Assembly (NCBI GenBank): GCA_022072055.1
Contig: JAJVIK010000007.1
Coordinates: 434,001 to 498,000, forward strand
Source of the DNA: a bacterium
GTDB lineage: Bacteria; Hinthialibacterota; Hinthialibacteria; OLB16
DNA: 64,000 bases
Direction of reading: 5' to 3'
Made by a program: the position numbers and the translations under genes. This document shows positions 1 to 64,000 of this stretch, piece by piece; the first letter of the stretch is position 1, and each line of letters starts with the position of its first letter. The notes under the pieces were generated by a model. The model had not been told where the DNA came from. It saw only the letters and a list, made by a program, of their open reading frames with translations, and searched no databases.

Positions 1-1484
1 TCCCGGCTTACTTCAACGACGGGCAACGTCAGGCCACCAAGGACGCGGGCGCGATCGCGGGACTGGAGGTGTTGCGGATCATCAACGAGCCCACCGCGGC
101 GGCGCTGGCCTATGGCCTGGACAAAAAGAAGGACGAGAAAATCGCGGTCTATGACCTCGGCGGGGGAACCTTCGACATCTCGATTCTGGAGCTGGGGGAT
201 GGCGTGTTCGAGGTCAAGGCCACCAACGGCGACACCCACCTGGGCGGGGATGACTTGGATCAGGTGGTCATCGATTGGATCGCCGACGAATTCAAGCGCG
301 CGCAGGGGATCGACCTGCGCAAGGATCCGATGGCGTTGCAGCGCCTCAAGGACGCCGCCGAGCGCGCCAAGTGCGAGCTCTCCAGCACGATGGAGACAAG
401 CATTGACATCCCGTTCATCACGGCGGACGCCTCGGGCCCGAAGCACCTCAACATGAAGCTTTCCCGCGCCAAGCTTGAGCAGCTCATCGGCCCGTTGGTC
501 GAGCGCACCAAGGGACCCTGCCTGGCCGCGCTGCGCGACGCCGGGTTCGCTCCCAAGGATATCGACGAGGTGATTCTGGTCGGCGGCTCGACTCGAATCC
601 CGATGGTGCAGCAGTTGGTCAAGGAGCTTTTCGGGAAGGAACCGCACAAAGGGGTCAACCCGGACGAGGTCGTGGCGGTCGGCGCGGCGATCCAGGGCGG
701 AGTCCTCTCGAAGGAGGTCAAGGATGTCTTGCTGCTGGATGTAACCCCGCTCTCTCTCGGAATCGAGACCCTGGGCGATGTGTTCACCAAGCTGATCGAG
801 CGCAACACCACGATCCCGACCCGCAAGAGCCAGATCTTCTCCACCGCGGCGGACAACCAGCCCGCGGTGACCATCAAGGTCTACCAAGGCGAGCGCGAAA
901 TCGCCTCGCGGAACCGTCTTCTCGGCGAGTTCAACCTGGAGGGGATCCCGCCCGCGCCGCGCGGGATTCCGCAGATCGAGGTGAGCTTCGACATCGACGC
1001 CAACGGGATTGTGCATGTCTCGGCCAAAGACCTCGGCACCGGGAAGGAGCAGAAGGTTCGGATTGAGTCCTCCAGCGGCCTCAACGAGGAGGAGATCAAG
1101 CGGATGCAGACGGATGCCGCCGCGCACGCCGAGGAGGACCGCCGTCACCGCGAGCTCGTCGCCGCTCGCAATGAGGCCGACGCCCTGGCTTACAGCACCG
1201 AGAAGTCGCTTGCGGAACACGGCTCAAGCCTTGATGATGTGACCCGCGGGCAGATTCAAACCGCGCTGGATGACCTCAAGCGGGCGCTCACCGGCGATGA
1301 TGTGAATCAGATCAAGGCCAAGAAGTCGGCACTGGAGCAGGCCTCCCACAAGCTCGCCGAGGCGCTCTATCGTCAAGCCACTCAGCAGGCGACGGCGGGC
1401 GCCTCCGCCGAGGCGAGTCCAAACGGCGGGGGCCAAGCCCGGGAAGCCGAGGTGGTGGACGCCGAATTCCGCGAGGAGAAATGA
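1..1484 (+). CDS. dnaK: DnaK (Hsp70) chaperone, C-terminal part, cut by left edge
   Basis: ATP-dependent cytoplasmic protein-folding chaperone that works with DnaJ and GrpE. The reading frame is open from base 3, before the first internal start codon, so the N-terminal portion lies outside the window. Visible in order: [11 protein letters not shown] and the DLGGGTFD phosphate loop of the ATPase domain, the LVGGSTRIP adenosine motif, the interdomain linker and start of the substrate-binding domain ([16 protein letters not shown]), the helical lid, and a Gly/Ala-rich tail ending in EVVDAEF, the usual DnaK terminus. The stop lies 11 bp before the start of the FmdB-like gene, so the two are probably cotranscribed. 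Confidence 0.97.
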
Positions 1485-1495
1485 GGTGAGCTCCG

Positions 1496-1828
1496 ATGCC
1501 GACCTATGAGTATGAGTGCTCGAAGTGCGGGATTGTCTTTGACTACTTCCAGAGCATGAAGGATGAGCCGCTCTCGGACTGCGTGCATCCCGAGGGGTGC
1601 TGCCATCCGCGCGCCAAGGCCAAGGTGAACCGCTTGCTCGGCACGGGCGCGGGGATCATCTTCAAAGGCTCGGGCTTCTACCAAACCGACTACCGTGGGA
1701 AGGATTACCACGAGGCGGCCAAGAAGGAGAAGGAGGCGGCTTCGGGGACTTCCGGCGGCGGCAACGGGAAAGGGGAAGGCTCCAAGCCGAAATCCGAGAA
1801 CAAGGCGGCCTCCGTGGCCGCCGAGTGA
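1496..1828 (+). CDS. FmdB-family zinc ribbon protein
   Basis: Small cytoplasmic protein (110 aa) of the FmdB/putative regulatory zinc-ribbon family. The N-terminus MPTYEYECSKCG is the family signature: a CxxC pair followed by a second Cys cluster around residues 34-40 (DC, then CC), expected to bind one zinc. The C-terminal third is low-complexity (Gly, Lys, Ser). The molecular role of this family is poorly defined; many members sit beside chaperone or stress genes, as this one follows dnaK. Its TGA overlaps the GTG start of the next gene, which implies translational coupling. Confidence 0.85.
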   Translation: MPTYEYECSKCGIVFDYFQSMKDEPLSDCVHPEGCCHPRAKAKVNRLLGTGAGIIFKGSGFYQTDYRGKDYHEAAKKEKEAASGTSGGGNGKGEGSKPKSENKAASVAAE

Positions 1829-2259
1829 ACGTGGTGGGTTACGCTCGCCGGACGGTTCCGTTTCTAGTCGGTGGCGCGGTTCTGCTCCTGGCCTCGTGGA
1901 TCTCCCTTGCGCGTCAATCGGCCGACCGCCTCGCGAAAGCGGAAGCCTTGGAGGCCGAGGGGAAGCTGGTCGACGCCATCGAACAATATGAATGGGCGAT
2001 TCAGGCTTACACTCCCGGAGGCGGGAGCGTGGCGCGCGCGGTGGAGGCCCTTGAGCGCATCGGCGCGAGGGCCGAGAGCCTCGGCGAGGATGACTTGGCG
2101 CGGAGAGCCTGGCAGGCCCTGGTGTCGGGACTGATTGTGATCGAGCATGTCACCCAACCCTACTCCGCTCGCTTGAGCGCCGCCGAGGCCCGGCTTGAAT
2201 CCGTGGAAACACGGTTATTGGAAGAATCCAAGGCCGCGACCGCCCCATCCAAACCCTGA
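1825..2259 (+). CDS. membrane-anchored helical protein (TPR-like), unknown role
   Basis: Predicted 144-aa protein. I chose the GTG at 1825 because it overlaps the upstream stop (GTGA) and puts a single hydrophobic segment (PFLVGGAVLLLASWISLA) at the N-terminus. The rest is helical and Ala/Glu-rich; KAEALEAEGKLVDAIEQYEWAI resembles a TPR-type helix pair. The stop overlaps the ATG of the BatD-like gene (TGATG), so it belongs to the same operon. I do not recognise a named family. The context suggests an accessory of the BatD/MoxR system at the inner membrane, which is inference. Confidence 0.65.
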   Translation: MNVVGYARRTVPFLVGGAVLLLASWISLARQSADRLAKAEALEAEGKLVDAIEQYEWAIQAYTPGGGSVARAVEALERIGARAESLGEDDLARRAWQALVSGLIVIEHVTQPYSARLSAAEARLESVETRLLEESKAATAPSKP

Positions 2260-3242
2260 TGCGCTGCCCTTCGCCCCAACGGCTCGCCGTTTTGCGCGGA
2301 TTCGCGCTCCTGCTCCTTTCTTGGGCCTCTCTCTGTTCCGCGCAGGACACGCCGCTATCGCTGGTTTCCGATTCCACGCCAACCCTGGCCACGCCGACCG
2401 AAACCATCCCGGAATTCGAGATCGAAGCTGTCGCCAAAGCGCTCCAGAGCGAGGTCCATGCCGGGGAGGGCTTCGAGTATCAGGTGACCTTGTCGTGGCC
2501 GGGCAAGGCCACCTGGGTCTCGGTCGAAACCCCCAAGGTCTCTTGGCCCAATGAGTTCCGTCAGGTGGATGTGGGCGCGGGGGTGAAGTCGGTGGCAGGG
2601 GGCGGCGGTCCGAGGGGCGCCAAGTCCTTCAAATTCACCCTGATCGCGGAAAAGGCGGGGAGCTTTCGCCTTCCGGACATTTCCCTCAAAGTCCACCCTT
2701 CCGGGAAAGAGGAGTTCACCGTGGAGGCGCCCGGAGTTTCCATCGAGGTCCGGGAGCCTCGGCGTTCGGCCCGAGAGCGGTTCGCCGCGCTCGCTTCCGG
2801 CAAGGGACCGATCATCGGGGGAGCGCTATTCGTGGCGCTCGCGGGTATCGGCGTGTATCTCGTCCAGCGGGCGCGCGCCGTTCCCGAAGTCGGGCCCGCG
2901 CCGGACCCGTGGCAACCCATCGAAGCGGAGCTGAAGAAGGTCGAGGCCTTCATCCAGGCCGGTGAGAACCGCGACCTGTACGCCGACCTGGAGGCGCTGC
3001 TTCGGGCGGCGTTGCACGCCGCCCTCGGGAGCCAGGAGCGGGACTTGGCCGCCCTGGTCCGTGGGCTGTCGGTCCCGGACCGCCTTCAACAAGACATCGC
3101 GGGTCTCGCCGATGAGATCCATGAGCGGAAGTTCCGCCCGGATCGTCCGAGGCCCGAGGAGATGCAGAGCGCGCTCAAGCGCTTTCGAGCGATACTGCGC
3201 GCGCTGCGCGGAGATTCGAGAATGGGAGAGGGCATTCAATGA
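2259..3242 (+). CDS. BatD-like membrane protein
   Basis: 327-aa protein with an N-terminal signal peptide ending near CSAQ, an extracytoplasmic beta-rich region (about residues 50-170), one transmembrane helix (IIGGALFVALAGIGVYLV, about 188-205) and a cytoplasmic helical tail. This resembles BatD/oxygen-tolerance-type proteins but is shorter, with one beta domain where full-length BatD has several. It overlaps both neighbours by 1-4 bp and precedes moxR, the usual Bat partner. No von Willebrand (BatA/BatB) or DUF58 gene follows. The BatD assignment rests on architecture and context. Confidence 0.65.
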   Translation: MRCPSPQRLAVLRGFALLLLSWASLCSAQDTPLSLVSDSTPTLATPTETIPEFEIEAVAKALQSEVHAGEGFEYQVTLSWPGKATWVSVETPKVSWPNEFRQVDVGAGVKSVAGGGGPRGAKSFKFTLIAEKAGSFRLPDISLKVHPSGKEEFTVEAPGVSIEVREPRRSARERFAALASGKGPIIGGALFVALAGIGVYLVQRARAVPEVGPAPDPWQPIEAELKKVEAFIQAGENRDLYADLEALLRAALHAALGSQERDLAALVRGLSVPDRLQQDIAGLADEIHERKFRPDRPRPEEMQSALKRFRAILRALRGDSRMGEGIQ

Positions 3243-4225
3243 GCGTGGACATCGCGCAAGTCACCGAACGCATCAAAACGGAAAGCGCCTTTGTGAACGG
3301 TCTGCTTTCGGAAATCGAGAAGGTCATTGTCGGCCAACGATACATGGTGGAGCGTCTCCTGATCGGACTGCTCACTCGCGGGCACTGTCTACTGGAGGGA
3401 GTTCCGGGACTGGCCAAGACGCTGACAGTCACCTCGCTCTCGAGAAGCATTCATGCCTCGTTCGCGCGGATCCAGTTCACTCCCGACTTGCTGCCCGCCG
3501 ATCTCACGGGCACATTGATCTTCAACCAGAAGACCGGCGATTTTCACCCGCAAAAGGGTCCGATCTTCGCCAACATCATCCTTGCGGACGAGGTCAACCG
3601 AGCGCCCGCGAAGGTGCAGAGCGCGCTGCTGGAGGCCATGCAGGAACGTCAAGTGACCATCGGCGGAACCACCTATCCGCTGCCGGAGCCGTTCCTGGTC
3701 CTGGCCACTCAGAACCCGATTGAGCAGGAGGGGACTTATCCGCTCCCCGAGGCGCAAGTGGATCGCTTCATGCTCAAGCTCAAGGTCGGTTACCCCTCGC
3801 GCGAGGAGGAGCTCGTGATCCTGGAGCGGATGACCAGCCATTCGGTTCCGGAGGTTTCGCCGGTCATCACTTTGGAGCAGATCAATCGCGCACGGGATGT
3901 GGTCCGCGATGTGTATGTGGACGAGAAGGTGAAGAACTACATTGTGGACATTGTCCGCGCCACCCGCTCCCCGCAGCTTTATGGTTTGGAGCTGGCCGAA
4001 TACATCGCCTTCGGCGCCTCGCCGCGCGCCTCGATCTACCTCACTCTCTCCGCCAAGGCGCATGCCTTCATCCGGGGGCGCGGGTATGTGACCCCCGAGG
4101 ATGTGAAATCCATCGGCATGGATGTGCTCCGTCACCGAGTGATCCTCACCTACGAGGCCGAGGCGGAGGAGATGAAGCCGGAGGATGTGATCCAGAAGGT
4201 GTTCGACAAGGTCGAGGTGCCCTGA
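3239..4225 (+). CDS. MoxR-family AAA+ ATPase
   Basis: Cytoplasmic AAA+ ATPase of 328 aa, the normal MoxR length. Walker A GVPGLAKT lies at about residues 54-61, Walker B IILADEVNRAP at about 113-123, and the NPIEQEGTYPLPEAQVDRF sensor/lid block is characteristic. MoxR proteins are thought to act as chaperone-like activators of membrane or cofactor-containing complexes together with vWA or Bat proteins. The ATG overlaps the stop of the BatD-like gene (ATGA), so the two are translationally coupled. It is the last gene of the operon; a cupin gene converges on it 23 bp away. Confidence 0.93.
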   Translation: MSVDIAQVTERIKTESAFVNGLLSEIEKVIVGQRYMVERLLIGLLTRGHCLLEGVPGLAKTLTVTSLSRSIHASFARIQFTPDLLPADLTGTLIFNQKTGDFHPQKGPIFANIILADEVNRAPAKVQSALLEAMQERQVTIGGTTYPLPEPFLVLATQNPIEQEGTYPLPEAQVDRFMLKLKVGYPSREEELVILERMTSHSVPEVSPVITLEQINRARDVVRDVYVDEKVKNYIVDIVRATRSPQLYGLELAEYIAFGASPRASIYLTLSAKAHAFIRGRGYVTPEDVKSIGMDVLRHRVILTYEAEAEEMKPEDVIQKVFDKVEVP

Positions 4226-4248
4226 ATCACTCGGCCGAACACTCGGCG

Positions 4249-4593
4249 TCAAAATGCGTGGCGGTCGCTTGGATCGATCGGATACTTCATGAACACCGCG
4301 CGGAAGTCGCCGGATGAATCGTTCTCGAGCCAGTGCCTTTCGTTGGGTTGCACGGTGACCACATCGCCGCCCTTGATACGGAATTCGCTCCCCTCCACCC
4401 ACATTCGGATGTCCCCTTCAAGCACATAGAAGGTCTCCGCCACCACTTTGTGATAGTGGCGTCCATACACCCGCGAGCCTTGCCCCGGCTTAAGCAGGAG
4501 GATTCCCCATTCATAGCCGGGACCATCGCCAAGATACTTCGGACCGCAGTCCCCTTCCTTGAAGGCTTTCTCGGAATCATGAAAACGGATCAT
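4249..4593 (-). CDS. single-domain cupin protein
   Basis: 114-aa protein with both cupin motifs. Motif 1 gives H46, H48 and E53 (GRHYHKVVAETFYVLEG) and motif 2 gives H87 (PNERHWLEN), a complete 3-His/1-Glu metal site in a beta-barrel. The substrate cannot be told; similar small cupins include sugar isomerases, dioxygenases and storage-like folds. A purine-rich ribosome site precedes the ATG. It converges on moxR and is divergent from the HTH gene at 4665. Confidence 0.85.
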   Translation of the reverse strand: MIRFHDSEKAFKEGDCGPKYLGDGPGYEWGILLLKPGQGSRVYGRHYHKVVAETFYVLEGDIRMWVEGSEFRIKGGDVVTVQPNERHWLENDSSGDFRAVFMKYPIDPSDRHAF

Positions 4594-4664
4594 GTCTCAC
4601 CCTTTGGCACGGGAAGTGCACATATAGTCATCCACATTCTATTCCCCGCAAGGAGGTTTGTTTC

Positions 4665-5240
4665 ATGGTGACTGAAGCCACATCCCGTTGGGAAGCCCTC
4701 TTGGGCGCTGTGAGCGCGGAGCGAAGCGCGCGGGAGATTCTTTTCGATCCGCTGGTGGAGGACTGGGCTTTCGCCGGTCTGTCGAGTGAGTTCCAAGACA
4801 AGGTCCGCGACAAACAACACTCCGACCAGGAGCGCGCGATCCTCCTGGATCGCTTGCGTTGGATTGTTCAGAAGCGCCTCTCCGGCCGCGCGCAAGAGGT
4901 GATGTTGCTCTTCCTTGCCGGATGCAGCCAAGTCGAGATCGCGGACACCCTGCGTGTGTCGCGCTCCACGGTCCGTCGGGTCCTCGTGGAGGGGGGCGAA
5001 AAGCTCAAACGGATTGTTCAAGGCTCAAGCCGGCTCCAGTCGGACCTCTCCATCGGAGAAAAGCAGGTCCGGATTCTCCCTCTCGACACCGAGGAGGATT
5101 TCAAAGAGTTTGCAGACTTTACACATCGCCATGACATTCATCATGTGGCTCTGGGAACCTTCGCGGATTTGAGGGAGGTTTTGGTGATCTTCACGACGGG
5201 CACACCTCGGAAAGCACCTGGAAGTGAGCTACAATCATAG
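4665..5240 (+). CDS. HTH protein, sigma-70 region 4 / LuxR-like DNA binding
   Basis: 191-aa protein with a strong ribosome site (AAGGAGG) before its ATG. Residues 75-115 form a helix-turn-helix of the sigma region 4/LuxR type ([32 protein letters not shown]). The N-terminal 60 residues are helical and contain no recognisable sigma region 2, so it is more likely a regulator than a sigma factor. The C-terminal 60 residues ([18 protein letters not shown]) match nothing I know. Target genes are unknown. Confidence 0.6.
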
Positions 5241-5252
5241 AGACTCCCCCTC

Positions 5253-5281
5253 TTTACAGTCCATCTCGGCTGGACTATAGT
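5253..5281 (+). promoter_or_regulatory. sigma-70 promoter of the cold-shock gene
   Basis: TTTACA (-35, 5253-5258), a 17-bp spacer and TATAGT (-10, 5276-5281) match five of six consensus bases each. The predicted transcript starts near 5288, giving a leader of about 40 nt before the GTG at 5330. Confidence 0.7.
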
Positions 5282-5329
5282 TGTCCGCTATCTATTGAGA
5301 TGGCAAACAGTTTGCAGGAGGGTTGCTTC

Positions 5330-5530
5330 GTGCCGAGAGGAAAAGTGAAGTGGTTCAATGAGTCCAAGGGGTTTGGTTTCATCGAGCAGGATGGGGGCCC
5401 GGACGTCTTCGTTCATCATACCTCGATTCAGTGTGATGGGTTCCGCACCTTGCGAGAGGGTGAGACGGTCGAGTTTCAAATCGAGAACGCTCCCAAGGGA
5501 CCCAAGGCGGTGGCTGTGATCCGCGCCTGA
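5330..5530 (+). CDS. cold-shock domain protein (CspA family)
   Basis: 66-aa single-domain cold-shock protein that binds single-stranded nucleic acid and acts as an RNA chaperone. RNP1 (KGFGFIEQ) and RNP2 (VFVHHTSI) are intact. I chose the GTG at 5330, which follows CAGGAGGG with about 7 bp spacing and gives the standard start [10 protein letters not shown]; an in-frame ATG at 5300 would add ten atypical residues. It is a single-gene unit with its own promoter (5253-5281) and terminator (5557-5597). Confidence 0.93.
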
Positions 5531-5556
5531 TCACCAACCCGTAGGAGCCAAACCGC

Positions 5557-5597
5557 GAAGGGGCGAGGGATGGGAAACCCTCGCCCCTTCATCTTTT
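5557..5597 (+). terminator. rho-independent terminator after the cold-shock gene
   Basis: A perfect 13-bp stem (5557-5569 with 5578-5590) around an 8-nt loop is followed by ATCTTTTT. Confidence 0.92.
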
Positions 5598-5822
5598 TGC
5601 GTGGGTGAAGGGCAACATGGCGTGGAACCTCCCGCTAGTCCCCATTCTTAGCGGTAAACATCTCCCCTCCAGTGCCGATACTTTCGGGGAGATTCCGTCT
5701 CATTCCGCTCAAGGTGTCTCTTGGACGGCGTGAGCGCGGATCGAATCTGATCGCTTGGGATGGCGATTCGGTGACCGAACCGGGGGCGTGCTCCCGGACG
5801 GTGGTTCAGATCAGCGGTCCTC

Positions 5823-7595
5823 TTGGGGATGAGAGGGCTGAGATTCGAGGGGGAAACCCAAGTGGCTTCCTTTGGGAAAGGAGCGCCTCGGTTCCGTTCG
5901 GCTCTCGCGGGCTGCGCGCTCGTGGTCTCTCTGGGGTGCAGCATCTCCCGGCCCGACCCGCTCCAAACCTCCCCCATTTCCGTTCTCAAACCCGCGCTTC
6001 CCGCCAAATCGGATCCCCCCTCGGCGACTCCCACGCCGGAAGAGGCGGTTCTAAAACCGGCGGCCACCATCGTGGGCGGACCGATCCTGCCCAAGCCGAC
6101 CCCGGGCAAGGCCGAGGAGCGGACCAGCCGGGTGGTCTTCACCGGGCTCCCCGAGCCGCCGCGCGCCGAGGACATTGAGCAGATCGCCGACAACTTGATC
6201 GCCGCGCTCGATTCCGACTCCCTCGATCCCAACTCCATCTTCGCCGATGAGGCGCCCGCGCGCGCCTACCGTCGCAAGGGGGAGACAGAGGCCGAAACCA
6301 CGCCGTCGCCGGTGGGCGTGGTGGCGATGGCCCCCACGCCCGCTCCGGCTCCATCGGCCTCGTCCAGCGCTGCTGAGCGGCCTGCTCAGCCGCCTGAATC
6401 GATCGAGCTGGCGCAGGCCCCGCCGGTCGGGCCGGAAGTGGACCCTTGGGGGCTTCCCGCCGCGCCTTTGAAAGAGCCGACCCCTGGGGTCACCGAGTTC
6501 CCGCCCCTTCGGACTTGGGAGCCTTCTTCACCCGGCTTTGAACCCGCGCCGCAAACGGATCCCTGGGCGGAGATGCAACGCGCCATGCCGGAGAGCGTCG
6601 CCGGAACCACCGCCTTGGCCAAGGCCGAGGAGGAGGAGGGGAGCTACCGCCTGGGTCCGGGTGACGCAGTGGATGTGACCGTTTGGGAGATGCCGGACCT
6701 TTCCCGCAACCTGTTTGTCCGCCCGGATGGTTTCATCAGCTTCCCCCTCATTCGAGAGGTCAAGGCGGCGGGCAGGACTCCCGCCGAATTGGAGGCCATC
6801 ATAGCCGAGCGTCTTTCCGAACATCTCATCGATCCGGTTGTGACCGTGGTTGTCGTTTCGGTCGGAAGCAAGGCCTATTACGTCTATGGCGCGGTGGCGA
6901 ATCCGGGGGTGTTCCAATACTTCCGCCAGACCACGCTGCTCCAGGCGATTGTCGCGGCGGGGGGATTCCCCTCGGTGGCGCGCGCGGGGCAGCCGGTCTC
7001 GTATGGGGATCTCTCGCGCATTCGGATCATTCGCACCCACGAAGACAGTCGGGAGATCATCACCAAGAATCTCAAGGACCTCAGTTCCCAGGAGATGCTG
7101 GGGGAGGATATTCCCATCCAGGCCGAGGACATCATCTATGTCCCGCAAGAGGCGCGGCTGGTGTATGTTTTCGGCGAGGTGCTCGCGCCGGGGATTGTGC
7201 CGGTCACCGAGGACACCCGCATCCTGGAGGTGTTGCTCTCGGTCGGCGGACTGCGTCCCACCGGGCGACGCGACCAGGTGCTGCTCATCCGCCCGGGGTC
7301 GAACTGCGCGAGCTACGCTTGCTTCAACATGAAGGACATCGAACGCGGCGTGCTGGCCTCGAACATTCGCGTCCGGAATGGCGACATCATCTATGTGCCG
7401 CAGAAATTCATCGCCAAGGTGGCGGAGTTCGTGAACCTGTACGCCAGCGCGATTCAGCCCGCGCTGGAGACTTATCTCACCAGTTGGGATGCCTGGTTCG
7501 TGCATGAGCGATTCAGCGCCTTGCGCGCCAACGAGTTTGGCCTGAACGACAGCGGGTCCGCGGCCGCCGTGGTTCCGCCCAATCCCGATCCCTGA
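5823..7595 (+). CDS. polysaccharide export lipoprotein (Wza/BexD-like)
   Basis: Outer-membrane export channel component for exopolysaccharide. Residues about 274-360 carry the Poly_export domain (YRLGPGDAVDVTVWEMPDL), followed by two SLBB-type ligand-binding domains (about 363-450 and 455-545) with the recurring pattern EDIIYVPQ / GDIIYVPQ. The start is uncertain: GTG 5862, after a GAGGGGG ribosome site, gives a compact basic and hydrophobic signal peptide ending SLGC, a lipobox-like cysteine; ATG 5823 adds 13 residues. An unusual Pro/Ala-rich linker of roughly 200 residues separates the signal peptide from the export domain. It heads the exopolysaccharide cluster. Confidence 0.88.
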   Translation: MGMRGLRFEGETQVASFGKGAPRFRSALAGCALVVSLGCSISRPDPLQTSPISVLKPALPAKSDPPSATPTPEEAVLKPAATIVGGPILPKPTPGKAEERTSRVVFTGLPEPPRAEDIEQIADNLIAALDSDSLDPNSIFADEAPARAYRRKGETEAETTPSPVGVVAMAPTPAPAPSASSSAAERPAQPPESIELAQAPPVGPEVDPWGLPAAPLKEPTPGVTEFPPLRTWEPSSPGFEPAPQTDPWAEMQRAMPESVAGTTALAKAEEEEGSYRLGPGDAVDVTVWEMPDLSRNLFVRPDGFISFPLIREVKAAGRTPAELEAIIAERLSEHLIDPVVTVVVVSVGSKAYYVYGAVANPGVFQYFRQTTLLQAIVAAGGFPSVARAGQPVSYGDLSRIRIIRTHEDSREIITKNLKDLSSQEMLGEDIPIQAEDIIYVPQEARLVYVFGEVLAPGIVPVTEDTRILEVLLSVGGLRPTGRRDQVLLIRPGSNCASYACFNMKDIERGVLASNIRVRNGDIIYVPQKFIAKVAEFVNLYASAIQPALETYLTSWDAWFVHERFSALRANEFGLNDSGSAAAVVPPNPDP

Positions 7596-7600
7596 TTATA

Positions 7601-9163
7601 ATGAGCGGAATCGTGACCGAGGATTTTCTGAAAGCGCTTCCCGCCGAGGAACCGGGTCTTCCCGAGATGCCGGGGTTGGCCCCACGCGAGCCGTCCATCT
7701 CTGTTCGGACCGTTCCGACCAAGGCTCCGGCGACCTTCACCTCGCGGGACTTGCTGCGCCTGGCGTTCAAGCACAAGTGGCGGATCTTCCTGCCGCTGGT
7801 CCTGTTCACCTCGCTTGGGGCCACTTACACGCTCCTGGCCTCGCCCTGGTATCAGGCCACCGCCACGATCAAGATCGAGCCGAACGAACTCGGGGCGCTC
7901 ACCCCGGCCGGGGATGGAATCCTCCGCGCGCGCAGCTTTTTGAGCGACCAGGTTCAATTGCTTCGCAGCGACAGCATGCTGGAGCAAGTGGTGGATGCGC
8001 TTTCGCTCCCCTCGCGGATGGCCTCCCTCTTTCCGGAGGACATGCCCCCGGCCGACCGGGTCACCGGCGCGATCAAGATCCTGCGCGAAAACATTCTCAG
8101 CATCCAGCCGGTGATCGACACCAACTTCATCGTGGTCACCGCCACGATCGGCGATCCGGAATGGGCCTTCCGCATCCCCAACACCCTGGCCGAAAAGTAT
8201 GTGGAGTATGTCCGCGAGCGCATCGCCGACAAGGCCACGATCCTTTCCGAGCGCTACGATGAGGAGGCCAGGAAAACTCAGCGGGATCTCGATCTTGTCA
8301 AGCAGCGCATCAACGAGTTCCTGACCGAGAAGGGGATTCCGGACATGGCCCAACGATTCACCTCGCTGCGCAACCGCGCCGATCGCGCCGCGCAGGAGCT
8401 GCGTGACGCCGAGCGTGAGCGGATCTTCTCCCTCAAGAAGATCGAGGCCCTGGAGGCGGAGCTCAAGAAGGAGCCGGCCACGATCTCCTCCACCACGCAA
8501 GTGGCCGCCAATCCCCAGTACCAGCTCATCAGCCAGTATCTGAACGAACTCCAGCTTCGCAAGACCGGCATGGCCGGAAAATGGCAGCCGGACTCCCAAC
8601 AGATGCGTCAGCTCGACGCCCAAATCAAAGAGGCCGAGGAGAGCCTCAAGACCATCGACCCGGAGACCGTGGCCGCCAAGATCAGCCAGAGCAACCCGCG
8701 TCACGAGGAGATTCTGAATGAGCTGGTCTCCCTGCGCCCCTTGCTCGCGGCCACCGAGGATGAGATTGAACACCTCACCAAGACCGTGGAGGAAGTGGAG
8801 GGGCAGCTCGCGGAATTCGCGCAGATCCGCAAAACCTACCTGGAGCTCTTGACCGAGGAGAACCGCATCACGCAACAGCTCGAATTCGCCAAACAGCGCG
8901 CCCAACAGGCTCAGACCACGGGGGAGTTCGCCAACGAAATCGCCGAGGTGCGCATCTCCGACCCGGCCCGCCGACCGCTTGGACCCGCCGGACCGAACCA
9001 TGTGCTCAACCTGTTTCTCGCGGTCTTTTTCGGCCTGGGGGTGGGGGTCGGACTGGTGGCCCTCAAAGAGGTCTTCCGGCACGGAGTCGAAACCGCCGAG
9101 GATGTCCAGAAGCAGCTCGGTCTGCCGGTCCTCGGCGTCATTCCAGACAAGGCGTTTTGGTAA
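7601..9163 (+). CDS. chain-length determinant / GumC-family polysaccharide copolymerase
   Basis: 520-aa inner-membrane protein of the Wzz/GumC family, which controls polymer length and couples synthesis to the outer-membrane channel. Visible: a first transmembrane helix near residues 60-78 (IFLPLVLFTSLGATYTLL), a periplasmic Wzz domain, long coiled coils (about 215-300 and 350-440), and a second transmembrane helix near 462-485 preceded by the proline-rich PARRPLGPAGPN segment. It lies 5 bp after the export lipoprotein and 3 bp before the kinase-like gene, as in two-component Wzc systems where the kinase is a separate protein. Confidence 0.92.
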   Translation: MSGIVTEDFLKALPAEEPGLPEMPGLAPREPSISVRTVPTKAPATFTSRDLLRLAFKHKWRIFLPLVLFTSLGATYTLLASPWYQATATIKIEPNELGALTPAGDGILRARSFLSDQVQLLRSDSMLEQVVDALSLPSRMASLFPEDMPPADRVTGAIKILRENILSIQPVIDTNFIVVTATIGDPEWAFRIPNTLAEKYVEYVRERIADKATILSERYDEEARKTQRDLDLVKQRINEFLTEKGIPDMAQRFTSLRNRADRAAQELRDAERERIFSLKKIEALEAELKKEPATISSTTQVAANPQYQLISQYLNELQLRKTGMAGKWQPDSQQMRQLDAQIKEAEESLKTIDPETVAAKISQSNPRHEEILNELVSLRPLLAATEDEIEHLTKTVEEVEGQLAEFAQIRKTYLELLTEENRITQQLEFAKQRAQQAQTTGEFANEIAEVRISDPARRPLGPAGPNHVLNLFLAVFFGLGVGVGLVALKEVFRHGVETAEDVQKQLGLPVLGVIPDKAFW

Positions 9164-9166
9164 GCC

Positions 9167-9889
9167 ATGAGCCGGATCGAGGAAGCGCTGACCAAGGCAT
9201 CCCAAGGGGAGCGGCTTGGAATTTCGACACCGGTCGCCCCGATTCCGGCGCCGCTGGCGCCCGATGAGTCCAGCGAGTTCTCCTATCTGAGTTCGGTGAA
9301 CACCAATCTGCAGCTCGCGCTGGCGGAAGTGGAGCGTCCGGTGCTGGCGTTTGCCTCCGCGGTTCCCAAGGAAGGGGTCTCCACGGTGGTGTTCCATCTC
9401 GCCCGGTTGATGGCCAAGGATCGCCGAGTCCTGGTCGTGGATTTCAACGTTGGCGGGCCGCGCCTCCATAAGCTCTTTCAGACCGACAACATCAAGGGGC
9501 TATCCGATATCCTTCATGGAAGGAAAACCTTGGATGACTGTCTTGTGGAAACGGGGGTCCCGAATGTCCACCTCCTGCCCTGCGGCCCCACCGGGCACGC
9601 CCCCTTGCAGATTCTCGGCTCGGCGCCGATCAAACGCGTCCTCGCCGAGCTGCGCGCGCGTTACGATTGGGTTTTGATCGATTGCCCGCCGCTGCGCAAG
9701 CATCCCGAAACCGCGATCCTGGCCTCGCTGTGTGATGGAGTGGTTCTCGTGGTCCGCGCGCTCAAGACCCGCCGCGAATTAGTGAAATACTCCCAAGGGC
9801 TCCTGGAAAAGGCCGGCGCGCGGCAGGTCGGGGTGGTTCTCAACCGGGTCAAACACTGGATTCCGGACTTCATTTACCGCAGGCTCTAG
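9167..9889 (+). CDS. CpsD/CapB-like BY-kinase homologue with degenerate Walker A
   Basis: 240-aa cytoplasmic P-loop protein related to bacterial tyrosine autokinases that regulate polysaccharide copolymerases. The Walker A region reads VPKEGVST where the family has xxxGKST, so the phosphate-binding lysine is replaced by valine. Walker A' (VLVVDFNVGGPRLHKLF) keeps the first Asp but has Asn for the second. Walker B (WVLIDCPP) is intact. The C-terminus has a single Tyr rather than a tyrosine cluster. It may bind the GumC-like partner as a scaffold without normal kinase activity, which is inference. Confidence 0.85.
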   Translation: MSRIEEALTKASQGERLGISTPVAPIPAPLAPDESSEFSYLSSVNTNLQLALAEVERPVLAFASAVPKEGVSTVVFHLARLMAKDRRVLVVDFNVGGPRLHKLFQTDNIKGLSDILHGRKTLDDCLVETGVPNVHLLPCGPTGHAPLQILGSAPIKRVLAELRARYDWVLIDCPPLRKHPETAILASLCDGVVLVVRALKTRRELVKYSQGLLEKAGARQVGVVLNRVKHWIPDFIYRRL

Positions 9890-9911
9890 TCGCCCGCGAC
9901 CCCCGGGCGCC

Positions 9912-10859
9912 GTGTCAAACCTCCCGAGACTTTCCATTCTGATTGTGAGCTACAACACCCGCGAGCTCACTCTGGCGTGCCTGCGCTCGCTCGCGCGCCA
10001 CCCGCCGCACGGGGAGCATGAGGTGATGGTGGTCGATAACGCCTCCACCGATGGAAGCCTTGAAGCGATCCGAGCGGACTTCCCCAACGTGAAAGTCCTG
10101 CCGCTCGCGGGGAACCTGGGTTTCGCGCGGGCCAATAACCTGGCCATGCGCGAGGCGGCGGGAGAGGTCTTTGTTCTCCTGAACAGCGACACCGAACTTC
10201 ATGCCAACTCCCTTACCCGTCTGGCCGAGGCCTTCGCCGCCGATCCCGAACTCGCCGCCGCCGGGGGGAAGCTCCTGAACAGCGATGGCTCCCTGCAATT
10301 TGGCCTTCGCTATGACCCGAGGGTGACCAACGCCCTTTCCGAGGGCCTGTTCCTCCATCGCCTGCTCCCGGGTCCGTGGTTCGGCGAGGTGGAGAGACGC
10401 CCGTCGGCGTATGCGAGCCGACAGCGGGCGGAATGGCTCTCCGGCGCTTATCTTGCCGTCCGCCGAGAGTGGTGGGAGAGGGTGGGGGGACTCGATTCGG
10501 GCTTCTTCATGTACTCCGAGGATGCCGACTGGTGCCGGCGAATTCGCGAGGCCGGCGGGCGCGTCGAGTATCTGCCCGAATCGGTGGTCACTCATCATGG
10601 CGGCGGCAGTTCCTCGGGAAGCGGAGATCTGCATGTGATCCGATTCCTCGCCCGGGACCGCTACGCGCGCTTGCATTTCAGCCCCGCGCGCGCACTGGCC
10701 TATCGACTCGCGCTCGCGCTTGGATTGGCGCTCCGCGCGGCCTTCGCGCTCCCCCTCGCGCCGTTCGGTTCGCGCATCCGGAACGGCCTTGTCTGGCGCG
10801 CGCGCGCGGCGTGGCTGCTCTTCGCCGACCCGCTTCCCCTGGAGCCCCATCATGACTGA
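9912..10859 (+). CDS. family 2 glycosyltransferase (rhamnosyltransferase-like)
   Basis: 315-aa GT-A-fold glycosyltransferase that moves a sugar from a nucleotide donor, probably to the lipid-linked exopolysaccharide repeat unit. N-terminal motifs LSILIVSYNTRELT and VVDNASTDGS (about 41-50), a DxD-type site in LLNSDTE (about 95) and SEDADWCRRIREAGG (about 205-220) are typical of WbbL-like enzymes. It starts at GTG with no obvious ribosome site. The last 50 residues are hydrophobic. It overlaps the next glycosyltransferase gene by 8 bp. Confidence 0.92.
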   Translation: MSNLPRLSILIVSYNTRELTLACLRSLARHPPHGEHEVMVVDNASTDGSLEAIRADFPNVKVLPLAGNLGFARANNLAMREAAGEVFVLLNSDTELHANSLTRLAEAFAADPELAAAGGKLLNSDGSLQFGLRYDPRVTNALSEGLFLHRLLPGPWFGEVERRPSAYASRQRAEWLSGAYLAVRREWWERVGGLDSGFFMYSEDADWCRRIREAGGRVEYLPESVVTHHGGGSSSGSGDLHVIRFLARDRYARLHFSPARALAYRLALALGLALRAAFALPLAPFGSRIRNGLVWRARAAWLLFADPLPLEPHHD

Positions 10860-11817
10860 ACCTCTGGTCTCGGTGGTGATCCTGAACCACAACCGCAAGG
10901 AGATCCTGCGCGAGTGTCTGGAGAGCGCGCTCGACCTTGATTGGCCGAACCTGGAATGGATCCTGGTCGACAACGCCTCCACCGATGGCTCGGCGGAGAT
11001 GGCGGAGGAGGAATTCGGGGAGCATGTCCGGGTCATCCGCCGAAGCGAGAACTGTGTCACCGCCGCGCGCAACCAAGGCTTCGAAGCCGCTCGCGGCGGC
11101 GTGATTCTCTCCCTGGACAACGACATCCTCCTTCCGGATAGGGAGGTGGTGAGAAAGGGGCTGGAGCTGTTCGATTGCTTCCCGGAGGTGGGGCTGCTCT
11201 CCTTCGTGATCGGCGATCCCGACAAACCTTCAAGCTTCCTCCCGGAGCATTGGTGGCATCCGGTTCCACGCCAAGAGGGACAGGATCGTTTCTTCTTGAC
11301 CACTTACTTCCCCGAAGCGGCGCTTTTCCTGCGCGCGGAGGCTTTTCGTGTCACCGGCGGGTATGACCCTTTGTTCCACATGGGGGTGGAGCAGATCGAT
11401 CTCGCCCTCAAGCTGCTTCGCGAGGGGTATCTGGTTCTCTATTGCCCGAATCTGGTGTGCGTCGAACGGGTGACTCGCGGGCAGCTGGCGAGTCAAAGGA
11501 CTCGCATCCATTACCTGAACATGCGCAACAAGCTCTGGATCGCCTGGAAGCATTACCCGCTCGGAAAGGGATTTCGTTACGCGATGGGGCGGATCGGGGC
11601 CTCCGCGATACGGTCCCTTCGGCACGGTTGGTTCGGCTACTTCTTGGAGGGGCTGCGGGATGGCGTGCTCGCCCCGAAGGGGATCCGCGACCAGCGAAAG
11701 CCCCTGCCGGCCTCGGTCTGGAAGACCCATGATCGCATTCAGCGGGGCTGGTTCGTGGAGGGGGCTACCGCATCCCCGCTCCCGCCGGAACCCCAAGCGC
11801 CTGATGGAGACGAATAA
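10852..11817 (+). CDS. family 2 glycosyltransferase
   Basis: 321-aa second GT2 enzyme of the exopolysaccharide cluster. The ATG at 10852 lies inside the end of the upstream gene and begins TEPLVSVVILNHNRKEIL; longer in-frame extensions are non-homologous. Motifs: LVDNASTDGS (about 38-47) and the DxD-like LSLDNDILLP (about 86). The C-terminal region is amphipathic and may contact the membrane. It is coupled to the preceding gene, and both probably act on the polymer exported by the 5.8-9.9 kb genes. Confidence 0.92.
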   Translation: MTEPLVSVVILNHNRKEILRECLESALDLDWPNLEWILVDNASTDGSAEMAEEEFGEHVRVIRRSENCVTAARNQGFEAARGGVILSLDNDILLPDREVVRKGLELFDCFPEVGLLSFVIGDPDKPSSFLPEHWWHPVPRQEGQDRFFLTTYFPEAALFLRAEAFRVTGGYDPLFHMGVEQIDLALKLLREGYLVLYCPNLVCVERVTRGQLASQRTRIHYLNMRNKLWIAWKHYPLGKGFRYAMGRIGASAIRSLRHGWFGYFLEGLRDGVLAPKGIRDQRKPLPASVWKTHDRIQRGWFVEGATASPLPPEPQAPDGDE

Positions 11818-11864
11818 ATTGATGGTGTCGGCCATGCCCCAATCCGACTATACTGAACGGAAAC

Positions 11865-11886
11865 AAGGTCCCGGCGGGGGGACTTG
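11865..11886 (+). other. hairpin in the leader of the FecR-domain gene
   Basis: ACAAGGTCCC pairs with GGGACTTGT (one bulged G) around GGCGGG, about 70 bp before the FecR-domain start. A TATACT box lies just upstream (about 11849), but no good -35 is present at the right spacing. No U-tract follows, so this is more likely a leader structure than a terminator. Confidence 0.3.
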
Positions 11887-11957
11887 TCCCCACCTGGATC
11901 GGATGGCCAGTCTTTCCTATGATTGGGCCAGTTTTGAATGAAATGAGGTGTAAACCC

Positions 11958-12791
11958 ATGAAGGCTCATCGGATTTTAGGAATTCTTTCGGGGCTTGCCG
12001 TGGCGGCCCTTGTAGCTTCATCTTCGGCTTCCGCCCAAGGTCTGACCGCGCTGGCGATCGAGGCCGCCGGTAAGGCCGCCTACATGAAGGGAGGGGCCAA
12101 GCCCTATCTCCCGATCCAAGTCAATGTCACCCGTTTGAGCGAGGGGGATGTGATCCTCACCGGCCCGGATTCCCGGGTGCGGCTCTTGATCGAGGGTAAG
12201 ACTGTCCCCGCCGAGGGCGGGGATCCCAACCAGACCACGGTGGATGTCCAGGCTCGCTCCAAGGTTCAGCTTCGGGAGCTCCTGGCCACCGCCCAAGGCG
12301 GAGAGAATGTGCGGATCAGCATCGCCCAGGGACAAGTGATCTCGAATGTGCGCAAGATCGACACCAATTCGGAGCGCTTTGAAGTTGAGACCCCGACCGC
12401 GGTGGCCGCCGTGCGCGGCACCAACTACGCCGCTTTGGTGAAGTGGATCCGCAACACGCCCAAGAGCCAGATCAAGGTCAATCGAGGCACGGTGGCGCTT
12501 CTCGATCCGATCACCCGAATCAACCGCAGGCTCATGGAGGAAGGCGAGATTCTTGAGGTGGCGGCCGATGGCGGGATCAGTGTGCCCGCGGCGGGCGCGG
12601 CTCCGGCGGCGCCCGGCGGCGGTGGTCCGGCTGGGATCGGCGGCAAGGGCGGAATCGGCGGCGATGGACGCGATGGCGGCGCCGAAGAATCCGACACCGG
12701 TCAGTTCGACTCCGAGCGGATGGATCAAGACGAAGGGGATGACACCGGCGGCGGCCACGGTGGCGGTGGCGGCGGCGGCGGGAGAGGCTGA
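11958..12791 (+). CDS. secreted FecR-domain protein with Gly-rich tail
   Basis: 277-aa exported protein. The ATG at 11958 follows a GAGGTG ribosome site and opens a Sec signal peptide (hydrophobic core about 5-22, ending ASA). Residues about 45-200 form a FecR-type beta domain (GDVILTGPDSRVRLLI, then VETPTAVAAVRGTNYAALV). The tail is extremely Gly/Asp/Glu-rich. FecR domains in exported proteins of this kind are usually not iron-signalling anti-sigma factors; no sigma factor or TonB receptor is adjacent. The cluster position suggests a cell-surface role, which is inference. Confidence 0.75.
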   Translation: MKAHRILGILSGLAVAALVASSSASAQGLTALAIEAAGKAAYMKGGAKPYLPIQVNVTRLSEGDVILTGPDSRVRLLIEGKTVPAEGGDPNQTTVDVQARSKVQLRELLATAQGGENVRISIAQGQVISNVRKIDTNSERFEVETPTAVAAVRGTNYAALVKWIRNTPKSQIKVNRGTVALLDPITRINRRLMEEGEILEVAADGGISVPAAGAAPAAPGGGGPAGIGGKGGIGGDGRDGGAEESDTGQFDSERMDQDEGDDTGGGHGGGGGGGGRG

Positions 12792-12813
12792 ACCCGCGTT
12801 CGGTTGAACGGAT

Positions 12814-12847
12814 CGGGGGCGGCTCCTTCGGGACCCGCCCCCGTTTT
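12814..12847 (+). terminator. rho-independent terminator after the FecR-domain gene
   Basis: A 9-bp G+C stem (12814-12822 with 12835-12843) is followed by TTTT. It separates the plus-strand polysaccharide region from the convergent surE-pcm operon. Confidence 0.85.
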
Positions 12848-12908
12848 CATCTGAGGGTTTGAGTCAATCCAGGAGGCTACCGGGAAGCCGCCGCGGAGGG
12901 GGATTGAT

Positions 12909-13565
12909 TCATTCCTCAAACCCGCCTTGCCCAAGCAGCGGCACAAACACACACCCGCAAAGCTCCTCCATCGACACTCCGCCTGCGGTCTTCCAAACCC
13001 GCATGAGGGTCTGGGTCTCACGGCACCCCACCGGAAGCACCAGGATGCCGTTCTCCCCCAATTGTTCGATCAGCGGAGTCGGAATCATCGGCGCGGCGGC
13101 GGTCACCACAATCCGGTCGAAGGGGGACTCCGGATCCAGTCCCAGGCTCCCATCCGCGATCCGAAAATGCACGTTCTCGATTCCTCGCTTGCGCAGACGA
13201 AGCTGCGCGGTCGCGGAAAGGGTGGGCAGACGCTCCATGCTGAACACCTCCGCGGCCAGAAACGCCAGAATCGCGGTCTGATATCCCGATCCCGTTCCAA
13301 TCTCAAGGACCTTGTGGGTCGGGCGAATCTCCAGCGCCTGGGTCATCAGCGCGGTGATATAGGGCTGGGAGATGGTCTGTCCCTCTCCGATGGGGAGCGG
13401 GCAGTCGTCGTAGGCGCGGTCGCGGTGCTCCGGGAGGACAAACTCCTCGCGCGGGATGTTGAGAAAAGCGTCGAGAACTCTCGGATCGCGGATGCCTCTC
13501 CCCTTGAGATGCTCCTCGATCATTCGGTCACGGGGACTGGGGGTTTCGCGACGCCGGAAGAACAT
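12909..13565 (-). CDS. pcm: protein-L-isoaspartate O-methyltransferase
   Basis: Repairs isomerised aspartyl residues in aged proteins by SAM-dependent methylation. The 218-aa protein has the PCMT pattern: QTISQPYI (63-70, substrate site), SAM motif I VLEIGTGSGYQTA (86-98), then ITVTAAAP-like motif II (IVVTAAAPMIP). I chose the ATG at 13565, which has a purine-rich ribosome site and gives a standard-length enzyme; an upstream in-frame start would run into surE. It begins 7 bp after the surE stop, the conserved surE-pcm arrangement also seen in Proteobacteria. Confidence 0.94.
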   Translation of the reverse strand: MFFRRRETPSPRDRMIEEHLKGRGIRDPRVLDAFLNIPREEFVLPEHRDRAYDDCPLPIGEGQTISQPYITALMTQALEIRPTHKVLEIGTGSGYQTAILAFLAAEVFSMERLPTLSATAQLRLRKRGIENVHFRIADGSLGLDPESPFDRIVVTAAAPMIPTPLIEQLGENGILVLPVGCRETQTLMRVWKTAGGVSMEELCGCVFVPLLGQGGFEE

Positions 13566-13572
13566 GGCCGCC

Positions 13573-14394
13573 TCACCCCCCTCGCCCGGGCGGGGTCGAA
13601 GTGGTCTCCAGGGATGGCCATTCGGCGAACAGCGCAAGGTCCGAGCCGTTGGGGAGAAGCCAGCGCAACGGGGTCACCGAGGCCATCGATGCCTCCATCG
13701 CCTCGAAGTCGGTCCCCTCCAGCGGCTCATGGGTGGGCGGCTCGCCGCCCAGCCAGTAATACTCATCCCCCATTTCATCCACTTTCTTGATGAAATGGTC
13801 GCGGTAAATCCGCCTGCCGATGTGGGTGAAACGCCCCCCCTTGAAGAGCTCGATCGGGGTGTTGGGGACATTGATGTTCAGAAACACCTCGGGCGAAAAG
13901 GGGCGCGCGAGAAACTCGGGCAGAAACCGTTCCAGGAAACGGATAACCGTCTCAAAGTGGAGGCGCTGCGAGTCGAACCGGCTCGAAAATTCGGTCGCGA
14001 GCGAAACCGCCACCGAGCGCCGTCGAAAGATCGCTCCCTCCCGCGCGCCCGCCACTGTCCCGGAATAGACCACATCCGAGCCGAGATTCGCGCCATGATT
14101 GATTCCGGAGAAGACATAGTCCGGTCCATCATCCTGGGCCAGAAAACTCCGGATTCCGAACATCACACAATCCGCGGGCGTTCCCGAGAGGCTGTAGACC
14201 CCATCCGCGCGATGCTTGAGCTGCAACGGATGGTTCAGCGAGAACCCGTGCGAAACCCCGCTGCGCTCGCGGTCCGGGGCGATCACGGTCACCCGGCCAA
14301 AGCCGCGGAGGAGATCGGCCAGGCGGTGCAAGCCCTCCGCCTCAATGCCGTCATCGTTGGTGAGCAGAAAGTGGGGATGCGAGCTTGTCATCAT
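13573..14394 (-). CDS. surE: 5'/3'-nucleotidase SurE
   Basis: Survival protein SurE, a metal-dependent phosphatase acting on nucleoside monophosphates. FLLTNDDGIEAEGL (about 9-22) carries the catalytic Asp-Asp pair, and GINHGANLGSDVVYSGTVAGAREG is the second metal-site block (Asn, Ser). Length 273 aa from the ATG at 14394 (or 272 from 14391), close to family length plus a short C-terminal extension. First gene of the surE-pcm operon. The upstream region also serves the divergent GT-C gene at 14477. Confidence 0.95.
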   Translation of the reverse strand: MMTSSHPHFLLTNDDGIEAEGLHRLADLLRGFGRVTVIAPDRERSGVSHGFSLNHPLQLKHRADGVYSLSGTPADCVMFGIRSFLAQDDGPDYVFSGINHGANLGSDVVYSGTVAGAREGAIFRRRSVAVSLATEFSSRFDSQRLHFETVIRFLERFLPEFLARPFSPEVFLNINVPNTPIELFKGGRFTHIGRRIYRDHFIKKVDEMGDEYYWLGGEPPTHEPLEGTDFEAMEASMASVTPLRWLLPNGSDLALFAEWPSLETTSTPPGRGG

Positions 14395-14476
14395 CTTGAA
14401 TTGTGCCAGAGGGGGCGCAAGGCGGATAGAGTCGGGCAAGATGCCTGGCTGTCCGGGACCGTGCTACGATGGCCCC

Positions 14477-16033
14477 ATGAACGGTCGCCTGACCCTCGTT
14501 GCGGTGGTGGTTCTGATCCTGGCCGGGACCGCTCTGCGGGCGCGCGTCGGTCAGGAAATCCCCTACGATTCAGATGAGGCCATCGCGGGTTTGATGGCCC
14601 GCAATATCGCCTTTGAAGGGGAGGCGCCGATCTTCCTGTATGGCGAGAGTTATGTCGGTTCGGCGACTCAGTTTGTGGTGGCGGGATTGTTCCGGGCGGT
14701 TGGTTTCTCCCCCGCCATCCTGCGCTGGCCGGAGTACGCGCTCACCGCCATCCTGCTTTGGCTCGGCTTCCTGATCGCGCGACGGCGCGCGGGCCTTGAG
14801 GCCGGACTCTGGACCCTGCTGCTGCTCGCTCTACCCCCGGTCTTCCTTTCGGTTCTGAACCTCAAGTGCTGGGGGAACTACAACGAGACCTTTTGCCTCG
14901 GAGGAGCCCTCTGGCTCCTCACCCTTGTGATCCTCGAGCGACATGCCGAATCCAGGAGCGCGCACTGGGGGGCCTTTCTCGCATGGGGTTTCCTGTTCGG
15001 GCTGGGGTTCTGGATTCATTTCCCGATCCTGATTTACGCCCTCCCGTGTATGGCGATTCTTGCATGCATCCTTCCGGCAGGGGCGTGGCTGGTGAATGGC
15101 CCCCTCCTTGGGGTGGGATTCCTGATCGGATGGGGGCCCGCGCTGGCCTACAACCTCTCGAATGGGTTTTCCAATCTCGGCTATGCCGCCAAAGGCTCTT
15201 GGGACTACCTCACGCGCCTCGAGCAATCCGGCCCGCAACTGATCCGACTGGTGGAGCGCGGACTCCCCTTTCTGCTCGGCGCGCAAAGCGACACCGCCCG
15301 CTTCATCGACTTCCGCCAGTTCGATCCTCTGTTTGCGAAGGTTGCTGTCCTCGGAGGTTTTGGGTTCCTCGTTGTCCTGTATCTCCGGCGATGCGAGCGC
15401 GCGCCCAACAACTCTACCGGGAATCGCCTGATGGGCTGGATCCCGATCGGGATGATCCTGCTCACCCTCCTCGCGGCCATGTACGGCAGGTGGGGCGGCG
15501 GCGCCTTCACCCCGCGGTACTACTCCTTTCTCTACCTGCCGCTCTTTGTGATCGCCGGCCAGGGGCTGGCTTGGTGCCGGGAGCGCTTTGCTTCAATCAC
15601 CTTCATCTGGGCGGGGTTTCTGCTGTTTGTCCATCTTTATGGGCATGTGACCCTTGTCAACCACCCGCCTCCGAGAACCGCCGAGAAACTCGTGGCGTTC
15701 CTTGAGGAGCAGCGGATTTCCGCTGTCTTCACCGACTATTGGATCGCTCATCCGGTGACCTTTCTGACCAACGAGAAAGTCATCGGCTCGGTGCATGGAG
15801 GGCCGGTGCGGCATGAACGTTACCCGCGATATTCGCAAATGGCGGAACAGGCTGAGACAGTCGCCTACGCCCTTTACAGGGACATGCCGGAGGGACCGGA
15901 TGAGGTCTTGCGCCGGGAGCTGCGCGGGCTTGAGGTGACCTGGGAGGAGACCCCGATTGAGAATCTCACCGTGTTTCATCATCTCTCCCGAAAGGTGACA
16001 CCGGGAGAGATGAGGCTCCATTACCGTTATTGA
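14477..16033 (+). CDS. GT-C family membrane glycosyltransferase (GT39/ArnT-like)
   Basis: 518-aa polytopic membrane protein. After an N-terminal transmembrane helix the first periplasmic loop carries YDSDEAIAGLMARNI, the acidic DxDE motif typical of GT39/ArnT-like enzymes that transfer a sugar from a polyprenyl-phosphate donor. About ten further hydrophobic segments follow, then a soluble C-terminal domain (about 410-518). The ATG at 14477 is chosen because the residues encoded before it overlap surE and are not hydrophobic. Acceptor is unknown: lipid, surface glycan or protein. No polymerase or flippase gene is adjacent. Confidence 0.8.
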   Translation: MNGRLTLVAVVVLILAGTALRARVGQEIPYDSDEAIAGLMARNIAFEGEAPIFLYGESYVGSATQFVVAGLFRAVGFSPAILRWPEYALTAILLWLGFLIARRRAGLEAGLWTLLLLALPPVFLSVLNLKCWGNYNETFCLGGALWLLTLVILERHAESRSAHWGAFLAWGFLFGLGFWIHFPILIYALPCMAILACILPAGAWLVNGPLLGVGFLIGWGPALAYNLSNGFSNLGYAAKGSWDYLTRLEQSGPQLIRLVERGLPFLLGAQSDTARFIDFRQFDPLFAKVAVLGGFGFLVVLYLRRCERAPNNSTGNRLMGWIPIGMILLTLLAAMYGRWGGGAFTPRYYSFLYLPLFVIAGQGLAWCRERFASITFIWAGFLLFVHLYGHVTLVNHPPPRTAEKLVAFLEEQRISAVFTDYWIAHPVTFLTNEKVIGSVHGGPVRHERYPRYSQMAEQAETVAYALYRDMPEGPDEVLRRELRGLEVTWEETPIENLTVFHHLSRKVTPGEMRLHYRY

Positions 16034-16240
16034 GGAGGAACGCCGACCCGCACAGCCCCGCCTGGGACCGGCGAGGCGTAATCCGGAATCCGGAAAGTCC
16101 TGCAGTCACCACGCGCGACTCGTGATCAACCCCTTTACCGGGGAGGAAGATGTGGCGCGTGCGTATCAGAATTGGCGAATCACAAACTGACTTGCGCGTC
16201 CGCGTCGGTTCGCTGTTGCCCGGTCACGGCTTTTCTTTTG

Positions 16241-16268
16241 TTGCAATCGGTTGGAATGAGAGTATATT
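16241..16268 (+). promoter_or_regulatory. predicted sigma-70 promoter
   Basis: TTGCAA (16241-16246), 16-bp spacer, TATATT (16263-16268), about 37 bp upstream of the ATG at 16305. The -10 matches five of six consensus bases and the -35 four of six. The rest of the 16034-16304 gap shows no gene. Confidence 0.5.
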
Positions 16269-16304
16269 GAGATTCTTCCACCGGGCGCGGAACAATCGCC
16301 CTTA

Positions 16305-17270
16305 ATGGACCTTATGCCGATAATATTTGTTGCGGGCCTTGTTTTTTGGCAGTTCCAATCTCCCGCCCAACCCGCCGGACCGATCCTTGAAGCCTCCGAT
16401 GTGCTGTGCGCGATTCAGTACCGCTATGCCTCTTCGGCCAATGGCCTGCGGGGGACCATCCTGTGCGACTCGCAACAATCATCCGGGGGCGCGGATTTCT
16501 TTTTTATCAGCCGTCACTGGCGCACGGACCTTGTCGGAGAAACCGAATGCGATTGCGACCTTGATTTTGACGGTCTCACCGCCTGTGAAGAAGTCGCGGT
16601 CTGCGGTAATCCCGCGGATAATGACGCCGACAACGACTGCCTCGGGGATGGTCTTGAAGTCCTTCTGGGTCTCAATCCCTCGATGAGCGACACGGATGGG
16701 AATGGCACTGATGACGGGGATGAAGACTTGGACCAGGACGGCATCCCGGAAAAGGATGAGGACTTTGATGCGGATGCCCTCTACAACTGCCAGGAGGTGA
16801 TGGCGGGAACCGATCCCACCTCCCCGGACACGGATGGGGACGGGTTCCCGGATGGCGCCGAGGTCGATGCTCAGACCCTGGCGCTCCTCAGCAACCCGCA
16901 AGATGACTCAAGCGAACCGGAACTCCCATCGGTCTCGGCGCCTCCCGCGCTAGCGGTCCTTCCCAAGAGTGACTTCGCGGCGGGTGAGTTTACCTTTAAC
17001 ACGTCGGCGAGTTTTCCCCCGGCGCTCGTTGTCATCCCCAGCTCCGACGCGAACACGCCCGGACTGGAGTTCAATCTGACTCTAAGCTCCCCACCCACGA
17101 CTGTCGTGGCTCCGAGCTCGAATCCCGACGCGGTTGGGTTGGAGTTTAATCTATCGGTCAGCTTTCTGCCCGCCACGGTGGTCATACCCTCCAGCCAATC
17201 GGCTGGAACCGGCGGCCTCAACCTGAACACTTCGGTGGCGTTTCCGCCGACTCAAGTCGAATATCAGTAA
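16305..17270 (+). CDS. secreted protein with thrombospondin-3-like Ca repeats and 25-residue C-terminal repeats
   Basis: 321-aa exported protein with an N-terminal hydrophobic signal (PIIFVAGLVFWQF). Residues about 85-195 hold acidic calcium-binding repeats of the thrombospondin type 3 kind (DNDADNDCLGDGLEVLLGLN, SDTDGNGTDDGDEDLDQDGI, SPDTDGDGFPDGAEV), with paired cysteines. From about residue 211 there are four 25-26-residue units of the form S-x-PP-x-x-VV-x-P-S-S-(n7)-GLEFNL-x-V, ending in a partial fifth. I know no family with this unit. Cell-surface or matrix role inferred. Twenty-one bp separate it from the next secreted protein gene. Confidence 0.7.
   Translation: MDLMPIIFVAGLVFWQFQSPAQPAGPILEASDVLCAIQYRYASSANGLRGTILCDSQQSSGGADFFFISRHWRTDLVGETECDCDLDFDGLTACEEVAVCGNPADNDADNDCLGDGLEVLLGLNPSMSDTDGNGTDDGDEDLDQDGIPEKDEDFDADALYNCQEVMAGTDPTSPDTDGDGFPDGAEVDAQTLALLSNPQDDSSEPELPSVSAPPALAVLPKSDFAAGEFTFNTSASFPPALVVIPSSDANTPGLEFNLTLSSPPTTVVAPSSNPDAVGLEFNLSVSFLPATVVIPSSQSAGTGGLNLNTSVAFPPTQVEYQ
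16936..17267 (+). repeat. 75-bp coding tandem repeats (about 4.4 copies)
   Basis: Protein-level period of 25-26 residues; the core PP-x-x-VV-x-PSS and GLEFNL recur. The copies have diverged at the DNA level, so this is an old, selected protein repeat rather than a recent slippage array. Confidence 0.7.
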
Positions 17271-17291
17271 ATTGTTTCTGGAGGATGAAAA

Positions 17292-18431
17292 ATGAAGGCC
17301 CTTCGGACCATCAGTCTTGCAGGTCTGTTTCTGTTCGCTCAGGGAGTCTTTGGGCAGGCCTTTGACTCGGGCAGCGATGGCACGGATGGCGCGCTGGTTA
17401 TCGGGGCCGCCTCCGGAACTGTCACTCTCAACGTTCCGGAACCGGACGGAATCTTCAACTTCACGACCATCACCATCCAACACGGCGCCACCTTGATGTT
17501 TACCCCGAACAGGCTCAACACCCCGGTTTACATGCTGGCGACCGGGGATGTGAACATCGATGGGGATATCGATATAGGCGGAAAGAATGGAACTACCGTT
17601 CCACCGGTGGGCGGACAGGGCGGACCCGGCGGCTTTGCGGGTGGAGATCCCGCGCTGGCCGGGTCACCGGCTGGGCCGGGCCATGGTCCCGGCGGCGCCC
17701 ATGTGGATGGGCGCGCGGCTCACAACGGACTTCCCCTCCATGTACCGGACGACCCCAATCATGGCGTTCCTTACGGGAGCCCCTTGCTGGTTCCCCTGGT
17801 GGGTGGCTCCGGAGGGGGAGGAAGCACGAGTGGATTTGGGGGCGGCGGGGGTGGAGGCGCCCTCCTGATTGCCTCGAACACACAAATTATTCTATCGGGC
17901 AACGGAGATATTTCCGCGATTGGCGGCGCTCCCCACACCCATGCCGGCAGCAGCGGCTCCGTGCGTTTGGTCTCTCCCAAGGTATCAGGAAATGGGAGAA
18001 TCAGTGTCTTCGCGAATTCGGGATTTGGCGCTGTCGGCCGGGTGAGGATCGACACCATTAACCGCCGTGAACTCAGCATCAGTATTAATCCGGGCGGGGT
18101 TCTCTCCGTGGGGGGATTCATGCGCGTGTTCGCGGACCCGGCCCCGAGCCTCGCCCTGACCCATGTGGCCGGCAAGAACATCCCCGAGGGCACCACCGAG
18201 GCGGTGATGGTCTTCTTGCCCAACAACGCGCCGACCACCCAGCAGGTGACCGTCCAAGCACGCAATTACTCGGGGCAGCTTCCGATCCGGGTGACCCTCA
18301 ATCCCGATAGCGGCTCCAAAGTGATTGAGGACGCCACGATTGACATGACGGCGGGGAACCCGAATTCGGTCAGCGTGATGATGGATTTCCCCGTCAACAC
18401 GCCGGTAAGCGTGGAGGCGAACACGAAATAG
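17292..18431 (+). CDS. secreted Gly-rich protein
   Basis: 379-aa exported protein with a GGAGG ribosome site and a classical signal peptide (LAGLFLFAQGVFGQ). Residues 25-105 read as parallel beta strands (FNFTTITIQHGATLMFTP, VYMLATGDVNIDGDIDIGG), a pectate-lyase or adhesin-like layout. Residues about 105-200 are very Gly/Pro-rich with GGGGGGG runs. The C-terminal part is again beta-rich. Similar proteins occur in bacteria with large secretomes (myxobacteria, planctomycetes); their role is unknown. It is probably cotranscribed with the calcium-repeat protein. Confidence 0.7.
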   Translation: MKALRTISLAGLFLFAQGVFGQAFDSGSDGTDGALVIGAASGTVTLNVPEPDGIFNFTTITIQHGATLMFTPNRLNTPVYMLATGDVNIDGDIDIGGKNGTTVPPVGGQGGPGGFAGGDPALAGSPAGPGHGPGGAHVDGRAAHNGLPLHVPDDPNHGVPYGSPLLVPLVGGSGGGGSTSGFGGGGGGGALLIASNTQIILSGNGDISAIGGAPHTHAGSSGSVRLVSPKVSGNGRISVFANSGFGAVGRVRIDTINRRELSISINPGGVLSVGGFMRVFADPAPSLALTHVAGKNIPEGTTEAVMVFLPNNAPTTQQVTVQARNYSGQLPIRVTLNPDSGSKVIEDATIDMTAGNPNSVSVMMDFPVNTPVSVEANTK

Positions 18432-18458
18432 GCGCTTCAGACCCCGCCGCGACGGCGG

Positions 18459-19895
18459 TCAGACACCCAGCACCGCGGAACGGATCAGGGTGATCAGCCC
18501 GGCCGGGAAGACCCCCAGCCAGATCAGGCAAAGAGCGAGCGCGGCCAGGGTCGCGCTGCCAAGCAAGGCCACTTCACGAGCCGCCGCGCCCGGTTTGGCG
18601 CTGGTTTCGGCGGCATACATCGAGGCCACAATCCGCAGATAGTAGAAAAGCCCGAGCGCGCTGTTGATCACCACGCTCCCAAGCAGCACCCAGGCCCCCA
18701 TGTCCACACCCGCCGCCAGCAGATAGAACTTGCCGATGAACCCGGCGGTGAGCGGGATTCCGGCAAGCGACATGAGCATCGCCGCGAACACCCCGGCCTC
18801 GAACGGCCGCCGCCAGAACAGCCCGGCGTAATCGCGCAGCTCCTCCGCCTCGCGTTCGCGGCCCGAGATCACGCTGACCATCCCGAAGGTCCCCAGGGAG
18901 GTGGCCATATATGCGATCAGGTAATAGGTCACCGCCTCGGGCGCGAAGTTCCCGCCCGCGATAAAGGCCACCAAGAGATATCCGAGGTGCGCGATCGAGG
19001 AGTACGCCAGAATTCGCTTGACATTGTCCTGAAGCAGCGCGAGCAGGTTGCCCACGAACATCGACAGGATGGCGATCACCGATAGGAGTGTCATCACGGA
19101 GTCCGGAATCGCGCCACCCACGAGGAGATAAAGGCGAAGCAGAACCGCGGTCATGGCCCCCTTGGAGACGGTCGCCACGAAGGCGGTCACCGGGGCGGGC
19201 GCGCCTTCATACACATCCGGGGTCCACATGTGCAAGGGGACGAGCGCGAGCTTGAATCCGATTCCGATCCCCACCAGGGCAATCGCGCCGTTCACAAGGG
19301 TCTCGCGATGGCCCCCTTGGCGGATCAAGTCCACCATCTTCCCGAATTCCATGGTCCCGAGCTCGGCGTACAGCAGCGCCACGCCAAACAGGAGGAACGA
19401 GGTGGACACAGTGGCGAGCACCAGATACTTGAGGCCCGCCTCCAGCGAGCGCGGCTCGGTTCGGGTGTAACCCACAAGCGCGTAAAGGGAGATGGTCAAG
19501 AGCTCCAACCCAATGAACAGCGCGGCGAAATGGGTCGTGGCGACCAACACCCCCGCGCCCAAGGTGGCCATGAGCAGGAGCATGTAAAACTCATCCCGAT
19601 ACCCCGCTCGCTTCTCGAAATACCCATGTCCGAGAAGGGCCACGGCGGCTCCGGTGAGAAAAACCAGACCGAGATAGAACAGCGCGAGACGGTCGATCAG
19701 GATCAAGGGGGTCACCTGAACCGGGGCCACCTTCGCGGCCCACGCGAGCGAAACGAGCGAGGCCGCGAAACCGGCCAGGGTCAGCCCCAGGGCAAGCCCG
19801 TTGCTCCGCTTGAAGGAGGCGGCGAGCATCACCACCAGCGCGGCCAGACCCACCAGAATCAGCGGGGAAAGGGCGACAAATTGAGCCTCTGTCAC
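18459..19895 (-). CDS. nuoN: NADH-quinone oxidoreductase subunit N
   Basis: 478-aa antiporter-like proton-pumping subunit of respiratory complex I, with about 14 transmembrane helices. Conserved blocks: FIGLELLTISLYALVGY with the key Glu, LALVPLHMWTPDVYEGAP with the Lys/His helix, and ILAYSSIAHLGYLL. Last gene of the nuo operon; it starts 3 bp after nuoM ends. The convergent secreted-protein gene lies 27 bp beyond its stop. Confidence 0.97.
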   Translation of the reverse strand: MTEAQFVALSPLILVGLAALVVMLAASFKRSNGLALGLTLAGFAASLVSLAWAAKVAPVQVTPLILIDRLALFYLGLVFLTGAAVALLGHGYFEKRAGYRDEFYMLLLMATLGAGVLVATTHFAALFIGLELLTISLYALVGYTRTEPRSLEAGLKYLVLATVSTSFLLFGVALLYAELGTMEFGKMVDLIRQGGHRETLVNGAIALVGIGIGFKLALVPLHMWTPDVYEGAPAPVTAFVATVSKGAMTAVLLRLYLLVGGAIPDSVMTLLSVIAILSMFVGNLLALLQDNVKRILAYSSIAHLGYLLVAFIAGGNFAPEAVTYYLIAYMATSLGTFGMVSVISGREREAEELRDYAGLFWRRPFEAGVFAAMLMSLAGIPLTAGFIGKFYLLAAGVDMGAWVLLGSVVINSALGLFYYLRIVASMYAAETSAKPGAAAREVALLGSATLAALALCLIWLGVFPAGLITLIRSAVLGV

Positions 19896-19898
19896 GAA

Positions 19899-21404
19899 TC
19901 AACTCCTGAGTAGCGCCGCGGTCACCGGCTGGGTCATTTTTTCGAGCGACTGCACCACCGGAGCCACGGCATTCAGCACGGGCTGCGGATACACTCCAAG
20001 CCACACCAGTCCGATCACGAAGGCCGCGATCAACACCAGCTCCCGCGCATTGAGGTCCACAATCGTCCAGCCGCGCTCATTCGGGCCGAAGAAGGCGCCG
20101 CGCATGAACCACAGGGAGTAGACCGTGGCGCCCACAAGCCCAAGGGCCGCGATGGTGGTCGCCGGCACGCTGGCCTGGAAGGATCCGACCAAGATCAAGA
20201 ACTCCGCGATGAAGTTGCCGAGTCCCGGAAGCCCCAGCGAGGCCATGGCGAAGAACATCCCCGCCACCCCGAAGGCGGGCGCCGTGGTCCAAAGACCCCC
20301 CATCTTGCCCATGTCGCGGGTGTGAATCCGCTCATACAGCGCGCCCACGAGCATGAACTGCGCCCCCGCCGAAAGGCCGTGGCAGATCATCTGCATCACC
20401 ACCCCTTGGAGCGCGAACTCATTGAAGGAATAGATCCCGAGGAGCACGAAGCCCATGTGGCTGACACTGGTGTAGGCCACCAGCCGCTTGAGGTCGGACT
20501 GGGAAAAGGCCATCAACGCGGCGTAAATGATTCCGATCACGCCCAGGGTCATGGCCACCGGGGCGAACGACCGCGCGGCCTCCGGGAAGAGCGGCACGGT
20601 GAACCGCAAGAGACCATAGGCCCCGGTTTTGAGGAGGATCCCCGCCAGCACGATGCTGCCCGCGGTGGGCGCCTCGGTGTGGGCGTCCGGAAGCCACGGG
20701 TGGAACGGAAAGGCCGGGAGCTTCACGGTGAAGGCGATGAAGAAGCCGAGCATGATCCAGGTCGCCACCGCCGGGAGCATCTGGGTCCCCAAGAGCTCGC
20801 TGTAATCGAAGGTCAGGGTCCCGGTCCCGGCGCGGTGGACAAAGACCAGCGCAAGGATCGAAAGCAGCATCAGAAGACCGCTGGCTTGGGTGAAGATGAA
20901 GAACTTCACCGCGGCGTATTGACGGTTCTCGTGGCCCCAGATGCCGATCAGGAAATACATCGGCACCAGCATGATCTCCCAGAAGAAGAAGAACAGGAAC
21001 AGGTCGAGCGCAAGGAACACCCCGAGCACGCCCGCGATGATCCAGAGGAAGTTGAAGTGGAAGAACCCCGCGCGCTCCTGAATCTCGCTCCAGGAGGCCC
21101 CCACCCCGATAATCCCGAGGAACAGGGTGAGCAGCACCATCAGCGAGGAGAGGCCATCAAGACCGAGGTGGACGCTGATGCCGAGCACGGGAATCCAGCT
21201 CGCGCGGAACTCCTCGAACCAGACCTTCGAGCTTTCGTACTGGAAGCCGCCGAGGTGTTGCGAAATCATCCCAATCGCGAGCGCGGCATCCAGGGCCAGC
21301 GCCACCAGGGAAATCCAGCGACAGGCGGAAACATTGCGCGAGCCGACAAACCCGGCCACGACGCCGCCCACGAGCGGGATAAGGATCAGCCAGACCAGAA
21401 TCAT
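19899..21404 (-). CDS. nuoM: NADH-quinone oxidoreductase subunit M
   Basis: 501-aa antiporter-like membrane subunit of complex I. FFFWEIMLVPMYFLIGIWG carries the conserved Glu and LPAFPFHPWLPDAHTEAPTAGSI the Lys/His proton-channel helix. I chose the ATG at 21404, which overlaps the nuoL stop by 4 bp and begins directly with the first transmembrane helix. Confidence 0.97.
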   Translation of the reverse strand: MILVWLILIPLVGGVVAGFVGSRNVSACRWISLVALALDAALAIGMISQHLGGFQYESSKVWFEEFRASWIPVLGISVHLGLDGLSSLMVLLTLFLGIIGVGASWSEIQERAGFFHFNFLWIIAGVLGVFLALDLFLFFFFWEIMLVPMYFLIGIWGHENRQYAAVKFFIFTQASGLLMLLSILALVFVHRAGTGTLTFDYSELLGTQMLPAVATWIMLGFFIAFTVKLPAFPFHPWLPDAHTEAPTAGSIVLAGILLKTGAYGLLRFTVPLFPEAARSFAPVAMTLGVIGIIYAALMAFSQSDLKRLVAYTSVSHMGFVLLGIYSFNEFALQGVVMQMICHGLSAGAQFMLVGALYERIHTRDMGKMGGLWTTAPAFGVAGMFFAMASLGLPGLGNFIAEFLILVGSFQASVPATTIAALGLVGATVYSLWFMRGAFFGPNERGWTIVDLNARELVLIAAFVIGLVWLGVYPQPVLNAVAPVVQSLEKMTQPVTAALLRS

Positions 21405-23305
21405 GTGAACACCATCACGCTCATGAGAATCAGGCACCCCGCCGCGATCCCCGCCGCGTACCACCGCACCCTGCCGGTCACAGTCAGCCCGAGCAGGAAG
21501 TGAACGAGCATGCCGACCGCCGCGAGGAAGCTGTAGCCGAGATCGACAATATCGCGCTTGTTGACTCGCGCGATCCAGCAATAGGGGTTCACGAACAGGG
21601 TGTCATAGAGCTTGTCGAAGCCCAGCCCCGAGAAGAGGAAGGCGTGGAGCTTCCGGTTTCCCTCGCTCTTCATCTTTTCCTCGATGATCTCCGGCTTGGC
21701 GAGGAACAGGACATAAGCCGCCGCGATGCCGCCGAGCCCAAGCGCCATCGCCACGACCATCAGTCCGATCTCCAAACCCGCGCCATGGTGCGCCTCGGCG
21801 GCATGCCCGGCGGCGTGCGCGAACGAGGGGGCCATGAAGTCCGCGAAGAACTGGGCGTGCCCCATGAAGTGCGGGAGTTCGATGAATCCCCCAACGGTCG
21901 AGAGGAACGCCAGCGCCAGGAGCGGGAAGTTCATCACCCAGCCCGGCTTGTGGTGGACATGGGTTTTCGGTTCTCCGAAAAAGGCGATGAACACCATCCG
22001 AAAGGTGTAGGCGGAGGTCATCAGCGCCCCCAGAGCGCCCGCGAGCCAAAGCAGGAAGTGGCCGTGCTCGGAGGTGAAAGCCTGATACAGAATCGCATCC
22101 TTGCTGTAGAACCCGGAGGTGATGAAGGGGATCGCGGCGAGCGAGCTCGCCCCGATCAGGAAGGTCCGGTAGGTGAGCGGCAACTGCTTGCGAATCCCGC
22201 CCATCTTGAAGATGTTCTGTTCGTGGTGGAGCGCGTAAATCACCGAGCCGGCGGCGAGGAACAGCAGCGCCTTGAAGAAGGCGTGGGTCATGAAGTGGAA
22301 CATCGCCGCCGACCAGGCTCCGACTCCAAGGGCGAGAAACATGTACCCGATCTGGCTGATGGTCGAGTAAGCCAGGACCCGCTTGATGTCCGATTGCGCG
22401 AAGGCGGCCAATCCGGCGATCAGGAGGGTCAACGCGCCGACCACGGCGACGGCGGCCATCGCCGCCGGGGCCAGGGTGTAGATCACATAGGTCCGCGCGA
22501 TCAGATAAACCCCCGCGGTGACCATGGTGGCGGCGTGGATGAGCGCGCTCACCGGAGTGGGACCCGCCATCGCGTCCGGCAACCAGGTCTGGAGCGGGAG
22601 CTGGCCGGATTTGCCCACCGCGCCCCCCAAGAGCAGCAGCGCGGTCGCAAGCGCCATGCCCGATCCCGGCTCCCAACGAGTCGCGGCGCGCTCCAAGAGG
22701 TCCTGAACCTGGAGGGTGCCGAGCTGGGTGACCAGCAGGAAGAAACCCAGCGCCATCGCGGTGTCGCCCACGCGGGTGACAATGAAGGCTTTTTGCGCGG
22801 CCTTGCAGTTGGCGGGGTCCTTGTACCAGAAACCGATGAGGAGATAGCTGCAAAGCCCGACCCCCTCCCAGCCGACATACAGCAGCAGCAGGTTGTCCGC
22901 GAGCACCAGGATCAGCATCGCGAACACAAACAGGTTCATGCAGGCGAAGAAGCGGCTGTAGTCCTCGTCATCGTGCATATAACCGACCGAATAGAGGTGG
23001 ATCAGGAAACCGACCCCGGTAACCACCAGGGTCATGACCAAGGAAAGGGGATCGAGATACAGCGCGATCTCGGGTTTGAAAGCGCCCACATCGAGCCAGG
23101 TCCAAAGCGCCTGGGTGAAGTGGTGGCCCTCCGGCGGGGAGGTGAGAAAGGTCCACTTGAGCAGCCCGGCGATGAGGGCGGAAATCCCCACCGAACCGGC
23201 TCCAACCCAGGCGACCCCGCTCTTGCCGAGCTTCTCACCCGCGAAAAGGAGCACCAGGAAACCCGCGAGGGGAAGCGCGGGGATCAACCACAGAAGGTCT
23301 AGCAT
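21401..23305 (-). CDS. nuoL: NADH-quinone oxidoreductase subunit L
   Basis: 634-aa distal proton-pumping subunit of complex I. YVGWEGVGLCSYLLIGFW (conserved Glu) and KSGQLPLQTWLPDAMAGPTP (channel Lys and broken helix) are intact, and the C-terminal region supplies the long lateral helix that braces NuoM and NuoN. Two bp separate it from nuoK. Confidence 0.97.
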   Translation of the reverse strand: MLDLLWLIPALPLAGFLVLLFAGEKLGKSGVAWVGAGSVGISALIAGLLKWTFLTSPPEGHHFTQALWTWLDVGAFKPEIALYLDPLSLVMTLVVTGVGFLIHLYSVGYMHDDEDYSRFFACMNLFVFAMLILVLADNLLLLYVGWEGVGLCSYLLIGFWYKDPANCKAAQKAFIVTRVGDTAMALGFFLLVTQLGTLQVQDLLERAATRWEPGSGMALATALLLLGGAVGKSGQLPLQTWLPDAMAGPTPVSALIHAATMVTAGVYLIARTYVIYTLAPAAMAAVAVVGALTLLIAGLAAFAQSDIKRVLAYSTISQIGYMFLALGVGAWSAAMFHFMTHAFFKALLFLAAGSVIYALHHEQNIFKMGGIRKQLPLTYRTFLIGASSLAAIPFITSGFYSKDAILYQAFTSEHGHFLLWLAGALGALMTSAYTFRMVFIAFFGEPKTHVHHKPGWVMNFPLLALAFLSTVGGFIELPHFMGHAQFFADFMAPSFAHAAGHAAEAHHGAGLEIGLMVVAMALGLGGIAAAYVLFLAKPEIIEEKMKSEGNRKLHAFLFSGLGFDKLYDTLFVNPYCWIARVNKRDIVDLGYSFLAAVGMLVHFLLGLTVTGRVRWYAAGIAAGCLILMSVMVFT

Positions 23306-23306
23306 C

Positions 23307-23615
23307 TTATCCTCGCATCAGACTCGCGGCGTCCGCGTCGAGAGTCTTCATCCGTTTGAACATCTGGTACACCAGCGCCAGCCCGACCGCGACTTCGGCG
23401 GCGGCCACGGTCACAATGAAAATGAACACAATCTGCCCATCCGGCTGGCTCCAGCGCGCGCCGGCGACCACAAAGGCCAGCGCGGCGGAGTTCATCATGA
23501 TCTCCAGGGACATCAGGACATACAGGATGTTTCGCCGGACCAACACCCCCGCAAGACCCACGGCAAAGAGCAACCCGGCGAGGAGGAGCCCATGATCCAT
23601 CGGAACCGAGGTCAT
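23307..23615 (-). CDS. nuoK: NADH-quinone oxidoreductase subunit K
   Basis: 102-aa, three-helix membrane subunit. The buried-Glu helix [16 protein letters not shown] is present. The ATG overlaps the nuoJ stop by one base. Family length is about 100 aa. Confidence 0.96.
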
Positions 23616-24136
23616 CAGCCGTTCCCTCCTTCGGCCTCATCGGGCAGGTCGCGCTTGCCCAGGTGATAGGCCCCGACCAAGCCCGCGAGGAGAATCATCG
23701 AGGCCAGCTCCACTCCGAGGAAGTAGATCTCGAACATGGAAATCCCCACGGTCTTGGCGTCCACATAGGACCCCGCTTGCACACTCCGTCCGCCCGCCAG
23801 AATCACATACAGGAACAGACCCGCGAGCAACACCGAGAGCGCGGAGGGGCCGACCCAGATGCCTGGCGTGAGCAGGAGACTCTCCTGCCTGGTGGAGGGC
23901 GGGGGTCCGATGTTCAGGAGCATGATCATGAACACGAACAGGACAATGATGGCCCCGGCGTAGATGATCACCTCAAGCGCCGCCGCGAAGTGCGCGCCGA
24001 GAGTGAAGAACACCACCGCCACGGCGAGCAGCGAAACCATCAGATAAAGCACGGCATGCACCGGATTCCGGCGCGTCACCACCATAAGTGTGGCGAACAG
24101 CGCGACCGCGGAGGCGACATAAAAGGCGATTGTCAT
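23615..24136 (-). CDS. nuoJ: NADH-quinone oxidoreductase subunit J
   Basis: 173-aa membrane subunit with five predicted transmembrane helices. The pi-bulge helix region [20 protein letters not shown], which links the quinone site to the proton channels, is well conserved. It follows nuoI by 22 bp. Confidence 0.96.
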
Positions 24137-24158
24137 TGAGGCGCTCGCTCTTCCCTTC

Positions 24159-24674
24159 TCAAGGCAACAGGCTGTGCGGGTCCACCGGGGGCTCCTCGCA
24201 CTCAGCCTCGCCCTTGCCCTTGCCCTTGATCGCGAGTCCGGCCACCCGGTAGAAGTTGTAACCCGGGTATTTGCCGGGACCGCTGATCAACAGGTCTTCT
24301 TTTTCATAGACCAGGTTCTTGCGACGGTACTCGCTGACCTCGAAATCCGGGGTGAGCTGGATCGCGTAGGTCGGGCAGGCCTCCTCGCAGTATCCGCAGA
24401 AGATGCAGCGCGAGAAGTTGATCCGGAAGAAATCGGGATAGCGCCGCCCATGCTCATCCTCCGTGGCTTGAAGCGAAATGCAGGCCACCGGGCAAGCCAC
24501 CGCGCAGAGGTTGCAGGCCACACAGCGCTCCTCGCCGTCCGGATCGCGGGTGAGGACAATCCTCCCGCGCCAGCGCGGCGGATAGTAGGGCATCTCGTCC
24601 GGGTATTGAGTGGTCTCGCGCCTGCTGAAGGAGTGCAGGAACACCAGCCACATGGTTTTGATCAAGCTCAGCAT
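24159..24674 (-). CDS. nuoI: NADH-quinone oxidoreductase subunit I
   Basis: 171-aa peripheral-arm subunit carrying clusters N6a and N6b. Two complete 4Fe-4S motifs are visible: [12 protein letters not shown] and [12 protein letters not shown]. It passes electrons from NuoG toward NuoB. The N-terminal amphipathic helix ([18 protein letters not shown]) contacts the membrane arm. It starts 9 bp after the nuoH stop. Confidence 0.97.
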
Positions 24675-24683
24675 GGTCGTGTC

Positions 24684-25670
24684 CTATTCCAGAGCCAAGA
24701 GCGCCGCGCCCGTGATGAGCAGATTGGCGAGCGACAGCGGGAGCATGATTTTCCAACCGAAGGCGATCAACTGGTCGTAGCGCGGACGGCAGAACGAGGC
24801 GCGCAGGAGAATGAACAGGCACAAGAACACGAAGGTCTTGGCGGCGAACCAACCGAACTGAACGAGCTTGAGCGCCAACCCCTCGGAGATCCCGAAGGTG
24901 GGCCCATCCCAGCCGCCGAAATAGAGCACGGTCATCAGGCAGGAGATCAACGTGATGCCGATATACTCCCCGATGAAGAACATCCCGAATTTCATGCTCG
25001 AATACTCGGAGTGGAACCCGGCGATGAGCTCCGCCTCGGCCTCGGGGAGATCAAAGGGGAGCCGATGGGTCTCCGCGATCCCCGCGATCAGGAACAGCAT
25101 CATCCCGAGGAACTGCGGCACGCAATACCAGATGGTGTTTTGTTGGGCCTCCACGATCTTGGCCAGGTTGAAGGTGCCCGACATGAGCACCACGCCCATC
25201 AGACTAAGCCCCATGAAGACTTCATACCCCAGCATCTGCGCGGAGGCGCGCAACCCGCCGAGCAGCGAGTACTTGTTGTTCGAGGCCCAGCCCGCGAGGG
25301 TCACGCTATAGACCCCCAGCGAGGACATCGCGAGGAAGAACAGCAACCCGACGCTCATATCCACCACGCTCCATCCGGGCGCGAAGGGGATCACCGCGAA
25401 GGCGGTGAGCGCGGTCACATTGATGATGCAGGGGGCCAAAATGAAGGTGGCCTTGTCGGCGAAGGGAGGAATCCAGTCCTCCTTGAAAAACATCTTGATG
25501 GCGTCCGCAAGCACCTGAAAGAGCCCGAACGGGCCGACCCGGTTCGGGCCATAACGATCCTGCCAGAGCGCGAGCAGCCGGCGCTCCAGCCAGATCAGGC
25601 CCGGCGCGACATGCAGCACCCCCAGAATCACGAAGGCGATGATCAACAGAGTTCCGAGCGTTTCGTTCAT
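24684..25670 (-). CDS. nuoH: NADH-quinone oxidoreductase subunit H
   Basis: 328-aa membrane subunit that forms part of the quinone chamber. [20 protein letters not shown] and [20 protein letters not shown] carry the conserved Glu/Arg residues. The ATG at 25670 overlaps the nuoG stop by 4 bp; longer in-frame extensions lie in nuoG and look non-native. Confidence 0.97.
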
Positions 25671-28393
25671 CGGACCACCGCCTTGTTTGCGCGAACTCGC
25701 TCCGGCAGGGAAACCACCGAGGGAAGGTCCGGAAGCCCGACCGGCGCGCCCGCCACACCCTTGGGCAGCGAGGCGACCACCCGCGCCGGGAGCCGTCGCG
25801 GCAGACCGCATATCGTGACCTCGACCTCATCGCCGTCGGCCACGGCCAGTCGCTTGGAATCCTCGGCGCTGAGCGCGAGGGCCGCCTTGGCGGTTCGCTG
25901 CTCGATCGCCGGGGAAAGCGCGCTGAGCGCCTCGGAGCCGAAAATCTGGTGCAGGGGAACGAGGAGCAGCTCCCCATCAGAAGGTTGGTGGGCCGCCGGG
26001 ATGTGGGAGTGGTAGGACTTGCGCGCGTCCGGGGCGGGTTCGATCAAACGGACCCCGGGGTCGCCGCCGCGAAGCGGACCGGCGACCTCCTCCTGAAAGC
26101 GGGTCAGGGCCTGGACCGAGTTCCAGCCGGGGGCCCAGAAGCGCGTGACCAGTGGGGAGGGCGCGCGTCCGAGGAAGCCTTCCATTGAAAAAGTCAGCGG
26201 GGAATCCGGGTCTTCCGGCGGTTTCTGCTCGTGAATGTTGATGTGCGCGTTCATCGCGGTTCGACCGCTGTAGCGGTGCGGTTGGCGCGGGATCTTGAGT
26301 CCGGTCACCCGGAAGGAGGGGTCCGGCGCGGCGGCGGTCACCGCTGCAAGGTCGGCTTGCGCTTCCAGCATGGCGTGATGGACATCCGTGAGACTGTTCC
26401 ATCCCGCCACCCTCTCGCCGAACCCCGCCGCGAGCATCAGCTCGCGGAGCCAGCGCCAGGATTCCTGAATTTCTCCCTTCGGCACAAACACCTGGAAGAA
26501 GCGCTGCATGCGCCCCTCGTTGCTGACCAGCGTCCCGTCCGATTCGGCGAAGGTCCCCGCCGGAAGCAGCGCGGCGGCCTTGGCGGTGGTGGCGTGTTCG
26601 GTGTGATCCACGACGATCACTCGTTTCGCGGTATCGAGGAGCTCGTCCACCGCCTTCTTGGGCGCGCGGCGGTAGAGATCGTTCTCAAGGATCACCAGCG
26701 TGTCGGCTTCGCCCTTCTTGACCGCCTCCAGGGCGCGCCCGATCCCGCCCTCGGCGAGCAGCGCGAGTCCCAGGCTGTTGCATTCGGGAACGACCAGGCT
26801 GAGGTCCGCCCCCTGGCCCTCCTTGGAAAGCGCCCAGGCCACATTGGCGGCCGCCTCCAGGACGGCTTCGCTTCCAAGACTGGTTCCGGAAACCACCAGC
26901 GGGCGCTTGGCGCTTCGGAGCGCCTCGGCGATTCGCGCCGCGAGCGCGGCGGCATCCGGGCTCAGATCGGCGACTCTCGGGGCTTCGGGGTCCAGGGCAT
27001 GGGCGACCGCGAAACCGAGGCGCGCGAGGTCTTCAGGGGCGGCGTGATAGGTCTCGGCGGCGATGTCGTCGAGACGGGTCGCGGCGGCGGTGGCGATGAA
27101 GCAAGGGCCCTTTTCGTCTTGAATGATTTCGCGCGCGGCGAGGTCATGCCAGTCGGGGATCCCGGCCTTGGCGGCGAGCCCCAACGGCGCATTGCGAACC
27201 AGTTGACGAAGCGAGAGCGCGAGGCGCGGCGAGGTGTTGGTGAGATCCTCGCCGAGGACCAGCACGGCATCGCAGCGCTCCACATCCTTAAGCGAGGCCG
27301 AGCGCGCCGGACCATCCTGGAGGATTTCCAGGGCCAGCGAGACCAGCTTGGCCTCCTTGTCGGCGACCCCGGCGAAGAAGCGGCTGTCCCCCACAAGGGT
27401 CTTGAGGGCGAAATTGCCTTCCAGCGAGGCGCGCGGCGAGCCGATACCGATCACCTTTTCACGGTCCTTGAAGGCAGCCCCGAGCTCCGCGAGGAGCGCT
27501 TGCTTGGTCACGCTCTCCAGCGCCCCCTCCTTGGCGCGTCGCAGGCGAGGCTCGCGGATCCGTGTGGCGGCGTTCACAAACGAATACCCGAACCGTCCCC
27601 GGTCGCACAGGAAATAGCCGTTCACCTCGCCATGATAGCGGTTGAGGATGCGGCGGATTTCGCCGTAGCGCTCGCCCGGGATGGTGTTGCAGCCTTGGGC
27701 GCAGTGAACGCAGACCGAGGGCGCGGTCTGGAGATCCCACTTGCGGGTGTAGTGCTCCTTGAGGGTCTTGTCGGTGAACACCCCGGTGGGGCAGACCTCG
27801 ACCAGGTTGCCGCTGAACTCGCTCTCCAGCGCGCCATCCTCGTGGCGCCCGAAGTAGACATGGTTCTTGGAGGCGAAGGCGGCCAAGTCCCCTCCGCCCG
27901 CGTAGTCGTGGTAGAAGCGCACGCAGCGGTAACAGGTGATGCAGCGGTTCATCTCGTGGTTGATGAACGGGCCGAGGTATTGGTTGTTGAAGGTGCGCTT
28001 CTTGAAGCGGTACCCGCGGTAGTTGTGCCCGGTCATGACCGTCATGTCTTGCAGGTGGCACTCGCCGCCCTCGTCGCAGATCGGGCAATCGTGCGGGTGA
28101 TTGGTCATGAGCGACTCGATGATCGTGGCGCGGAACTCCTTCGAGTCGGGATCCTCAAGAGTGATCACCATGCCTTCGGTGACCGGAGTCATGCAGGACA
28201 TGACCAAGCGCCCCTGTTTGTCATTTTCGTCCCGGTATTGCTTGACCGCGCACTGGCGGCAAGCCCCCACCGAGCCGAGCGCGGGGTGCCAGCAGAAGTA
28301 AGGGAGGTTCAGGCCGAGCGAAAGGCAGACATGCAGCAGGTTCTGCCCGGCCTCGGCCTCATACTGTTTTCCGTCGATCAGCAATTTCGCCAT
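25667..28393 (-). CDS. nuoG: NADH-quinone oxidoreductase subunit G
   Basis: 908-aa iron-sulfur subunit of the peripheral arm. The N-terminal 2Fe-2S domain ([19 protein letters not shown]), the His-ligated 4Fe-4S site ([16 protein letters not shown]), a further 4Fe-4S site (CITCYRC, then [10 protein letters not shown]) and the extra N7-type motif CVHCAQGC are all present, ahead of a molybdopterin-oxidoreductase-like domain. Length and N-terminal sequence closely resemble the Proteobacteria/E. coli NuoG. It is an internal gene of the operon, with nuoF 19 bp upstream. Confidence 0.97.
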
Positions 28394-28412
28394 CGGTCGC
28401 TTGCTCCGTCCC

Positions 28413-29702
28413 TTACACCGCTTGGGCCATCGGCTGCTTGGGAATCAGCCGCTCGAAATCCGCCCGGAAATACTTGAGGGCGCTCTGGATCGGCTCGGCC
28501 GCTCCGGGCGCGAGCGCGCAGAAGGTGTTGCCCGGTCCCATGAAACGGCACAGTTGATCGAGTTTGTTGAGGTCCTCCATGCGCCCCTCGCCGCGTTTGA
28601 TGGCTTGGAGAAGCTTCACCGCGTGAGCCAGGCCATCCCGGCAAGGGGTGCACCAGCCGCAGGATTCCTGCGCGAAGAACTGGGTCAGGTTGAGGACCAT
28701 CCCCACCACGCAAGTCTGGTCATCGAGGACAATCATGGTTCCGGTTCCGAGGCGGCTTCCCGCCTTTTGAATCGAGGCGTAGTCCATCGGGAGGTCGAGA
28801 TGCTCCTCGACCAGGAAATCGGTCGAGGCCCCGCCGGGAAGCAATCCCTTGAAGCGCAGGCCCTCGCGCATTCCTCCCGCGTGGCCCTCGAGGATCTCCC
28901 GGATCGGGGTGCCCATCGGCAGTTCCCAAACCCCGGGGCGCTTGACCTTGCCGCTCGCGCCGTAAAGCTTGGTTCCGGCGTCCTCGGTCAGGCCGAGGCT
29001 CTTGTACCACTCCACGCCGTTGGTGAGGATCGGCGGGATGTTACAGAAGGTCTCCACATTGTTGACAATGGTCGGCTTGCCGAAGAGGCCGCTGACCTGC
29101 GGGAACGGGGGTTTGGTGCGGGGGTTGGCGCGTTTGCCCTCAAGGGCGTTGATCAGCGCGGTTTCCTCCCCGCAGATGTAGCGCCCGGCGCTGATGTGCG
29201 GAATGAGGTCGAGGGAGTACCCGGAGCCTTTGATATTCTTCCCCAGCCAGCCCCCCTCATAAGCTTCGGCGAGCGCCTTTCGGAGACGTTTCTCCGAGAG
29301 CGTGTAACCCCAGCGGAGGAAGATGAAGGCTTTCTCGGCCTGGATGGCGTAGGCCGCGCAGATCATCCCCTCGATCAGGGAGTGGGGGTCGCCCTCAAGG
29401 AGCACACGGTCCTTCATGGTCCCCGGCTCCATCTCGTCCGCGTTGCAGATCAGGTACTTGGGACGGGGCGCATCCGGGCCCATCGGGACAAAGCTCCACT
29501 TGAGTCCGGTGTTGAAACCCGCGCCGCCTCGTCCGCGCAGCCCGGAATTCTTGACCGTTTCGGTGACCTCCTTCGGGTCCATCTTGAGGACCTTGGCCAC
29601 TGCCTGATAGCCGCCCGCGGCCTCATACTGCTTGAGGTCGAACGGCTCCCGGGTGGGGTCGATGTTCCGCGTCAGCGGTTTCTTGAGGGGATCGGCGCTC
29701 AT
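28413..29702 (-). CDS. nuoF: NADH-quinone oxidoreductase subunit F
   Basis: 429-aa NADH-oxidising flavoprotein subunit. Visible: GLRGRGGAGFNTGLKW (NADH/FMN site), the FMN-binding ICNADEMEPGTMKDR, GRYICGEETALINALEG, an SLBB region, and the C-terminal N3 cluster ligands SCGWCTPCRDG plus a later Cys. It overlaps nuoE by 4 bp. Confidence 0.97.
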   Translation of the reverse strand: MSADPLKKPLTRNIDPTREPFDLKQYEAAGGYQAVAKVLKMDPKEVTETVKNSGLRGRGGAGFNTGLKWSFVPMGPDAPRPKYLICNADEMEPGTMKDRVLLEGDPHSLIEGMICAAYAIQAEKAFIFLRWGYTLSEKRLRKALAEAYEGGWLGKNIKGSGYSLDLIPHISAGRYICGEETALINALEGKRANPRTKPPFPQVSGLFGKPTIVNNVETFCNIPPILTNGVEWYKSLGLTEDAGTKLYGASGKVKRPGVWELPMGTPIREILEGHAGGMREGLRFKGLLPGGASTDFLVEEHLDLPMDYASIQKAGSRLGTGTMIVLDDQTCVVGMVLNLTQFFAQESCGWCTPCRDGLAHAVKLLQAIKRGEGRMEDLNKLDQLCRFMGPGNTFCALAPGAAEPIQSALKYFRADFERLIPKQPMAQAV

Positions 29703-30163
29703 GAGTACCGTTTCAGAACCTCATCGATTTTTTCCGCGGTGAGATCATGGTGCAAGTCCTCGCCAACCATCATCGCCGGGGCGTGATCGCAGTCTCCGAG
29801 ACAGGCGATCGGCAGCACGGTGAACTTGCCGTCGGGCGTGGTCTGTCCCATCTCGACTCCGAGCTTCTTCCTCAGGCACTCCCGGACATTCTCGTAGCCC
29901 ATCACCCAGCAGCTCACGCTGTCGCAGGCCATCACCACATGCTTCCCGACCGGCTTGCGGAAGATGAGGTTGTAAAAGGTCGCGATCCCATCCACCTCGG
30001 CGGGAGTCATGCCCATGATCTCGGCCACATCCCGGATGCCTTCATCCGAGACCCACCCGCGATGCTTCTGGACCACCTTCATGGCCTCGATGCAGGCTGC
30101 CTCCTTGCGCGGATAGTGGTGAATTTCCGCCTCGATTTCCGCGCGCTCTTCCGGGCTGAGCAT
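29699..30163 (-). CDS. nuoE: NADH-quinone oxidoreductase subunit E
   Basis: 154-aa thioredoxin-fold 2Fe-2S subunit (cluster N1a). Ligands lie in CDSVSC and CLGDC. Residues 30-60 (RGWVSDEGIRDVAEIMGMTP) form the family N-terminal helical domain. ATG 30163 is preferred; a GTG at 30178 would add five residues. Confidence 0.95.
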   Translation of the reverse strand: MLSPEERAEIEAEIHHYPRKEAACIEAMKVVQKHRGWVSDEGIRDVAEIMGMTPAEVDGIATFYNLIFRKPVGKHVVMACDSVSCWVMGYENVRECLRKKLGVEMGQTTPDGKFTVLPIACLGDCDHAPAMMVGEDLHHDLTAEKIDEVLKRYS

Positions 30164-30201
30164 GTTCCTTGATCCCACCTGTTCTCGATTCCTGATCGTT
30201 T

Positions 30202-31950
30202 CTACCGGTCAATGTCCGCGAGCACGAAGTCAATGCTGCCGATAATCGCGAGCATGTCCGCCACGGTCGCCCCGCGGCTCATCATCGGCAGCATCTGCAT
30301 GTGGCGGAAGGATGGGGTCCGGATGCGCGTGCGATAAGACATCGTGCTCCCATCGCTGACCAGGTAATAGCCGTTGTTGCCCTTGGTGGCCTCGATTCCC
30401 ACGAAGGCCTCGCCGGGGGGAATCACTGGACCCCAACTCACCCCCAGGAAGTGGGTGATGAGGGTTTCGATATCCCGCATGGTCTTTTCCTTGAGCGGAG
30501 GGGTGGTGAGAGGATGGTCGGCCTTGTAGGAGCCGGTGGGCATGTTTTCGACACACTGCCGCACAATCCGCAGGCTCTGCTCCATCTCCGCCGCGCGCAC
30601 CAAGCCGCGGTCGTAACAATCCCCGCGCGTGGCGGTCGGGATATCGAACTCAAAACGCTGATAGCCCGAGTACGGGCGCTTCTTCCGGAAATCCCAGTCG
30701 CACCCGCAGGCGCGCAGGCCCGGGCCGGTCACTCCCCAATCGATGGCCTGCTCCAGGGTGTAGGCGCCGATGCCTTGGGTGCGCGCCTTGAACAGGCGGT
30801 TTTGCATGACCATCTTTTCCCACTCCACCAGGCGCGCGGGGAGGTAATTGACGAAATCCAGGATGAGCTTGTCCCAGCCGTTGGGGAGATCTTGCGCCAC
30901 CCCTCCGATGCGGAACCAACTTGGGTGCATGCGCCCGCCACAGACCGCGCGGACAATGTCGAAGATCCGCTCCCGGTCGTTGAACATGAAGAAAACCGGC
31001 GACATGATCCCGACATCCTGCGCGAAGGTGCCGTACCACACGAGGTGGCTCGCGATCCGGAACAGCTCGCACATCATCACCCGGATGGTTTCGACCCGTT
31101 CGGGGACTTGAATTCCGGCGAGCTTCTCCACGGCCAGGCAATAGGGGAGGTTGTTCATCACTCCGCCCAGGTAATCGATTCGATCCGTGTAGGGGATGAA
31201 ACCGTGCCAGGACTGGCGCTCGCCCATTTTCTCGGCCCCACGGTGGTGGAAGCCGATTTCGGGGACACAGTCCACGATCTCCTCGCCGTCGAGCTGGAGG
31301 ATGATCCTCAGCACGCCGTGGGTGCCGGGGTGTTGCGGGCCGAGGTTGAGGAACATGAACTCGGAGGTCTCGCTCTCGCGCTTCATGCCCCATTCCTCGG
31401 GGCGGAAGTGCAAGGCCTCCTGCTCGGCGTCCTGCTTTTCATCGGGGAGCTGGAAAGGCCCCATCTCGGTGGCCCGCGCCGGGTGCTCCTTGCGCAGCGG
31501 GTGGCCCTTCCAAGTGCGCGGCATCAGCAGGCGATAGAGGTGCGGGTGGCCCTCGAACTTGATCCCGAACATGTCGTAGACCTCGCGCTCGCACCAGCTC
31601 GCGGACTCCCAGATGTCGGTGATCGAAGGGAGCCTGAGGTCCGTTTCCGAGAGCGCGACCTTGAGGCGAAGGTCCTGGTTCCGATCAAAGGAGAGCAGGT
31701 GATGGACAACCGTGAAATCGGAGGCGGGTTGGTCGGGGCGATGGGTTCGCGTGCGCTCATCGATGGCCGTGAGGTCATAGAGCATCTTGTACGGACCCGG
31801 GGCGTCGGTCTTCAGATAACCGACCACCTCGCGCAACTTGTCCCGTGAGACCCAAAGGGTGGGGATTTCGTCGCGCGTGGGTTGAACTTGGAAGGTCTCG
31901 TGGCCGAATCTAGAGCCGAGCTCGGCAACGATATCGAGACGATCAATCAT
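30202..31950 (-). CDS. nuoCD: fused NADH-quinone oxidoreductase subunits C/D
   Basis: 582-aa fusion: NuoC about 1-195 ([20 protein letters not shown] is the signature) and NuoD about 200-582 ([19 protein letters not shown], which includes the quinone-site His). The fusion is known from Gammaproteobacteria, Bacteroidetes and others. There is no clear ribosome site; the ATG follows directly after a T-rich tract that ends a hairpin (see 31953-31984). The 111-bp gap from nuoB is the largest inside the operon. Confidence 0.96.
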
Positions 31951-31952
31951 AA

Positions 31953-31984
31953 AGAAAACGGCCCAAAGCCGTCCTCGGACGGCT
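31953..31984 (-). promoter_or_regulatory. possible attenuator between nuoB and nuoCD
   Basis: On the minus strand AGCCGTCC-GA-GGACGGCT (31984-31967) can fold as one hairpin. Alternatively its 3' arm can pair as ACGGC-TTTGG-GCCGT (72-58 of the same stretch), followed by TTTTCTTT just before the nuoCD ATG. The two hairpins share the ACGGC segment and exclude each other, as in terminator/antiterminator pairs. No leader peptide or ligand domain was identified. Confidence 0.35.
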
Positions 31985-32061
31985 GAATTCCCCTCTGATT
32001 CAAGATGGCGGCACGACGATCAGCTTGAAGGCGCGAAGGATAGCGAAAATCCCGCGCGTCG

Positions 32062-32706
32062 TCAAACCTGATCGGGTGTTCGCAGCACGGTGGCTTGGCT
32101 CCGTTCGGCCCGTTTGAGCTCGCGCATCGCGGGTGGCTCCGCTTTGTGGACCCCCTGGTCTCCGACCACCCAAGAGAGCGGCCTGCGCTCACGCCCGACC
32201 GCCTCGCGGAGCAAGCACAGCCCTTCGAGAAACGCATGCGGGCTGGGAGGGCATCCGGGCACATACATATCCACCGGGAGGATCTTGTCCACCCCCTGGA
32301 CCACGCTGTAGATGTCGTACATCCCGCCGGAATTGGCGCAGGATCCCATCGCAATCACCCAGCGCGGCTCCATCATCTGCTCGTGCAGGCGCTTAATGAT
32401 GGGCGCCATCTTGATGAAAGGGGTCCCGGCGATCACCATCACATCCGCCTCGCGGGGGGTGCCGCGGATCACCTCCGCGCCGAACCGGGCCACATCAAAA
32501 CGGCTGGTGATGCTGGTGGCCATCTCCACAAAGCAGCAGGAAAGACCGAAGTGGAACGGCCAGATCGAGTTCTTACGTCCCCAGCGGATCAGACCATCCA
32601 GGGTTGAAAGCACAATGTTCTTTTGAAGCGCCTCCTCAAAGGTGGCGTTCCGCAGGGCGCGGATGGTGGAACTGGGCGCCTCGGCCTTGGTCAAGGAGAA
32701 TCTCAT
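32062..32706 (-). CDS. nuoB: NADH-quinone oxidoreductase subunit B
   Basis: 214-aa subunit holding cluster N2, the last iron-sulfur centre before quinone. Adjacent Cys pair in LSCCFVEMA, then [11 protein letters not shown] and [11 protein letters not shown] give the four ligands. The C-terminal 50 residues extend beyond the core fold. Two bp separate it from the CBS-domain gene upstream. Confidence 0.97.
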
Positions 32707-32708
32707 GG

Positions 32709-33143
32709 TCAGCGTCTTCCGATGATATAGTCTTCCAGCTCTTCGATCAGGGAGGATTTCTCGGCCAGCATCGCCTTGAGAACATCCCCGGAGGAAATCA
32801 CTCCGACCACCCGGTCCCCCTCCATGACCGGAAGGTGGCGGACTCGCTTTTCGCTCATCAGCCCCATGCAGCGCTCGAGGGTCTCATCGGGGCGCACGAA
32901 CAAGACCTTGCGGGTCATGATCTCCTCGACCCGGGTCTCCTTGGAGAGTTTCCCCATCAGGATCACCTTACGGGCGTAATCCCGCTCCGAAATGATCCCA
33001 ACCAGGGCGTCCCCCTCGTGGACAAGAAGCGCGCCGATTCCCATCTCGGCCATGCGTTCGATGGCCTGGTAGACCGTGGAATCGGGCGAAATCGACCAGA
33101 CTTGGCACCCCTTGGCCTCAAGAATGTCACGGACAATCTTCAT
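32709..33143 (-). CDS. two-CBS-domain protein inside the nuo operon
   Basis: 144-aa cytoplasmic protein consisting only of a tandem CBS pair (Bateman module): first repeat about 15-60 ([21 protein letters not shown]), second about 75-125 ([20 protein letters not shown]). Such stand-alone modules usually bind adenine nucleotides or NAD-type ligands. It lies 2 bp before nuoB and about 90 bp after nuoA, so it is transcribed with complex I. That could mean energy or redox sensing for the complex, but no direct evidence exists here. Confidence 0.92.
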
Positions 33144-33236
33144 CGAACCCGCCTCCGGGACATGAAAATGGGCTCACCCGACAGAGGGATGTTCCGGAAC
33201 CCCTCGAACAGGAATAGACCGTCGCCGCGCGACTGC

Positions 33237-33644
33237 CTATTTGACTTCCGCTTCCCGGAGCCTTCGTTTCGGCGGACCCGCCTCCAACGCTCCGATCCGC
33301 CAGAGGTACACCAAGGACGCCAAGAGAATGGCGATAAACACGAAAATCTTGAAATATCCCGACCAACCCAACTCGCGGAAGGAAATGACCCAGGAGAAGA
33401 TGTAAACCGCTTCCAGGTCGAAGATCACAAACAGCATCGCCACCAGGTAAAAGGTGGCGGAAAATCGGAGTCGAGCCGAGCCTTCGGAGACAATTCCCGA
33501 CTCATACGGTTCGCCGGTGGCTCGTTCGCGGTGGCGTTGTCCCAGAAAATGGGACAGGACAATCTGGGCGGCCACGACCACCATGACCGCGGCAATAAAC
33601 ACCAGAAGCGGCCACATGGCCGTGTTTGCAGCACTTGGAGGCAC
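33237..33644 (-). CDS. nuoA: NADH-quinone oxidoreductase subunit A
   Basis: About 135-aa, three-helix membrane subunit. YESGIVSEGSARLRFSATFY, LFVIFDLEAVYIF and the C-terminal YLWRIGALE are family blocks, including the conserved acidic pair. Start choice: GTG 33644, with a GAGGGG site 9 bp upstream, or ATG 33617, which begins right at the first helix. First gene of the 13-gene nuo operon. Confidence 0.95.
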   Translation of the reverse strand: MPPSAANTAMWPLLVFIAAVMVVVAAQIVLSHFLGQRHRERATGEPYESGIVSEGSARLRFSATFYLVAMLFVIFDLEAVYIFSWVISFRELGWSGYFKIFVFIAILLASLVYLWRIGALEAGPPKRRLREAEVK

Positions 33645-33723
33645 TGGTACGAACCCCTCTTTCCTCAATCCGCAACGGGCGGGTAGGGTATCACCACCGC
33701 CGGTTCGGGAGCAAGACTTTGTT

Positions 33724-33752
33724 AGTCTACTCTTGTGGGGGCGGTTTGCCAA
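33724..33752 (-). promoter_or_regulatory. nuo: predicted promoter of the nuo operon
   Basis: On the minus strand TTGGCA (33752-33747), a 17-bp spacer and TAGACT (33729-33724) match five and four consensus bases. The leader to nuoA would be about 70-100 nt. A plus-strand TTGACA (33756-33761) lies back to back with it, but its -10 (TACACG) is poor. Confidence 0.6.
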
Positions 33753-34103
33753 CTCTTGACAAAGTCACTCCTTTTCCCTACACGGTTTTCGTGATCCCTG
33801 CTGGGAAATTCCGTTACCTCATGTCTTCCCGGTCCGTTGGGTGAGCGTGGTGGTGGGGCTGTGCCCACAACAAGGCTGTGGCTTAGTCGAGAGGAAACAT
33901 TACTGCTTTTCTTGATCGCCTGAGGTAGACAGCATCCATGAGAGTGTCTTAGTCAACCCGCCGTTTGACCCTAACGCCTTCTGCTTCCGATCCGTACCGA
34001 GGCGAATTTCGCTGTGTTATCAGCGGCGTGGGAAAAGCGTGCGGGTGGTGGTGCGCCCTTTCGGGGGCATTATGTTTGAGTTCGTTGGGAAAGGAGGTCG
34101 CGG
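33753..34103. other. intergenic region between divergent nuo and ABC operons
   Basis: About 350 bp without a supported gene, AT-richer than the flanks. It holds the plus-strand TTGACA at 33756 and, at the right end, the AAAGGAGG ribosome site of the ABC ATPase gene. I see no tRNA, terminator or convincing small ORF. The promoter of the ABC operon is probably here but not clearly resolved. Confidence 0.6.
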
Positions 34104-35153
34104 ATGATCGAAGTCCAAAAGTTGAACAAGATTTACGGTTCGGTCCACGCCATCCGGGACGTGAGCTTCGAAGTCGGGAAAGGCGAGATTCTCGGGTTTT
34201 TGGGGCCGAACGGCGCTGGGAAGACCACGACCATGAGGATTTTGACCGGGTATTTCCCGGCCACCTCGGGTTCGGCCAAGGTTGCCGGTTTTGATGTCTT
34301 CAACCAGCTCGATGAGGTCCGTCGCCGGATCGGATATCTTCCGGAACAAGTGCCGCTTTACCTCGACATGAACGTGGAGGCGTACATCGACCTGGTTGCC
34401 CAGATTAAGGGCCTGGGGGGACGTGACCGCAAGAAGGCGGTGGAGAAGGTCATCTCCGATGTGGGCTTGACCAGCATGAAGCGGCGCCTGATCAAGAAGC
34501 TCTCCAAGGGCTATCGCCAGCGCGTGGGGCTGGCTCAGGCCCTGGTGAACAACCCCGAAGTGCTGATCCTGGACGAGCCGACCGTGGGACTTGACCCCAA
34601 GCAGATCATCGAGATTCGCTCGCTGGTGAAGCACCTGGCGGGGGAGCGGACGGTGATCCTCTCGACCCACATTCTTCCCGAGGTGAGCATGACCTGCGAC
34701 CGGGTGACCATCATTCACCAGGGGCGGATCGTGGCCTCGGACACCATCGCGAACCTGACCCAACAGAACGCCAAAACGGTGGAAATCGCCCTGACCTTCC
34801 GTGGGGCGAGGGACCGTGTGGAGCAATCCCTTCGCGGACTCCATGGCGTGGTGTCGGTCCGCGAGGCCCAAGAGCGGGAGCGTCCCCGCATCACAGTCGG
34901 AAACGATGGGGCCTCAACCTTACTGGTGGCGATTCCCAGTGATTCGGACTTGCGCGGGAAGGTCGCCAAGGCGGTGACCGATTCGGGGGTCGAGCTGATC
35001 GATCTGCGTCCCCGCGAGGTGACCCTTGAGGAAGTCTTCATCCGCGCGGTGAGCGCCGAGGATCGCCACGAGGATAGCGACGCAACCGCATCCACACTCT
35101 CCGCTTCGGAGCCATCGCAGTCCACCTCGGGCCACAAGGAGGAAAACCGGTGA
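34104..35153 (+). CDS. ABC transporter ATP-binding protein (GldA-like)
   Basis: 349-aa ABC ATPase. Walker A FLGPNGAGKTT (about 33-43), the ABC signature in LSKGYRQRVGLAQAL, Walker B VLILDEPTVGLDP and the switch His (STHIL) are complete. The C-terminal 100 residues, an extension beyond the ATPase fold, end in a Ser/Thr/Glu-rich tail. It heads a four-gene operon like gldA-gldF-gldG, whose products in Bacteroidetes support gliding/export and in many other phyla form an uncharacterised ABC-2 system. Strong ribosome site AAAGGAGG. Confidence 0.92.
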   Translation: MIEVQKLNKIYGSVHAIRDVSFEVGKGEILGFLGPNGAGKTTTMRILTGYFPATSGSAKVAGFDVFNQLDEVRRRIGYLPEQVPLYLDMNVEAYIDLVAQIKGLGGRDRKKAVEKVISDVGLTSMKRRLIKKLSKGYRQRVGLAQALVNNPEVLILDEPTVGLDPKQIIEIRSLVKHLAGERTVILSTHILPEVSMTCDRVTIIHQGRIVASDTIANLTQQNAKTVEIALTFRGARDRVEQSLRGLHGVVSVREAQERERPRITVGNDGASTLLVAIPSDSDLRGKVAKAVTDSGVELIDLRPREVTLEEVFIRAVSAEDRHEDSDATASTLSASEPSQSTSGHKEENR

Positions 35154-35977
35154 GAGCGTTCCTTGCCCTCTTCAAACGGGAGGTGGCGCATTATTTCACC
35201 TCCCCGATTGCCTATGTCGTACTGGTCATCTTCTCGTTTCTCTCGGCGTGGTTCTACGCCATCGGGTTTCTGTTCCCATTTTCGGAGTATTCGGAGCAGT
35301 ATCCGATGATCCAGATGCAGATGCGTCAGAACCCGATGATGATGGGGGGGAACTACCCGGTGCCGAACTTCACCGAGCTGATTCTCCCCGGTTTTTATGG
35401 AACTCTTTCCATTGTCCTGATCTTCCTCCTGCCGCTCCTGACCATGCGGGCGATTTCCGAGGAAAAACGTCAGGGCACGATCGAGCTCCTGTACACTTAT
35501 CCGCTCACGGACCTTCAGGTGGTGCTGGCCAAGTACCTTGCGTGCATGGTGGTGTTCACCGTGATGGCCTTGTTGCTCATCCTGTACCTTCTGATTCCCG
35601 ACATCCTCAAGGGCGAGCTCGGCGGAGTGATCCAGTGGAAGCCCGCGCTTTCCGGGGTTCTCGGGTTCTATCTGTTCGGGGCGGCGGCGATCGCGCTGGG
35701 ATTCATCTTCTCGGCCATCACCGAGAACCAGATCGTGGCGGCGGCGCTGAGTTTCACCCTGCTGCTGTTCCTTTGGGTGGTGGGATGGGCGGCCCAGGGA
35801 GAGAACATCCCGGAGCATTGGCGCAAGGTCGCGGAGGCGGTCTCGCTCACGAATCGAAGCCAGGACCTGTACAAGGGTCTGCTCCATCTCTCCGACATAG
35901 TCTTCTTCGCCTGCGTGGTGACCGGTTCGCTGTTTGTCACCATGCGCGCGCTTGAATCCCACAGGTGGAGGGGCTGA
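35150..35977 (+). CDS. ABC-2 type permease (GldF-like)
   Basis: 275-aa polytopic inner-membrane protein with about six transmembrane helices. FKREVAHYFTSPIAYVVLVIF at the N-terminus and RAISEEKRQGTIELLYTYPL are the signature of the GldF/ABC-2 permease family. The GTG start overlaps the ATPase gene by 4 bp, so the pair is coupled. Three bp separate it from the GldG-like gene. Confidence 0.92.
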   Translation: MRAFLALFKREVAHYFTSPIAYVVLVIFSFLSAWFYAIGFLFPFSEYSEQYPMIQMQMRQNPMMMGGNYPVPNFTELILPGFYGTLSIVLIFLLPLLTMRAISEEKRQGTIELLYTYPLTDLQVVLAKYLACMVVFTVMALLLILYLLIPDILKGELGGVIQWKPALSGVLGFYLFGAAAIALGFIFSAITENQIVAAALSFTLLLFLWVVGWAAQGENIPEHWRKVAEAVSLTNRSQDLYKGLLHLSDIVFFACVVTGSLFVTMRALESHRWRG

Positions 35978-35980
35978 CCG

Positions 35981-37651
35981 ATGAAACAGATGCTGCCGAT
36001 TGGAATTGGATTGATTGTCGTCGGCGCGTTGCTCGCGTTGTTCAACAGCGGCGACACGCCCTATCCGACCTACACGCTGATCGCGGGAGTGGCCCTGGTG
36101 GCCGTGTATGTCCTCGCGAACCTGCGGGAGATGGGGAAGCGCTCGACGATGTACGGCCTCAACGCCCTGCTCATGAGCGGCTTCATGGTGGCGATCCTTG
36201 TGGTGATCTACCTTATCGCCCAGAACCGGGATAAGACCTGGGACTTTTCGGCGACCGGGAAATACACCCTTGATCCTCAGACCGCCTCGATTCTCGACAG
36301 CCTCGAGAGTCCGGTGGAGCTCCTGGTGTTCTACCCCACCCCGATCCGAACCGGGCGCGAGTTCGAGCTGATCAAGAGTCTGCTCGATCAATACACCGCG
36401 CGCTCCGGCAAACTCACCTACAAGGTGCTCGATCCCTCCAAGGATTATGACACCGCCATGGAGTATCGCACGCTGCTGAACTCCTCCCTTGAGCCGACCA
36501 TCATCGCGGAGGTGAAGGGCGAGGGCGCGCCCTTCCGCGAAAAAGCCAAGGGGACCAAGCAAGAGGACATCAGCAACGCAATCAAGAAGGTGACCCACCG
36601 GACGTCGGTCCACGCCTATTTCCTGGTGGGGCACTATGAGAAAGAGCTCGAAAGCGAGAATCCCGCCGGGCTCGCGCTGCTCAAGCAGTTCCTGGAAGAG
36701 GAGAACTTCACGGTCAGCCCGCTGCGCCTACCGGCCACCGGGGACATCCCCGAGGACGCGCAAATCCTCGCGCTGGTCGGTCCGGAGGAGGAGCTCACCG
36801 ATGTCGAGCGCGAGGCCATACGCCGGTTTGTGCTGCGGGGCGGGGCGCTGTTCGTGGCCCTCGATCCGGGGATGTGTCCGGTCACCGCGGGCTGGCTCAA
36901 GGACTTCGGGGTCCAGGTCGGCGAAAACACGGTCATTCAGATGGAGGTTGGCGCGGGAAGCTTGGAGGACCTGCTCACCGGTCGCATGACCGCGCGCCCC
37001 TCGCGCAATGTCGCCGTGGAGAAATTTCACGAACGGCATGAGATCACCAAGGACCTTGGAAACTCCTCGGTGACCCTGATCCGCGCGCGCTCGGTGGGGA
37101 ATGTCCCCTCGCCGCCGGATGGAATCATGCCCACCCAGCTCGCCGAAACCTCGGGAGGGATGCTTGGGAACACCAAGCTTCCCAACTCCTGGGCGGAGTC
37201 GAACCCTGAGGCGCTCGATTCCGGGACCGCGACGGTGGAGACGCTCTACGACTCCAACGTCGATAAGGCCGGCCCGGTGGCGCTGGCCCAGGCGGTGGAG
37301 ATCGATCTGGACCGTGTCGCGGACGGCAAGCCCGATCCGGCCAACCCCGCCAAGAAGGGCAAGGTGGTGGTGGTCGGGGACTCCGATTTCCTGACCATTT
37401 CCGGAATGTCCGGGCGCGGCGGCGGAGTAAGCCGCGGGGCGCACGATTTCGCGTTGAACATCTTTAACTGGCTCGCGGGCCAAGTGGACCTGATCACCAT
37501 CCGCGAGGCGGAGTTGGCCGACACCAGCATCATCCTTTCGGCCTCCCAGAAGGCCATGATTCGCAACCTGCTGGTTGTGGTGATCCCGCTGTTCTTCTTC
37601 CCCGCCATCGGAATCGCCGTGGGGGTTTACCGTTGGAGGAGATACGTATGA
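35981..37651 (+). CDS. GldG-like ABC auxiliary protein
   Basis: 556-aa protein with two N-terminal transmembrane helices (residues about 5-17 and 26-45) plus a third at about 65-85 (ALLMSGFMVAILVVIYLIA), a large extracytoplasmic region of the GldG/ABC_transp_aux type (FSATGKYTLDPQTASILDSL, FYPTPIRTGREFELIKSLLDQY), and a C-terminal transmembrane helix followed by a basic end (YRWRRYV). It lies within the ABC operon and overlaps the next gene by 4 bp. The substrate of the transporter is unknown. Confidence 0.88.
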   Translation: MKQMLPIGIGLIVVGALLALFNSGDTPYPTYTLIAGVALVAVYVLANLREMGKRSTMYGLNALLMSGFMVAILVVIYLIAQNRDKTWDFSATGKYTLDPQTASILDSLESPVELLVFYPTPIRTGREFELIKSLLDQYTARSGKLTYKVLDPSKDYDTAMEYRTLLNSSLEPTIIAEVKGEGAPFREKAKGTKQEDISNAIKKVTHRTSVHAYFLVGHYEKELESENPAGLALLKQFLEEENFTVSPLRLPATGDIPEDAQILALVGPEEELTDVEREAIRRFVLRGGALFVALDPGMCPVTAGWLKDFGVQVGENTVIQMEVGAGSLEDLLTGRMTARPSRNVAVEKFHERHEITKDLGNSSVTLIRARSVGNVPSPPDGIMPTQLAETSGGMLGNTKLPNSWAESNPEALDSGTATVETLYDSNVDKAGPVALAQAVEIDLDRVADGKPDPANPAKKGKVVVVGDSDFLTISGMSGRGGGVSRGAHDFALNIFNWLAGQVDLITIREAELADTSIILSASQKAMIRNLLVVVIPLFFFPAIGIAVGVYRWRRYV

Positions 37652-39231
37652 ACCCGAAAAAAACCATCGCATTGGCGGTCATCGCCATCGCCATCATCGC
37701 CTTCTATGTCATGGACAAGGAGAAGGTGGCGGAGGTCAAGAAACAGGAAGAGCAATCCAAGGATTTCTTTCTGCCGGAGTCCAAGGCGGTCACCAAGATC
37801 ACGGTGGACCGCCGCGGCAAGAAGGTTGTGGCGCAGCGGGACGGCGAGGACTGGAAAATCACCGAGCCGGTGAGCTGGGCGGGCGACAAGTACGCTTGGA
37901 ACTCGATCGCCGACAACCTCGCCAACGCCAAGATCGACAGGACCTTCCCGGATGAAGGGGAGACCCTCTCCGAGGAGGACAAGAAGAAGTGGGGTCTGAC
38001 CGATCCCGGCCTGGTGATCGCGGCGACTGTCAAAGACGGCTCGGATGAGAAGGAGGTCCGCCTGGAGTTCGGAAACAAACCGCCCGGGAGCACCGCGCAG
38101 ATCTTCGCCACCAACTCGGAGCGCTCCGACAAGGTCTTCATGATCCCGCAGACCGTGGTCTCCAGCGCCTCCAAGGAGCTCCGCGACCTGCGCAATCGCA
38201 AGCTCCTGGATATCCGCTTCGATGATGAGAAACTGACTCGTCTCGAAGTCTCCAAGAAAGGCCTCGACCTGGTGGCCGAGAAGAAGCCGGACAAGAGCTG
38301 GAAGATGGTCCAGCCTCAGGAGGCGCGGATCGATTCCGCCCAGCTCCGGAAGTACGTGGACAAGCTCGGCAATGACGCCTCCGACATCGTGGATGGCGCG
38401 ACCGAGGCGAAGCTCCGCGAGGTCGGATTGGCGGACGATCAGATCGCCTCGACCACTCGCTACAAGGTGTTCACAGGAGAGAGCAGCGTGTCGTTTTATG
38501 TCGGCAAGTTCAGCTTGGCCGAGAAAGGGGTCGTTGGGCGCCGGGAGGGGAGCAACGCCCTTTTCGTGCTCGCCAAGGAGTTCTTCAACGACCAGCCCTC
38601 GCACCCGGATGAGCTCCGTCCCAAGAAGGCGATCTCCCTCGACACCTGGAACACGGATGTCTTTTCCGCCACCGCCGAGGGGAAGCTGCTCTATTCGATG
38701 GAGAAGAAGGACGGCAAGTGGCGGATGGTCGCGCCCTATGACGCCACCGCCGAGCGGGATGTCACCGAGTCGATCCTCCGCGCCTTCAACGACAACAAGA
38801 TCATCGGCTATGTGGACGGCATCGGCACGGATTCGGAGCTGGGCTACGACAACCCGCGCCTGATCTTCATGGCCAAGGGCAAGGACAAGAGCGACACGCT
38901 GGTCTTCGGCAATCTGGTGGATGACCGTTCGCACGCCGCCTGGAAGGGCGAGCCGGACCGTTTCCTGATTCCGAACAAGGTGGTGGAGGCGATCATGAAG
39001 AAGCCGCTCGACCTCCTCACCGCCGCGGAGCGGGAGCGTGTGGCGCCCAAGAAGGAAGAACCCAAACCCGCCGTCGCGGGCGCGCCCTCTTCCGCGACCG
39101 GAACGGCCGCCGCGCCGGTGGCGCCGGCCACTGGAGAAACGCCGCCCGCGCAGCCGGCTCCGGCTGAGGTGGCGCCCGCGACCGGAGCAGTTGCTCCCGC
39201 CACGGGAGTTGTGGTCCCCGCGACCAAGTAG
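37648..39231 (+). CDS. DUF4340-family protein
   Basis: About 527-aa protein, start ATG 37648 overlapping the upstream stop. One N-terminal transmembrane helix (TIALAVIAIAIIAFYVM) anchors a large extracytoplasmic region with two or three repeated DUF4340 units; each has the motif W-x-(I/M)-x-x-P (DWKITEPVSW, SWKMVQPQEA, KWRMVAPYDA). The C-terminus is Pro/Ala/Thr-rich with imperfect APATG repeats. DUF4340 genes commonly follow gldG-like genes; function unknown. A strong hairpin lies 13 bp after the stop. Confidence 0.85.
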   Translation: MNPKKTIALAVIAIAIIAFYVMDKEKVAEVKKQEEQSKDFFLPESKAVTKITVDRRGKKVVAQRDGEDWKITEPVSWAGDKYAWNSIADNLANAKIDRTFPDEGETLSEEDKKKWGLTDPGLVIAATVKDGSDEKEVRLEFGNKPPGSTAQIFATNSERSDKVFMIPQTVVSSASKELRDLRNRKLLDIRFDDEKLTRLEVSKKGLDLVAEKKPDKSWKMVQPQEARIDSAQLRKYVDKLGNDASDIVDGATEAKLREVGLADDQIASTTRYKVFTGESSVSFYVGKFSLAEKGVVGRREGSNALFVLAKEFFNDQPSHPDELRPKKAISLDTWNTDVFSATAEGKLLYSMEKKDGKWRMVAPYDATAERDVTESILRAFNDNKIIGYVDGIGTDSELGYDNPRLIFMAKGKDKSDTLVFGNLVDDRSHAAWKGEPDRFLIPNKVVEAIMKKPLDLLTAAERERVAPKKEEPKPAVAGAPSSATGTAAAPVAPATGETPPAQPAPAEVAPATGAVAPATGVVVPATK

Positions 39232-39243
39232 TTGACCATTCCA

Positions 39244-39273
39244 CGGGAGGGCGGACGGAATTCCGCCCTCCCG
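39244..39273 (+). terminator. hairpin after the ABC operon
   Basis: A 12-bp G+C-rich stem (39244-39255 with 39262-39273) around a 6-nt loop. Only a T-rich stretch, not a clean U-run, follows; termination or mRNA stabilisation is likely. Confidence 0.55.
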
Positions 39274-39346
39274 GACTTGCTCCTTTCCGACTATCCTCTT
39301 GGTTGAACATAGGCACAAAGCAAGCGAATTCCTTGGAGGTGGGACG

Positions 39347-39553
39347 ATGGTCACAGTCCATCCGAATTACGTGGTTGATGAACAGGAGAACCGTAAATCG
39401 GTCATCCTCTCCATGGAGGAGTGGGAGCGTATTGTCGATGAGTTGGAGGAACTGGACGATATCCGAGCCTACGATGCGGCCAAGGCAAAGTCTCAAGAAG
39501 CCGTTCTTTTTGAGCAAGCAGTGCGCGAGATCCAGGAAGAACGTAAGTTGTGA
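39347..39553 (+). CDS. RelB/Phd-like antitoxin
   Basis: 68-aa acidic protein, ATG 39347 after GGAGGTGGG. The segment NRKSVILSMEEWERIVDELEELDDI resembles the dimerising N-terminal part of Phd/YefM or RelB antitoxins, and the helical, charged C-terminus (EQAVREIQEER) suits toxin neutralisation. It overlaps the downstream RelE-like gene by 4 bp (GTGA), the classic toxin-antitoxin layout, in which the antitoxin autoregulates the operon. Called partly from context. Confidence 0.75.
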   Translation: MVTVHPNYVVDEQENRKSVILSMEEWERIVDELEELDDIRAYDAAKAKSQEAVLFEQAVREIQEERKL

Positions 39554-39804
39554 CCTACACAGTTGATATCTTGCGATCGGCTCAAAAGCACCTTTCCAGA
39601 ATTCCACCTCAAGACCAGGATCGGGTCATTGCTGCAGTTCGTGCTCTAGCCGAGACCCCGCATCCGCCCGGATGCAAGAAGCTGTCCGGCCGTGACGCTT
39701 GGCGCAATCGTATAGGCGATTACCGCGTGCTCCCTGAGATCCATGAAGACCGCCTTCGGATCCTGGTCGAGGCGGTTGGACACAGAGCGGATGCATACCG
39801 GTAG
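39550..39804 (+). CDS. RelE/ParE-family toxin
   Basis: 84-aa basic protein. YTVDILRSAQKHLSRIP at the N-terminus and KKLSGRDAWRNRIGDYRVLPEI, then VGHRADAYR at the end, are the RelE fold signature (mRNA interferase, ribosome-dependent). One oddity: RVLPEI has Pro where the family usually has Tyr, and the Tyr of the YR element is kept. GTG start inside the antitoxin stop. Activity cannot be judged from sequence alone. Confidence 0.88.
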   Translation: MTYTVDILRSAQKHLSRIPPQDQDRVIAAVRALAETPHPPGCKKLSGRDAWRNRIGDYRVLPEIHEDRLRILVEAVGHRADAYR

Positions 39805-39901
39805 CAGATGTTTGGGGGGGCGGATTTCCGCTTCCCTTTCTCCCCCTATCTCGGGCACAATGAGAAGAGTGTAATTGATGTCCGAGGGGAGGACCCACCT
39901 C

Positions 39902-40411
39902 ATGACCGCCACCCTGGCTGAGAGCGCCGAAAAGCAGGTGTCGCGCGGGCTACCCGCTCGCTCCAGAAGGAATCCGAAGGGGGAGGGACACTTTGTGGGC
40001 AGGACATACGAGGAAGTGACCATCCGAAACCTGGCGGATGTGCTCGAAGCCAAGAGCGGGCGCCGTGACCCGGATCAGGTCCGGACCATCCGAGTCGAAG
40101 CCTTGGTGGACACCGGGGCCACATACATCTGCCTGCCTCCCGGTGAGATACAACGCCTCGGTCTGATCGAACCGGAGGTCCGCACGGTCAAGACCGCCAA
40201 TGGCCCCGCCGAACGGCGTCTTTACAGTTACGCGCAGATATCGATCCAGGGGAGGACCACTGTCATGGAGATTCTGGAAAACGATCCTGAAACCCCACCC
40301 CTGATTGGTTACACGGCCCTGGAGCTACTCGATTTCGTGGTGGATCCCAAGTCCGAGCGCCTGATTCCCAATCCCGAGCACGGCGGCAAGTGGATGGCGG
40401 ACCTTTATTGA
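39902..40411 (+). CDS. retropepsin-like (clan AA) aspartic protease
   Basis: Up to 169 aa. ALVDTGATYICLP is the D-T/S-G active-site motif of single-domain retropepsin-like proteases, which work as dimers; LIGYTALELLDFVVDP is the downstream hydrophobic-hydrophobic-G block. Two starts fit: ATG 39902 or GTG 39995, the latter with GGAGGGA upstream and the usual family beginning GRTYEEVTIRN. Cytoplasmic; substrate unknown. It is followed 26 bp later by an XRE regulator. Confidence 0.75.
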   Translation: MTATLAESAEKQVSRGLPARSRRNPKGEGHFVGRTYEEVTIRNLADVLEAKSGRRDPDQVRTIRVEALVDTGATYICLPPGEIQRLGLIEPEVRTVKTANGPAERRLYSYAQISIQGRTTVMEILENDPETPPLIGYTALELLDFVVDPKSERLIPNPEHGGKWMADLY

Positions 40412-40437
40412 GGCGGAACCTCAACAAAGGTGGTCTC

Positions 40438-40713
40438 ATGGCTAAAGCACGGCGAAACCTCGGACTTGAAATCTTGGAGGGGATCAGGGAGCTCAAACGG
40501 GGAGAGCATGGGCGTGTCTCCACGATCCCGAAAGTTCTCAGCATTCGTGAGCGAACCGGCCTTTCCCAAACTGAATTCGCCCAGCTTATTGGTGTTTCCG
40601 TACGAACATTACAGGACTGGGAGCAAGGAAGACGCGCCCCATCGGGACCGGCGCGCGCTCTGCTCGCGATGGCGCATCGGAACCCCAAGGCATTCCTGGA
40701 ACTGGGGGCCTGA
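40438..40713 (+). CDS. XRE-family HTH regulator (HigA/MqsA-antitoxin-like)
   Basis: 91-aa DNA-binding protein, ATG 40438 after AAAGGTGG. Residues about 37-70 form the helix-turn-helix (LSIRERTGLSQTEFAQLIGV, SVRTLQDWEQGRRAPSGPA), with the tail MAHRNPKAFLEL. Many relatives are the antitoxin of HigBA-type pairs, but no HigB-like gene is adjacent; the upstream neighbour is the aspartic protease. Either an orphan antitoxin or the regulator of that protease. Confidence 0.8.
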   Translation: MAKARRNLGLEILEGIRELKRGEHGRVSTIPKVLSIRERTGLSQTEFAQLIGVSVRTLQDWEQGRRAPSGPARALLAMAHRNPKAFLELGA

Positions 40714-40738
40714 ACGACACAGGAAACCCGGCGTTCCC

Positions 40739-41112
40739 ATGCGTAACCTCCCACGCCGATACCCCTTTGTCACGCTGGTTATCGCCGCGCTACTCATCAC
40801 CGTGCTCGAGCTAATTCTCCGTGACTCCATCGGCAGACCCCCGCAGTACACGATAGTTGATTTGGGGACGCTGGGGGGAGATGAATCGGCGGTGAATGCG
40901 ATTAACGGCCTTGGAGAGGTGGTCGGGACGTCGACGATCGAAAGTGGAGATCATCATGCCTTCATTTGGTGCAACGGAACGATGAAAGACTTGGGGACAT
41001 TGGGGGGAAAACGAGCTACGCTCACGGCATCAACGACAAGGGCCGAATAGTGGGAAGAGGGCGTACGGACGGAAAAGCGCGCGCGTTCCTGATGACGCCG
41101 GTCGAACCATGG
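40739..41112 (+). pseudogene. HAF-repeat protein gene with frameshift
   Basis: Start ATG 40739 encodes a transmembrane helix (FVTLVIAALLITVLELIL) then HAF repeats: DLGTLGGDESAVNAINGLGE, HAFIWCNGTMKDLGTLGG. At the run GGGGGGAAAA (about 41007-41016) the frame breaks: frame 2 then gives nonsense and stops at 41050, while frame 1 continues the repeat (KTSYAHGINDKGRIVGRGR, then AFLMTPVEPW) to about 41112. One missing base in the homopolymer explains this. The restored frame has lost its own stop and runs into the antisense of the next gene. Confidence 0.75.
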
Positions 41113-41137
41113 GACGGACCCAGATTTCGCTCCTCGG

Positions 41138-41374
41138 TCAGAGCCGGTCATGGGCCGCGGGCTCAACATCCGCGACCTTCGCCAGCGCCTTTCGGAACTT
41201 CCTTTTGTTCGCACGGCCTGCGCGCGCGGCAAGATAATCCTCGGTCATGAGGGCGGAGACCTTTTCCGCGAGCGCGAGTGTGATCAATTGGTTGATGGAA
41301 ATTTTTTCCTTTTTGGCGAGCTCCCGCGCTCCCTCGTGGAGAGACTCCGGCAATCGCAAACTGATGGTGCTCAT
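41138..41374 (-). CDS. HicB-like / ribbon-helix-helix antitoxin, orphan
   Basis: 78-aa basic protein starting at ATG 41374, after GGAGAG. STISLRLPESLHEGARELAK and EKISINQLITLALAEKVSAL form the ribbon-helix-helix (strand LRLP, helices) of HicB/Arc-type DNA-binding antitoxins. The partial-length HicB domain is missing and no HicA-like or other toxin gene is within 300 bp, so it looks like an orphan or a remnant. Confidence 0.75.
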   Translation of the reverse strand: MSTISLRLPESLHEGARELAKKEKISINQLITLALAEKVSALMTEDYLAARAGRANKRKFRKALAKVADVEPAAHDRL

Positions 41375-41471
41375 GGTAACTCTCCAATCTTCCGCAAGAA
41401 CTCCTTGGCGTTCAAGACGTTTATTAGAGGGATTGGAGGTTGAATAGTCACCCGGTGGGGCAAGCCCCACC

Positions 41472-41678
41472 CTATGCCGCCACCCCAGCGGTGGCGAGGT
41501 TCTCTTCCAGGTATTCCTTCAGGTCGCCATGGCAGGCGGTGCAGGTTTGTCCGCAGCCGACCAGGGCGCACAGGCGGTCGAAATCCTCAATCCCGGTCCG
41601 CTCAGCGTAATCGAGAACTTCCGAGAACGGCGCCTCGTGGCACTCGCAGCGGGTCATCCGACAGCAACTGGCGCTCAT
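41472..41678 (-). CDS. BFD-like [2Fe-2S] protein
   Basis: 68-aa Cys-rich protein. C-x-C (RCEC, about residues 10-12) with CGQTCTAC about residues 46-53 resembles the bacterioferritin-associated ferredoxin fold that binds a 2Fe-2S cluster. Start taken at ATG 41678, which keeps all cysteines; longer in-frame starts add atypical residues. No ferritin gene is adjacent, so its electron partner is unknown. Confidence 0.7.
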   Translation of the reverse strand: MSASCCRMTRCECHEAPFSEVLDYAERTGIEDFDRLCALVGCGQTCTACHGDLKEYLEENLATAGVAA

Positions 41679-41848
41679 GGGCTTGCTTGGTCCTCTCTCA
41701 TTCACTCTTGGTCCTGAAGTATATCCCAATTGCCGTTCAGTTGCAAGATATGGCTGACACAAGGACATGAAGACGTCCCGGCCTAAGCGTAACCTTCAGG
41801 AATGACGCAATCATCAAGCGGCGACCATACACGTACCTTGACTCCCTT

Positions 41849-43012
41849 GTGCGAGGGTCCAAATGGGTGTACAGTGACAAAGACAATGGCAATCTGACCA
41901 TCGCCGAGAAGCAGAACAGTGCGAGCGTGAAGCAGGAGAAGTGGGTGTATTCCTGGAATCCGAGGGACCAGATGACCAAGGCGGAGAAGTTCACCGGGAC
42001 CTCCGACACCTACGCGGGCAAGGTCGAGTACCGCTACTGCCTGTCGTGCGACAGCGCGCTCTCCGACCGGATCGAGTACAGCCCGACGGTCTCCACCACG
42101 ATCACCTCGTGGAAGCGCTACGAGTACGACGGCCTCAACCTCTTGCGCGTGGACGAGCGCTACGACACGGCAGGCGGGGCGATTGACGCCAACGACCCCT
42201 GGAGGACGCTGGAGGTGAACACGCATTCGCCGGGACTGGTCGGCAACCTGGTGGGCAAGCGCGCCTACCGCCACACCGACAACGACGCCACCCCCAACGC
42301 GACCTACGATTATGTGTATGTGTACGATGCGGTGGGGAACTTGTACCTGGTGTTGAACGACGAGGGGGGCGAGGAGTACGCCTTCAGCCAGGACGCCTGG
42401 GGGAACGAACTGAGCATCGGCTCGTTCTACGGGACGTCCTGGAGCAGCGCGCGAACCTACGGGGTGAGCGAACACCAGACGGGCAAGTGGCTCGACCCGT
42501 TCACCGGCCTCTACTTCTTCCATCACAGGTGGTATGAGAGCGGGCTGGGGCGGTGGGTGAGCAGGGAGCCGTCTTCCAGCGATGGACCGAATCTATATAT
42601 ATCCGTGTACAACAGTCCACCAAATGGCTTTGACCAGAATGGGGCACAATCCAATATGGAGGATCCATACTTCCTCTGGCCAGAAGAAACTGATCGGACT
42701 ATTTGCGTCATACGATTGTTTCGCCATTACTACCGATTGATGAAGGAGGCCAACTTTATTGGGGCTGATAAGTATTTCCATTGCATGGCTCACTGTGAGT
42801 CAAAGAAGCAATGTGGAGCAGGTGATATAGCAAGAGACTATGGACGGAAGCGCGAAGTAATTGATTCATGGCTGAATTGGTTTCGTGGAAAACCAAATGA
42901 TTCTGAGTCGGACATTGCGGCGAACGACTTGGGCTTGGCATGTCCCTCCGACAAGGAATGCAAAGATCAGTGCGATTCTGTGCGCCCGAAGGGGCTTCCC
43001 GGGAAATATTGA
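41849..43012 (+). CDS. Rhs-core fragment with serum amyloid A-like C-terminal domain
   Basis: 387-residue reading frame, 5'-truncated: RHS homology begins at its very start and there is no N-terminal RHS barrel. Residues about 1-235 are RHS repeats and the core end (GLYFFHHRWYESGLGRWVSREP). After DPNLY-like SDGPNLYISVYNSPPNGFDQ the composition turns AT-richer and a new domain begins. Residues about 285-387 align with vertebrate serum amyloid A: MKEANFIGADKYFH, SDIAANDLG and the very end RPKGLPGKY correspond to the SAA blocks MREANYIGSDKYFH, ADQAANEWG and RPAGLPEKY. In Rhs systems the C-terminal tip is the variable effector domain. GTG 41849 may not be a true start. Confidence 0.8.
   Translation: MRGSKWVYSDKDNGNLTIAEKQNSASVKQEKWVYSWNPRDQMTKAEKFTGTSDTYAGKVEYRYCLSCDSALSDRIEYSPTVSTTITSWKRYEYDGLNLLRVDERYDTAGGAIDANDPWRTLEVNTHSPGLVGNLVGKRAYRHTDNDATPNATYDYVYVYDAVGNLYLVLNDEGGEEYAFSQDAWGNELSIGSFYGTSWSSARTYGVSEHQTGKWLDPFTGLYFFHHRWYESGLGRWVSREPSSSDGPNLYISVYNSPPNGFDQNGAQSNMEDPYFLWPEETDRTICVIRLFRHYYRLMKEANFIGADKYFHCMAHCESKKQCGAGDIARDYGRKREVIDSWLNWFRGKPNDSESDIAANDLGLACPSDKECKDQCDSVRPKGLPGKY
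41919..42402 (+). repeat. Rhs direct repeat, copy 1
   Basis: Duplicated with 43551-43980. The flanking parts are near-identical (for example 42115-42402 against 43695-43980, with scattered substitutions), so the duplication is recent or maintained by recombination. Confidence 0.85.
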
Positions 43013-43029
43013 GCTGATTGAATTGAAGG

Positions 43030-43515
43030 ATGCGTAGAATCGTGGCATCAGCTATAGGAGTAGTTCGCAGGAATGCCTATGCCATGATATTCCTTGGATG
43101 CGTGTTCTTTTCCTGCGGGGAATCAGTTGACACATACCATGCTACCAAGAGGGAGGCAGAATTGGATGGATCGGTTGAACGTGGATGGATTCCAGAAATG
43201 ATCCCAGAAAGTTCGACGCATATCTCCGAGTATCATAATCTGGATACGAATGAAGGCTTTGGCCACTTCAGGTTCAATCCAGATGAATACGATTCATTTT
43301 CACGGAAGATACAACAGGCTTCACTGGGAGCCGAGAAAATTGAGACTGCTCTCAAGAGAATTGCAGGCCGTGGCTGGGCTTATGGTTTGCCCCCAATGAG
43401 TCAATTGCGGAGTTCCGAATTCGTATTGTTCGCGGATAGTCACTTTTACATTGCCGTCCAGCCAGGTAGTGGTCTGGGGTTTTTCTGGAATACATTTCCA
43501 AAGGATAATCAGTGA
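43030..43515 (+). CDS. putative lipoprotein, candidate partner/immunity protein of the Rhs tip
   Basis: 161-aa protein with AT-richer codon use than the surrounding genome, like the Rhs tip before it. The N-terminus has a hydrophobic stretch and cysteines (MIFLGCVFFSCGES), a lipoprotein-like signal with imperfect lipobox. The body contains WIPEMIPESSTHISEYHNLD and GFGHFRFNPDEY, a pattern I associate with small hypothetical lipoproteins, not with a named immunity family. It follows the tip gene by 17 bp, the position of an immunity gene in Rhs loci; the function is inferred from position only. Confidence 0.55.
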   Translation: MRRIVASAIGVVRRNAYAMIFLGCVFFSCGESVDTYHATKREAELDGSVERGWIPEMIPESSTHISEYHNLDTNEGFGHFRFNPDEYDSFSRKIQQASLGAEKIETALKRIAGRGWAYGLPPMSQLRSSEFVLFADSHFYIAVQPGSGLGFFWNTFPKDNQ

Positions 43516-43550
43516 CGAGAAATCTATTGTGTGGTAAATCATGCAGGAAT

Positions 43551-43980
43551 TCGAGCGTGAAGCAGGAGAAGTGGGTGTATTCCATGAATCCGATGGATCG
43601 GATGACCAGCGAACTTGTCATTCCGTTTAAAAACGGAATCCAGGGTAGCGAAGGGAGCACATGGATACCGGCTTTCGCGGGCATGACGATGGAGCGGCGC
43701 TATGAGTACGATGGCCTCAACCTCTTGCGCGTGGACGAGCGCTACGACACCGCAGGCGGGGCGATTGACGCCAACGACCCGTGGAGGACGCTGGAGGTGA
43801 GCACGCATTCGCCGGGGTTGGTGGGCAACCTGGTGGGCAAACGCGCCTACCGCCAGACCGACAACGACGCCACCCCCAACGCGACGTACGATTATCTGTA
43901 TGTGTACGACGCGGTGGGGAACTTGTACCTGGTGTTGAACGACGAGGGGGGCGAGGAGTACGCCTTCAGCCGGGACGCCC
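43551..43980 (+). repeat. Rhs direct repeat, copy 2
   Basis: Shorter copy of 41919-42402; the internal segment of copy 1 (about 41975-42110) is absent and a palindromic element takes its place. Confidence 0.85.
43617..43687. repeat. short palindromic REP/MITE-like element
   Basis: 71 bp with terminal GTCAT/ATGAC and an internal 9-bp hairpin (ATTCCGTTT-AA-AAACGGAAT). The right half (GGATACCGGCTTTCGC GGGCATGAC) is the familiar genome-wide repeat whose translation reads IPAFAGMT. It is inserted in frame inside the Rhs copy. Confidence 0.7.
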
Positions 43981-43986
43981 TGTAAT

Positions 43987-45360
43987 TCAGGCCAGAATCT
44001 CCTTCACCACGTTCCCATGGACATCGGTGAGACGATAGTCGCGTCCCCCGTAGCGGTAGGTCAGGCGTTCGTGGTCGAAACCCATCAAATGCAGGATGGT
44101 GGCGTGGAAGTCATGGACATGAACCTTATCCTTGGCCACCTCCATCCCAATCTCGTCGCTCTCGCCATGCGCATACCCGCCTTTGGCTCCCCCGCCTGAA
44201 AGGAAGCAGCTGAAGGCGCGACGGTGATGGCCGCGCCCCTTTTCATCCGGCTTGGGGTTGTGCGGGGTTCTTCCAAACTCGGTGCAGCCGACGATCAAGG
44301 TTTGATCGAGAAGGCCGCGCTCCGCCAGATCGGAGATCAACGCGCTGACCCCCCGGTCGATATATTCGGCAAGCTTGCGGTGGTCCTCCATGTTGCTGTG
44401 GGAGTCCCAGTTGCCCCCGGCGCCGCGATCGATTAGCTCCACCACTCGCACCCCGCGCTCGATCAGCCTCCGCGCGACGAGGCACTGCCAGCCGAAGGCG
44501 GAACTGTCGCCGCGCTGGATCCCATAGGCCTCAAGGGTCTTGTCGGTTTCAGCGGACAGGTCGAACACGGCGGGGGCCTCGCTCATCATCCCCTTGGCGG
44601 TGTTGAAGGTGGCCATCCGCGAGGGAAGGCGCAAGTCCTCCGGACGGAGTGAGGAGTGAAGCTTGTTGAAGTCCTCAAGCATGACACGCTCCAAGTCGGC
44701 GAGGGAGGCGCTCCGTGCGGCGGGCCGAATGTCCGGGATCGGCTCCTCCCCCGGCGTGATCCGCACCCCTTGGTGGTAAGCCGGGAGAAAGCTGTTGTCC
44801 CACACCTGCCCCCCCGCGTAGGGCGGGTCTTTGGCCAGCACCATGTATGAGGGCAGGTTCGGGTTCTCCGTGCCGAGCCCATAGCTGATCCAGGATCCCA
44901 AGCTGGGAAGAGGAACCGAGGCGGAACCGGTGTGCATCGCCAGGGTCCCCTGGAAATGATCCCCATGATCGGTGTACATGGAGCGGATGACGCACAACTC
45001 ATCGGCCACCTTCTGGAGGTGTGGAAAGAGCTCGCTGATTTCCAGTCCGGATTTCCCACAGCGCGCGAAGGTGAAATCGCCGCCTTTGATGTAGCCCCCC
45101 TCCACCTTCTGGCCATGACGTTCGCGCAGGGCCGGTTTGGGATCGAAGGTGTCCAGGTGAGACATGCCGCCGGTCATGAACAGCAGGATCATCTGCTTGG
45201 CTTTCCCGGGGAAATGCGAGGGACGCGGCGCCAGGGGGTGACCGCCCCCGGCCTCGGCGGCGAGGGACAGGGCGGGATAAAGCCCCAGGCCGCCGGTGGC
45301 GCAGCATCCGGCGGCGATACGAAGGAAATCGCGACGTCGAATCGGATTGTTTGGAGTCAT
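43987..45360 (-). CDS. DUF1501 protein (Tat-exported, sulfatase-superfamily-like)
   Basis: 457-aa protein. The start ATG 45360 opens a Tat signal (RRRDFLRIAAG, then a hydrophobic Ala/Gly segment). The body is DUF1501: KQMILLFMTGGMSHLDTFDPK, RSMYTDHGDHFQG, VVELIDRGAGGNWDSHSN, IVGCTEFGRTP and HHRRAFSCFLSGGGAKGG. DUF1501 proteins are related to alkaline phosphatase/sulfatase enzymes, abundant in planctomycetes and relatives, and often paired with DUF1800 or DUF1553 genes, neither of which is here. Substrate unknown. Confidence 0.93.
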   Translation of the reverse strand: MTPNNPIRRRDFLRIAAGCCATGGLGLYPALSLAAEAGGGHPLAPRPSHFPGKAKQMILLFMTGGMSHLDTFDPKPALRERHGQKVEGGYIKGGDFTFARCGKSGLEISELFPHLQKVADELCVIRSMYTDHGDHFQGTLAMHTGSASVPLPSLGSWISYGLGTENPNLPSYMVLAKDPPYAGGQVWDNSFLPAYHQGVRITPGEEPIPDIRPAARSASLADLERVMLEDFNKLHSSLRPEDLRLPSRMATFNTAKGMMSEAPAVFDLSAETDKTLEAYGIQRGDSSAFGWQCLVARRLIERGVRVVELIDRGAGGNWDSHSNMEDHRKLAEYIDRGVSALISDLAERGLLDQTLIVGCTEFGRTPHNPKPDEKGRGHHRRAFSCFLSGGGAKGGYAHGESDEIGMEVAKDKVHVHDFHATILHLMGFDHERLTYRYGGRDYRLTDVHGNVVKEILA

Positions 45361-45445
45361 CCCGCGGCCTCGCTCAGCAAGCTTCAATATCAAACTCTTC
45401 TCCGGGGCAGTCAAGGAAAAAATCACGGCGCCCCCTCGACCCCTC

Positions 45446-46963
45446 TCACTGTCTCCCGGATCGCTCCACCTGGGTGTAATCCAAGTAGCTTCTCCCCTGG
45501 GTCTCGGACAGGACCAACCTGAGCCTGTATGTTCCATCCGGAGTTCGGGCCGCATGGGTCCTCTCGTTAACCTTGATGGAGGCCGTGTCCGGCCCCTCCT
45601 TCAGCAACTCCGAGAGCAGGCGCCCTTGCATCGATTGGGGGGCTGTGACACCGGACAGGTGGAGCAAGGTCGGCGCGAGGTCCACATTCCCGGAGGGAAC
45701 CGGGCTGCGGATGCCTTGCTTCAGCGCGGGGCCGCCGGCGATGAGCGTGTTGTGGATATCATAGGGGCTCGCGGTTCCATGTCCGGCCACCCCCTGCTGA
45801 GCTGTGGTTCCTCGGAACCCATGCTCGTTGGCTTCATCGGTCCAATGGGCGGAGACCAGGATGTCCCCCGAGCGCGAGTGGCTCCAGCGCGCGAGCTCCC
45901 GCGAAAGGGTCCCCGGGACCCAGCCTTCGCTGCCCCCCGGTTTCGCGGGTTGGGTGAACACCGGCCCGATCCAGGAAAGCCCCTGCAGCAGGCGCGCGAT
46001 CTTTTCAATCCTTTCCCGCTCCTGGTCGCGCACATAGATGGCCCCTTCGGACACCACCACATCGGTGGAGCCACGACCCGTCTTGAGTCCCGCCGCGATC
46101 AGAACATTGGAGAGGTCCTGCCTGCCGGTGTGGGTCGAGAATCCATGATCCGAGGCGACAAACAGGTTGGTCTTGTCGAACAGCCCTCGCTCGCGCAGCC
46201 CCGCGAGGATTCGCCCGAATTCCGCATCCACCTTGGAAAGCGCTTCGTTGGTGAGGGGGTATCCCATCCCTCCCTTGTGCGCGGTGTGGTCGGGATCGGA
46301 GAGCCAGACCAGCAGGACATCCGGGTGGAGCCGGTCGAGGCCCACCTCGAGGAGCGCATCGACAGCCCAGTGATTCAGCTTTTCGTTGGGGTAACCTTCC
46401 TCGGGCGGCGGTCCGATGGCGGCTTGAACATCTGCCATGAGGCCCTCAGGCAGGGTGTATTCGTAGTGAATGGTTCCGGCCCCCTTCCCCTTGTGGTTGA
46501 GGAGGAAGGAAGAGCCGCTCGAACCGGAACTCACAACGAGGAGTTTCTTGCCGGCCTGATCGAGAATCTCGCCGAGTGAGGGCGCCGTGAGCAGATTGCC
46601 GTACGTGGCCTCCTCGATCCGCATCAAGGTCTTGCGGCTCCCCGTGCTGAGACCGCTTGCGGGGTCCACCTCCGGGAAGAAGACCGTGTTGCCGAGGATC
46701 CCATGCCGCTCCGGGTAGCATCCGGTGGCGAAGGCGGAGGCGTTGACACGGGTGACCGTGGGGAACACCGAGTGGTGTCGTTCGCAGACCACCCCACCCA
46801 GGCTCCAGGCGTGGAGGTGGGGCATGCGCTCGGCGGTCACATAGTCGGGCCGGAGACCATCCAGGACCACCAGCATCTGAAGCCCTTCGCAAACCCCTTG
46901 GCTTTGACCTCCAAACAGGGCGACAAGCGCCGCCAAGCGAGCAAGAACCCCCGAAGCCATCAT
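45446..46963 (-). CDS. alkaline phosphatase-superfamily phosphodiesterase/pyrophosphatase, exported
   Basis: 505-aa protein; ATG 46963 follows GGAGGATCG and begins a signal peptide (SGVLARLAALVALFGG). Type I phosphodiesterase/nucleotide pyrophosphatase fold: MLVVLDGLRPDYV (metal Asp), SVFPTVTRVNASAFATGCYP with Thr as nucleophile, WLSDPDHTAHKGG (Asp/His), FVASDHGFSTH (Asp/His) and GHGTASPYDIHNTLIAGGPAL. All expected metal ligands are visible. Acts outside the cytoplasmic membrane on an unknown phosphodiester or sulfate. It is 85 bp upstream of the DUF1501 gene on the same strand. Confidence 0.88.
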   Translation of the reverse strand: MMASGVLARLAALVALFGGQSQGVCEGLQMLVVLDGLRPDYVTAERMPHLHAWSLGGVVCERHHSVFPTVTRVNASAFATGCYPERHGILGNTVFFPEVDPASGLSTGSRKTLMRIEEATYGNLLTAPSLGEILDQAGKKLLVVSSGSSGSSFLLNHKGKGAGTIHYEYTLPEGLMADVQAAIGPPPEEGYPNEKLNHWAVDALLEVGLDRLHPDVLLVWLSDPDHTAHKGGMGYPLTNEALSKVDAEFGRILAGLRERGLFDKTNLFVASDHGFSTHTGRQDLSNVLIAAGLKTGRGSTDVVVSEGAIYVRDQERERIEKIARLLQGLSWIGPVFTQPAKPGGSEGWVPGTLSRELARWSHSRSGDILVSAHWTDEANEHGFRGTTAQQGVAGHGTASPYDIHNTLIAGGPALKQGIRSPVPSGNVDLAPTLLHLSGVTAPQSMQGRLLSELLKEGPDTASIKVNERTHAARTPDGTYRLRLVLSETQGRSYLDYTQVERSGRQ

Positions 46964-47251
46964 CTCGATCCTCCCGGAAGTGTGACCACGGATCGTGATG
47001 CCAGTCGCGGGGAAGGTCAACTGAGGAAATCGGGATTCGGGGGTCGGAGGCAGGGGGGTCACGCCATAGGCGAGTGGGGCGTGACCCCCCTGGAATCATG
47101 CGCGGTGGTCTGATTCATAGCAGGGTGTACGCCAAGTGGAATGGAGCGGGAAACATCAAGAAAAGGCCGCAGATTGGGGCGGTTGTCGTCCCAGTGAGCG
47201 TGATCGAGGCAAATCGTTATTCAGCCGTGAATAATAAGTGGTAGGATACGG
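46964..47251. other. intergenic region, no gene seen
   Basis: Upstream of the minus-strand phosphodiesterase gene. It has a short AT-rich stretch (about 47213-47240) and a weak minus-strand TTGACC with no good -10. I see no gene. Confidence 0.5.
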
Positions 47252-47288
47252 AAAACCCCCTCCCCCCGAGAGACTCGGTGAAAGGGGG
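47252..47288 (-). terminator. terminator of the LTXXQ-like gene
   Basis: On the minus strand CCCCCT...AGGGGG encloses a second hairpin (CCGAG-TCT-CTCGG) and is followed by TTTTCC. It lies about 30 bp after the stop at 47320. Confidence 0.8.
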
Positions 47289-47319
47289 CCTTCCGGTCTG
47301 CGTGGGGTGCGCTTGAGTT

Positions 47320-48282
47320 CTAGTTGAAGTCGGCCATCAGGCTGTCCAGCGCCTCGCCCAGGTCCGGGAGTTCGGCCTCCCCGGCCTGCCCCATGAACCC
47401 GCCCTCGGGGGGTTCCATCCCGGGAGGGGGGGGAGCATCCGGTGGAATCGGGGCCTCTCCGAACTCGGGCCCGGGGGGCAGAGGCGGCAGCGCCTCGGGC
47501 GGGCCACCTTCACCCGGAGGAGGTCCAAAAGGACCCCCTAAGCTGGGTCCACCGGGTCCGCCCGGTCCGCCCGGTCCGAGACCAAGGCCGGGACGGGGCG
47601 GGAGCTGGCCTTCGGGGCCGCGCCCCTCTTGCCGACGATCCTTGTTGCCGTCCTTCCCCCAATGCTTGCCCGGGTCACGGTCGCGGTCACGGTCCCGGTC
47701 ACGGTCACGATCGCGGATACGGTCCCGATCCGGGCCTTCCATCCCACGGCGCGCCTTGCGCTGGGCCATGAACTTTTCCACCTTCTCAAGCTGCTTCTCG
47801 TTCAGGATTTCACGCAGCGCGAGGGTCTGGTCGACAATCACTTGGATCCGCGCCTTGTGGTATTGGGCGACCTCATCCACCTTCTTGTCGATCTCCTCGC
47901 GAGGGGTCCCCTTGCGCTTGATCAAGTCCTGAAGCTGGAGGTGGGCGATCTTGGCCTTGGCCGAAGAGTCGATCATCTTGGTCTCGGCCTCAAGGCGGCG
48001 CTTGTCGAGCGCCTCGATCTGTTCATCAGTGAGTTCAAGCTTCTCGCGCACTTCCGGGTGATTCCACCATTGACCCATGCCCCGATGAGGGCCGCCCGGA
48101 CCAAAGCCGGGGCCTCCCGGTCCGGGATGCACCCAAGCGGCGGAACCCTCTCGCGGGCCTCCGGCACCCATGCCCGGCGGGTCCCACTGGCCTTCGGGCC
48201 CGCGTCCTCTCTGGGCCCAAGTGGTGAGAGGAAGGATAAGGACCGCGGTCAACACCACGGTCTTAAGCAGACTGCGCAACAT
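47320..48282 (-). CDS. Spy/CpxP (LTXXQ)-like periplasmic protein with Arg-Asp and Gly-Pro repeats
   Basis: 320-aa exported protein with AAGGAG ribosome site and signal peptide (VVLTAVLILPLTTWAQ). Residues about 70-175 are the helical LTXXQ-type core (REKLELTDEQIEALDKRRLE, LREILNEKQLEKVEKFM), as in Spy/CpxP chaperones and metal-stress proteins. A charged RDRDRDRDRDRDRD tract (about 185-205) and a long Gly/Pro-rich tail follow. The core suggests an extracytoplasmic chaperone or sensor; the tails are unusual for the family. Confidence 0.8.
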   Translation of the reverse strand: MLRSLLKTVVLTAVLILPLTTWAQRGRGPEGQWDPPGMGAGGPREGSAAWVHPGPGGPGFGPGGPHRGMGQWWNHPEVREKLELTDEQIEALDKRRLEAETKMIDSSAKAKIAHLQLQDLIKRKGTPREEIDKKVDEVAQYHKARIQVIVDQTLALREILNEKQLEKVEKFMAQRKARRGMEGPDRDRIRDRDRDRDRDRDRDPGKHWGKDGNKDRRQEGRGPEGQLPPRPGLGLGPGGPGGPGGPSLGGPFGPPPGEGGPPEALPPLPPGPEFGEAPIPPDAPPPPGMEPPEGGFMGQAGEAELPDLGEALDSLMADFN

Positions 48283-48615
48283 GGCTGGCTCCTTTCAGCC
48301 TGAAGGCGCCCTATCCCGCCCCCAGGTTGGGTGGTTTGACACCCCACGCCTCGACCTTAAGCATCCGGTATGCCATTCGGCCTAGTGTTTTCGTCGACCT
48401 TCTGTATCTCCAGTTGTGGAAAGGGGTTATGACTCCTCGCTAAGCTGGAGCCAGGCCACAGCGGGAGCACTGGCGCCTTACCGGAATCGACGCCCGCGAA
48501 CGGTGGCTGTACGTAAACGGAAGCCCGACCGGCCGAATGGGTTGTCCATGACTTCGGTCCGGGTTTCCTGCCGTTTTTTGGGATTGGGGGCCTTGTTTGA
48601 AGCACTTGAGCCTCT
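48283..48615. other. intergenic region at left edge of the phage-like module
   Basis: About 390 bp up to 48671 with no supported gene. It contains the leader of the minus-strand LTXXQ-like gene and, at its right end, the hairpin that overlaps the portal ribosome site. I found no tRNA, integrase fragment or obvious attachment-site repeat matching 60700-60944. Confidence 0.5.
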
Positions 48616-48660
48616 TTTCCGCGTAAGGGTGGGGAGCCACTCAACGCTCCCACGCGGAAA
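48616..48660 (+). promoter_or_regulatory. hairpin covering the portal gene ribosome site
   Basis: TTTCCGCGT (48616-48624) pairs perfectly with ACGCGGAAA (48652-48660); an inner GGGAGC/GCTCCC stem (48632-48637, 48646-48651) stacks inside. The 3' arm includes GGAAA, part of GAAAGGA, the likely ribosome site for the ATG at 48672. Confidence 0.5.
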
Positions 48661-48671
48661 GGATCGAACGG

Positions 48672-49967
48672 ATGTCACTCTGGGATTGGATTGCTCGCCG
48701 GACAAACTCGGAGCCGTGCCGCGCGAGTGAGCTCTTGCGCGCGCTCCCAGCGGAACGTCACCCCGCCATCCCCACCCACCCCAAGGGGCATGGGTTTTCC
48801 GAACTCCAGCCGCTCGGAGGCGCAAGGTATGGCGGGTTCATCGAGCCGAGGGATTTCTCCCCGGAGCAGTGGCACCCGTTTCTCCGCTATCTGCGCGACC
48901 GGATTCCGGATGTGGCCGCGGGAGTCTGGGCCTGGGTGAGGCTCTGCTCCACCCGACGGATCGAGGAGCTGGTGGGAGGAACCGAGCTTGAGCGCGAGCG
49001 GGCGCGGGGAGTCCTTGAGGATCTGCAAGAGCGCTTGCTCGAAGGGTCCTTCGACCATCGCCCCGGTTTTGAGGGAATCCTGGAGCAGTTCTTCCAGTCG
49101 GCGTTTACTGTCGGGGCTTACGCCGGGGAGCTGGTGGCGCGCGAGGATCGGTCGGGACTCGCTCGCTTCCACCCGGTGGACCCCGCAACCATCCGTTTCA
49201 AACGTTATCCCAGCTCAGGGCGTCTCACCCCATATCAACTGCGACAGGATGGAACCCTGGTCGCTCTCCATGAACCCTCGTTCTTCTATTTCGGCCTCGA
49301 CACCGATGCCGGAAACCCCTATGGGCGCTCGCCGCTCGCGAGCCTCCCCTTCGTGATTCGTCTCCAGACCCAGCTCTTCGAGGATATGGGCAAGGCCGCG
49401 CACAACGCGGGTTACCCCACGCTGCATGTGAAATACCACGCCCCCGAACGCGAACCGGGCGAGAGCCTCGCGGACTATCAGAATCGGGTGCAATCCGATT
49501 TCGAATCGATCTCCACCGCGATGAAGACCCGCTCGCCGGAGAGCAACTTCCTCACCCAGCACAACATCGAAATCGAGTATGTCGGGCCAAGCGGCCAGAT
49601 GCTGCGCTGGCGCGAGACTCTCGAGACCATCAGCGAACAGGTGGTGGCGGCGTTGCATCTCGCGCCGTTCCTGATCGGGCGCAATTACGGCACCACCCAG
49701 AGTTGGGCGCGCGCGCAGTATGACCTCATGGTCAACAACGCCGCCTCGGTCCAGCGCGCGGCGGCCCGAATGGTGGATTGGATCGCCAACCTGGAACTCG
49801 CGCTGAGCGGCTCCCCGGTTCGGATGCGCTGCCGTTTTGCTCCCCACACCAGCTGGAACGATGTGGATGAGGCCCGCGCCCAGAGCCTGCGACTCGCGAC
49901 CCTGCTCAAGCTCCGAGACAACGGATTGATCGCGGAGGACCAGATCCTCGCGCGCCTTGAGGAGTGA
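48672..49967 (+). CDS. phage portal protein
   Basis: 431-aa portal protein, the dodecameric DNA-entry channel of the capsid. Supporting signals: GVWAWVRLCSTRRIEELVGG at the N-terminal side, ILEQFFQSAFTVGAYAGELV, LHEPSFFYFGLDTDAGNPYGRSPL (typical portal wing region), and ETISEQVVAALHLAPFLIG near the C-terminus. Length is in the normal range. First gene of a plus-strand module that ends with the terminase; the ribosome site lies in a hairpin. Confidence 0.85.
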   Translation: MSLWDWIARRTNSEPCRASELLRALPAERHPAIPTHPKGHGFSELQPLGGARYGGFIEPRDFSPEQWHPFLRYLRDRIPDVAAGVWAWVRLCSTRRIEELVGGTELERERARGVLEDLQERLLEGSFDHRPGFEGILEQFFQSAFTVGAYAGELVAREDRSGLARFHPVDPATIRFKRYPSSGRLTPYQLRQDGTLVALHEPSFFYFGLDTDAGNPYGRSPLASLPFVIRLQTQLFEDMGKAAHNAGYPTLHVKYHAPEREPGESLADYQNRVQSDFESISTAMKTRSPESNFLTQHNIEIEYVGPSGQMLRWRETLETISEQVVAALHLAPFLIGRNYGTTQSWARAQYDLMVNNAASVQRAAARMVDWIANLELALSGSPVRMRCRFAPHTSWNDVDEARAQSLRLATLLKLRDNGLIAEDQILARLEE

Positions 49968-50043
49968 GCGGCGAGTGATGGGGACCGCCTGGACAAGTGG
50001 TCCCTGGATTGAATCGTGGAAGGGATGGAAGAGGAGGAAACAG

Positions 50044-50757
50044 GTGGAAATCGGAACGGCTTCATTGAACCAGGAAAAGACTTGTGGGCGAGGCGGCAGC
50101 TGGCTGCAGCGGATTCAGGAGGGGCTGCCGCTCCACGTCCTGATCCGCGGGAGTCGCGGCCTGTTGCGGGCGAAGGATGAATCCATGCGACCCTGGGCGG
50201 AGGTCCGGGTCACGGGTGTGGATCCGGCTGACAGGCTCGGCCCTTTCGAGGTCACGTTGGAGGCCTTCCGGATGGCCGAGAGGCTCTCCGAGTCGGCGAT
50301 CGAGACCGAAGGATTCCGAAAGCTCTTGGGCGATCCGGCGGTCTGTCTCCGCCTGGTGGTCAACCATGACGCCGAGGGATGCCCCCTGGTCTCTCCCACC
50401 TGGGAGATCGAAGGGATGGAGGTGGTGGGTCGCCCTTGCCTTGCGGAAGAGGCCGGTGACCGCGCCTGGAAAGCGGCGCGCGCGGTTCCCTGCCGGGAGC
50501 TCCGAATCCACCGCCTCGATCCGCATGGGAACTGGTCGGTGAGCACGGAGCCGGGGCATCGCGATGGGATTCCCGCGTCGCCTGTCGAGGCGCTTCCGAT
50601 TCGGGATCGCTACACGGAGCTCAGCCGCCAGATTCCCGCTCGTCCTCGCGCGCTCCCCTTCGCGATCCCGCCGACGAAACCGGGCAGCCCCCGGGAGGAC
50701 TACGAGCCTTTCCGGATGTGCATCCGAACGAAGACCTCAAAGGAGGAATGCAGATGA
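50044..50757 (+). CDS. unknown protein between portal and cement gene
   Basis: 237 aa from GTG 50044, which follows AGGAGGAAACAG; an earlier in-frame ATG has no ribosome site. I recognise no domain: no protease triad motif (the prohead protease lies at 53584), Arg-rich, Trp- and Pro-rich at the C-terminus. By position it may be a head-assembly protein (scaffold or minor capsid). It overlaps the cement gene by 4 bp. Confidence 0.55.
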   Translation: MEIGTASLNQEKTCGRGGSWLQRIQEGLPLHVLIRGSRGLLRAKDESMRPWAEVRVTGVDPADRLGPFEVTLEAFRMAERLSESAIETEGFRKLLGDPAVCLRLVVNHDAEGCPLVSPTWEIEGMEVVGRPCLAEEAGDRAWKAARAVPCRELRIHRLDPHGNWSVSTEPGHRDGIPASPVEALPIRDRYTELSRQIPARPRALPFAIPPTKPGSPREDYEPFRMCIRTKTSKEECR

Positions 50758-51122
50758 GTCGAACAGTTGAGAATGTCGGGGTGGGAAGCGTCTACGCGAC
50801 CTTCGCCATCGACAAGACCGGATCGGATTTTGATCTGGTCGCGGCGGACGAAGGGAAGGCGGTCTCCCTTTCTGGAAGCAACGAGACCGATCTGGGAAGC
50901 GACGGCGGTGTGTTCCTTGGGCAGCTCGTGTCGGTCCAAGAAGATGTCGCGGTGGTTCAGGTGCGCGGCGTGGCGCGTGTCGCTTACAACACCGGCGCGG
51001 CCCCGAGCGTGGGCGGCGCGGTGGCGGTGGATGGCGCCGGCAAGGTGAAGGCCTCCGCGAGCGGTCGCGGATTGGTCCTCGCGGTGGACGCCGCGAGCGC
51101 GATGGTGGATGTGCTGCTCTAA
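50754..51122 (+). CDS. capsid decoration/cement-like protein (DUF2190-like)
   Basis: 122 aa, ATG 50754 after AAAGGAGGAATGCAG. The Gly/Val-rich beta sequence, with GKAVSLSGSNETDLGSDGG, VVQVRGVARVAY and ending LVLAVDAASAMVDVLL, resembles DUF2190-type head decoration proteins. It sits directly before the major capsid gene, as usual. Confidence 0.7.
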   Translation: MSRTVENVGVGSVYATFAIDKTGSDFDLVAADEGKAVSLSGSNETDLGSDGGVFLGQLVSVQEDVAVVQVRGVARVAYNTGAAPSVGGAVAVDGAGKVKASASGRGLVLAVDAASAMVDVLL

Positions 51123-51149
51123 GCGGCCTCAAGGAAAGGAGAAGTTGGC

Positions 51150-52214
51150 ATGCTCTATCACGAGAACGAACGCGGCGCCCTGCCCGCCGAATTGCGGCGC
51201 GCCGCGGAGATCCCCCTCACCGAGGACCTGCTGGTTCAGGCCCGCTCGCGCGGAACCAGCCTCACCGAGCTCCTGGAGGACCTCGATCCGACCGCGGGCG
51301 ATTCGGCCCTGGACGCCTTCGAGCGTCAACTGGCCCTCGCCGGAATCCGGGTTTCCGGTCCGAACGCGGACACGATCGACCGGTTCTTCGCCTCCACCGA
51401 AACCGCGGTGCTCTTCCCCGAGTATGTCTCCCGCTCGGTTCGCACCGGGATGACCGAGTTTCGCGCCCTGGATCGGATCCTCTCCGCTCGGACCCGGATC
51501 GACAGCGATGTGTATAAGACGCTCTACATGGATGAGGCCGCCTGGCCCGCCGCCGAGCGTAAGCTCGCCCGTGTCGGCGAAGGCGCGGAGCTCCCACGGA
51601 TCGACATCAAGTCCTCCGAGAACACGGTCCGCATCCACAAGTTCGGGCGCTACATCGAGGTGACTTACGAGGCGCTGCGCCGCAAGACCACCTCGGTGGT
51701 CGCGGTCTTCCTCCAGGCCATCGGCTTCCAGATTCAGAAGGACAAGTTCGAGGAGGCGCTGGCGGTTCTGGTGGATGGCGACGGCAACGGCAATGCCGCC
51801 TCGGTGACCAACACCGCCGCCGATGGGACGCTCACCTATGAGGACCTGGTGGAGTTCGCGCTCTCGTTCCAGCCCTACCAGTTGAACGTGATCGTGGCGA
51901 CTCCGGCGGTGGTGAAGACCATCCTCACCTTGGACGAATTCAAGGACCCCGCGGCGGGGATGAACTTCCAGGCCACCGGCGACCTGGTCACTCCGCTCGG
52001 GGCGCAGCTCATCCCCAGCAGCGCGGTGGCCGCCAACACCCTGATCGGATTGGACCGTCGCTTCGCCCTTGAGGAGGTCTACGAAACCGGCCTGGTCGTG
52101 GAGTCCGACCGCCTGATCCGGCAGCAGCTCGAAGGCACGGCGATCTCCGAGGTGGCCGGCTTCGCTAAGGTCATCCAGGACGCCTCGAAGGTGCTGGATA
52201 TCGATTGGGCGTAA
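51150..52214 (+). CDS. phage major capsid protein
   Basis: 354-aa putative HK97-fold capsid subunit. FFASTETAVLFPEYVSRSVR begins the N-arm to E-loop region; EVTYEALRRKTTSVVAVFLQ, the spine helix, and the P-domain segments VIVATPAVVKTILTLDEFK and LIPSSAVAANTLIGLDRRFA are recognisable. Typical length. It comes right after the decoration gene, with a tandem repeat array after its stop. Confidence 0.85.
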   Translation: MLYHENERGALPAELRRAAEIPLTEDLLVQARSRGTSLTELLEDLDPTAGDSALDAFERQLALAGIRVSGPNADTIDRFFASTETAVLFPEYVSRSVRTGMTEFRALDRILSARTRIDSDVYKTLYMDEAAWPAAERKLARVGEGAELPRIDIKSSENTVRIHKFGRYIEVTYEALRRKTTSVVAVFLQAIGFQIQKDKFEEALAVLVDGDGNGNAASVTNTAADGTLTYEDLVEFALSFQPYQLNVIVATPAVVKTILTLDEFKDPAAGMNFQATGDLVTPLGAQLIPSSAVAANTLIGLDRRFALEEVYETGLVVESDRLIRQQLEGTAISEVAGFAKVIQDASKVLDIDWA

Positions 52215-52224
52215 GCCCGGCGCC

Positions 52225-52395
52225 CGACCCCGAGCGCCGACAGGCCCGACACACGGATGGCGCCGACCCCGAGCGCCGATAGGCCCGACGCACGGATGGC
52301 GCCGACCCCGAGCGCCGATAGGCCCGACGCACGGATGGCGCCGACCCCGAGCGCCGATAGGCCCGACGCACGGATGGCGCCGACCCCGAGCGCCG
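52225..52395 (+). repeat. 39-bp tandem repeat array (five cores)
   Basis: The 39-bp unit recurs with core CGACCCCGAGCGCCG at 52225, 52264, 52303, 52342 and 52381, exactly in register; units 2-5 are near-identical and unit 1 carries two or three changes. It starts directly after the capsid stop at 52214 and is not within a gene. Confidence 0.95.
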
Positions 52396-52442
52396 TGCTC
52401 ACGGACGGCGCTCGGGGCTGTCTCACCCGCTCCGCGGGTTTT
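52384..52442 (+). terminator. double hairpin ending the repeat array
   Basis: CCCCGAGCGCCG (52384-52395) pairs with CGGCGCTCGGGG (52406-52417), a 12-bp perfect stem; then ACCCGC-TCC-GCGGGT (52425-52439) followed by TTTT. Plausibly a terminator or processing site between the capsid and connector genes. Confidence 0.6.
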
Positions 52443-52475
52443 AAGAAACTGAAAAGCGGAAAGTGACGAGATCCC

Positions 52476-52868
52476 ATGCCCTTCACCGACGAAGCAACGA
52501 TTCGCACCCACGCCGGGTGGGAGAACACCGACCTGGTGACAAACGCCCTGGTGACGCAGCGGCTCTCCAACGCGCACGAGCGGCTCTTGGATGAGATTGA
52601 CCCGGCGCATGCGAATTCGATCGATCCGGTGTTGAAACTGGCGGAAACCGAGCTCGCCACGGCCTTTCTTCTGCGCTCTCTGGCGACCGAATCCGGCTTC
52701 GAGGACCGTGAGGTGCGCACCGCGAACCTCACGCTGCGCGCCGGTGGACGCGCGCGGACCTTGCTGGAGCTCGCCGACTCCGAAGAGGCCGCCGCGTGGG
52801 CGCACGCCAGGCCCTTCCTTAAGACCGGCGCGACTCGGACTCCCCTCTGCCTGGTGGTTTCGGACTAA
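52476..52868 (+). CDS. head-tail connector-like protein
   Basis: 130-aa alpha-helical protein, MPFTDEATIRTHAGWENTDL at the start and two long helices, with NAHERLLDEIDPAHANSI and AETELATAFLLRSLATESG. This is the gp6/DUF1320-like connector pattern found after capsid genes of tailed phages. The assignment is by position and fold type, not by clear identity. Confidence 0.6.
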   Translation: MPFTDEATIRTHAGWENTDLVTNALVTQRLSNAHERLLDEIDPAHANSIDPVLKLAETELATAFLLRSLATESGFEDREVRTANLTLRAGGRARTLLELADSEEAAAWAHARPFLKTGATRTPLCLVVSD

Positions 52869-52872
52869 GCCC

Positions 52873-53556
52873 ATGGCTCGGATCGGAACCTTTGAACTGC
52901 CCCAAGACTCGACCCTGGCGGACCTCCGGACCGAGTTTGTCCTCGGCCGGGTCCGCCGGGTGGTGAGGATCACGACTGTCCTGTCCCGATTCTCGGGCCG
53001 AGCGGCTTTTGTCGCCGCGCTTGAGAACCTGGAGCGCGAGATCGAGCGGCTGGATCGCGGCGAGACCGATTTTTCGATCCGCGCCGGTCGACTCTTCAAC
53101 GGGCGACGCCGAAGACATGAGGTCGCTCGCGATGACGCGCGCTGTCTGGCCGCGCTCACCTTGGAGCTGCTCACCAACGACCGCTTCGAGCGGAGCGAGA
53201 CAGTCCGAACAGTCGCGGATTCGATTTCAAGCTCGCCCAAGATCTTGAACCTGGCGACCGAGGGAAACTGGACGGCGCTTCCCCGCGTGGAACTCACCTT
53301 CGGCCAACCGGTCTCCGAACCGACGCTCTCCTCCGGGGATTTTTCCCTCGAAATTCTGGGGGACTTCGCGCCCGGCGAGGTCTTGGTGGCGGACTCGGAG
53401 GCGCGCGTGGTCACGCGCAACGGGACCAACATCCTCGCGCAGACCTCGGGCGATTTCATCGAGCTCGCCCCGGGGGGAGCGACACTTGCTTATTCCGCGA
53501 CCGCGGCGCTCCATGACGCCGCCATTGAGGTGACCTGGCGGGATCGCTGGGTGTAA
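52873..53556 (+). CDS. distal tail (Dit)-like protein
   Basis: 227 aa, ATG 52873, 4 bp after the connector stop. The C-terminal 130 residues have a Dit-like ending: GNWTALPRVELTFGQPVSEP, GEVLVADSEARVVTRNGTNI, then GDFIELAPGGATLAYSATA and VTWRDRW. The N-terminal part holds charged helices (LENLEREIERLDRGETDFS). Expected at the tail tip of a siphovirus-type particle. Confidence 0.65.
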   Translation: MARIGTFELPQDSTLADLRTEFVLGRVRRVVRITTVLSRFSGRAAFVAALENLEREIERLDRGETDFSIRAGRLFNGRRRRHEVARDDARCLAALTLELLTNDRFERSETVRTVADSISSSPKILNLATEGNWTALPRVELTFGQPVSEPTLSSGDFSLEILGDFAPGEVLVADSEARVVTRNGTNILAQTSGDFIELAPGGATLAYSATAALHDAAIEVTWRDRWV

Positions 53557-53583
53557 GTCAATCCGCCACGGGAGGTAGATCCG

Positions 53584-54297
53584 ATGTTTCATATCCGCAC
53601 GCGGGGCCTGCTGCTTGATCCCAGCCCCGGCGGTTCCTTCGCCGAGGACGAGGAGCACATGCGCCTCATCAATCGCCTGGCCGCCAGTCCGCTCGAGCGC
53701 GATCAGGTCTACATCCGCAGCATGTATCTGTGCTCTTCGCAGGTGTGCGAGACCGATTGGCGCCGTTTCTCCGACCGCGCCCTCGAACAGATCCGCGACA
53801 AGGTGGTGGGGGAATCGGTCTTGGCCGGGCATGACAAGCGCTCGCTTCCGGTGGCGCGGTTCTTCAAGGCGCGGATTGTGGAGCGCCCGGAGGTCCCCGA
53901 TCCGGAAACAGGCGCGCCGACGCGCTGGGTGCGGGCCTGGTTCTATTGGCTCAAGGAGACCCAAGGGGCGCGCGACCTCGCGCTCAACATGGATGGCGGA
54001 ATCTACCGCGAGGTTTCGATCTCGTGGCGTTATCGGGGCGGGCGCTGCTCTCTCTGCGGTCGCGCCCCGCGAAGCTGCGCGCATGTCCCCGGCGAGGTTT
54101 TGGACGGCGCGCGCTGCTTCATCTGGATCGATGAAGTGGTGGATGTGCTTGAGGGTTCGCTGGTGTATCGCGGCGCGGACCGTGAAACCGGGATCGCCGG
54201 AGAGCGCCATCACGGTGTTTCCGAATCGGGAGTTGATCTGGAGCGATTGCTGCTCTTTGAGGCGCCGCTCCTTGTCGGCGAAGAGGCGCGCCCATGA
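53584..54297 (+). CDS. HK97-type prohead protease
   Basis: 237-aa putative capsid-maturation serine protease (herpesvirus-assemblin-like fold). Catalytic His lies in LAGHDKRSLPVARFFKA, and the nucleophile Ser in YREVSISW; the following Cys cluster (CSLCGRAPRSCAHVPGE) is a feature of many such proteases. Here it is placed after the distal tail gene, not beside the portal, which is unusual for a head gene. Good fit to the capsid gene upstream. Confidence 0.72.
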   Translation: MFHIRTRGLLLDPSPGGSFAEDEEHMRLINRLAASPLERDQVYIRSMYLCSSQVCETDWRRFSDRALEQIRDKVVGESVLAGHDKRSLPVARFFKARIVERPEVPDPETGAPTRWVRAWFYWLKETQGARDLALNMDGGIYREVSISWRYRGGRCSLCGRAPRSCAHVPGEVLDGARCFIWIDEVVDVLEGSLVYRGADRETGIAGERHHGVSESGVDLERLLLFEAPLLVGEEARP

Positions 54298-55082
54298 CAC
54301 GGGTCGGGAGCTACAACGCGGGCTTTGAAGGCCCCACGAGCAGCCTGTTCGTTTACGGTGAATCTCCGGTCACCTCCGCCAAGCTCAATCGCTGGAACGG
54401 AAACATCGAGGCGGGCTTCCGGTTGCTGCACCGCCTGGTTCGGATCCTTGCCGGCGGCGATTCGGCCCCGTATCTGGTCGGCAACGAGGGAACCGATCCG
54501 CTCAAGGTCTCCGCGCAGGCCACGCCCAGCCTCACGGTCAAGGTGGCCTCGGGGATTGCCCTCGGACCGACATACGCCATGGGCTTGTCCTCGGACGAAA
54601 CGGTCCCCGCGGCCGGAGCCTTTGTCGCGCCGAGCGGCAACCCTCGGATCGATTCAATCGGCATCCGCGAGACCGGCGAGTGGGTGATCGCCGCCGGAAC
54701 GGAATCCGCGACCCCTTCCGCTCCCCTCCTGGATCCCGATGTGGTCCGTCTCGCGGATGTCTACCTCCGAGTCGGGGCGACCTCGATCAAGAACAGCGAT
54801 GATGGAGTGAACGGTTACCTGATCGACCGACGACCGCGCAGGCTGTCGGCCCTCGCGCACCGTCATGTCGCGCCCGCGTCTCCTCCGGAGACTCCCAACG
54901 GCTCGGCAACCAACTTCTCAACCTCGGAGCGCTTTGTGGCGGGCACTTTGCGGGTGTATGTGAACGGCCTCGCGCAGCTTCCCTCAACACACTACACCGA
55001 GGATAGCGACCGCGAGGGCTACACCTTCCTCACGGCCCCCCCGAGCGGGTTTGTGATCCATCACGAGTACCAGCCGGGATGA
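54294..55082 (+). CDS. tail fibre / receptor-binding-like protein
   Basis: 262-aa protein. The C-terminal 80 residues read ETPNGSATNFSTSERFVAG, TLRVYVNGLAQLPSTHYTED, GYTFLTAPPSGFVIHHEYQP, a beta-rich motif frequent in phage fibre and baseplate proteins. The N-terminal part (GNIEAGFRLLHRLVRILAGG) may be trimerising. It overlaps the protease gene by 4 bp. Confidence 0.6.
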   Translation: MTRVGSYNAGFEGPTSSLFVYGESPVTSAKLNRWNGNIEAGFRLLHRLVRILAGGDSAPYLVGNEGTDPLKVSAQATPSLTVKVASGIALGPTYAMGLSSDETVPAAGAFVAPSGNPRIDSIGIRETGEWVIAAGTESATPSAPLLDPDVVRLADVYLRVGATSIKNSDDGVNGYLIDRRPRRLSALAHRHVAPASPPETPNGSATNFSTSERFVAGTLRVYVNGLAQLPSTHYTEDSDREGYTFLTAPPSGFVIHHEYQPG

Positions 55083-55133
55083 GCCGAAGCGGTGATCCAT
55101 GTCTGAAACGGCAGTAACGAAAGGAAAAAGAGG

Positions 55134-56120
55134 ATGCGGACCAAGAGATTTCTCATCAGTCTGACAGTGGGGCTGCTCCTGGGCGGCGGCGCCGCGCTTG
55201 CTCAGTGGCAGAAGATCGGGAAAGAGCAACTCCCCACGAATCTGGGGGACATCAACGCGGGGTTCCTCTCGGCCTCAAAGCTCAAGGTTCTGGATGGCGC
55301 CGGGAGTAACCATTACCTGTATGTGGGAAATGACAGCGGAACGAGCACGGAAGGCTTCCGCCTCCGGAACGATTCGAGCAGCGGGCAGAGCTATCTTTAT
55401 GTCCGCAACAGCCTGAAGTTCCAGTTCGACGCCAGTTCGATCTACGCGCGGGACCCGCTGGACTTCTTTGACGGGGATTCCCTTTCCTGGAGTTCGGATG
55501 ACGGCAGCCTGGGTTACAACGCGGGCACGAACCAGTTCCGCTTCGAGGACAGCTCGGATGTGACCAAGGTTTCATTCGACATGGATGACGGGTCCGGAGA
55601 TTTCGAGGGGCGTCTGGCCGTGGGCGGGACCTCCGCCCCCTTGGTTCTCTTCGTGGGCGCCTCCTCATATAACGCCGGGGGCACGGACTGGCGCTGGGAT
55701 TCCACTGGGGATTACATCGAGGCCACGCTCACGGGGGATAACGACTGCTCTTTCCCCATTCCCCACCTCTCCGGGGGAACCACGATCGCCTCGGTCCGTG
55801 TCTTCTGCTTCCTTTCCTCGGACGCCGACACCCTGAGCGCGAGCCTCAGAAAGCGAACGCATGACGCGGACGGCTCCCCCTCCGCCCCCACATCCACGAC
55901 CCTGCAATCCAGCGGCGCGCTCTCGCGCGCCTCCATGACCGCCCAGACCGGCTCGAATTACTATTTCGATCTCACCGGGGGATCCCTTCCTTACACGTTG
56001 ACCGGCGCGGCGGGCAATCTCGACGAACTGAAGCTGGAACTCAGCGGCAACCTCGACTCAGTGAGCAACGACCTTCGGGTCTATGGCTTCGCGGTGACTT
56101 ACCACGAAGTCACCCACTGA
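55134..56120 (+). CDS. secreted fibre-like protein with a signal peptide
   Basis: 328 aa after AGGAAAAAG. Residues 1-24 are a clear Sec signal (KRFLISLTVGLLLGGGAALAQ), which virion proteins normally lack. The body is Ser/Asp/Gly-rich beta sequence with fibre-like repeats (YLYVGNDSGTSTEGFRLRND, YVRNSLKFQFDASSIYARD). The C-terminal half resembles jelly-roll or lectin-type carbohydrate-binding folds only in composition. It lies within the phage-like operon. Confidence 0.6.
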   Translation: MRTKRFLISLTVGLLLGGGAALAQWQKIGKEQLPTNLGDINAGFLSASKLKVLDGAGSNHYLYVGNDSGTSTEGFRLRNDSSSGQSYLYVRNSLKFQFDASSIYARDPLDFFDGDSLSWSSDDGSLGYNAGTNQFRFEDSSDVTKVSFDMDDGSGDFEGRLAVGGTSAPLVLFVGASSYNAGGTDWRWDSTGDYIEATLTGDNDCSFPIPHLSGGTTIASVRVFCFLSSDADTLSASLRKRTHDADGSPSAPTSTTLQSSGALSRASMTAQTGSNYYFDLTGGSLPYTLTGAAGNLDELKLELSGNLDSVSNDLRVYGFAVTYHEVTH

Positions 56121-56155
56121 TCACGTCACACGGTTTCCGTTTCGGAGCAGGATTC

Positions 56156-56458
56156 ATGAGCCACACATCCAGCGGGGCGGGCGCCTGGCGGGCCGCGACC
56201 ATTTCCCTTCTCTCAGTAACCGCCACGGTCTTCGTGGGGTGGGTTCTCTTCGCGGGCAATGCAGTCTCGCGCGATGAGGTGATCCGTCTCATCTCCCGCG
56301 AAACCCCTTATCTCGAAGACCGCAAGGCGATCCAAGAGTCGCTGGTCCGCCAGGGCGCCACGCTCGACCGTTTGACCGAAGAGGTGCAACGCCTGCGCCT
56401 TCAGCAACAGCGCCTGGAGGCCAAGGTCGAGGCCGCCTTGGCGCGGCGGTCCCCGTAA
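56156..56458 (+). CDS. small membrane protein with coiled coil
   Basis: 100 aa: one transmembrane helix (about 15-35, ATISLLSVTATVFVGWVLFA) followed by a heptad-rich coiled coil (about 62-97, LDRLTEEVQRLRLQQQRLE). Looks like an inner-membrane spanin-like or tail-associated membrane protein; the exact role is unknown. Confidence 0.55.
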   Translation: MSHTSSGAGAWRAATISLLSVTATVFVGWVLFAGNAVSRDEVIRLISRETPYLEDRKAIQESLVRQGATLDRLTEEVQRLRLQQQRLEAKVEAALARRSP

Positions 56459-56464
56459 GAGCGG

Positions 56465-56644
56465 ATGCACTCGCGCCTCTTGGAATGGATTCGAAAACTG
56501 CTGGCCTCAAGCGAGGAAAGCGGGTTCTCGATCACGATCCGGATTCCGTATCGGACTGTCAGGAACGGGTTCCGAAAACTCATTTGCCGGAAAGGAAGGA
56601 GAACACAATGTCCAAGTGGAACAGCCGAAAATTCGCGGCGCTGA
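56465..56644 (+). CDS. possible small basic protein
   Basis: 59 codons from ATG 56465, six bp after the previous stop: it begins MHSRLLEWIRKLLASSEES and contains FSITIRIPYRTVRNGFRKL. No ribosome site is clear and it overlaps the next gene by 37 bp, so reality is uncertain. Confidence 0.3.
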   Translation: MHSRLLEWIRKLLASSEESGFSITIRIPYRTVRNGFRKLICRKGRRTQCPSGTAENSRR

Positions 56645-56802
56645 TCGCCACCCTGCTCACCAATTTCCTGGCCTGGACCAACGTGGATTCCGAGACCGCC
56701 CAGGCTTTCGCCACCGCCGCGGTCAACGCCCTCACCCTGGGGTACATCATTGTCCAAGGTTGGGTCGACGCGCGCGGGGGAAACACCAATGGCGGCCGCT
56801 GA
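56608..56802 (+). CDS. holin-like small membrane protein
   Basis: 64 aa, ATG 56608 after AAGGAAGGAGA. It has two short hydrophobic helices (KFAALIATLLTNFLAW, then TAAVNALTLGYIIVQGW) typical of small phage holin-like proteins. A matching endolysin gene is not seen in the module. It overlaps the next gene by 14 bp. Confidence 0.55.
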   Translation: MSKWNSRKFAALIATLLTNFLAWTNVDSETAQAFATAAVNALTLGYIIVQGWVDARGGNTNGGR

Positions 56803-57070
56803 GCGCTTCGAGGCTTTTTGGCGCAGACTCGTGGTCTTCCTCGGGGAGGTGATCGAGGTCACCGAGACGCTCGCCGAGCCTGGCGGTGGCCCCGCCAAGA
56901 AGAAGCACGCCCTTGAACTTGTGGAACGCTGGCGGAAGGAGCTGGGCATCCGTGTCCCCTGGCTGCCCGGACCCATCGAGCGCCTTGTGGTGCGACGCAT
57001 CGCCTCGGGTCTGATCGATGGGCTGATCGATTTCCTCAAAACCCTGAACCGCCAGACCCATCCGCTATGA
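56789..57070 (+). CDS. unknown helical phage protein
   Basis: 93 aa, ATG 56789 inside the holin-like gene. Charged amphipathic helices (AERFEAFWRRLVVFLGEVI, ALELVERWRKELGIRVPW) and a C-terminal hydrophobic helix (VVRRIASGLIDGLIDFLKTL). I know no family; possibly a holin or lysis regulator. It overlaps the hub gene by 4 bp. Confidence 0.5.
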   Translation: MAAAERFEAFWRRLVVFLGEVIEVTETLAEPGGGPAKKKHALELVERWRKELGIRVPWLPGPIERLVVRRIASGLIDGLIDFLKTLNRQTHPL

Positions 57071-58167
57071 TCGAACCAACAATCCGTCTCTTTGATCTCG
57101 ACGGTCGCCTGATCTGGGAGGGTCGGAGGCCCGCGCGAGTGGAAATCCTCGCGCGCTTCGGCGCGGAGGAGGCGAGCGCTCTCGTGGCCTTTCACCCGAG
57201 GGCGAGCCTCCCCGAGGTCGCCCTCGGCGATCCGATGGAGATTCGGTTCAATGGGATTCGCAAGTTTGTGGGCAAGGTCTCCGAGCTGCGGCGGGATTCG
57301 TCGGGCTTTCCGCTCAGTCTTCAGGGCGCGCGACGTCCGCGTCGCCTTTACCGCCATGAGGTTCGCGGTCTGTTCGAGAACCAGACCCCGACGGAGACGC
57401 TTTCCACGATCCTGGCGCCGATCTCCGGACCGAAGCCGAGCTACTCGGGACTGCCCGGCTCGACCCGCGTGTTGGACCGCTTGGATTTCCAGGGGCTGCC
57501 GCTCTTCCACGCCTTGGACTTGCTCGCCAAGCTCGCGGGCAACTGGTTGTGGTGGATCGATTGGGAGGAAGACCTGCATTTCATTCCGCCCAGCGATCCC
57601 GTGGAGCATGTTTGGCGCTTCGATCCGGACCGGATGGTTCTCCACCCGTGGGAACGTGACCGGACCATCAAGAACCTCTTCCGCCTTCACGGGGGAGTGC
57701 GAAACGGCGAGGAGTTCGAGCGTTTCTTCGAGTCCCCGGAGAGCCGCGAGCGATTCGGCTCGGTGGATGAGACCCTGTTCGCGCGCCCAATCACCACGGA
57801 AGGCCCCTTCGCGCATCTCCGTGAGGCGGTCCTTGAGGAGGCCCCCTGGCCCACCGATTATCGCGCGGTCGACCGATATGATGGAGACCTGACCGCAGGC
57901 TTCGGGGAGCGCTTTGAGCTCCGCGGCGCGGAGCTTCCGCCGGGGCTGAATGCCGGGGCCACTTTCCGGATCGCCGCCGAGGAGCTCGTTTGGACCGAGG
58001 GCGGAATGCGCGCGCGCTATCACGTTGCCGAGGGCTTGGAGTCCGCCTCGCGGTACACGCGCTATATCGACCACGAGCCGCGCGACGAGAACTATGTGGC
58101 CGCGCGCCTGGGGGCATTCACTCTCGATCTTTCGGCGCTGGACTCGGAGGCGCATCTCGACCCATGA
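57067..58167 (+). CDS. baseplate hub / tail-tip protein (gpD-like)
   Basis: 366-aa protein. FENQTPTETLSTILAPISGP, then VLDRLDFQGLPLFHALDLLA and WLWWIDWEEDLHFIPP are the pattern of late-control gpD/gp27-type hub proteins with an N-terminal beta domain (LGDPMEIRFNGIRKFVGKVS). Acts at the tail tip, where DNA leaves the particle. It overlaps the small-terminase-like gene (ATGA). Confidence 0.65.
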   Translation: MIEPTIRLFDLDGRLIWEGRRPARVEILARFGAEEASALVAFHPRASLPEVALGDPMEIRFNGIRKFVGKVSELRRDSSGFPLSLQGARRPRRLYRHEVRGLFENQTPTETLSTILAPISGPKPSYSGLPGSTRVLDRLDFQGLPLFHALDLLAKLAGNWLWWIDWEEDLHFIPPSDPVEHVWRFDPDRMVLHPWERDRTIKNLFRLHGGVRNGEEFERFFESPESRERFGSVDETLFARPITTEGPFAHLREAVLEEAPWPTDYRAVDRYDGDLTAGFGERFELRGAELPPGLNAGATFRIAAEELVWTEGGMRARYHVAEGLESASRYTRYIDHEPRDENYVAARLGAFTLDLSALDSEAHLDP

Positions 58168-58616
58168 CCGAACTCGAGGGGCGGGTCCGTCAACTGCTGT
58201 TCGAGGAGGGAATTTCCACGACCGAGGCCGCGCGGCGACTGCGGATTCCATCCGCCGAGGTGGTCTCGATCGCGGTCCGCGCCCGAAATGGAAATGGCGC
58301 TCCTCGCGCGGCGCGGCGCAAGCCCAAGCCGGAACCCGAGCTGCCCGCCGAACCGGGCGAGCAGATCGACCTGCTTCGCGCGCAGGTCCGACAGGCGCTG
58401 ATAGTCCGGACCCGCTCCGGCGAGGTGTCGGAGTTCCCCGCCGCCGCGCTGGTGCGCCTGTGGCAGTTGGTCGAGGACCCCAAGCTGCTCTCGGGCGGTC
58501 AGGAGGCGGAAGAGGAGCTCTTCGACATCCCGGAAGCGGTGAGGGAGGAGATTTTTCGGTTGCTTGACGAAGGCGCCGAAAAACGCTGTAGAATGCGGGA
58601 AACCGATCGGAGCTAG
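58164..58616 (+). CDS. terminase small subunit-like protein
   Basis: 150 aa, ATG 58164 overlapping the hub stop. N-terminal helix-turn-helix (GISTTEAARRLRIPSAEVVS, about 16-35), basic linker, then a helical oligomerisation region and acidic C-terminus. Together with its position before the large terminase it fits a DNA-recognising small terminase. Three bp separate its stop from the antitoxin gene. Confidence 0.6.
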   Translation: MTELEGRVRQLLFEEGISTTEAARRLRIPSAEVVSIAVRARNGNGAPRAARRKPKPEPELPAEPGEQIDLLRAQVRQALIVRTRSGEVSEFPAAALVRLWQLVEDPKLLSGGQEAEEELFDIPEAVREEIFRLLDEGAEKRCRMRETDRS

Positions 58617-58619
58617 CTC

Positions 58620-58904
58620 ATGACCACCATCCCTATTAGCCCCTCCACCGAGGAGACCCTGAAACGGCTTTCGGCGCTTCGCCACGAACCGGTTGAGGCG
58701 GTGCTTGCCGAGGCCGTAGAGGAGTTTCACAAGAAATGCCTGATTGCGGAAACCAACGACGCCTATCGCCGACTCAAGGAGGACCCCGAGGCGCGGGGAG
58801 AATGGGAAGAGGAAATGGCATTGTGGGACACGACGCTAATGGATGGATTGGATCCCAATGAGACCTGGAACGAGCTTCCTGTAAGGAAAGGCCCGAATGC
58901 CTAG
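58620..58904 (+). CDS. MazE-like antitoxin
   Basis: 94-aa acidic protein with a ribbon-helix-helix start (MTTIPISPSTEETLKRLSAL) and a toxin-binding acidic tail (WEEEMALWDTTLMDGLD). Eight-bp overlap with the following MazF-like gene. It is inserted between the two terminase genes. Confidence 0.78.
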   Translation: MTTIPISPSTEETLKRLSALRHEPVEAVLAEAVEEFHKKCLIAETNDAYRRLKEDPEARGEWEEEMALWDTTLMDGLDPNETWNELPVRKGPNA

Positions 58905-59256
58905 CAGAATGCCCCAAGAGGTCCCGCGCCGTGGAGAGGTCTGGTTAGCGGATTTGGACCCCTCGCGTGGGCACCAACAGGCCGGCACAAGACCGGTTCT
59001 TGTTCTGTCCCGCAATGAATTCAATTCGGGTCCCGCCAATTTGGCGATTGTTATTCCAATCACGACCAAGGTCCGGAAAATACCAACTTGGGTGGAGGTG
59101 GTTCCTCCGGAAGGGGGTCTGCTCTATTTGAGCGCCATCCTCTGCGAAGGAATCCGCTCAATTGCTTTGGACCGCTTGGTAAGAAGGCTTGGGCAGGTTG
59201 GCCCACAGACTTTAGTTCAGGTTGAGTTCACCCTTCGCGCTCTCCTCCAATTCTGA
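58897..59256 (+). CDS. MazF/PemK-family mRNA interferase toxin
   Basis: 119-aa toxin. PRRGEVWLADLDPSRGHQQAGTRPVLVLS, PITTKVRKIPTW and LLYLSAILCEGIRSIALDRL are MazF-fold blocks, including the Arg and Ser of the active site. Sequence-specific endoribonuclease. Its stop lies 22 bp before the large-terminase start. Confidence 0.9.
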   Translation: MPSRMPQEVPRRGEVWLADLDPSRGHQQAGTRPVLVLSRNEFNSGPANLAIVIPITTKVRKIPTWVEVVPPEGGLLYLSAILCEGIRSIALDRLVRRLGQVGPQTLVQVEFTLRALLQF

Positions 59257-59278
59257 ACTCCCTTCCCTTGTTTCAGCT

Positions 59279-60700
59279 ATGCCCCTCCCCCCCTCTCTCC
59301 TCCGCGAGTATTGCACCTCCCCCGCGCGCTTTGCGAAGTTGGTCCTCCAGATGGACCTCGCGGAGGCGCAGAGGCAGTGGACCGACTATTTCGGAAAGAC
59401 GCGCTTCTTCCACGCCGCGCCGCGGGATCACGGCAAGTCCACCCTTTACGCCTTCCTCCTCCCGCTCTGGGAGATGGTCCGTCGCCCGGAAGTGCGCATC
59501 CTCCTGGTCAGCAAGACCCTCGATCTCGCCAGCCGGTTCATCACCACCCTGCGCCGCGAGGTCGAGGCGAATCCGCGCCTCCGCCGTCTCTACGGCGACC
59601 TCAAGCCGGAAAAGCCGCGCGCCTGGAACCGCTACGCGCTGTTCCTCGAACGCGAGCGCAACATCCGCGAGCCGACCGTGGCCGCCATGTCCGTGCTCGG
59701 CTCCTGTGCCGGGTTGCGCGCGGACCTGATTGTGGCGGACGACATCATCGACAGCGAACTGTGCTGGTTCCGTTCGCAGCGGGATCGCGTCGAGCGCTGG
59801 TTCTTCTCCGAGCTCACCCCGGTGCTGGAAGCGGAGGGACGGCTGCTGGTGGTCGGCACCCGCAAGCACCATGATGACCTCTACGCTCACCTGATCGGCA
59901 ACCCGGCCTACTCCCACCGGATCGATCGCGCGATTCTCGATGAAGCTCACGGCCGGGTGCTGATGCCGGAGCGCTGGACCTTCGAGCGCCTCGTTGCGGA
60001 TCGCGAGGAAATCGGGACCGTGGTTTTCAACCGCGAGAAACAGAACCAGGTGATCGATGAGGGCACAACCCTGTTCCGTCGCGAGTGGTTGGAGAATTGC
60101 CTCGACCCCTCAACGGTTCTGGGGGGCGCCCCTCCCTCCGGGTGGGCCATTGTGCAGGGAATCGACCTTGCGGTGGTCAGCGACCCACACCGCGCCCATG
60201 AGCGGGACAGCGACTATAGCGCGGTGGTGACCGCCGCGGCGGCTCCGGACGGACGGATCGCGATCCTCGACCTGTGGATGGAGCGCGGGCTTTCGCCCGA
60301 GGCTCTCCTGGAGTCGCTGGTGCGACTTGGCGCGCGACATCGCCCACGGCTTGTGGTGATTGAAAACAACGCCTTCCAGCACTGGGTGGAGCGGGAGCTT
60401 CGCGAACGCTCGGACCTGCCGGTGATGGGCCACACCACCGGGCGCGCCAACAAGAGCTCATTCACCGACGGGCTCCCATCCCTGGCGGTGCTGTTCGAGC
60501 GTGGAAAGGTCACGCTCCCCGCGGGGGATGAGCGCAGCCGCCGAATGTCCGGTATGCTGATCGACCAGCTCCACGGCCTGGGGGCGGAGCGCCACGATGA
60601 CCTCGCGATGGCGCTCTGGTTCTCGGTGATCGCGGCGCGCGAGGTGATGGGCAGGAGGACCCCGGCGGTGGACCTGGGGGCGCTGGTGAGGAGGTTTTAG
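59279..60700 (+). CDS. phage terminase large subunit
   Basis: 473-aa DNA-packaging motor and nuclease. Walker A APRDHGKST (about 47-55), Walker B LIVADDI (about 140), the coupling motif VVGTRKHHDD (about 175-185). RNase H-like nuclease domain: first Asp in GIDLAVVS (about 284), Glu in VIENNAFQHW (about 355), and HDDLAMALW near residue 440. ATG 59279 is preferred; an upstream in-frame ATG is within mazF. All catalytic residues are present. Last gene of the module; two 44-bp repeats follow. Confidence 0.93.
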   Translation: MPLPPSLLREYCTSPARFAKLVLQMDLAEAQRQWTDYFGKTRFFHAAPRDHGKSTLYAFLLPLWEMVRRPEVRILLVSKTLDLASRFITTLRREVEANPRLRRLYGDLKPEKPRAWNRYALFLERERNIREPTVAAMSVLGSCAGLRADLIVADDIIDSELCWFRSQRDRVERWFFSELTPVLEAEGRLLVVGTRKHHDDLYAHLIGNPAYSHRIDRAILDEAHGRVLMPERWTFERLVADREEIGTVVFNREKQNQVIDEGTTLFRREWLENCLDPSTVLGGAPPSGWAIVQGIDLAVVSDPHRAHERDSDYSAVVTAAAAPDGRIAILDLWMERGLSPEALLESLVRLGARHRPRLVVIENNAFQHWVERELRERSDLPVMGHTTGRANKSSFTDGLPSLAVLFERGKVTLPAGDERSRRMSGMLIDQLHGLGAERHDDLAMALWFSVIAAREVMGRRTPAVDLGALVRRF

Positions 60701-60833
60701 AGCGGCTAACGGTATCATGTAGGCCAGGGGACGCGATGGAACGCGTCCCTCCAACGCTGCATTCCAGCCAGGGGACGCGATGGAACGCGTCCCTCCAACG
60801 CTGCATTCCAGTGAAAAATGCTCCAGGACCATG
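60699..60833. repeat. palindromic repeat element, copy A, with 44-bp tandem duplication
   Basis: Two identical 44-bp units (60724-60767 and 60768-60811), each with the hairpin GGGGACGCG-ATGGA-ACGCGTCCC. The flanks AGAGCGGYYAACG and TGARAAATGCTCC recur around copy B at 63623-63740. No gene is supported between 60700 and 60944. Confidence 0.8.
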
Positions 60834-60944
60834 TGGATTGGGTCGCGTCCTTGTGTCCACGACACGGGGTCGAGCTTGGGGCCTTACGATCTGTAGGCCG
60901 CCTCCCCTTCCTCCCCCCGCGTGATTCAAGCACAGTCAGGCGGT

Positions 60945-63623
60945 ATGCGCTCGCCGGTTCGCAAAGCCCTGCTCCTTTCGGCTCCTTTGCTCTTCCTGGG
61001 CGCCGGGTTCGTTGCCCAATGGGTCGCGCTCCGGCTCACACCGGAAGGACGTGTGATTCGCCTGCTTGCTCAGCCTCCATCCACGCTCAAACTCGCCACC
61101 CCGCTGTGGAACTTCCGCGTCTCGCTTCAGCCGGAATGGAAGACCCGCGAATTGAAGCAGGGAGCCGTGGAGTATTCCTGGAACGGTCTCCTCGATGCCG
61201 ACCCCAAGACTCCCGCGCTCGCGGTGTTTTCCGGAGAGAGGCGCCTGGCGCCCCTTTCCGAGGCGAACTGGAGGGCAGGAGAAAGCCAAGGGTATTGGAC
61301 TGTCCCCGGTTTGGAGACAACTCTCTGTCGCAATTACTTTTTCGCGGGGGACCACAGCCAGTATTTCCCAGCCCGAATCGACTGGGCCTCTCCGTACCTG
61401 GAATGGGAATCGCTGGCGATCAACAGCGATGGCGAGGGCATGACCTTGGAGGTTGCGCTCGGAACCATTCCGGAAGGGGCTGAGCCGATAGAGCCTCAAG
61501 AGGGTCCGGCCACCCTTCCCTTTGAGGTCATCTGGAGCGCCACCGTGACCGTGGGGGTTTCGGAATGGACCTCCCACCAGCTCCAGGCGCGGGGGGTCGA
61601 GGCGGGCGCCCACGCGCTTCGTCTCACCGCCAAGGGGACCTTCAGCACTCTCGACAAGACCGCCCAGCGGCAGTTCTTCCTGAGGAACTTCCGCTCGTCC
61701 GGCCCAACCGAGATTCGCGCGCGCCTCCCCAGAAGCGACCCGCCCCCCGAGGTCCGCTACACCCCACGAGACCGAGTCCGCGCGCTGTTCGCCGCGCCTC
61801 ACGCGCCGGAGTCTCGGCCGCAGACCTCCCCATGGGCGGTCTATGACGAATCCGAGCTTCTGGTGCGCCCCTTGGAGCTGGAGGGGCTGGTCCGGACCGC
61901 CCTCTTCCTTCCCACGCCGGGGAGCTGGGAGGTGACCACCCGGACGGAATCCGCCTCGGATCTGATCTTCTATCCGGCGTTCTATTCCTCGGAACGAGAG
62001 ACGTGGTTGTCCGGGCGGGTGATTGTCGAGGTCAGCCGGGAGAATTTGCCGGGTGTCACCTGGGAGATCGATCTCGACCCCTCCAAGGATGAAGGTTCCA
62101 AGCTCTGGAGCGAGGGCATTCGCCTTCCGCTGGTCGCGGAAGGCCCTGGGAGTCTCCAGCTCTCCTTCCGCTCCGCGCCTCCCAAGGAGCGCACAGGCTC
62201 GGAAACCGCCAAGGCGATTCCCTTCTTTCTCGGCGAGCCGATGCTCGTTCCGGCCAGGGACCGTCGCTCTCGCCATCCGGGAACCGCGCGTCCGGATATC
62301 TTGCTTCTCTCCATCGACACTCTCCGCGCGGATGCGGTCTCTGGGATCGGGGGAGGAGAGACCACCCCGTGGATGGATGATTATTTTGGAAGGGGCGGGG
62401 TCACCTTCACCCAGGCCGAGGCCCCCTCCAGTTGGACACTCCCCTCGCACGCCAGCCTGTTTCTCTCGCAGTATGTCGCCCGTCATGGGGTTCGGATGCA
62501 TTTTGATCGGGTTCCCGCCGAGACCGCCACACTCGCGGAGCGCTTCGCGGACCAAGGCTACGAAACCGCCGCCTTTGTGGACCGCGAGTTCCTGAACCAC
62601 CGTTTCGGTTTCCATCAGGGATTCGAACTCTACGACCAACGCGGCGGGCATTTCGCCTCGATCCTTCCGCGCTGCCTGGAGTGGCTTGGAAAACGGGACC
62701 GCGGCGCGCCGCTGTTCCTGTTTCTTCACACCTACGATGTCCATGATCCCTATGACCCGCCCGAAGCCTTCCGCGCGCGCTTTCTCCCCGCGGGTTCGAA
62801 ACCCTCCACCGAGGAGATCGAGCGGAGGGAGACCCAGATGACCACGCTCTACGGCGCCAACCAGGGACATCGCGAGCTCCCCGAAAGCGACGCCGAGTTC
62901 CTGCGCGCGCTCTATCTCGCCGAGACCGCGTATGTGGACAGCCTGCTCGCGGACTTCATCCATCAGGTGGAGGCGCGCGGTCTGCTTCAGGACCCGCTTG
63001 TGATCCTCCTCTCGGACCATGGCGAAGCCTTCCGCGAGCATGGGACTTGGCTGCACGGCTGGACCTTGTACGAGGAGGAGACTCGAATCCCGATCCTGAT
63101 CCGCTTTCCAGGCAATCGGCATCAGGGGAGGCGAATCTCGGCGCGTGTCAGTCTGCTGGACATCGCTCCGACCCTCTTCGAGATCCTGGGCTGGAGCATT
63201 CCCGAGGAGTGGCAGGGCGAGTCGCTGCTTCCCCGGATCGAAGGGATCGAGAATCACCCTTCCGAGAGGCCCCTTTACGCGGAACTCACACAAAGCGAGC
63301 GGGTGCTCGCCTCGGTCTGGAAGAGGCGGATGAAGTACATTGAAAACCGGACCCTCGAAGGGGCAAGCCCGGAGAATCCCAGGTTGGTGAACCGCGAGGC
63401 CTATGACTTGGAGACCGACCCTGGGGAGCGGAGGAACTTGGGCGGCGAGCGCCTTGAGGAGGTTTCGAGGGAGCTGGAAGCGGCGGCGAATAATTTCGCG
63501 GAGATGACCGCGCGTCAACGCGAGGAGGGGGCTTCCGCCGCCGCCACGTTGGATGCCGAAACCATCCAGGGTCTTCAGGCCATCGGGTATCTGCAGACCG
63601 GAACCGGGGCCGGGAAGGACTAG
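60945..63623 (+). CDS. sulfatase-superfamily protein with large N-terminal domain
   Basis: 892 aa; N-terminal hydrophobic segment (KALLLSAPLLFLGAGFVAQW) as signal anchor. Residues about 30-440 are an unrecognised, probably beta-rich domain. The C-terminal half is a sulfatase/alkaline-phosphatase domain: DILLLSIDTLRADAV (metal Asp), SSWTLPSHASLFLS at the nucleophile position, FVDREFLNHRFGFHQGF, HTYDVHDPYDPPEAF and LLSDHGEAFREHG. The nucleophile site has Thr in TLPSH, not the C/S-x-P-x-R of formylglycine sulfatases. Substrate unknown; possibly a lipid or glycan sulfo- or phosphotransferase. Confidence 0.85.
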   Translation: MRSPVRKALLLSAPLLFLGAGFVAQWVALRLTPEGRVIRLLAQPPSTLKLATPLWNFRVSLQPEWKTRELKQGAVEYSWNGLLDADPKTPALAVFSGERRLAPLSEANWRAGESQGYWTVPGLETTLCRNYFFAGDHSQYFPARIDWASPYLEWESLAINSDGEGMTLEVALGTIPEGAEPIEPQEGPATLPFEVIWSATVTVGVSEWTSHQLQARGVEAGAHALRLTAKGTFSTLDKTAQRQFFLRNFRSSGPTEIRARLPRSDPPPEVRYTPRDRVRALFAAPHAPESRPQTSPWAVYDESELLVRPLELEGLVRTALFLPTPGSWEVTTRTESASDLIFYPAFYSSERETWLSGRVIVEVSRENLPGVTWEIDLDPSKDEGSKLWSEGIRLPLVAEGPGSLQLSFRSAPPKERTGSETAKAIPFFLGEPMLVPARDRRSRHPGTARPDILLLSIDTLRADAVSGIGGGETTPWMDDYFGRGGVTFTQAEAPSSWTLPSHASLFLSQYVARHGVRMHFDRVPAETATLAERFADQGYETAAFVDREFLNHRFGFHQGFELYDQRGGHFASILPRCLEWLGKRDRGAPLFLFLHTYDVHDPYDPPEAFRARFLPAGSKPSTEEIERRETQMTTLYGANQGHRELPESDAEFLRALYLAETAYVDSLLADFIHQVEARGLLQDPLVILLSDHGEAFREHGTWLHGWTLYEEETRIPILIRFPGNRHQGRRISARVSLLDIAPTLFEILGWSIPEEWQGESLLPRIEGIENHPSERPLYAELTQSERVLASVWKRRMKYIENRTLEGASPENPRLVNREAYDLETDPGERRNLGGERLEEVSRELEAAANNFAEMTARQREEGASAAATLDAETIQGLQAIGYLQTGTGAGKD

Positions 63624-63740
63624 AGCGGTCAACGAAATCACCTGGTCCCTTGGAGGGAGGGACACGCTCTGTCGTGTCCGGGCGCAAGGGACCGCGCCCT
63701 TCCAACACCGAGCGCTACATCCAAATGAGAAATGCTCCGT
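63623..63740. repeat. palindromic repeat element, copy B
   Basis: Related to copy A: AGAGCGGTCAACGAAATCA at the left, the hairpin GGGACACG-CTCTG-TCGTGTCC in the middle, and AATGAGAAATGCTCC at the right. It follows the sulfatase gene stop directly, so that gene lies between two related elements. Confidence 0.7.
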
Positions 63741-63753
63741 TGGGTCTTCGGCG

Positions 63754-64000
63754 CTAGTCCTTCTTAAGCAACCCGCGCAAGAGGTTCGCGCCCGCCTTGT
63801 AGGCCGCGCCCGGATCGACCTTCACCACTTCCGCGACCAGGCCGCGCTGCAGCTGCCGGAGCGACTCCATGTCTTCCGTGCTCAGGTCTTCCTCAAAGGC
63901 AACCGGGCCGAGCTGGACCACATCCTCCCGTTTCTCGATGGCGTCAAGCACCGGGCGAGCCGCTTCGCCCACCAGCTCGCTCTCCTTGATCTCACGCCCG
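63754..64000 (-). CDS. unrecognised protein, C-terminal part, cut by right edge
   Basis: At least 81 codons open to the right edge on the minus strand. Acidic/hydrophobic helical sequence (LVAEVVKVDPGAAYKAGANL, ending GLLKKD). I recognise no family. The true start lies outside the window; GTG 63972 is only the first internal one. Confidence 0.5.
   Translation of the reverse strand, partial: GREIKESELVGEAARPVLDAIEKREDVVQLGPVAFEEDLSTEDMESLRQLQRGLVAEVVKVDPGAAYKAGANLLRGLLKKD

Follow-up and report, generated by a model that had tools for sequence, protein, structure and literature searches.

A strong RNA hairpin marks the 3' end of a major capsid gene in the 64,000-nucleotide stretch of Hinthialibacterota DNA analyzed here (the window), and hairpins of mostly unrelated sequence recur at this junction in related genomes. 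We consider the chances evenly balanced that the hairpin is the working part of the junction and that the 39-bp tandem array between it and the capsid stop codon is a product of slippage there. The array is genuine and its origin ordinary, and the adjoining hairpin is of greater interest than the array. The genes around both seem to form a capsid cluster that has been domesticated and passed on vertically, most like a gene transfer agent (GTA).

The array and its hairpin

The features of the cluster are as follows, all on the forward strand.

48672..49967, +, portal protein gene (PF06074, phrog_3753)
50718..51122, +, virion structural (decoration-like) gene, conserved core (phrog_4588)
51150..52214, +, major capsid (major head) protein gene (PF25209, E 8e-15; phrog_3922, E 6.1e-83; HK97-type by match name)
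52219..52395, +, 39-bp tandem array: full units at 52226, 52265, 52304, and 52343; partial fifth unit at 52382-52395
52384..52417, +, terminal hairpin: 13-bp stem, 52384-52396 with 52405-52417; -32.2 kcal/mol (52382-52420)
52425..52442, +, second short stem-loop, weakly terminator-like: 52425-52430 with 52434-52439, then a T-run
52476..52868, +, putative head-tail connector gene, by position; the 12 related loci have homologues in this position
52873..53556, +, tail (Dit-like) gene, conserved core (phrog_33 and phrog_5577 on the longer frame 52708-53553)
53584..54297, +, conserved core gene of unknown function (phrog_16951)
59222..60700, +, terminase large subunit (TerL) gene (phrog_38, E 4.8e-74)

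The array begins 5 bases 3' of the capsid stop codon and was called by TRF at 52219-52395 with a period of 39, 4.5 copies, 97% matches, and a score of 331. The 12-mer CCCCGAGCGCCG occurs within the window five times on the forward strand (52228, 52267, 52306, 52345, and 52384) and once on the reverse strand (52406-52417), which is its sole complement in the window; the mean chance expectation there is 0.09. The TRF call, the 12-mer counts, and the alignment of units thus agree with a sequence-only reading of this DNA, which had described 39-bp tandem repeats carrying one arm of a downstream hairpin, with five copies of the 12-mer and a single complement. That reading also called units 2 to 5 nearly identical. 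This holds for units 2 to 4, which are identical (39/39, with unit 1 matching each at 37/39), but not for the fifth, of which there are only 14 bp (52382-52395) before the hairpin loop.

Array and hairpin are confined to a single site in their own genome, the only one from the source genus in the collection searched. The 39-bp unit had no match in the viral contigs searched, and no similar repeat occurs in the gaps of the relatives' loci compared. Tandem arrays as such are no rarity in the genome, TRF having listed 46 rows over 400 kb of the contig that carries the window. Eight of nine arrays chosen by hand from the 46 lie under frames of at least 252 codons, a weak criterion because the window array itself sits under a 776-codon antisense frame. 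Two other arrays are worth recording: a perfect 44-bp x 2 tandem repeat 3' of the terminase gene (60723-60811), with a 9-bp hairpin per unit and no other site in the genome, and an 82-bp x 3.5 array (C2:160583-160869; 99% matches) with a hairpin within its unit.

Folding of the region as RNA, which the sequence-only reading had proposed, gave a strong structure in which the terminal copy of the 12-mer forms the hairpin. With a folding energy of -126.9 kcal/mol, where shuffles average -104.3 (z -4.92), the 236-nt RNA surpasses 200 of 200 dinucleotide shuffles; folded as DNA, the region has a z of -4.82.

The hairpin has the GC-rich stem-loop of an intrinsic terminator, and the class assignment fails on the U-run, with only 3 T in the 8 nt after the main stem. 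The nearby T-run (52439-52442) belongs to the small second stem-loop. A consensus terminator scan, which found 10 sites against the 10.0 expected from shuffles, listed nothing at the array or at the second stem-loop. No Rfam family reached its gathering score within the window, and no sigma-70-type consensus promoter was found in 48500-61500.

Recurrence of the hairpin at the capsid junction

The phylum, named as Candidatus Hinthialibacterota in PMC11382960 and also in NCBI, is represented by 14 species genomes in the collection searched. The capsid gene is present as a single copy in 13 of them; the remaining genome (G011, 1,260 contigs) had no capsid match and was excluded from all gap counts. 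The order of six genes (decoration, capsid, connector, Dit-like, 53584, and 54294) is conserved across the 13 loci, one of which (L030, from G008) is truncated and has lost the decoration gene to the cut.

The gap between the capsid and connector genes folds at a z of -2.6 or below in 11 of these 13 genomes, and the hairpin sequences are mostly unrelated from one genome to another. In 9 of the 13, the 5' end of the hairpin lies at +2 to +17 from the capsid stop. We compared junctions using a criterion of at least 9 bp and -23 kcal/mol or stronger within 110 nt of the stop, which the capsid gene passed in 9/13 cases and five other core genes in 4/64 (Fisher p 2.5e-6, for loci that are related and so not independent). 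G012, G003, G004, and the window fail it, the window because the array displaces its hairpin beyond the 110 nt. G013, the closest relative with a capsid 77% identical, passes with an imperfect stem; its gap folds weakly (z -0.51), and the G004 gap has no hairpin (z +2.38). The weak fold in one genome and the lack of one in the other mean that the hairpin is not indispensable. The G004 gap does hold a 14-bp x 2.7 tandem repeat (L025:11251-11288).

More distant relatives of the capsid gene were ranked by how their capsid 3' spot compared with the rest of their own contig, using the best 80 of 533 and the best 80 of 167 loci, with the capsid frame recognizable in 159/160. The spot fell in the top 5% for hairpins in 23/71 Clostridial loci and 15/79 viral loci. 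The tendency toward a hairpin 3' of the capsid gene is thus wider than the phylum and is not universal.

Origin of the array

Each unit shares with the terminal hairpin the 5' arm GACCCCGAGCGCCG, followed by CACGGAyGGCG after a loop that is 8 nt longer, and lacks the outer half of the hairpin's 3' arm. The flank before unit 1 also reads GGCGCC. Replication may have slipped between GGCGC in the 3' arm of the hairpin and GGCGC(C) upstream of unit 1, and each such event would have added 39 bp. The array looks like a slippage product at an older hairpin, a direction of change that we infer from one array, because the window hairpin lies at +170, or +14 plus four units (4 x 39, 156 nt), and subtracting those units puts it at +14, in the range of its relatives.

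Function of the junction and alternative explanations

Assembling one capsid takes hundreds of capsid subunits and roughly a dozen connectors. Attenuator-like action of the hairpin is the likeliest reading, and its probability is close to that of a coin toss. RNA polymerase would partly stop at the hairpin, or exonucleases would be blocked by it, and capsid message would exceed connector and tail message from one promoter, in keeping with particle stoichiometry. The GC-rich folds of the array may add pausing or termination, by analogy with the Caulobacter GTA, in which case an anti-terminator would be needed for full expression. The array copies may thus reinforce the hairpin while being a by-product in origin. 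Several observations count against this explanation: the weak or absent hairpin in G013 and G004, the few U-runs (at least 5 T in the 8 nt after the hairpin in only 2/13 genomes), and the lack of a terminator-scan site. Neutral capture of palindromes in a longer capsid-to-connector gap would also enrich hairpins there. The literature searched on terminators 3' of capsid genes offered nothing direct.

Other readings give the array itself a role. The sequence-only reading took the five identical 12-mers and their one complement to mean that any copy might pair, so that copy number would set the size of a variable loop or supply decoys. The pairing probabilities led us to reject this model: in the ensemble of 52180-52475, the complement (52406-52417) pairs with copy 5 at a probability of 0.996 and with each of copies 1 to 4 at 0.0000. 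The energy penalty for keeping copy 5 unpaired is 18.5 kcal/mol; for any of the others it is 10.9 to 12.5 kcal/mol, because those copies pair within the array. Since copies 1 to 4 fold among themselves and copy 5 alone pairs with the complement, the array does not provide a choice of arms, and interchangeable pairing is extremely improbable. What stands of the proposal that termination is tuned between the capsid and connector genes is that a strong hairpin is placed where expression could be tuned and recurs there in relatives; what falls is the array as a supply of alternative arms. Programmed readthrough into a minor capsid protein that carries a repetitive tail would suit an array sharing the reading frame of the capsid gene (39 bp being 13 codons), in which no stop occurs for 83 codons past the TAA (frame 0, to 52466), and T7-like phages do frameshift to an elongated minor capsid protein (PMC2579914). 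Yet two of three frames are open through the array, which makes an open frame unsurprising, the capsid proteins of 12 aligned relatives terminate close to the same point, and no similar repeat occurs in their gaps. We rejected readthrough on these grounds as very improbable. Nor is it much less improbable that the units are protein-binding iterons, that is, DNA sites for a cluster regulator or packaging protein. Their regular spacing, three identical copies, and single genomic place would fit such sites, whereas their position inside a structural operon devoid of a consensus sigma-70-type promoter (48500-61500) and their absence from relatives do not.

A neutral origin, in which palindromes and slippage arrays with no function accumulate in the only gap of the cluster that tolerates insertions, would account for a different set of observations. 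The hairpin is a dispersed palindrome in two lineages, with 28 matches in the G012 genome and with 2, 16, and 9 places in G008, G009, and G010, respectively. The capsid-to-connector gap ranges from 54 to 380 nt, while the next junction, between the connector and Dit-like genes, is tight (-4 to 39 nt). A further array whose units each bear a hairpin is found at another site of the contig (C2:160583), and the tandem repeat in the G004 gap comes without a hairpin. Set against this are the 9 of 13 hairpins that start 2 to 17 nt after the capsid stop, recurring with unrelated sequences, and the top-5% hairpins at the same spot in the best-match sets of Clostridial and viral loci. We regard neutrality as possible, if on the doubtful side. 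Should the attenuator-like reading be true, a phylum-kept operon that holds a hairpin at one junction while its sequence turns over completely would amount to a natural experiment on the capsid-to-connector ratio.

The capsid cluster and its inheritance

The portal, capsid, tail, and terminase genes span about 12 kb (48672-60700) with host-type genes on either side; neighbors of the cluster include a phosphodiesterase, a metal-resistance-like protein, and a sulfatase. The putative connector (52476-52868) has no Pfam or PHROG family match. No integrase, repressor, or replication gene was found among the cluster proteins scanned, many of which match nothing. The product of 53584-54297 is perhaps a protease or scaffold protein, because its Clostridial relatives lie between the portal and capsid genes. 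A PemK/MazF-family toxin gene (58897-59256) with a small upstream partner (58620-58904) lies inside the cluster, just 5' of the terminase gene.

Distances among capsid proteins follow those of RpoB, for which frames were taken by tblastn (Mantel r 0.955; 0/5000 permutations). In family f3, host genes such as those for SAICAR synthetase and an NADH-dehydrogenase-like oxidoreductase flank the cluster in several genera. Because of the RpoB-following distances and the shared host flanking genes, the cluster is, on comparative sequence grounds, vertically inherited and not the outcome of repeated infection. TerL matches were obtained in only 4/14 genomes, one of them at 26% identity, and a portal homologue lies beside the capsid gene in 3/12 related loci; these functions are therefore split, replaced, or missing elsewhere in the phylum.

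Outside the phylum, the nearest capsid relatives among the matches listed are in Clostridia. The capsid family occurs in 70/200 genomes of one Clostridial family (once in 69 and as two partial matches in the other), and 16/16 Clostridial genomes picked for carrying it have one copy each. Most Clostridial loci run portal, 53584-homologue, (decoration), and capsid. In the 71 Clostridial loci among the best 80 of 533 (L040-L110), a portal gene was found in 67 and a 53584-homologue in 68, while the profiles for the connector, Dit-like, 54294, and terminase genes had no hits. The different order suggests that the 53584-54297 gene moved downstream in Hinthialibacterota relative to Clostridia. A search of viral contigs with the single capsid protein gave no match; with the capsid alignment, it gave 167 confirmed loci, the best 80 of which were kept. 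One record, MT835508.1 (L232), a human-fecal "Bacteriophage sp." entry, carries a TerL-portal-protease-capsid cluster whose capsid belongs to the family seen in the window, surrounded by what is plainly bacterial chromosome (SecY, ABC transporter, and ApbE), which fits packaged host DNA or contamination. Its gene at the place of the 53584-homologue matches a phage serine protease family weakly.

Comparison with known systems

Measured against what characterizes GTAs, the cluster has vertical inheritance and a single copy (13/14 genomes; Mantel r 0.955). The head, tail, and packaging set gives a mixed picture, with portal and TerL genes in the window, TerL matches in 4/14 genomes, and a portal beside the capsid gene in 3/12 related loci. 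Like RcGTA, CcGTA, and FpGTA, it is a single-copy, host-inherited capsid and tail cluster whose scanned proteins include no integrase, repressor, or replication protein. Unlike them, it is known from its genes alone, and its likeness to FpGTA is one of organization.

In T7-like phages, the terminator T-phi lies 3' of the capsid gene. The hairpin in the window likewise lies just 3' of the most abundant structural gene, but it has a poor U-run, and a tandem array intervenes between the stop codon and the hairpin. Dispersed palindromes of the REP type are also found shortly 3' of stop codons, and the hairpins of G012 and G008 to G010 are such elements, whereas the hairpin and array of the window occupy one genomic place.

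PMC12946183 describes FpGTA as split in two operons, to which the apparent splitting of cluster functions elsewhere in the phylum is similar, and reports GTA-like packaging for Oscillospiraceae and Ruminococcaceae. The cluster described here would be a candidate GTA in a phylum with none found described in the literature searched.

The closest published parallel is terGTA of the Caulobacter crescentus GTA cluster (PMC11150451), a set of three GC-rich direct repeats, each 150 bp long, with inverted repeats. In that work, terGTA was identified as a terminator by lacZ fusion, with the reporter cut to background, and GafZ was found to let some polymerases through it. What the window has in common with this system is a structural cluster of phage origin, of GTA status as we infer, that contains GC-rich direct repeats with inverted repeats. 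The differences are that terGTA comes after the first gene and is bypassed through GafZ, while the 39-bp units follow the capsid gene, are putative in role, and have no anti-terminator identified. By extension of the parallel, one might envision a phylum-wide GTA in which the capsid gene ends in a replaceable terminator, rebuilt from a dispersed element, a de novo hairpin, or a slippage array, and in which an anti-terminator would switch expression from capsid only to the whole particle, as with terGTA and GafZ. We think this unlikely as a whole. If true, it would provide a second case of GC-rich tandem repeats inside a GTA-type cluster.
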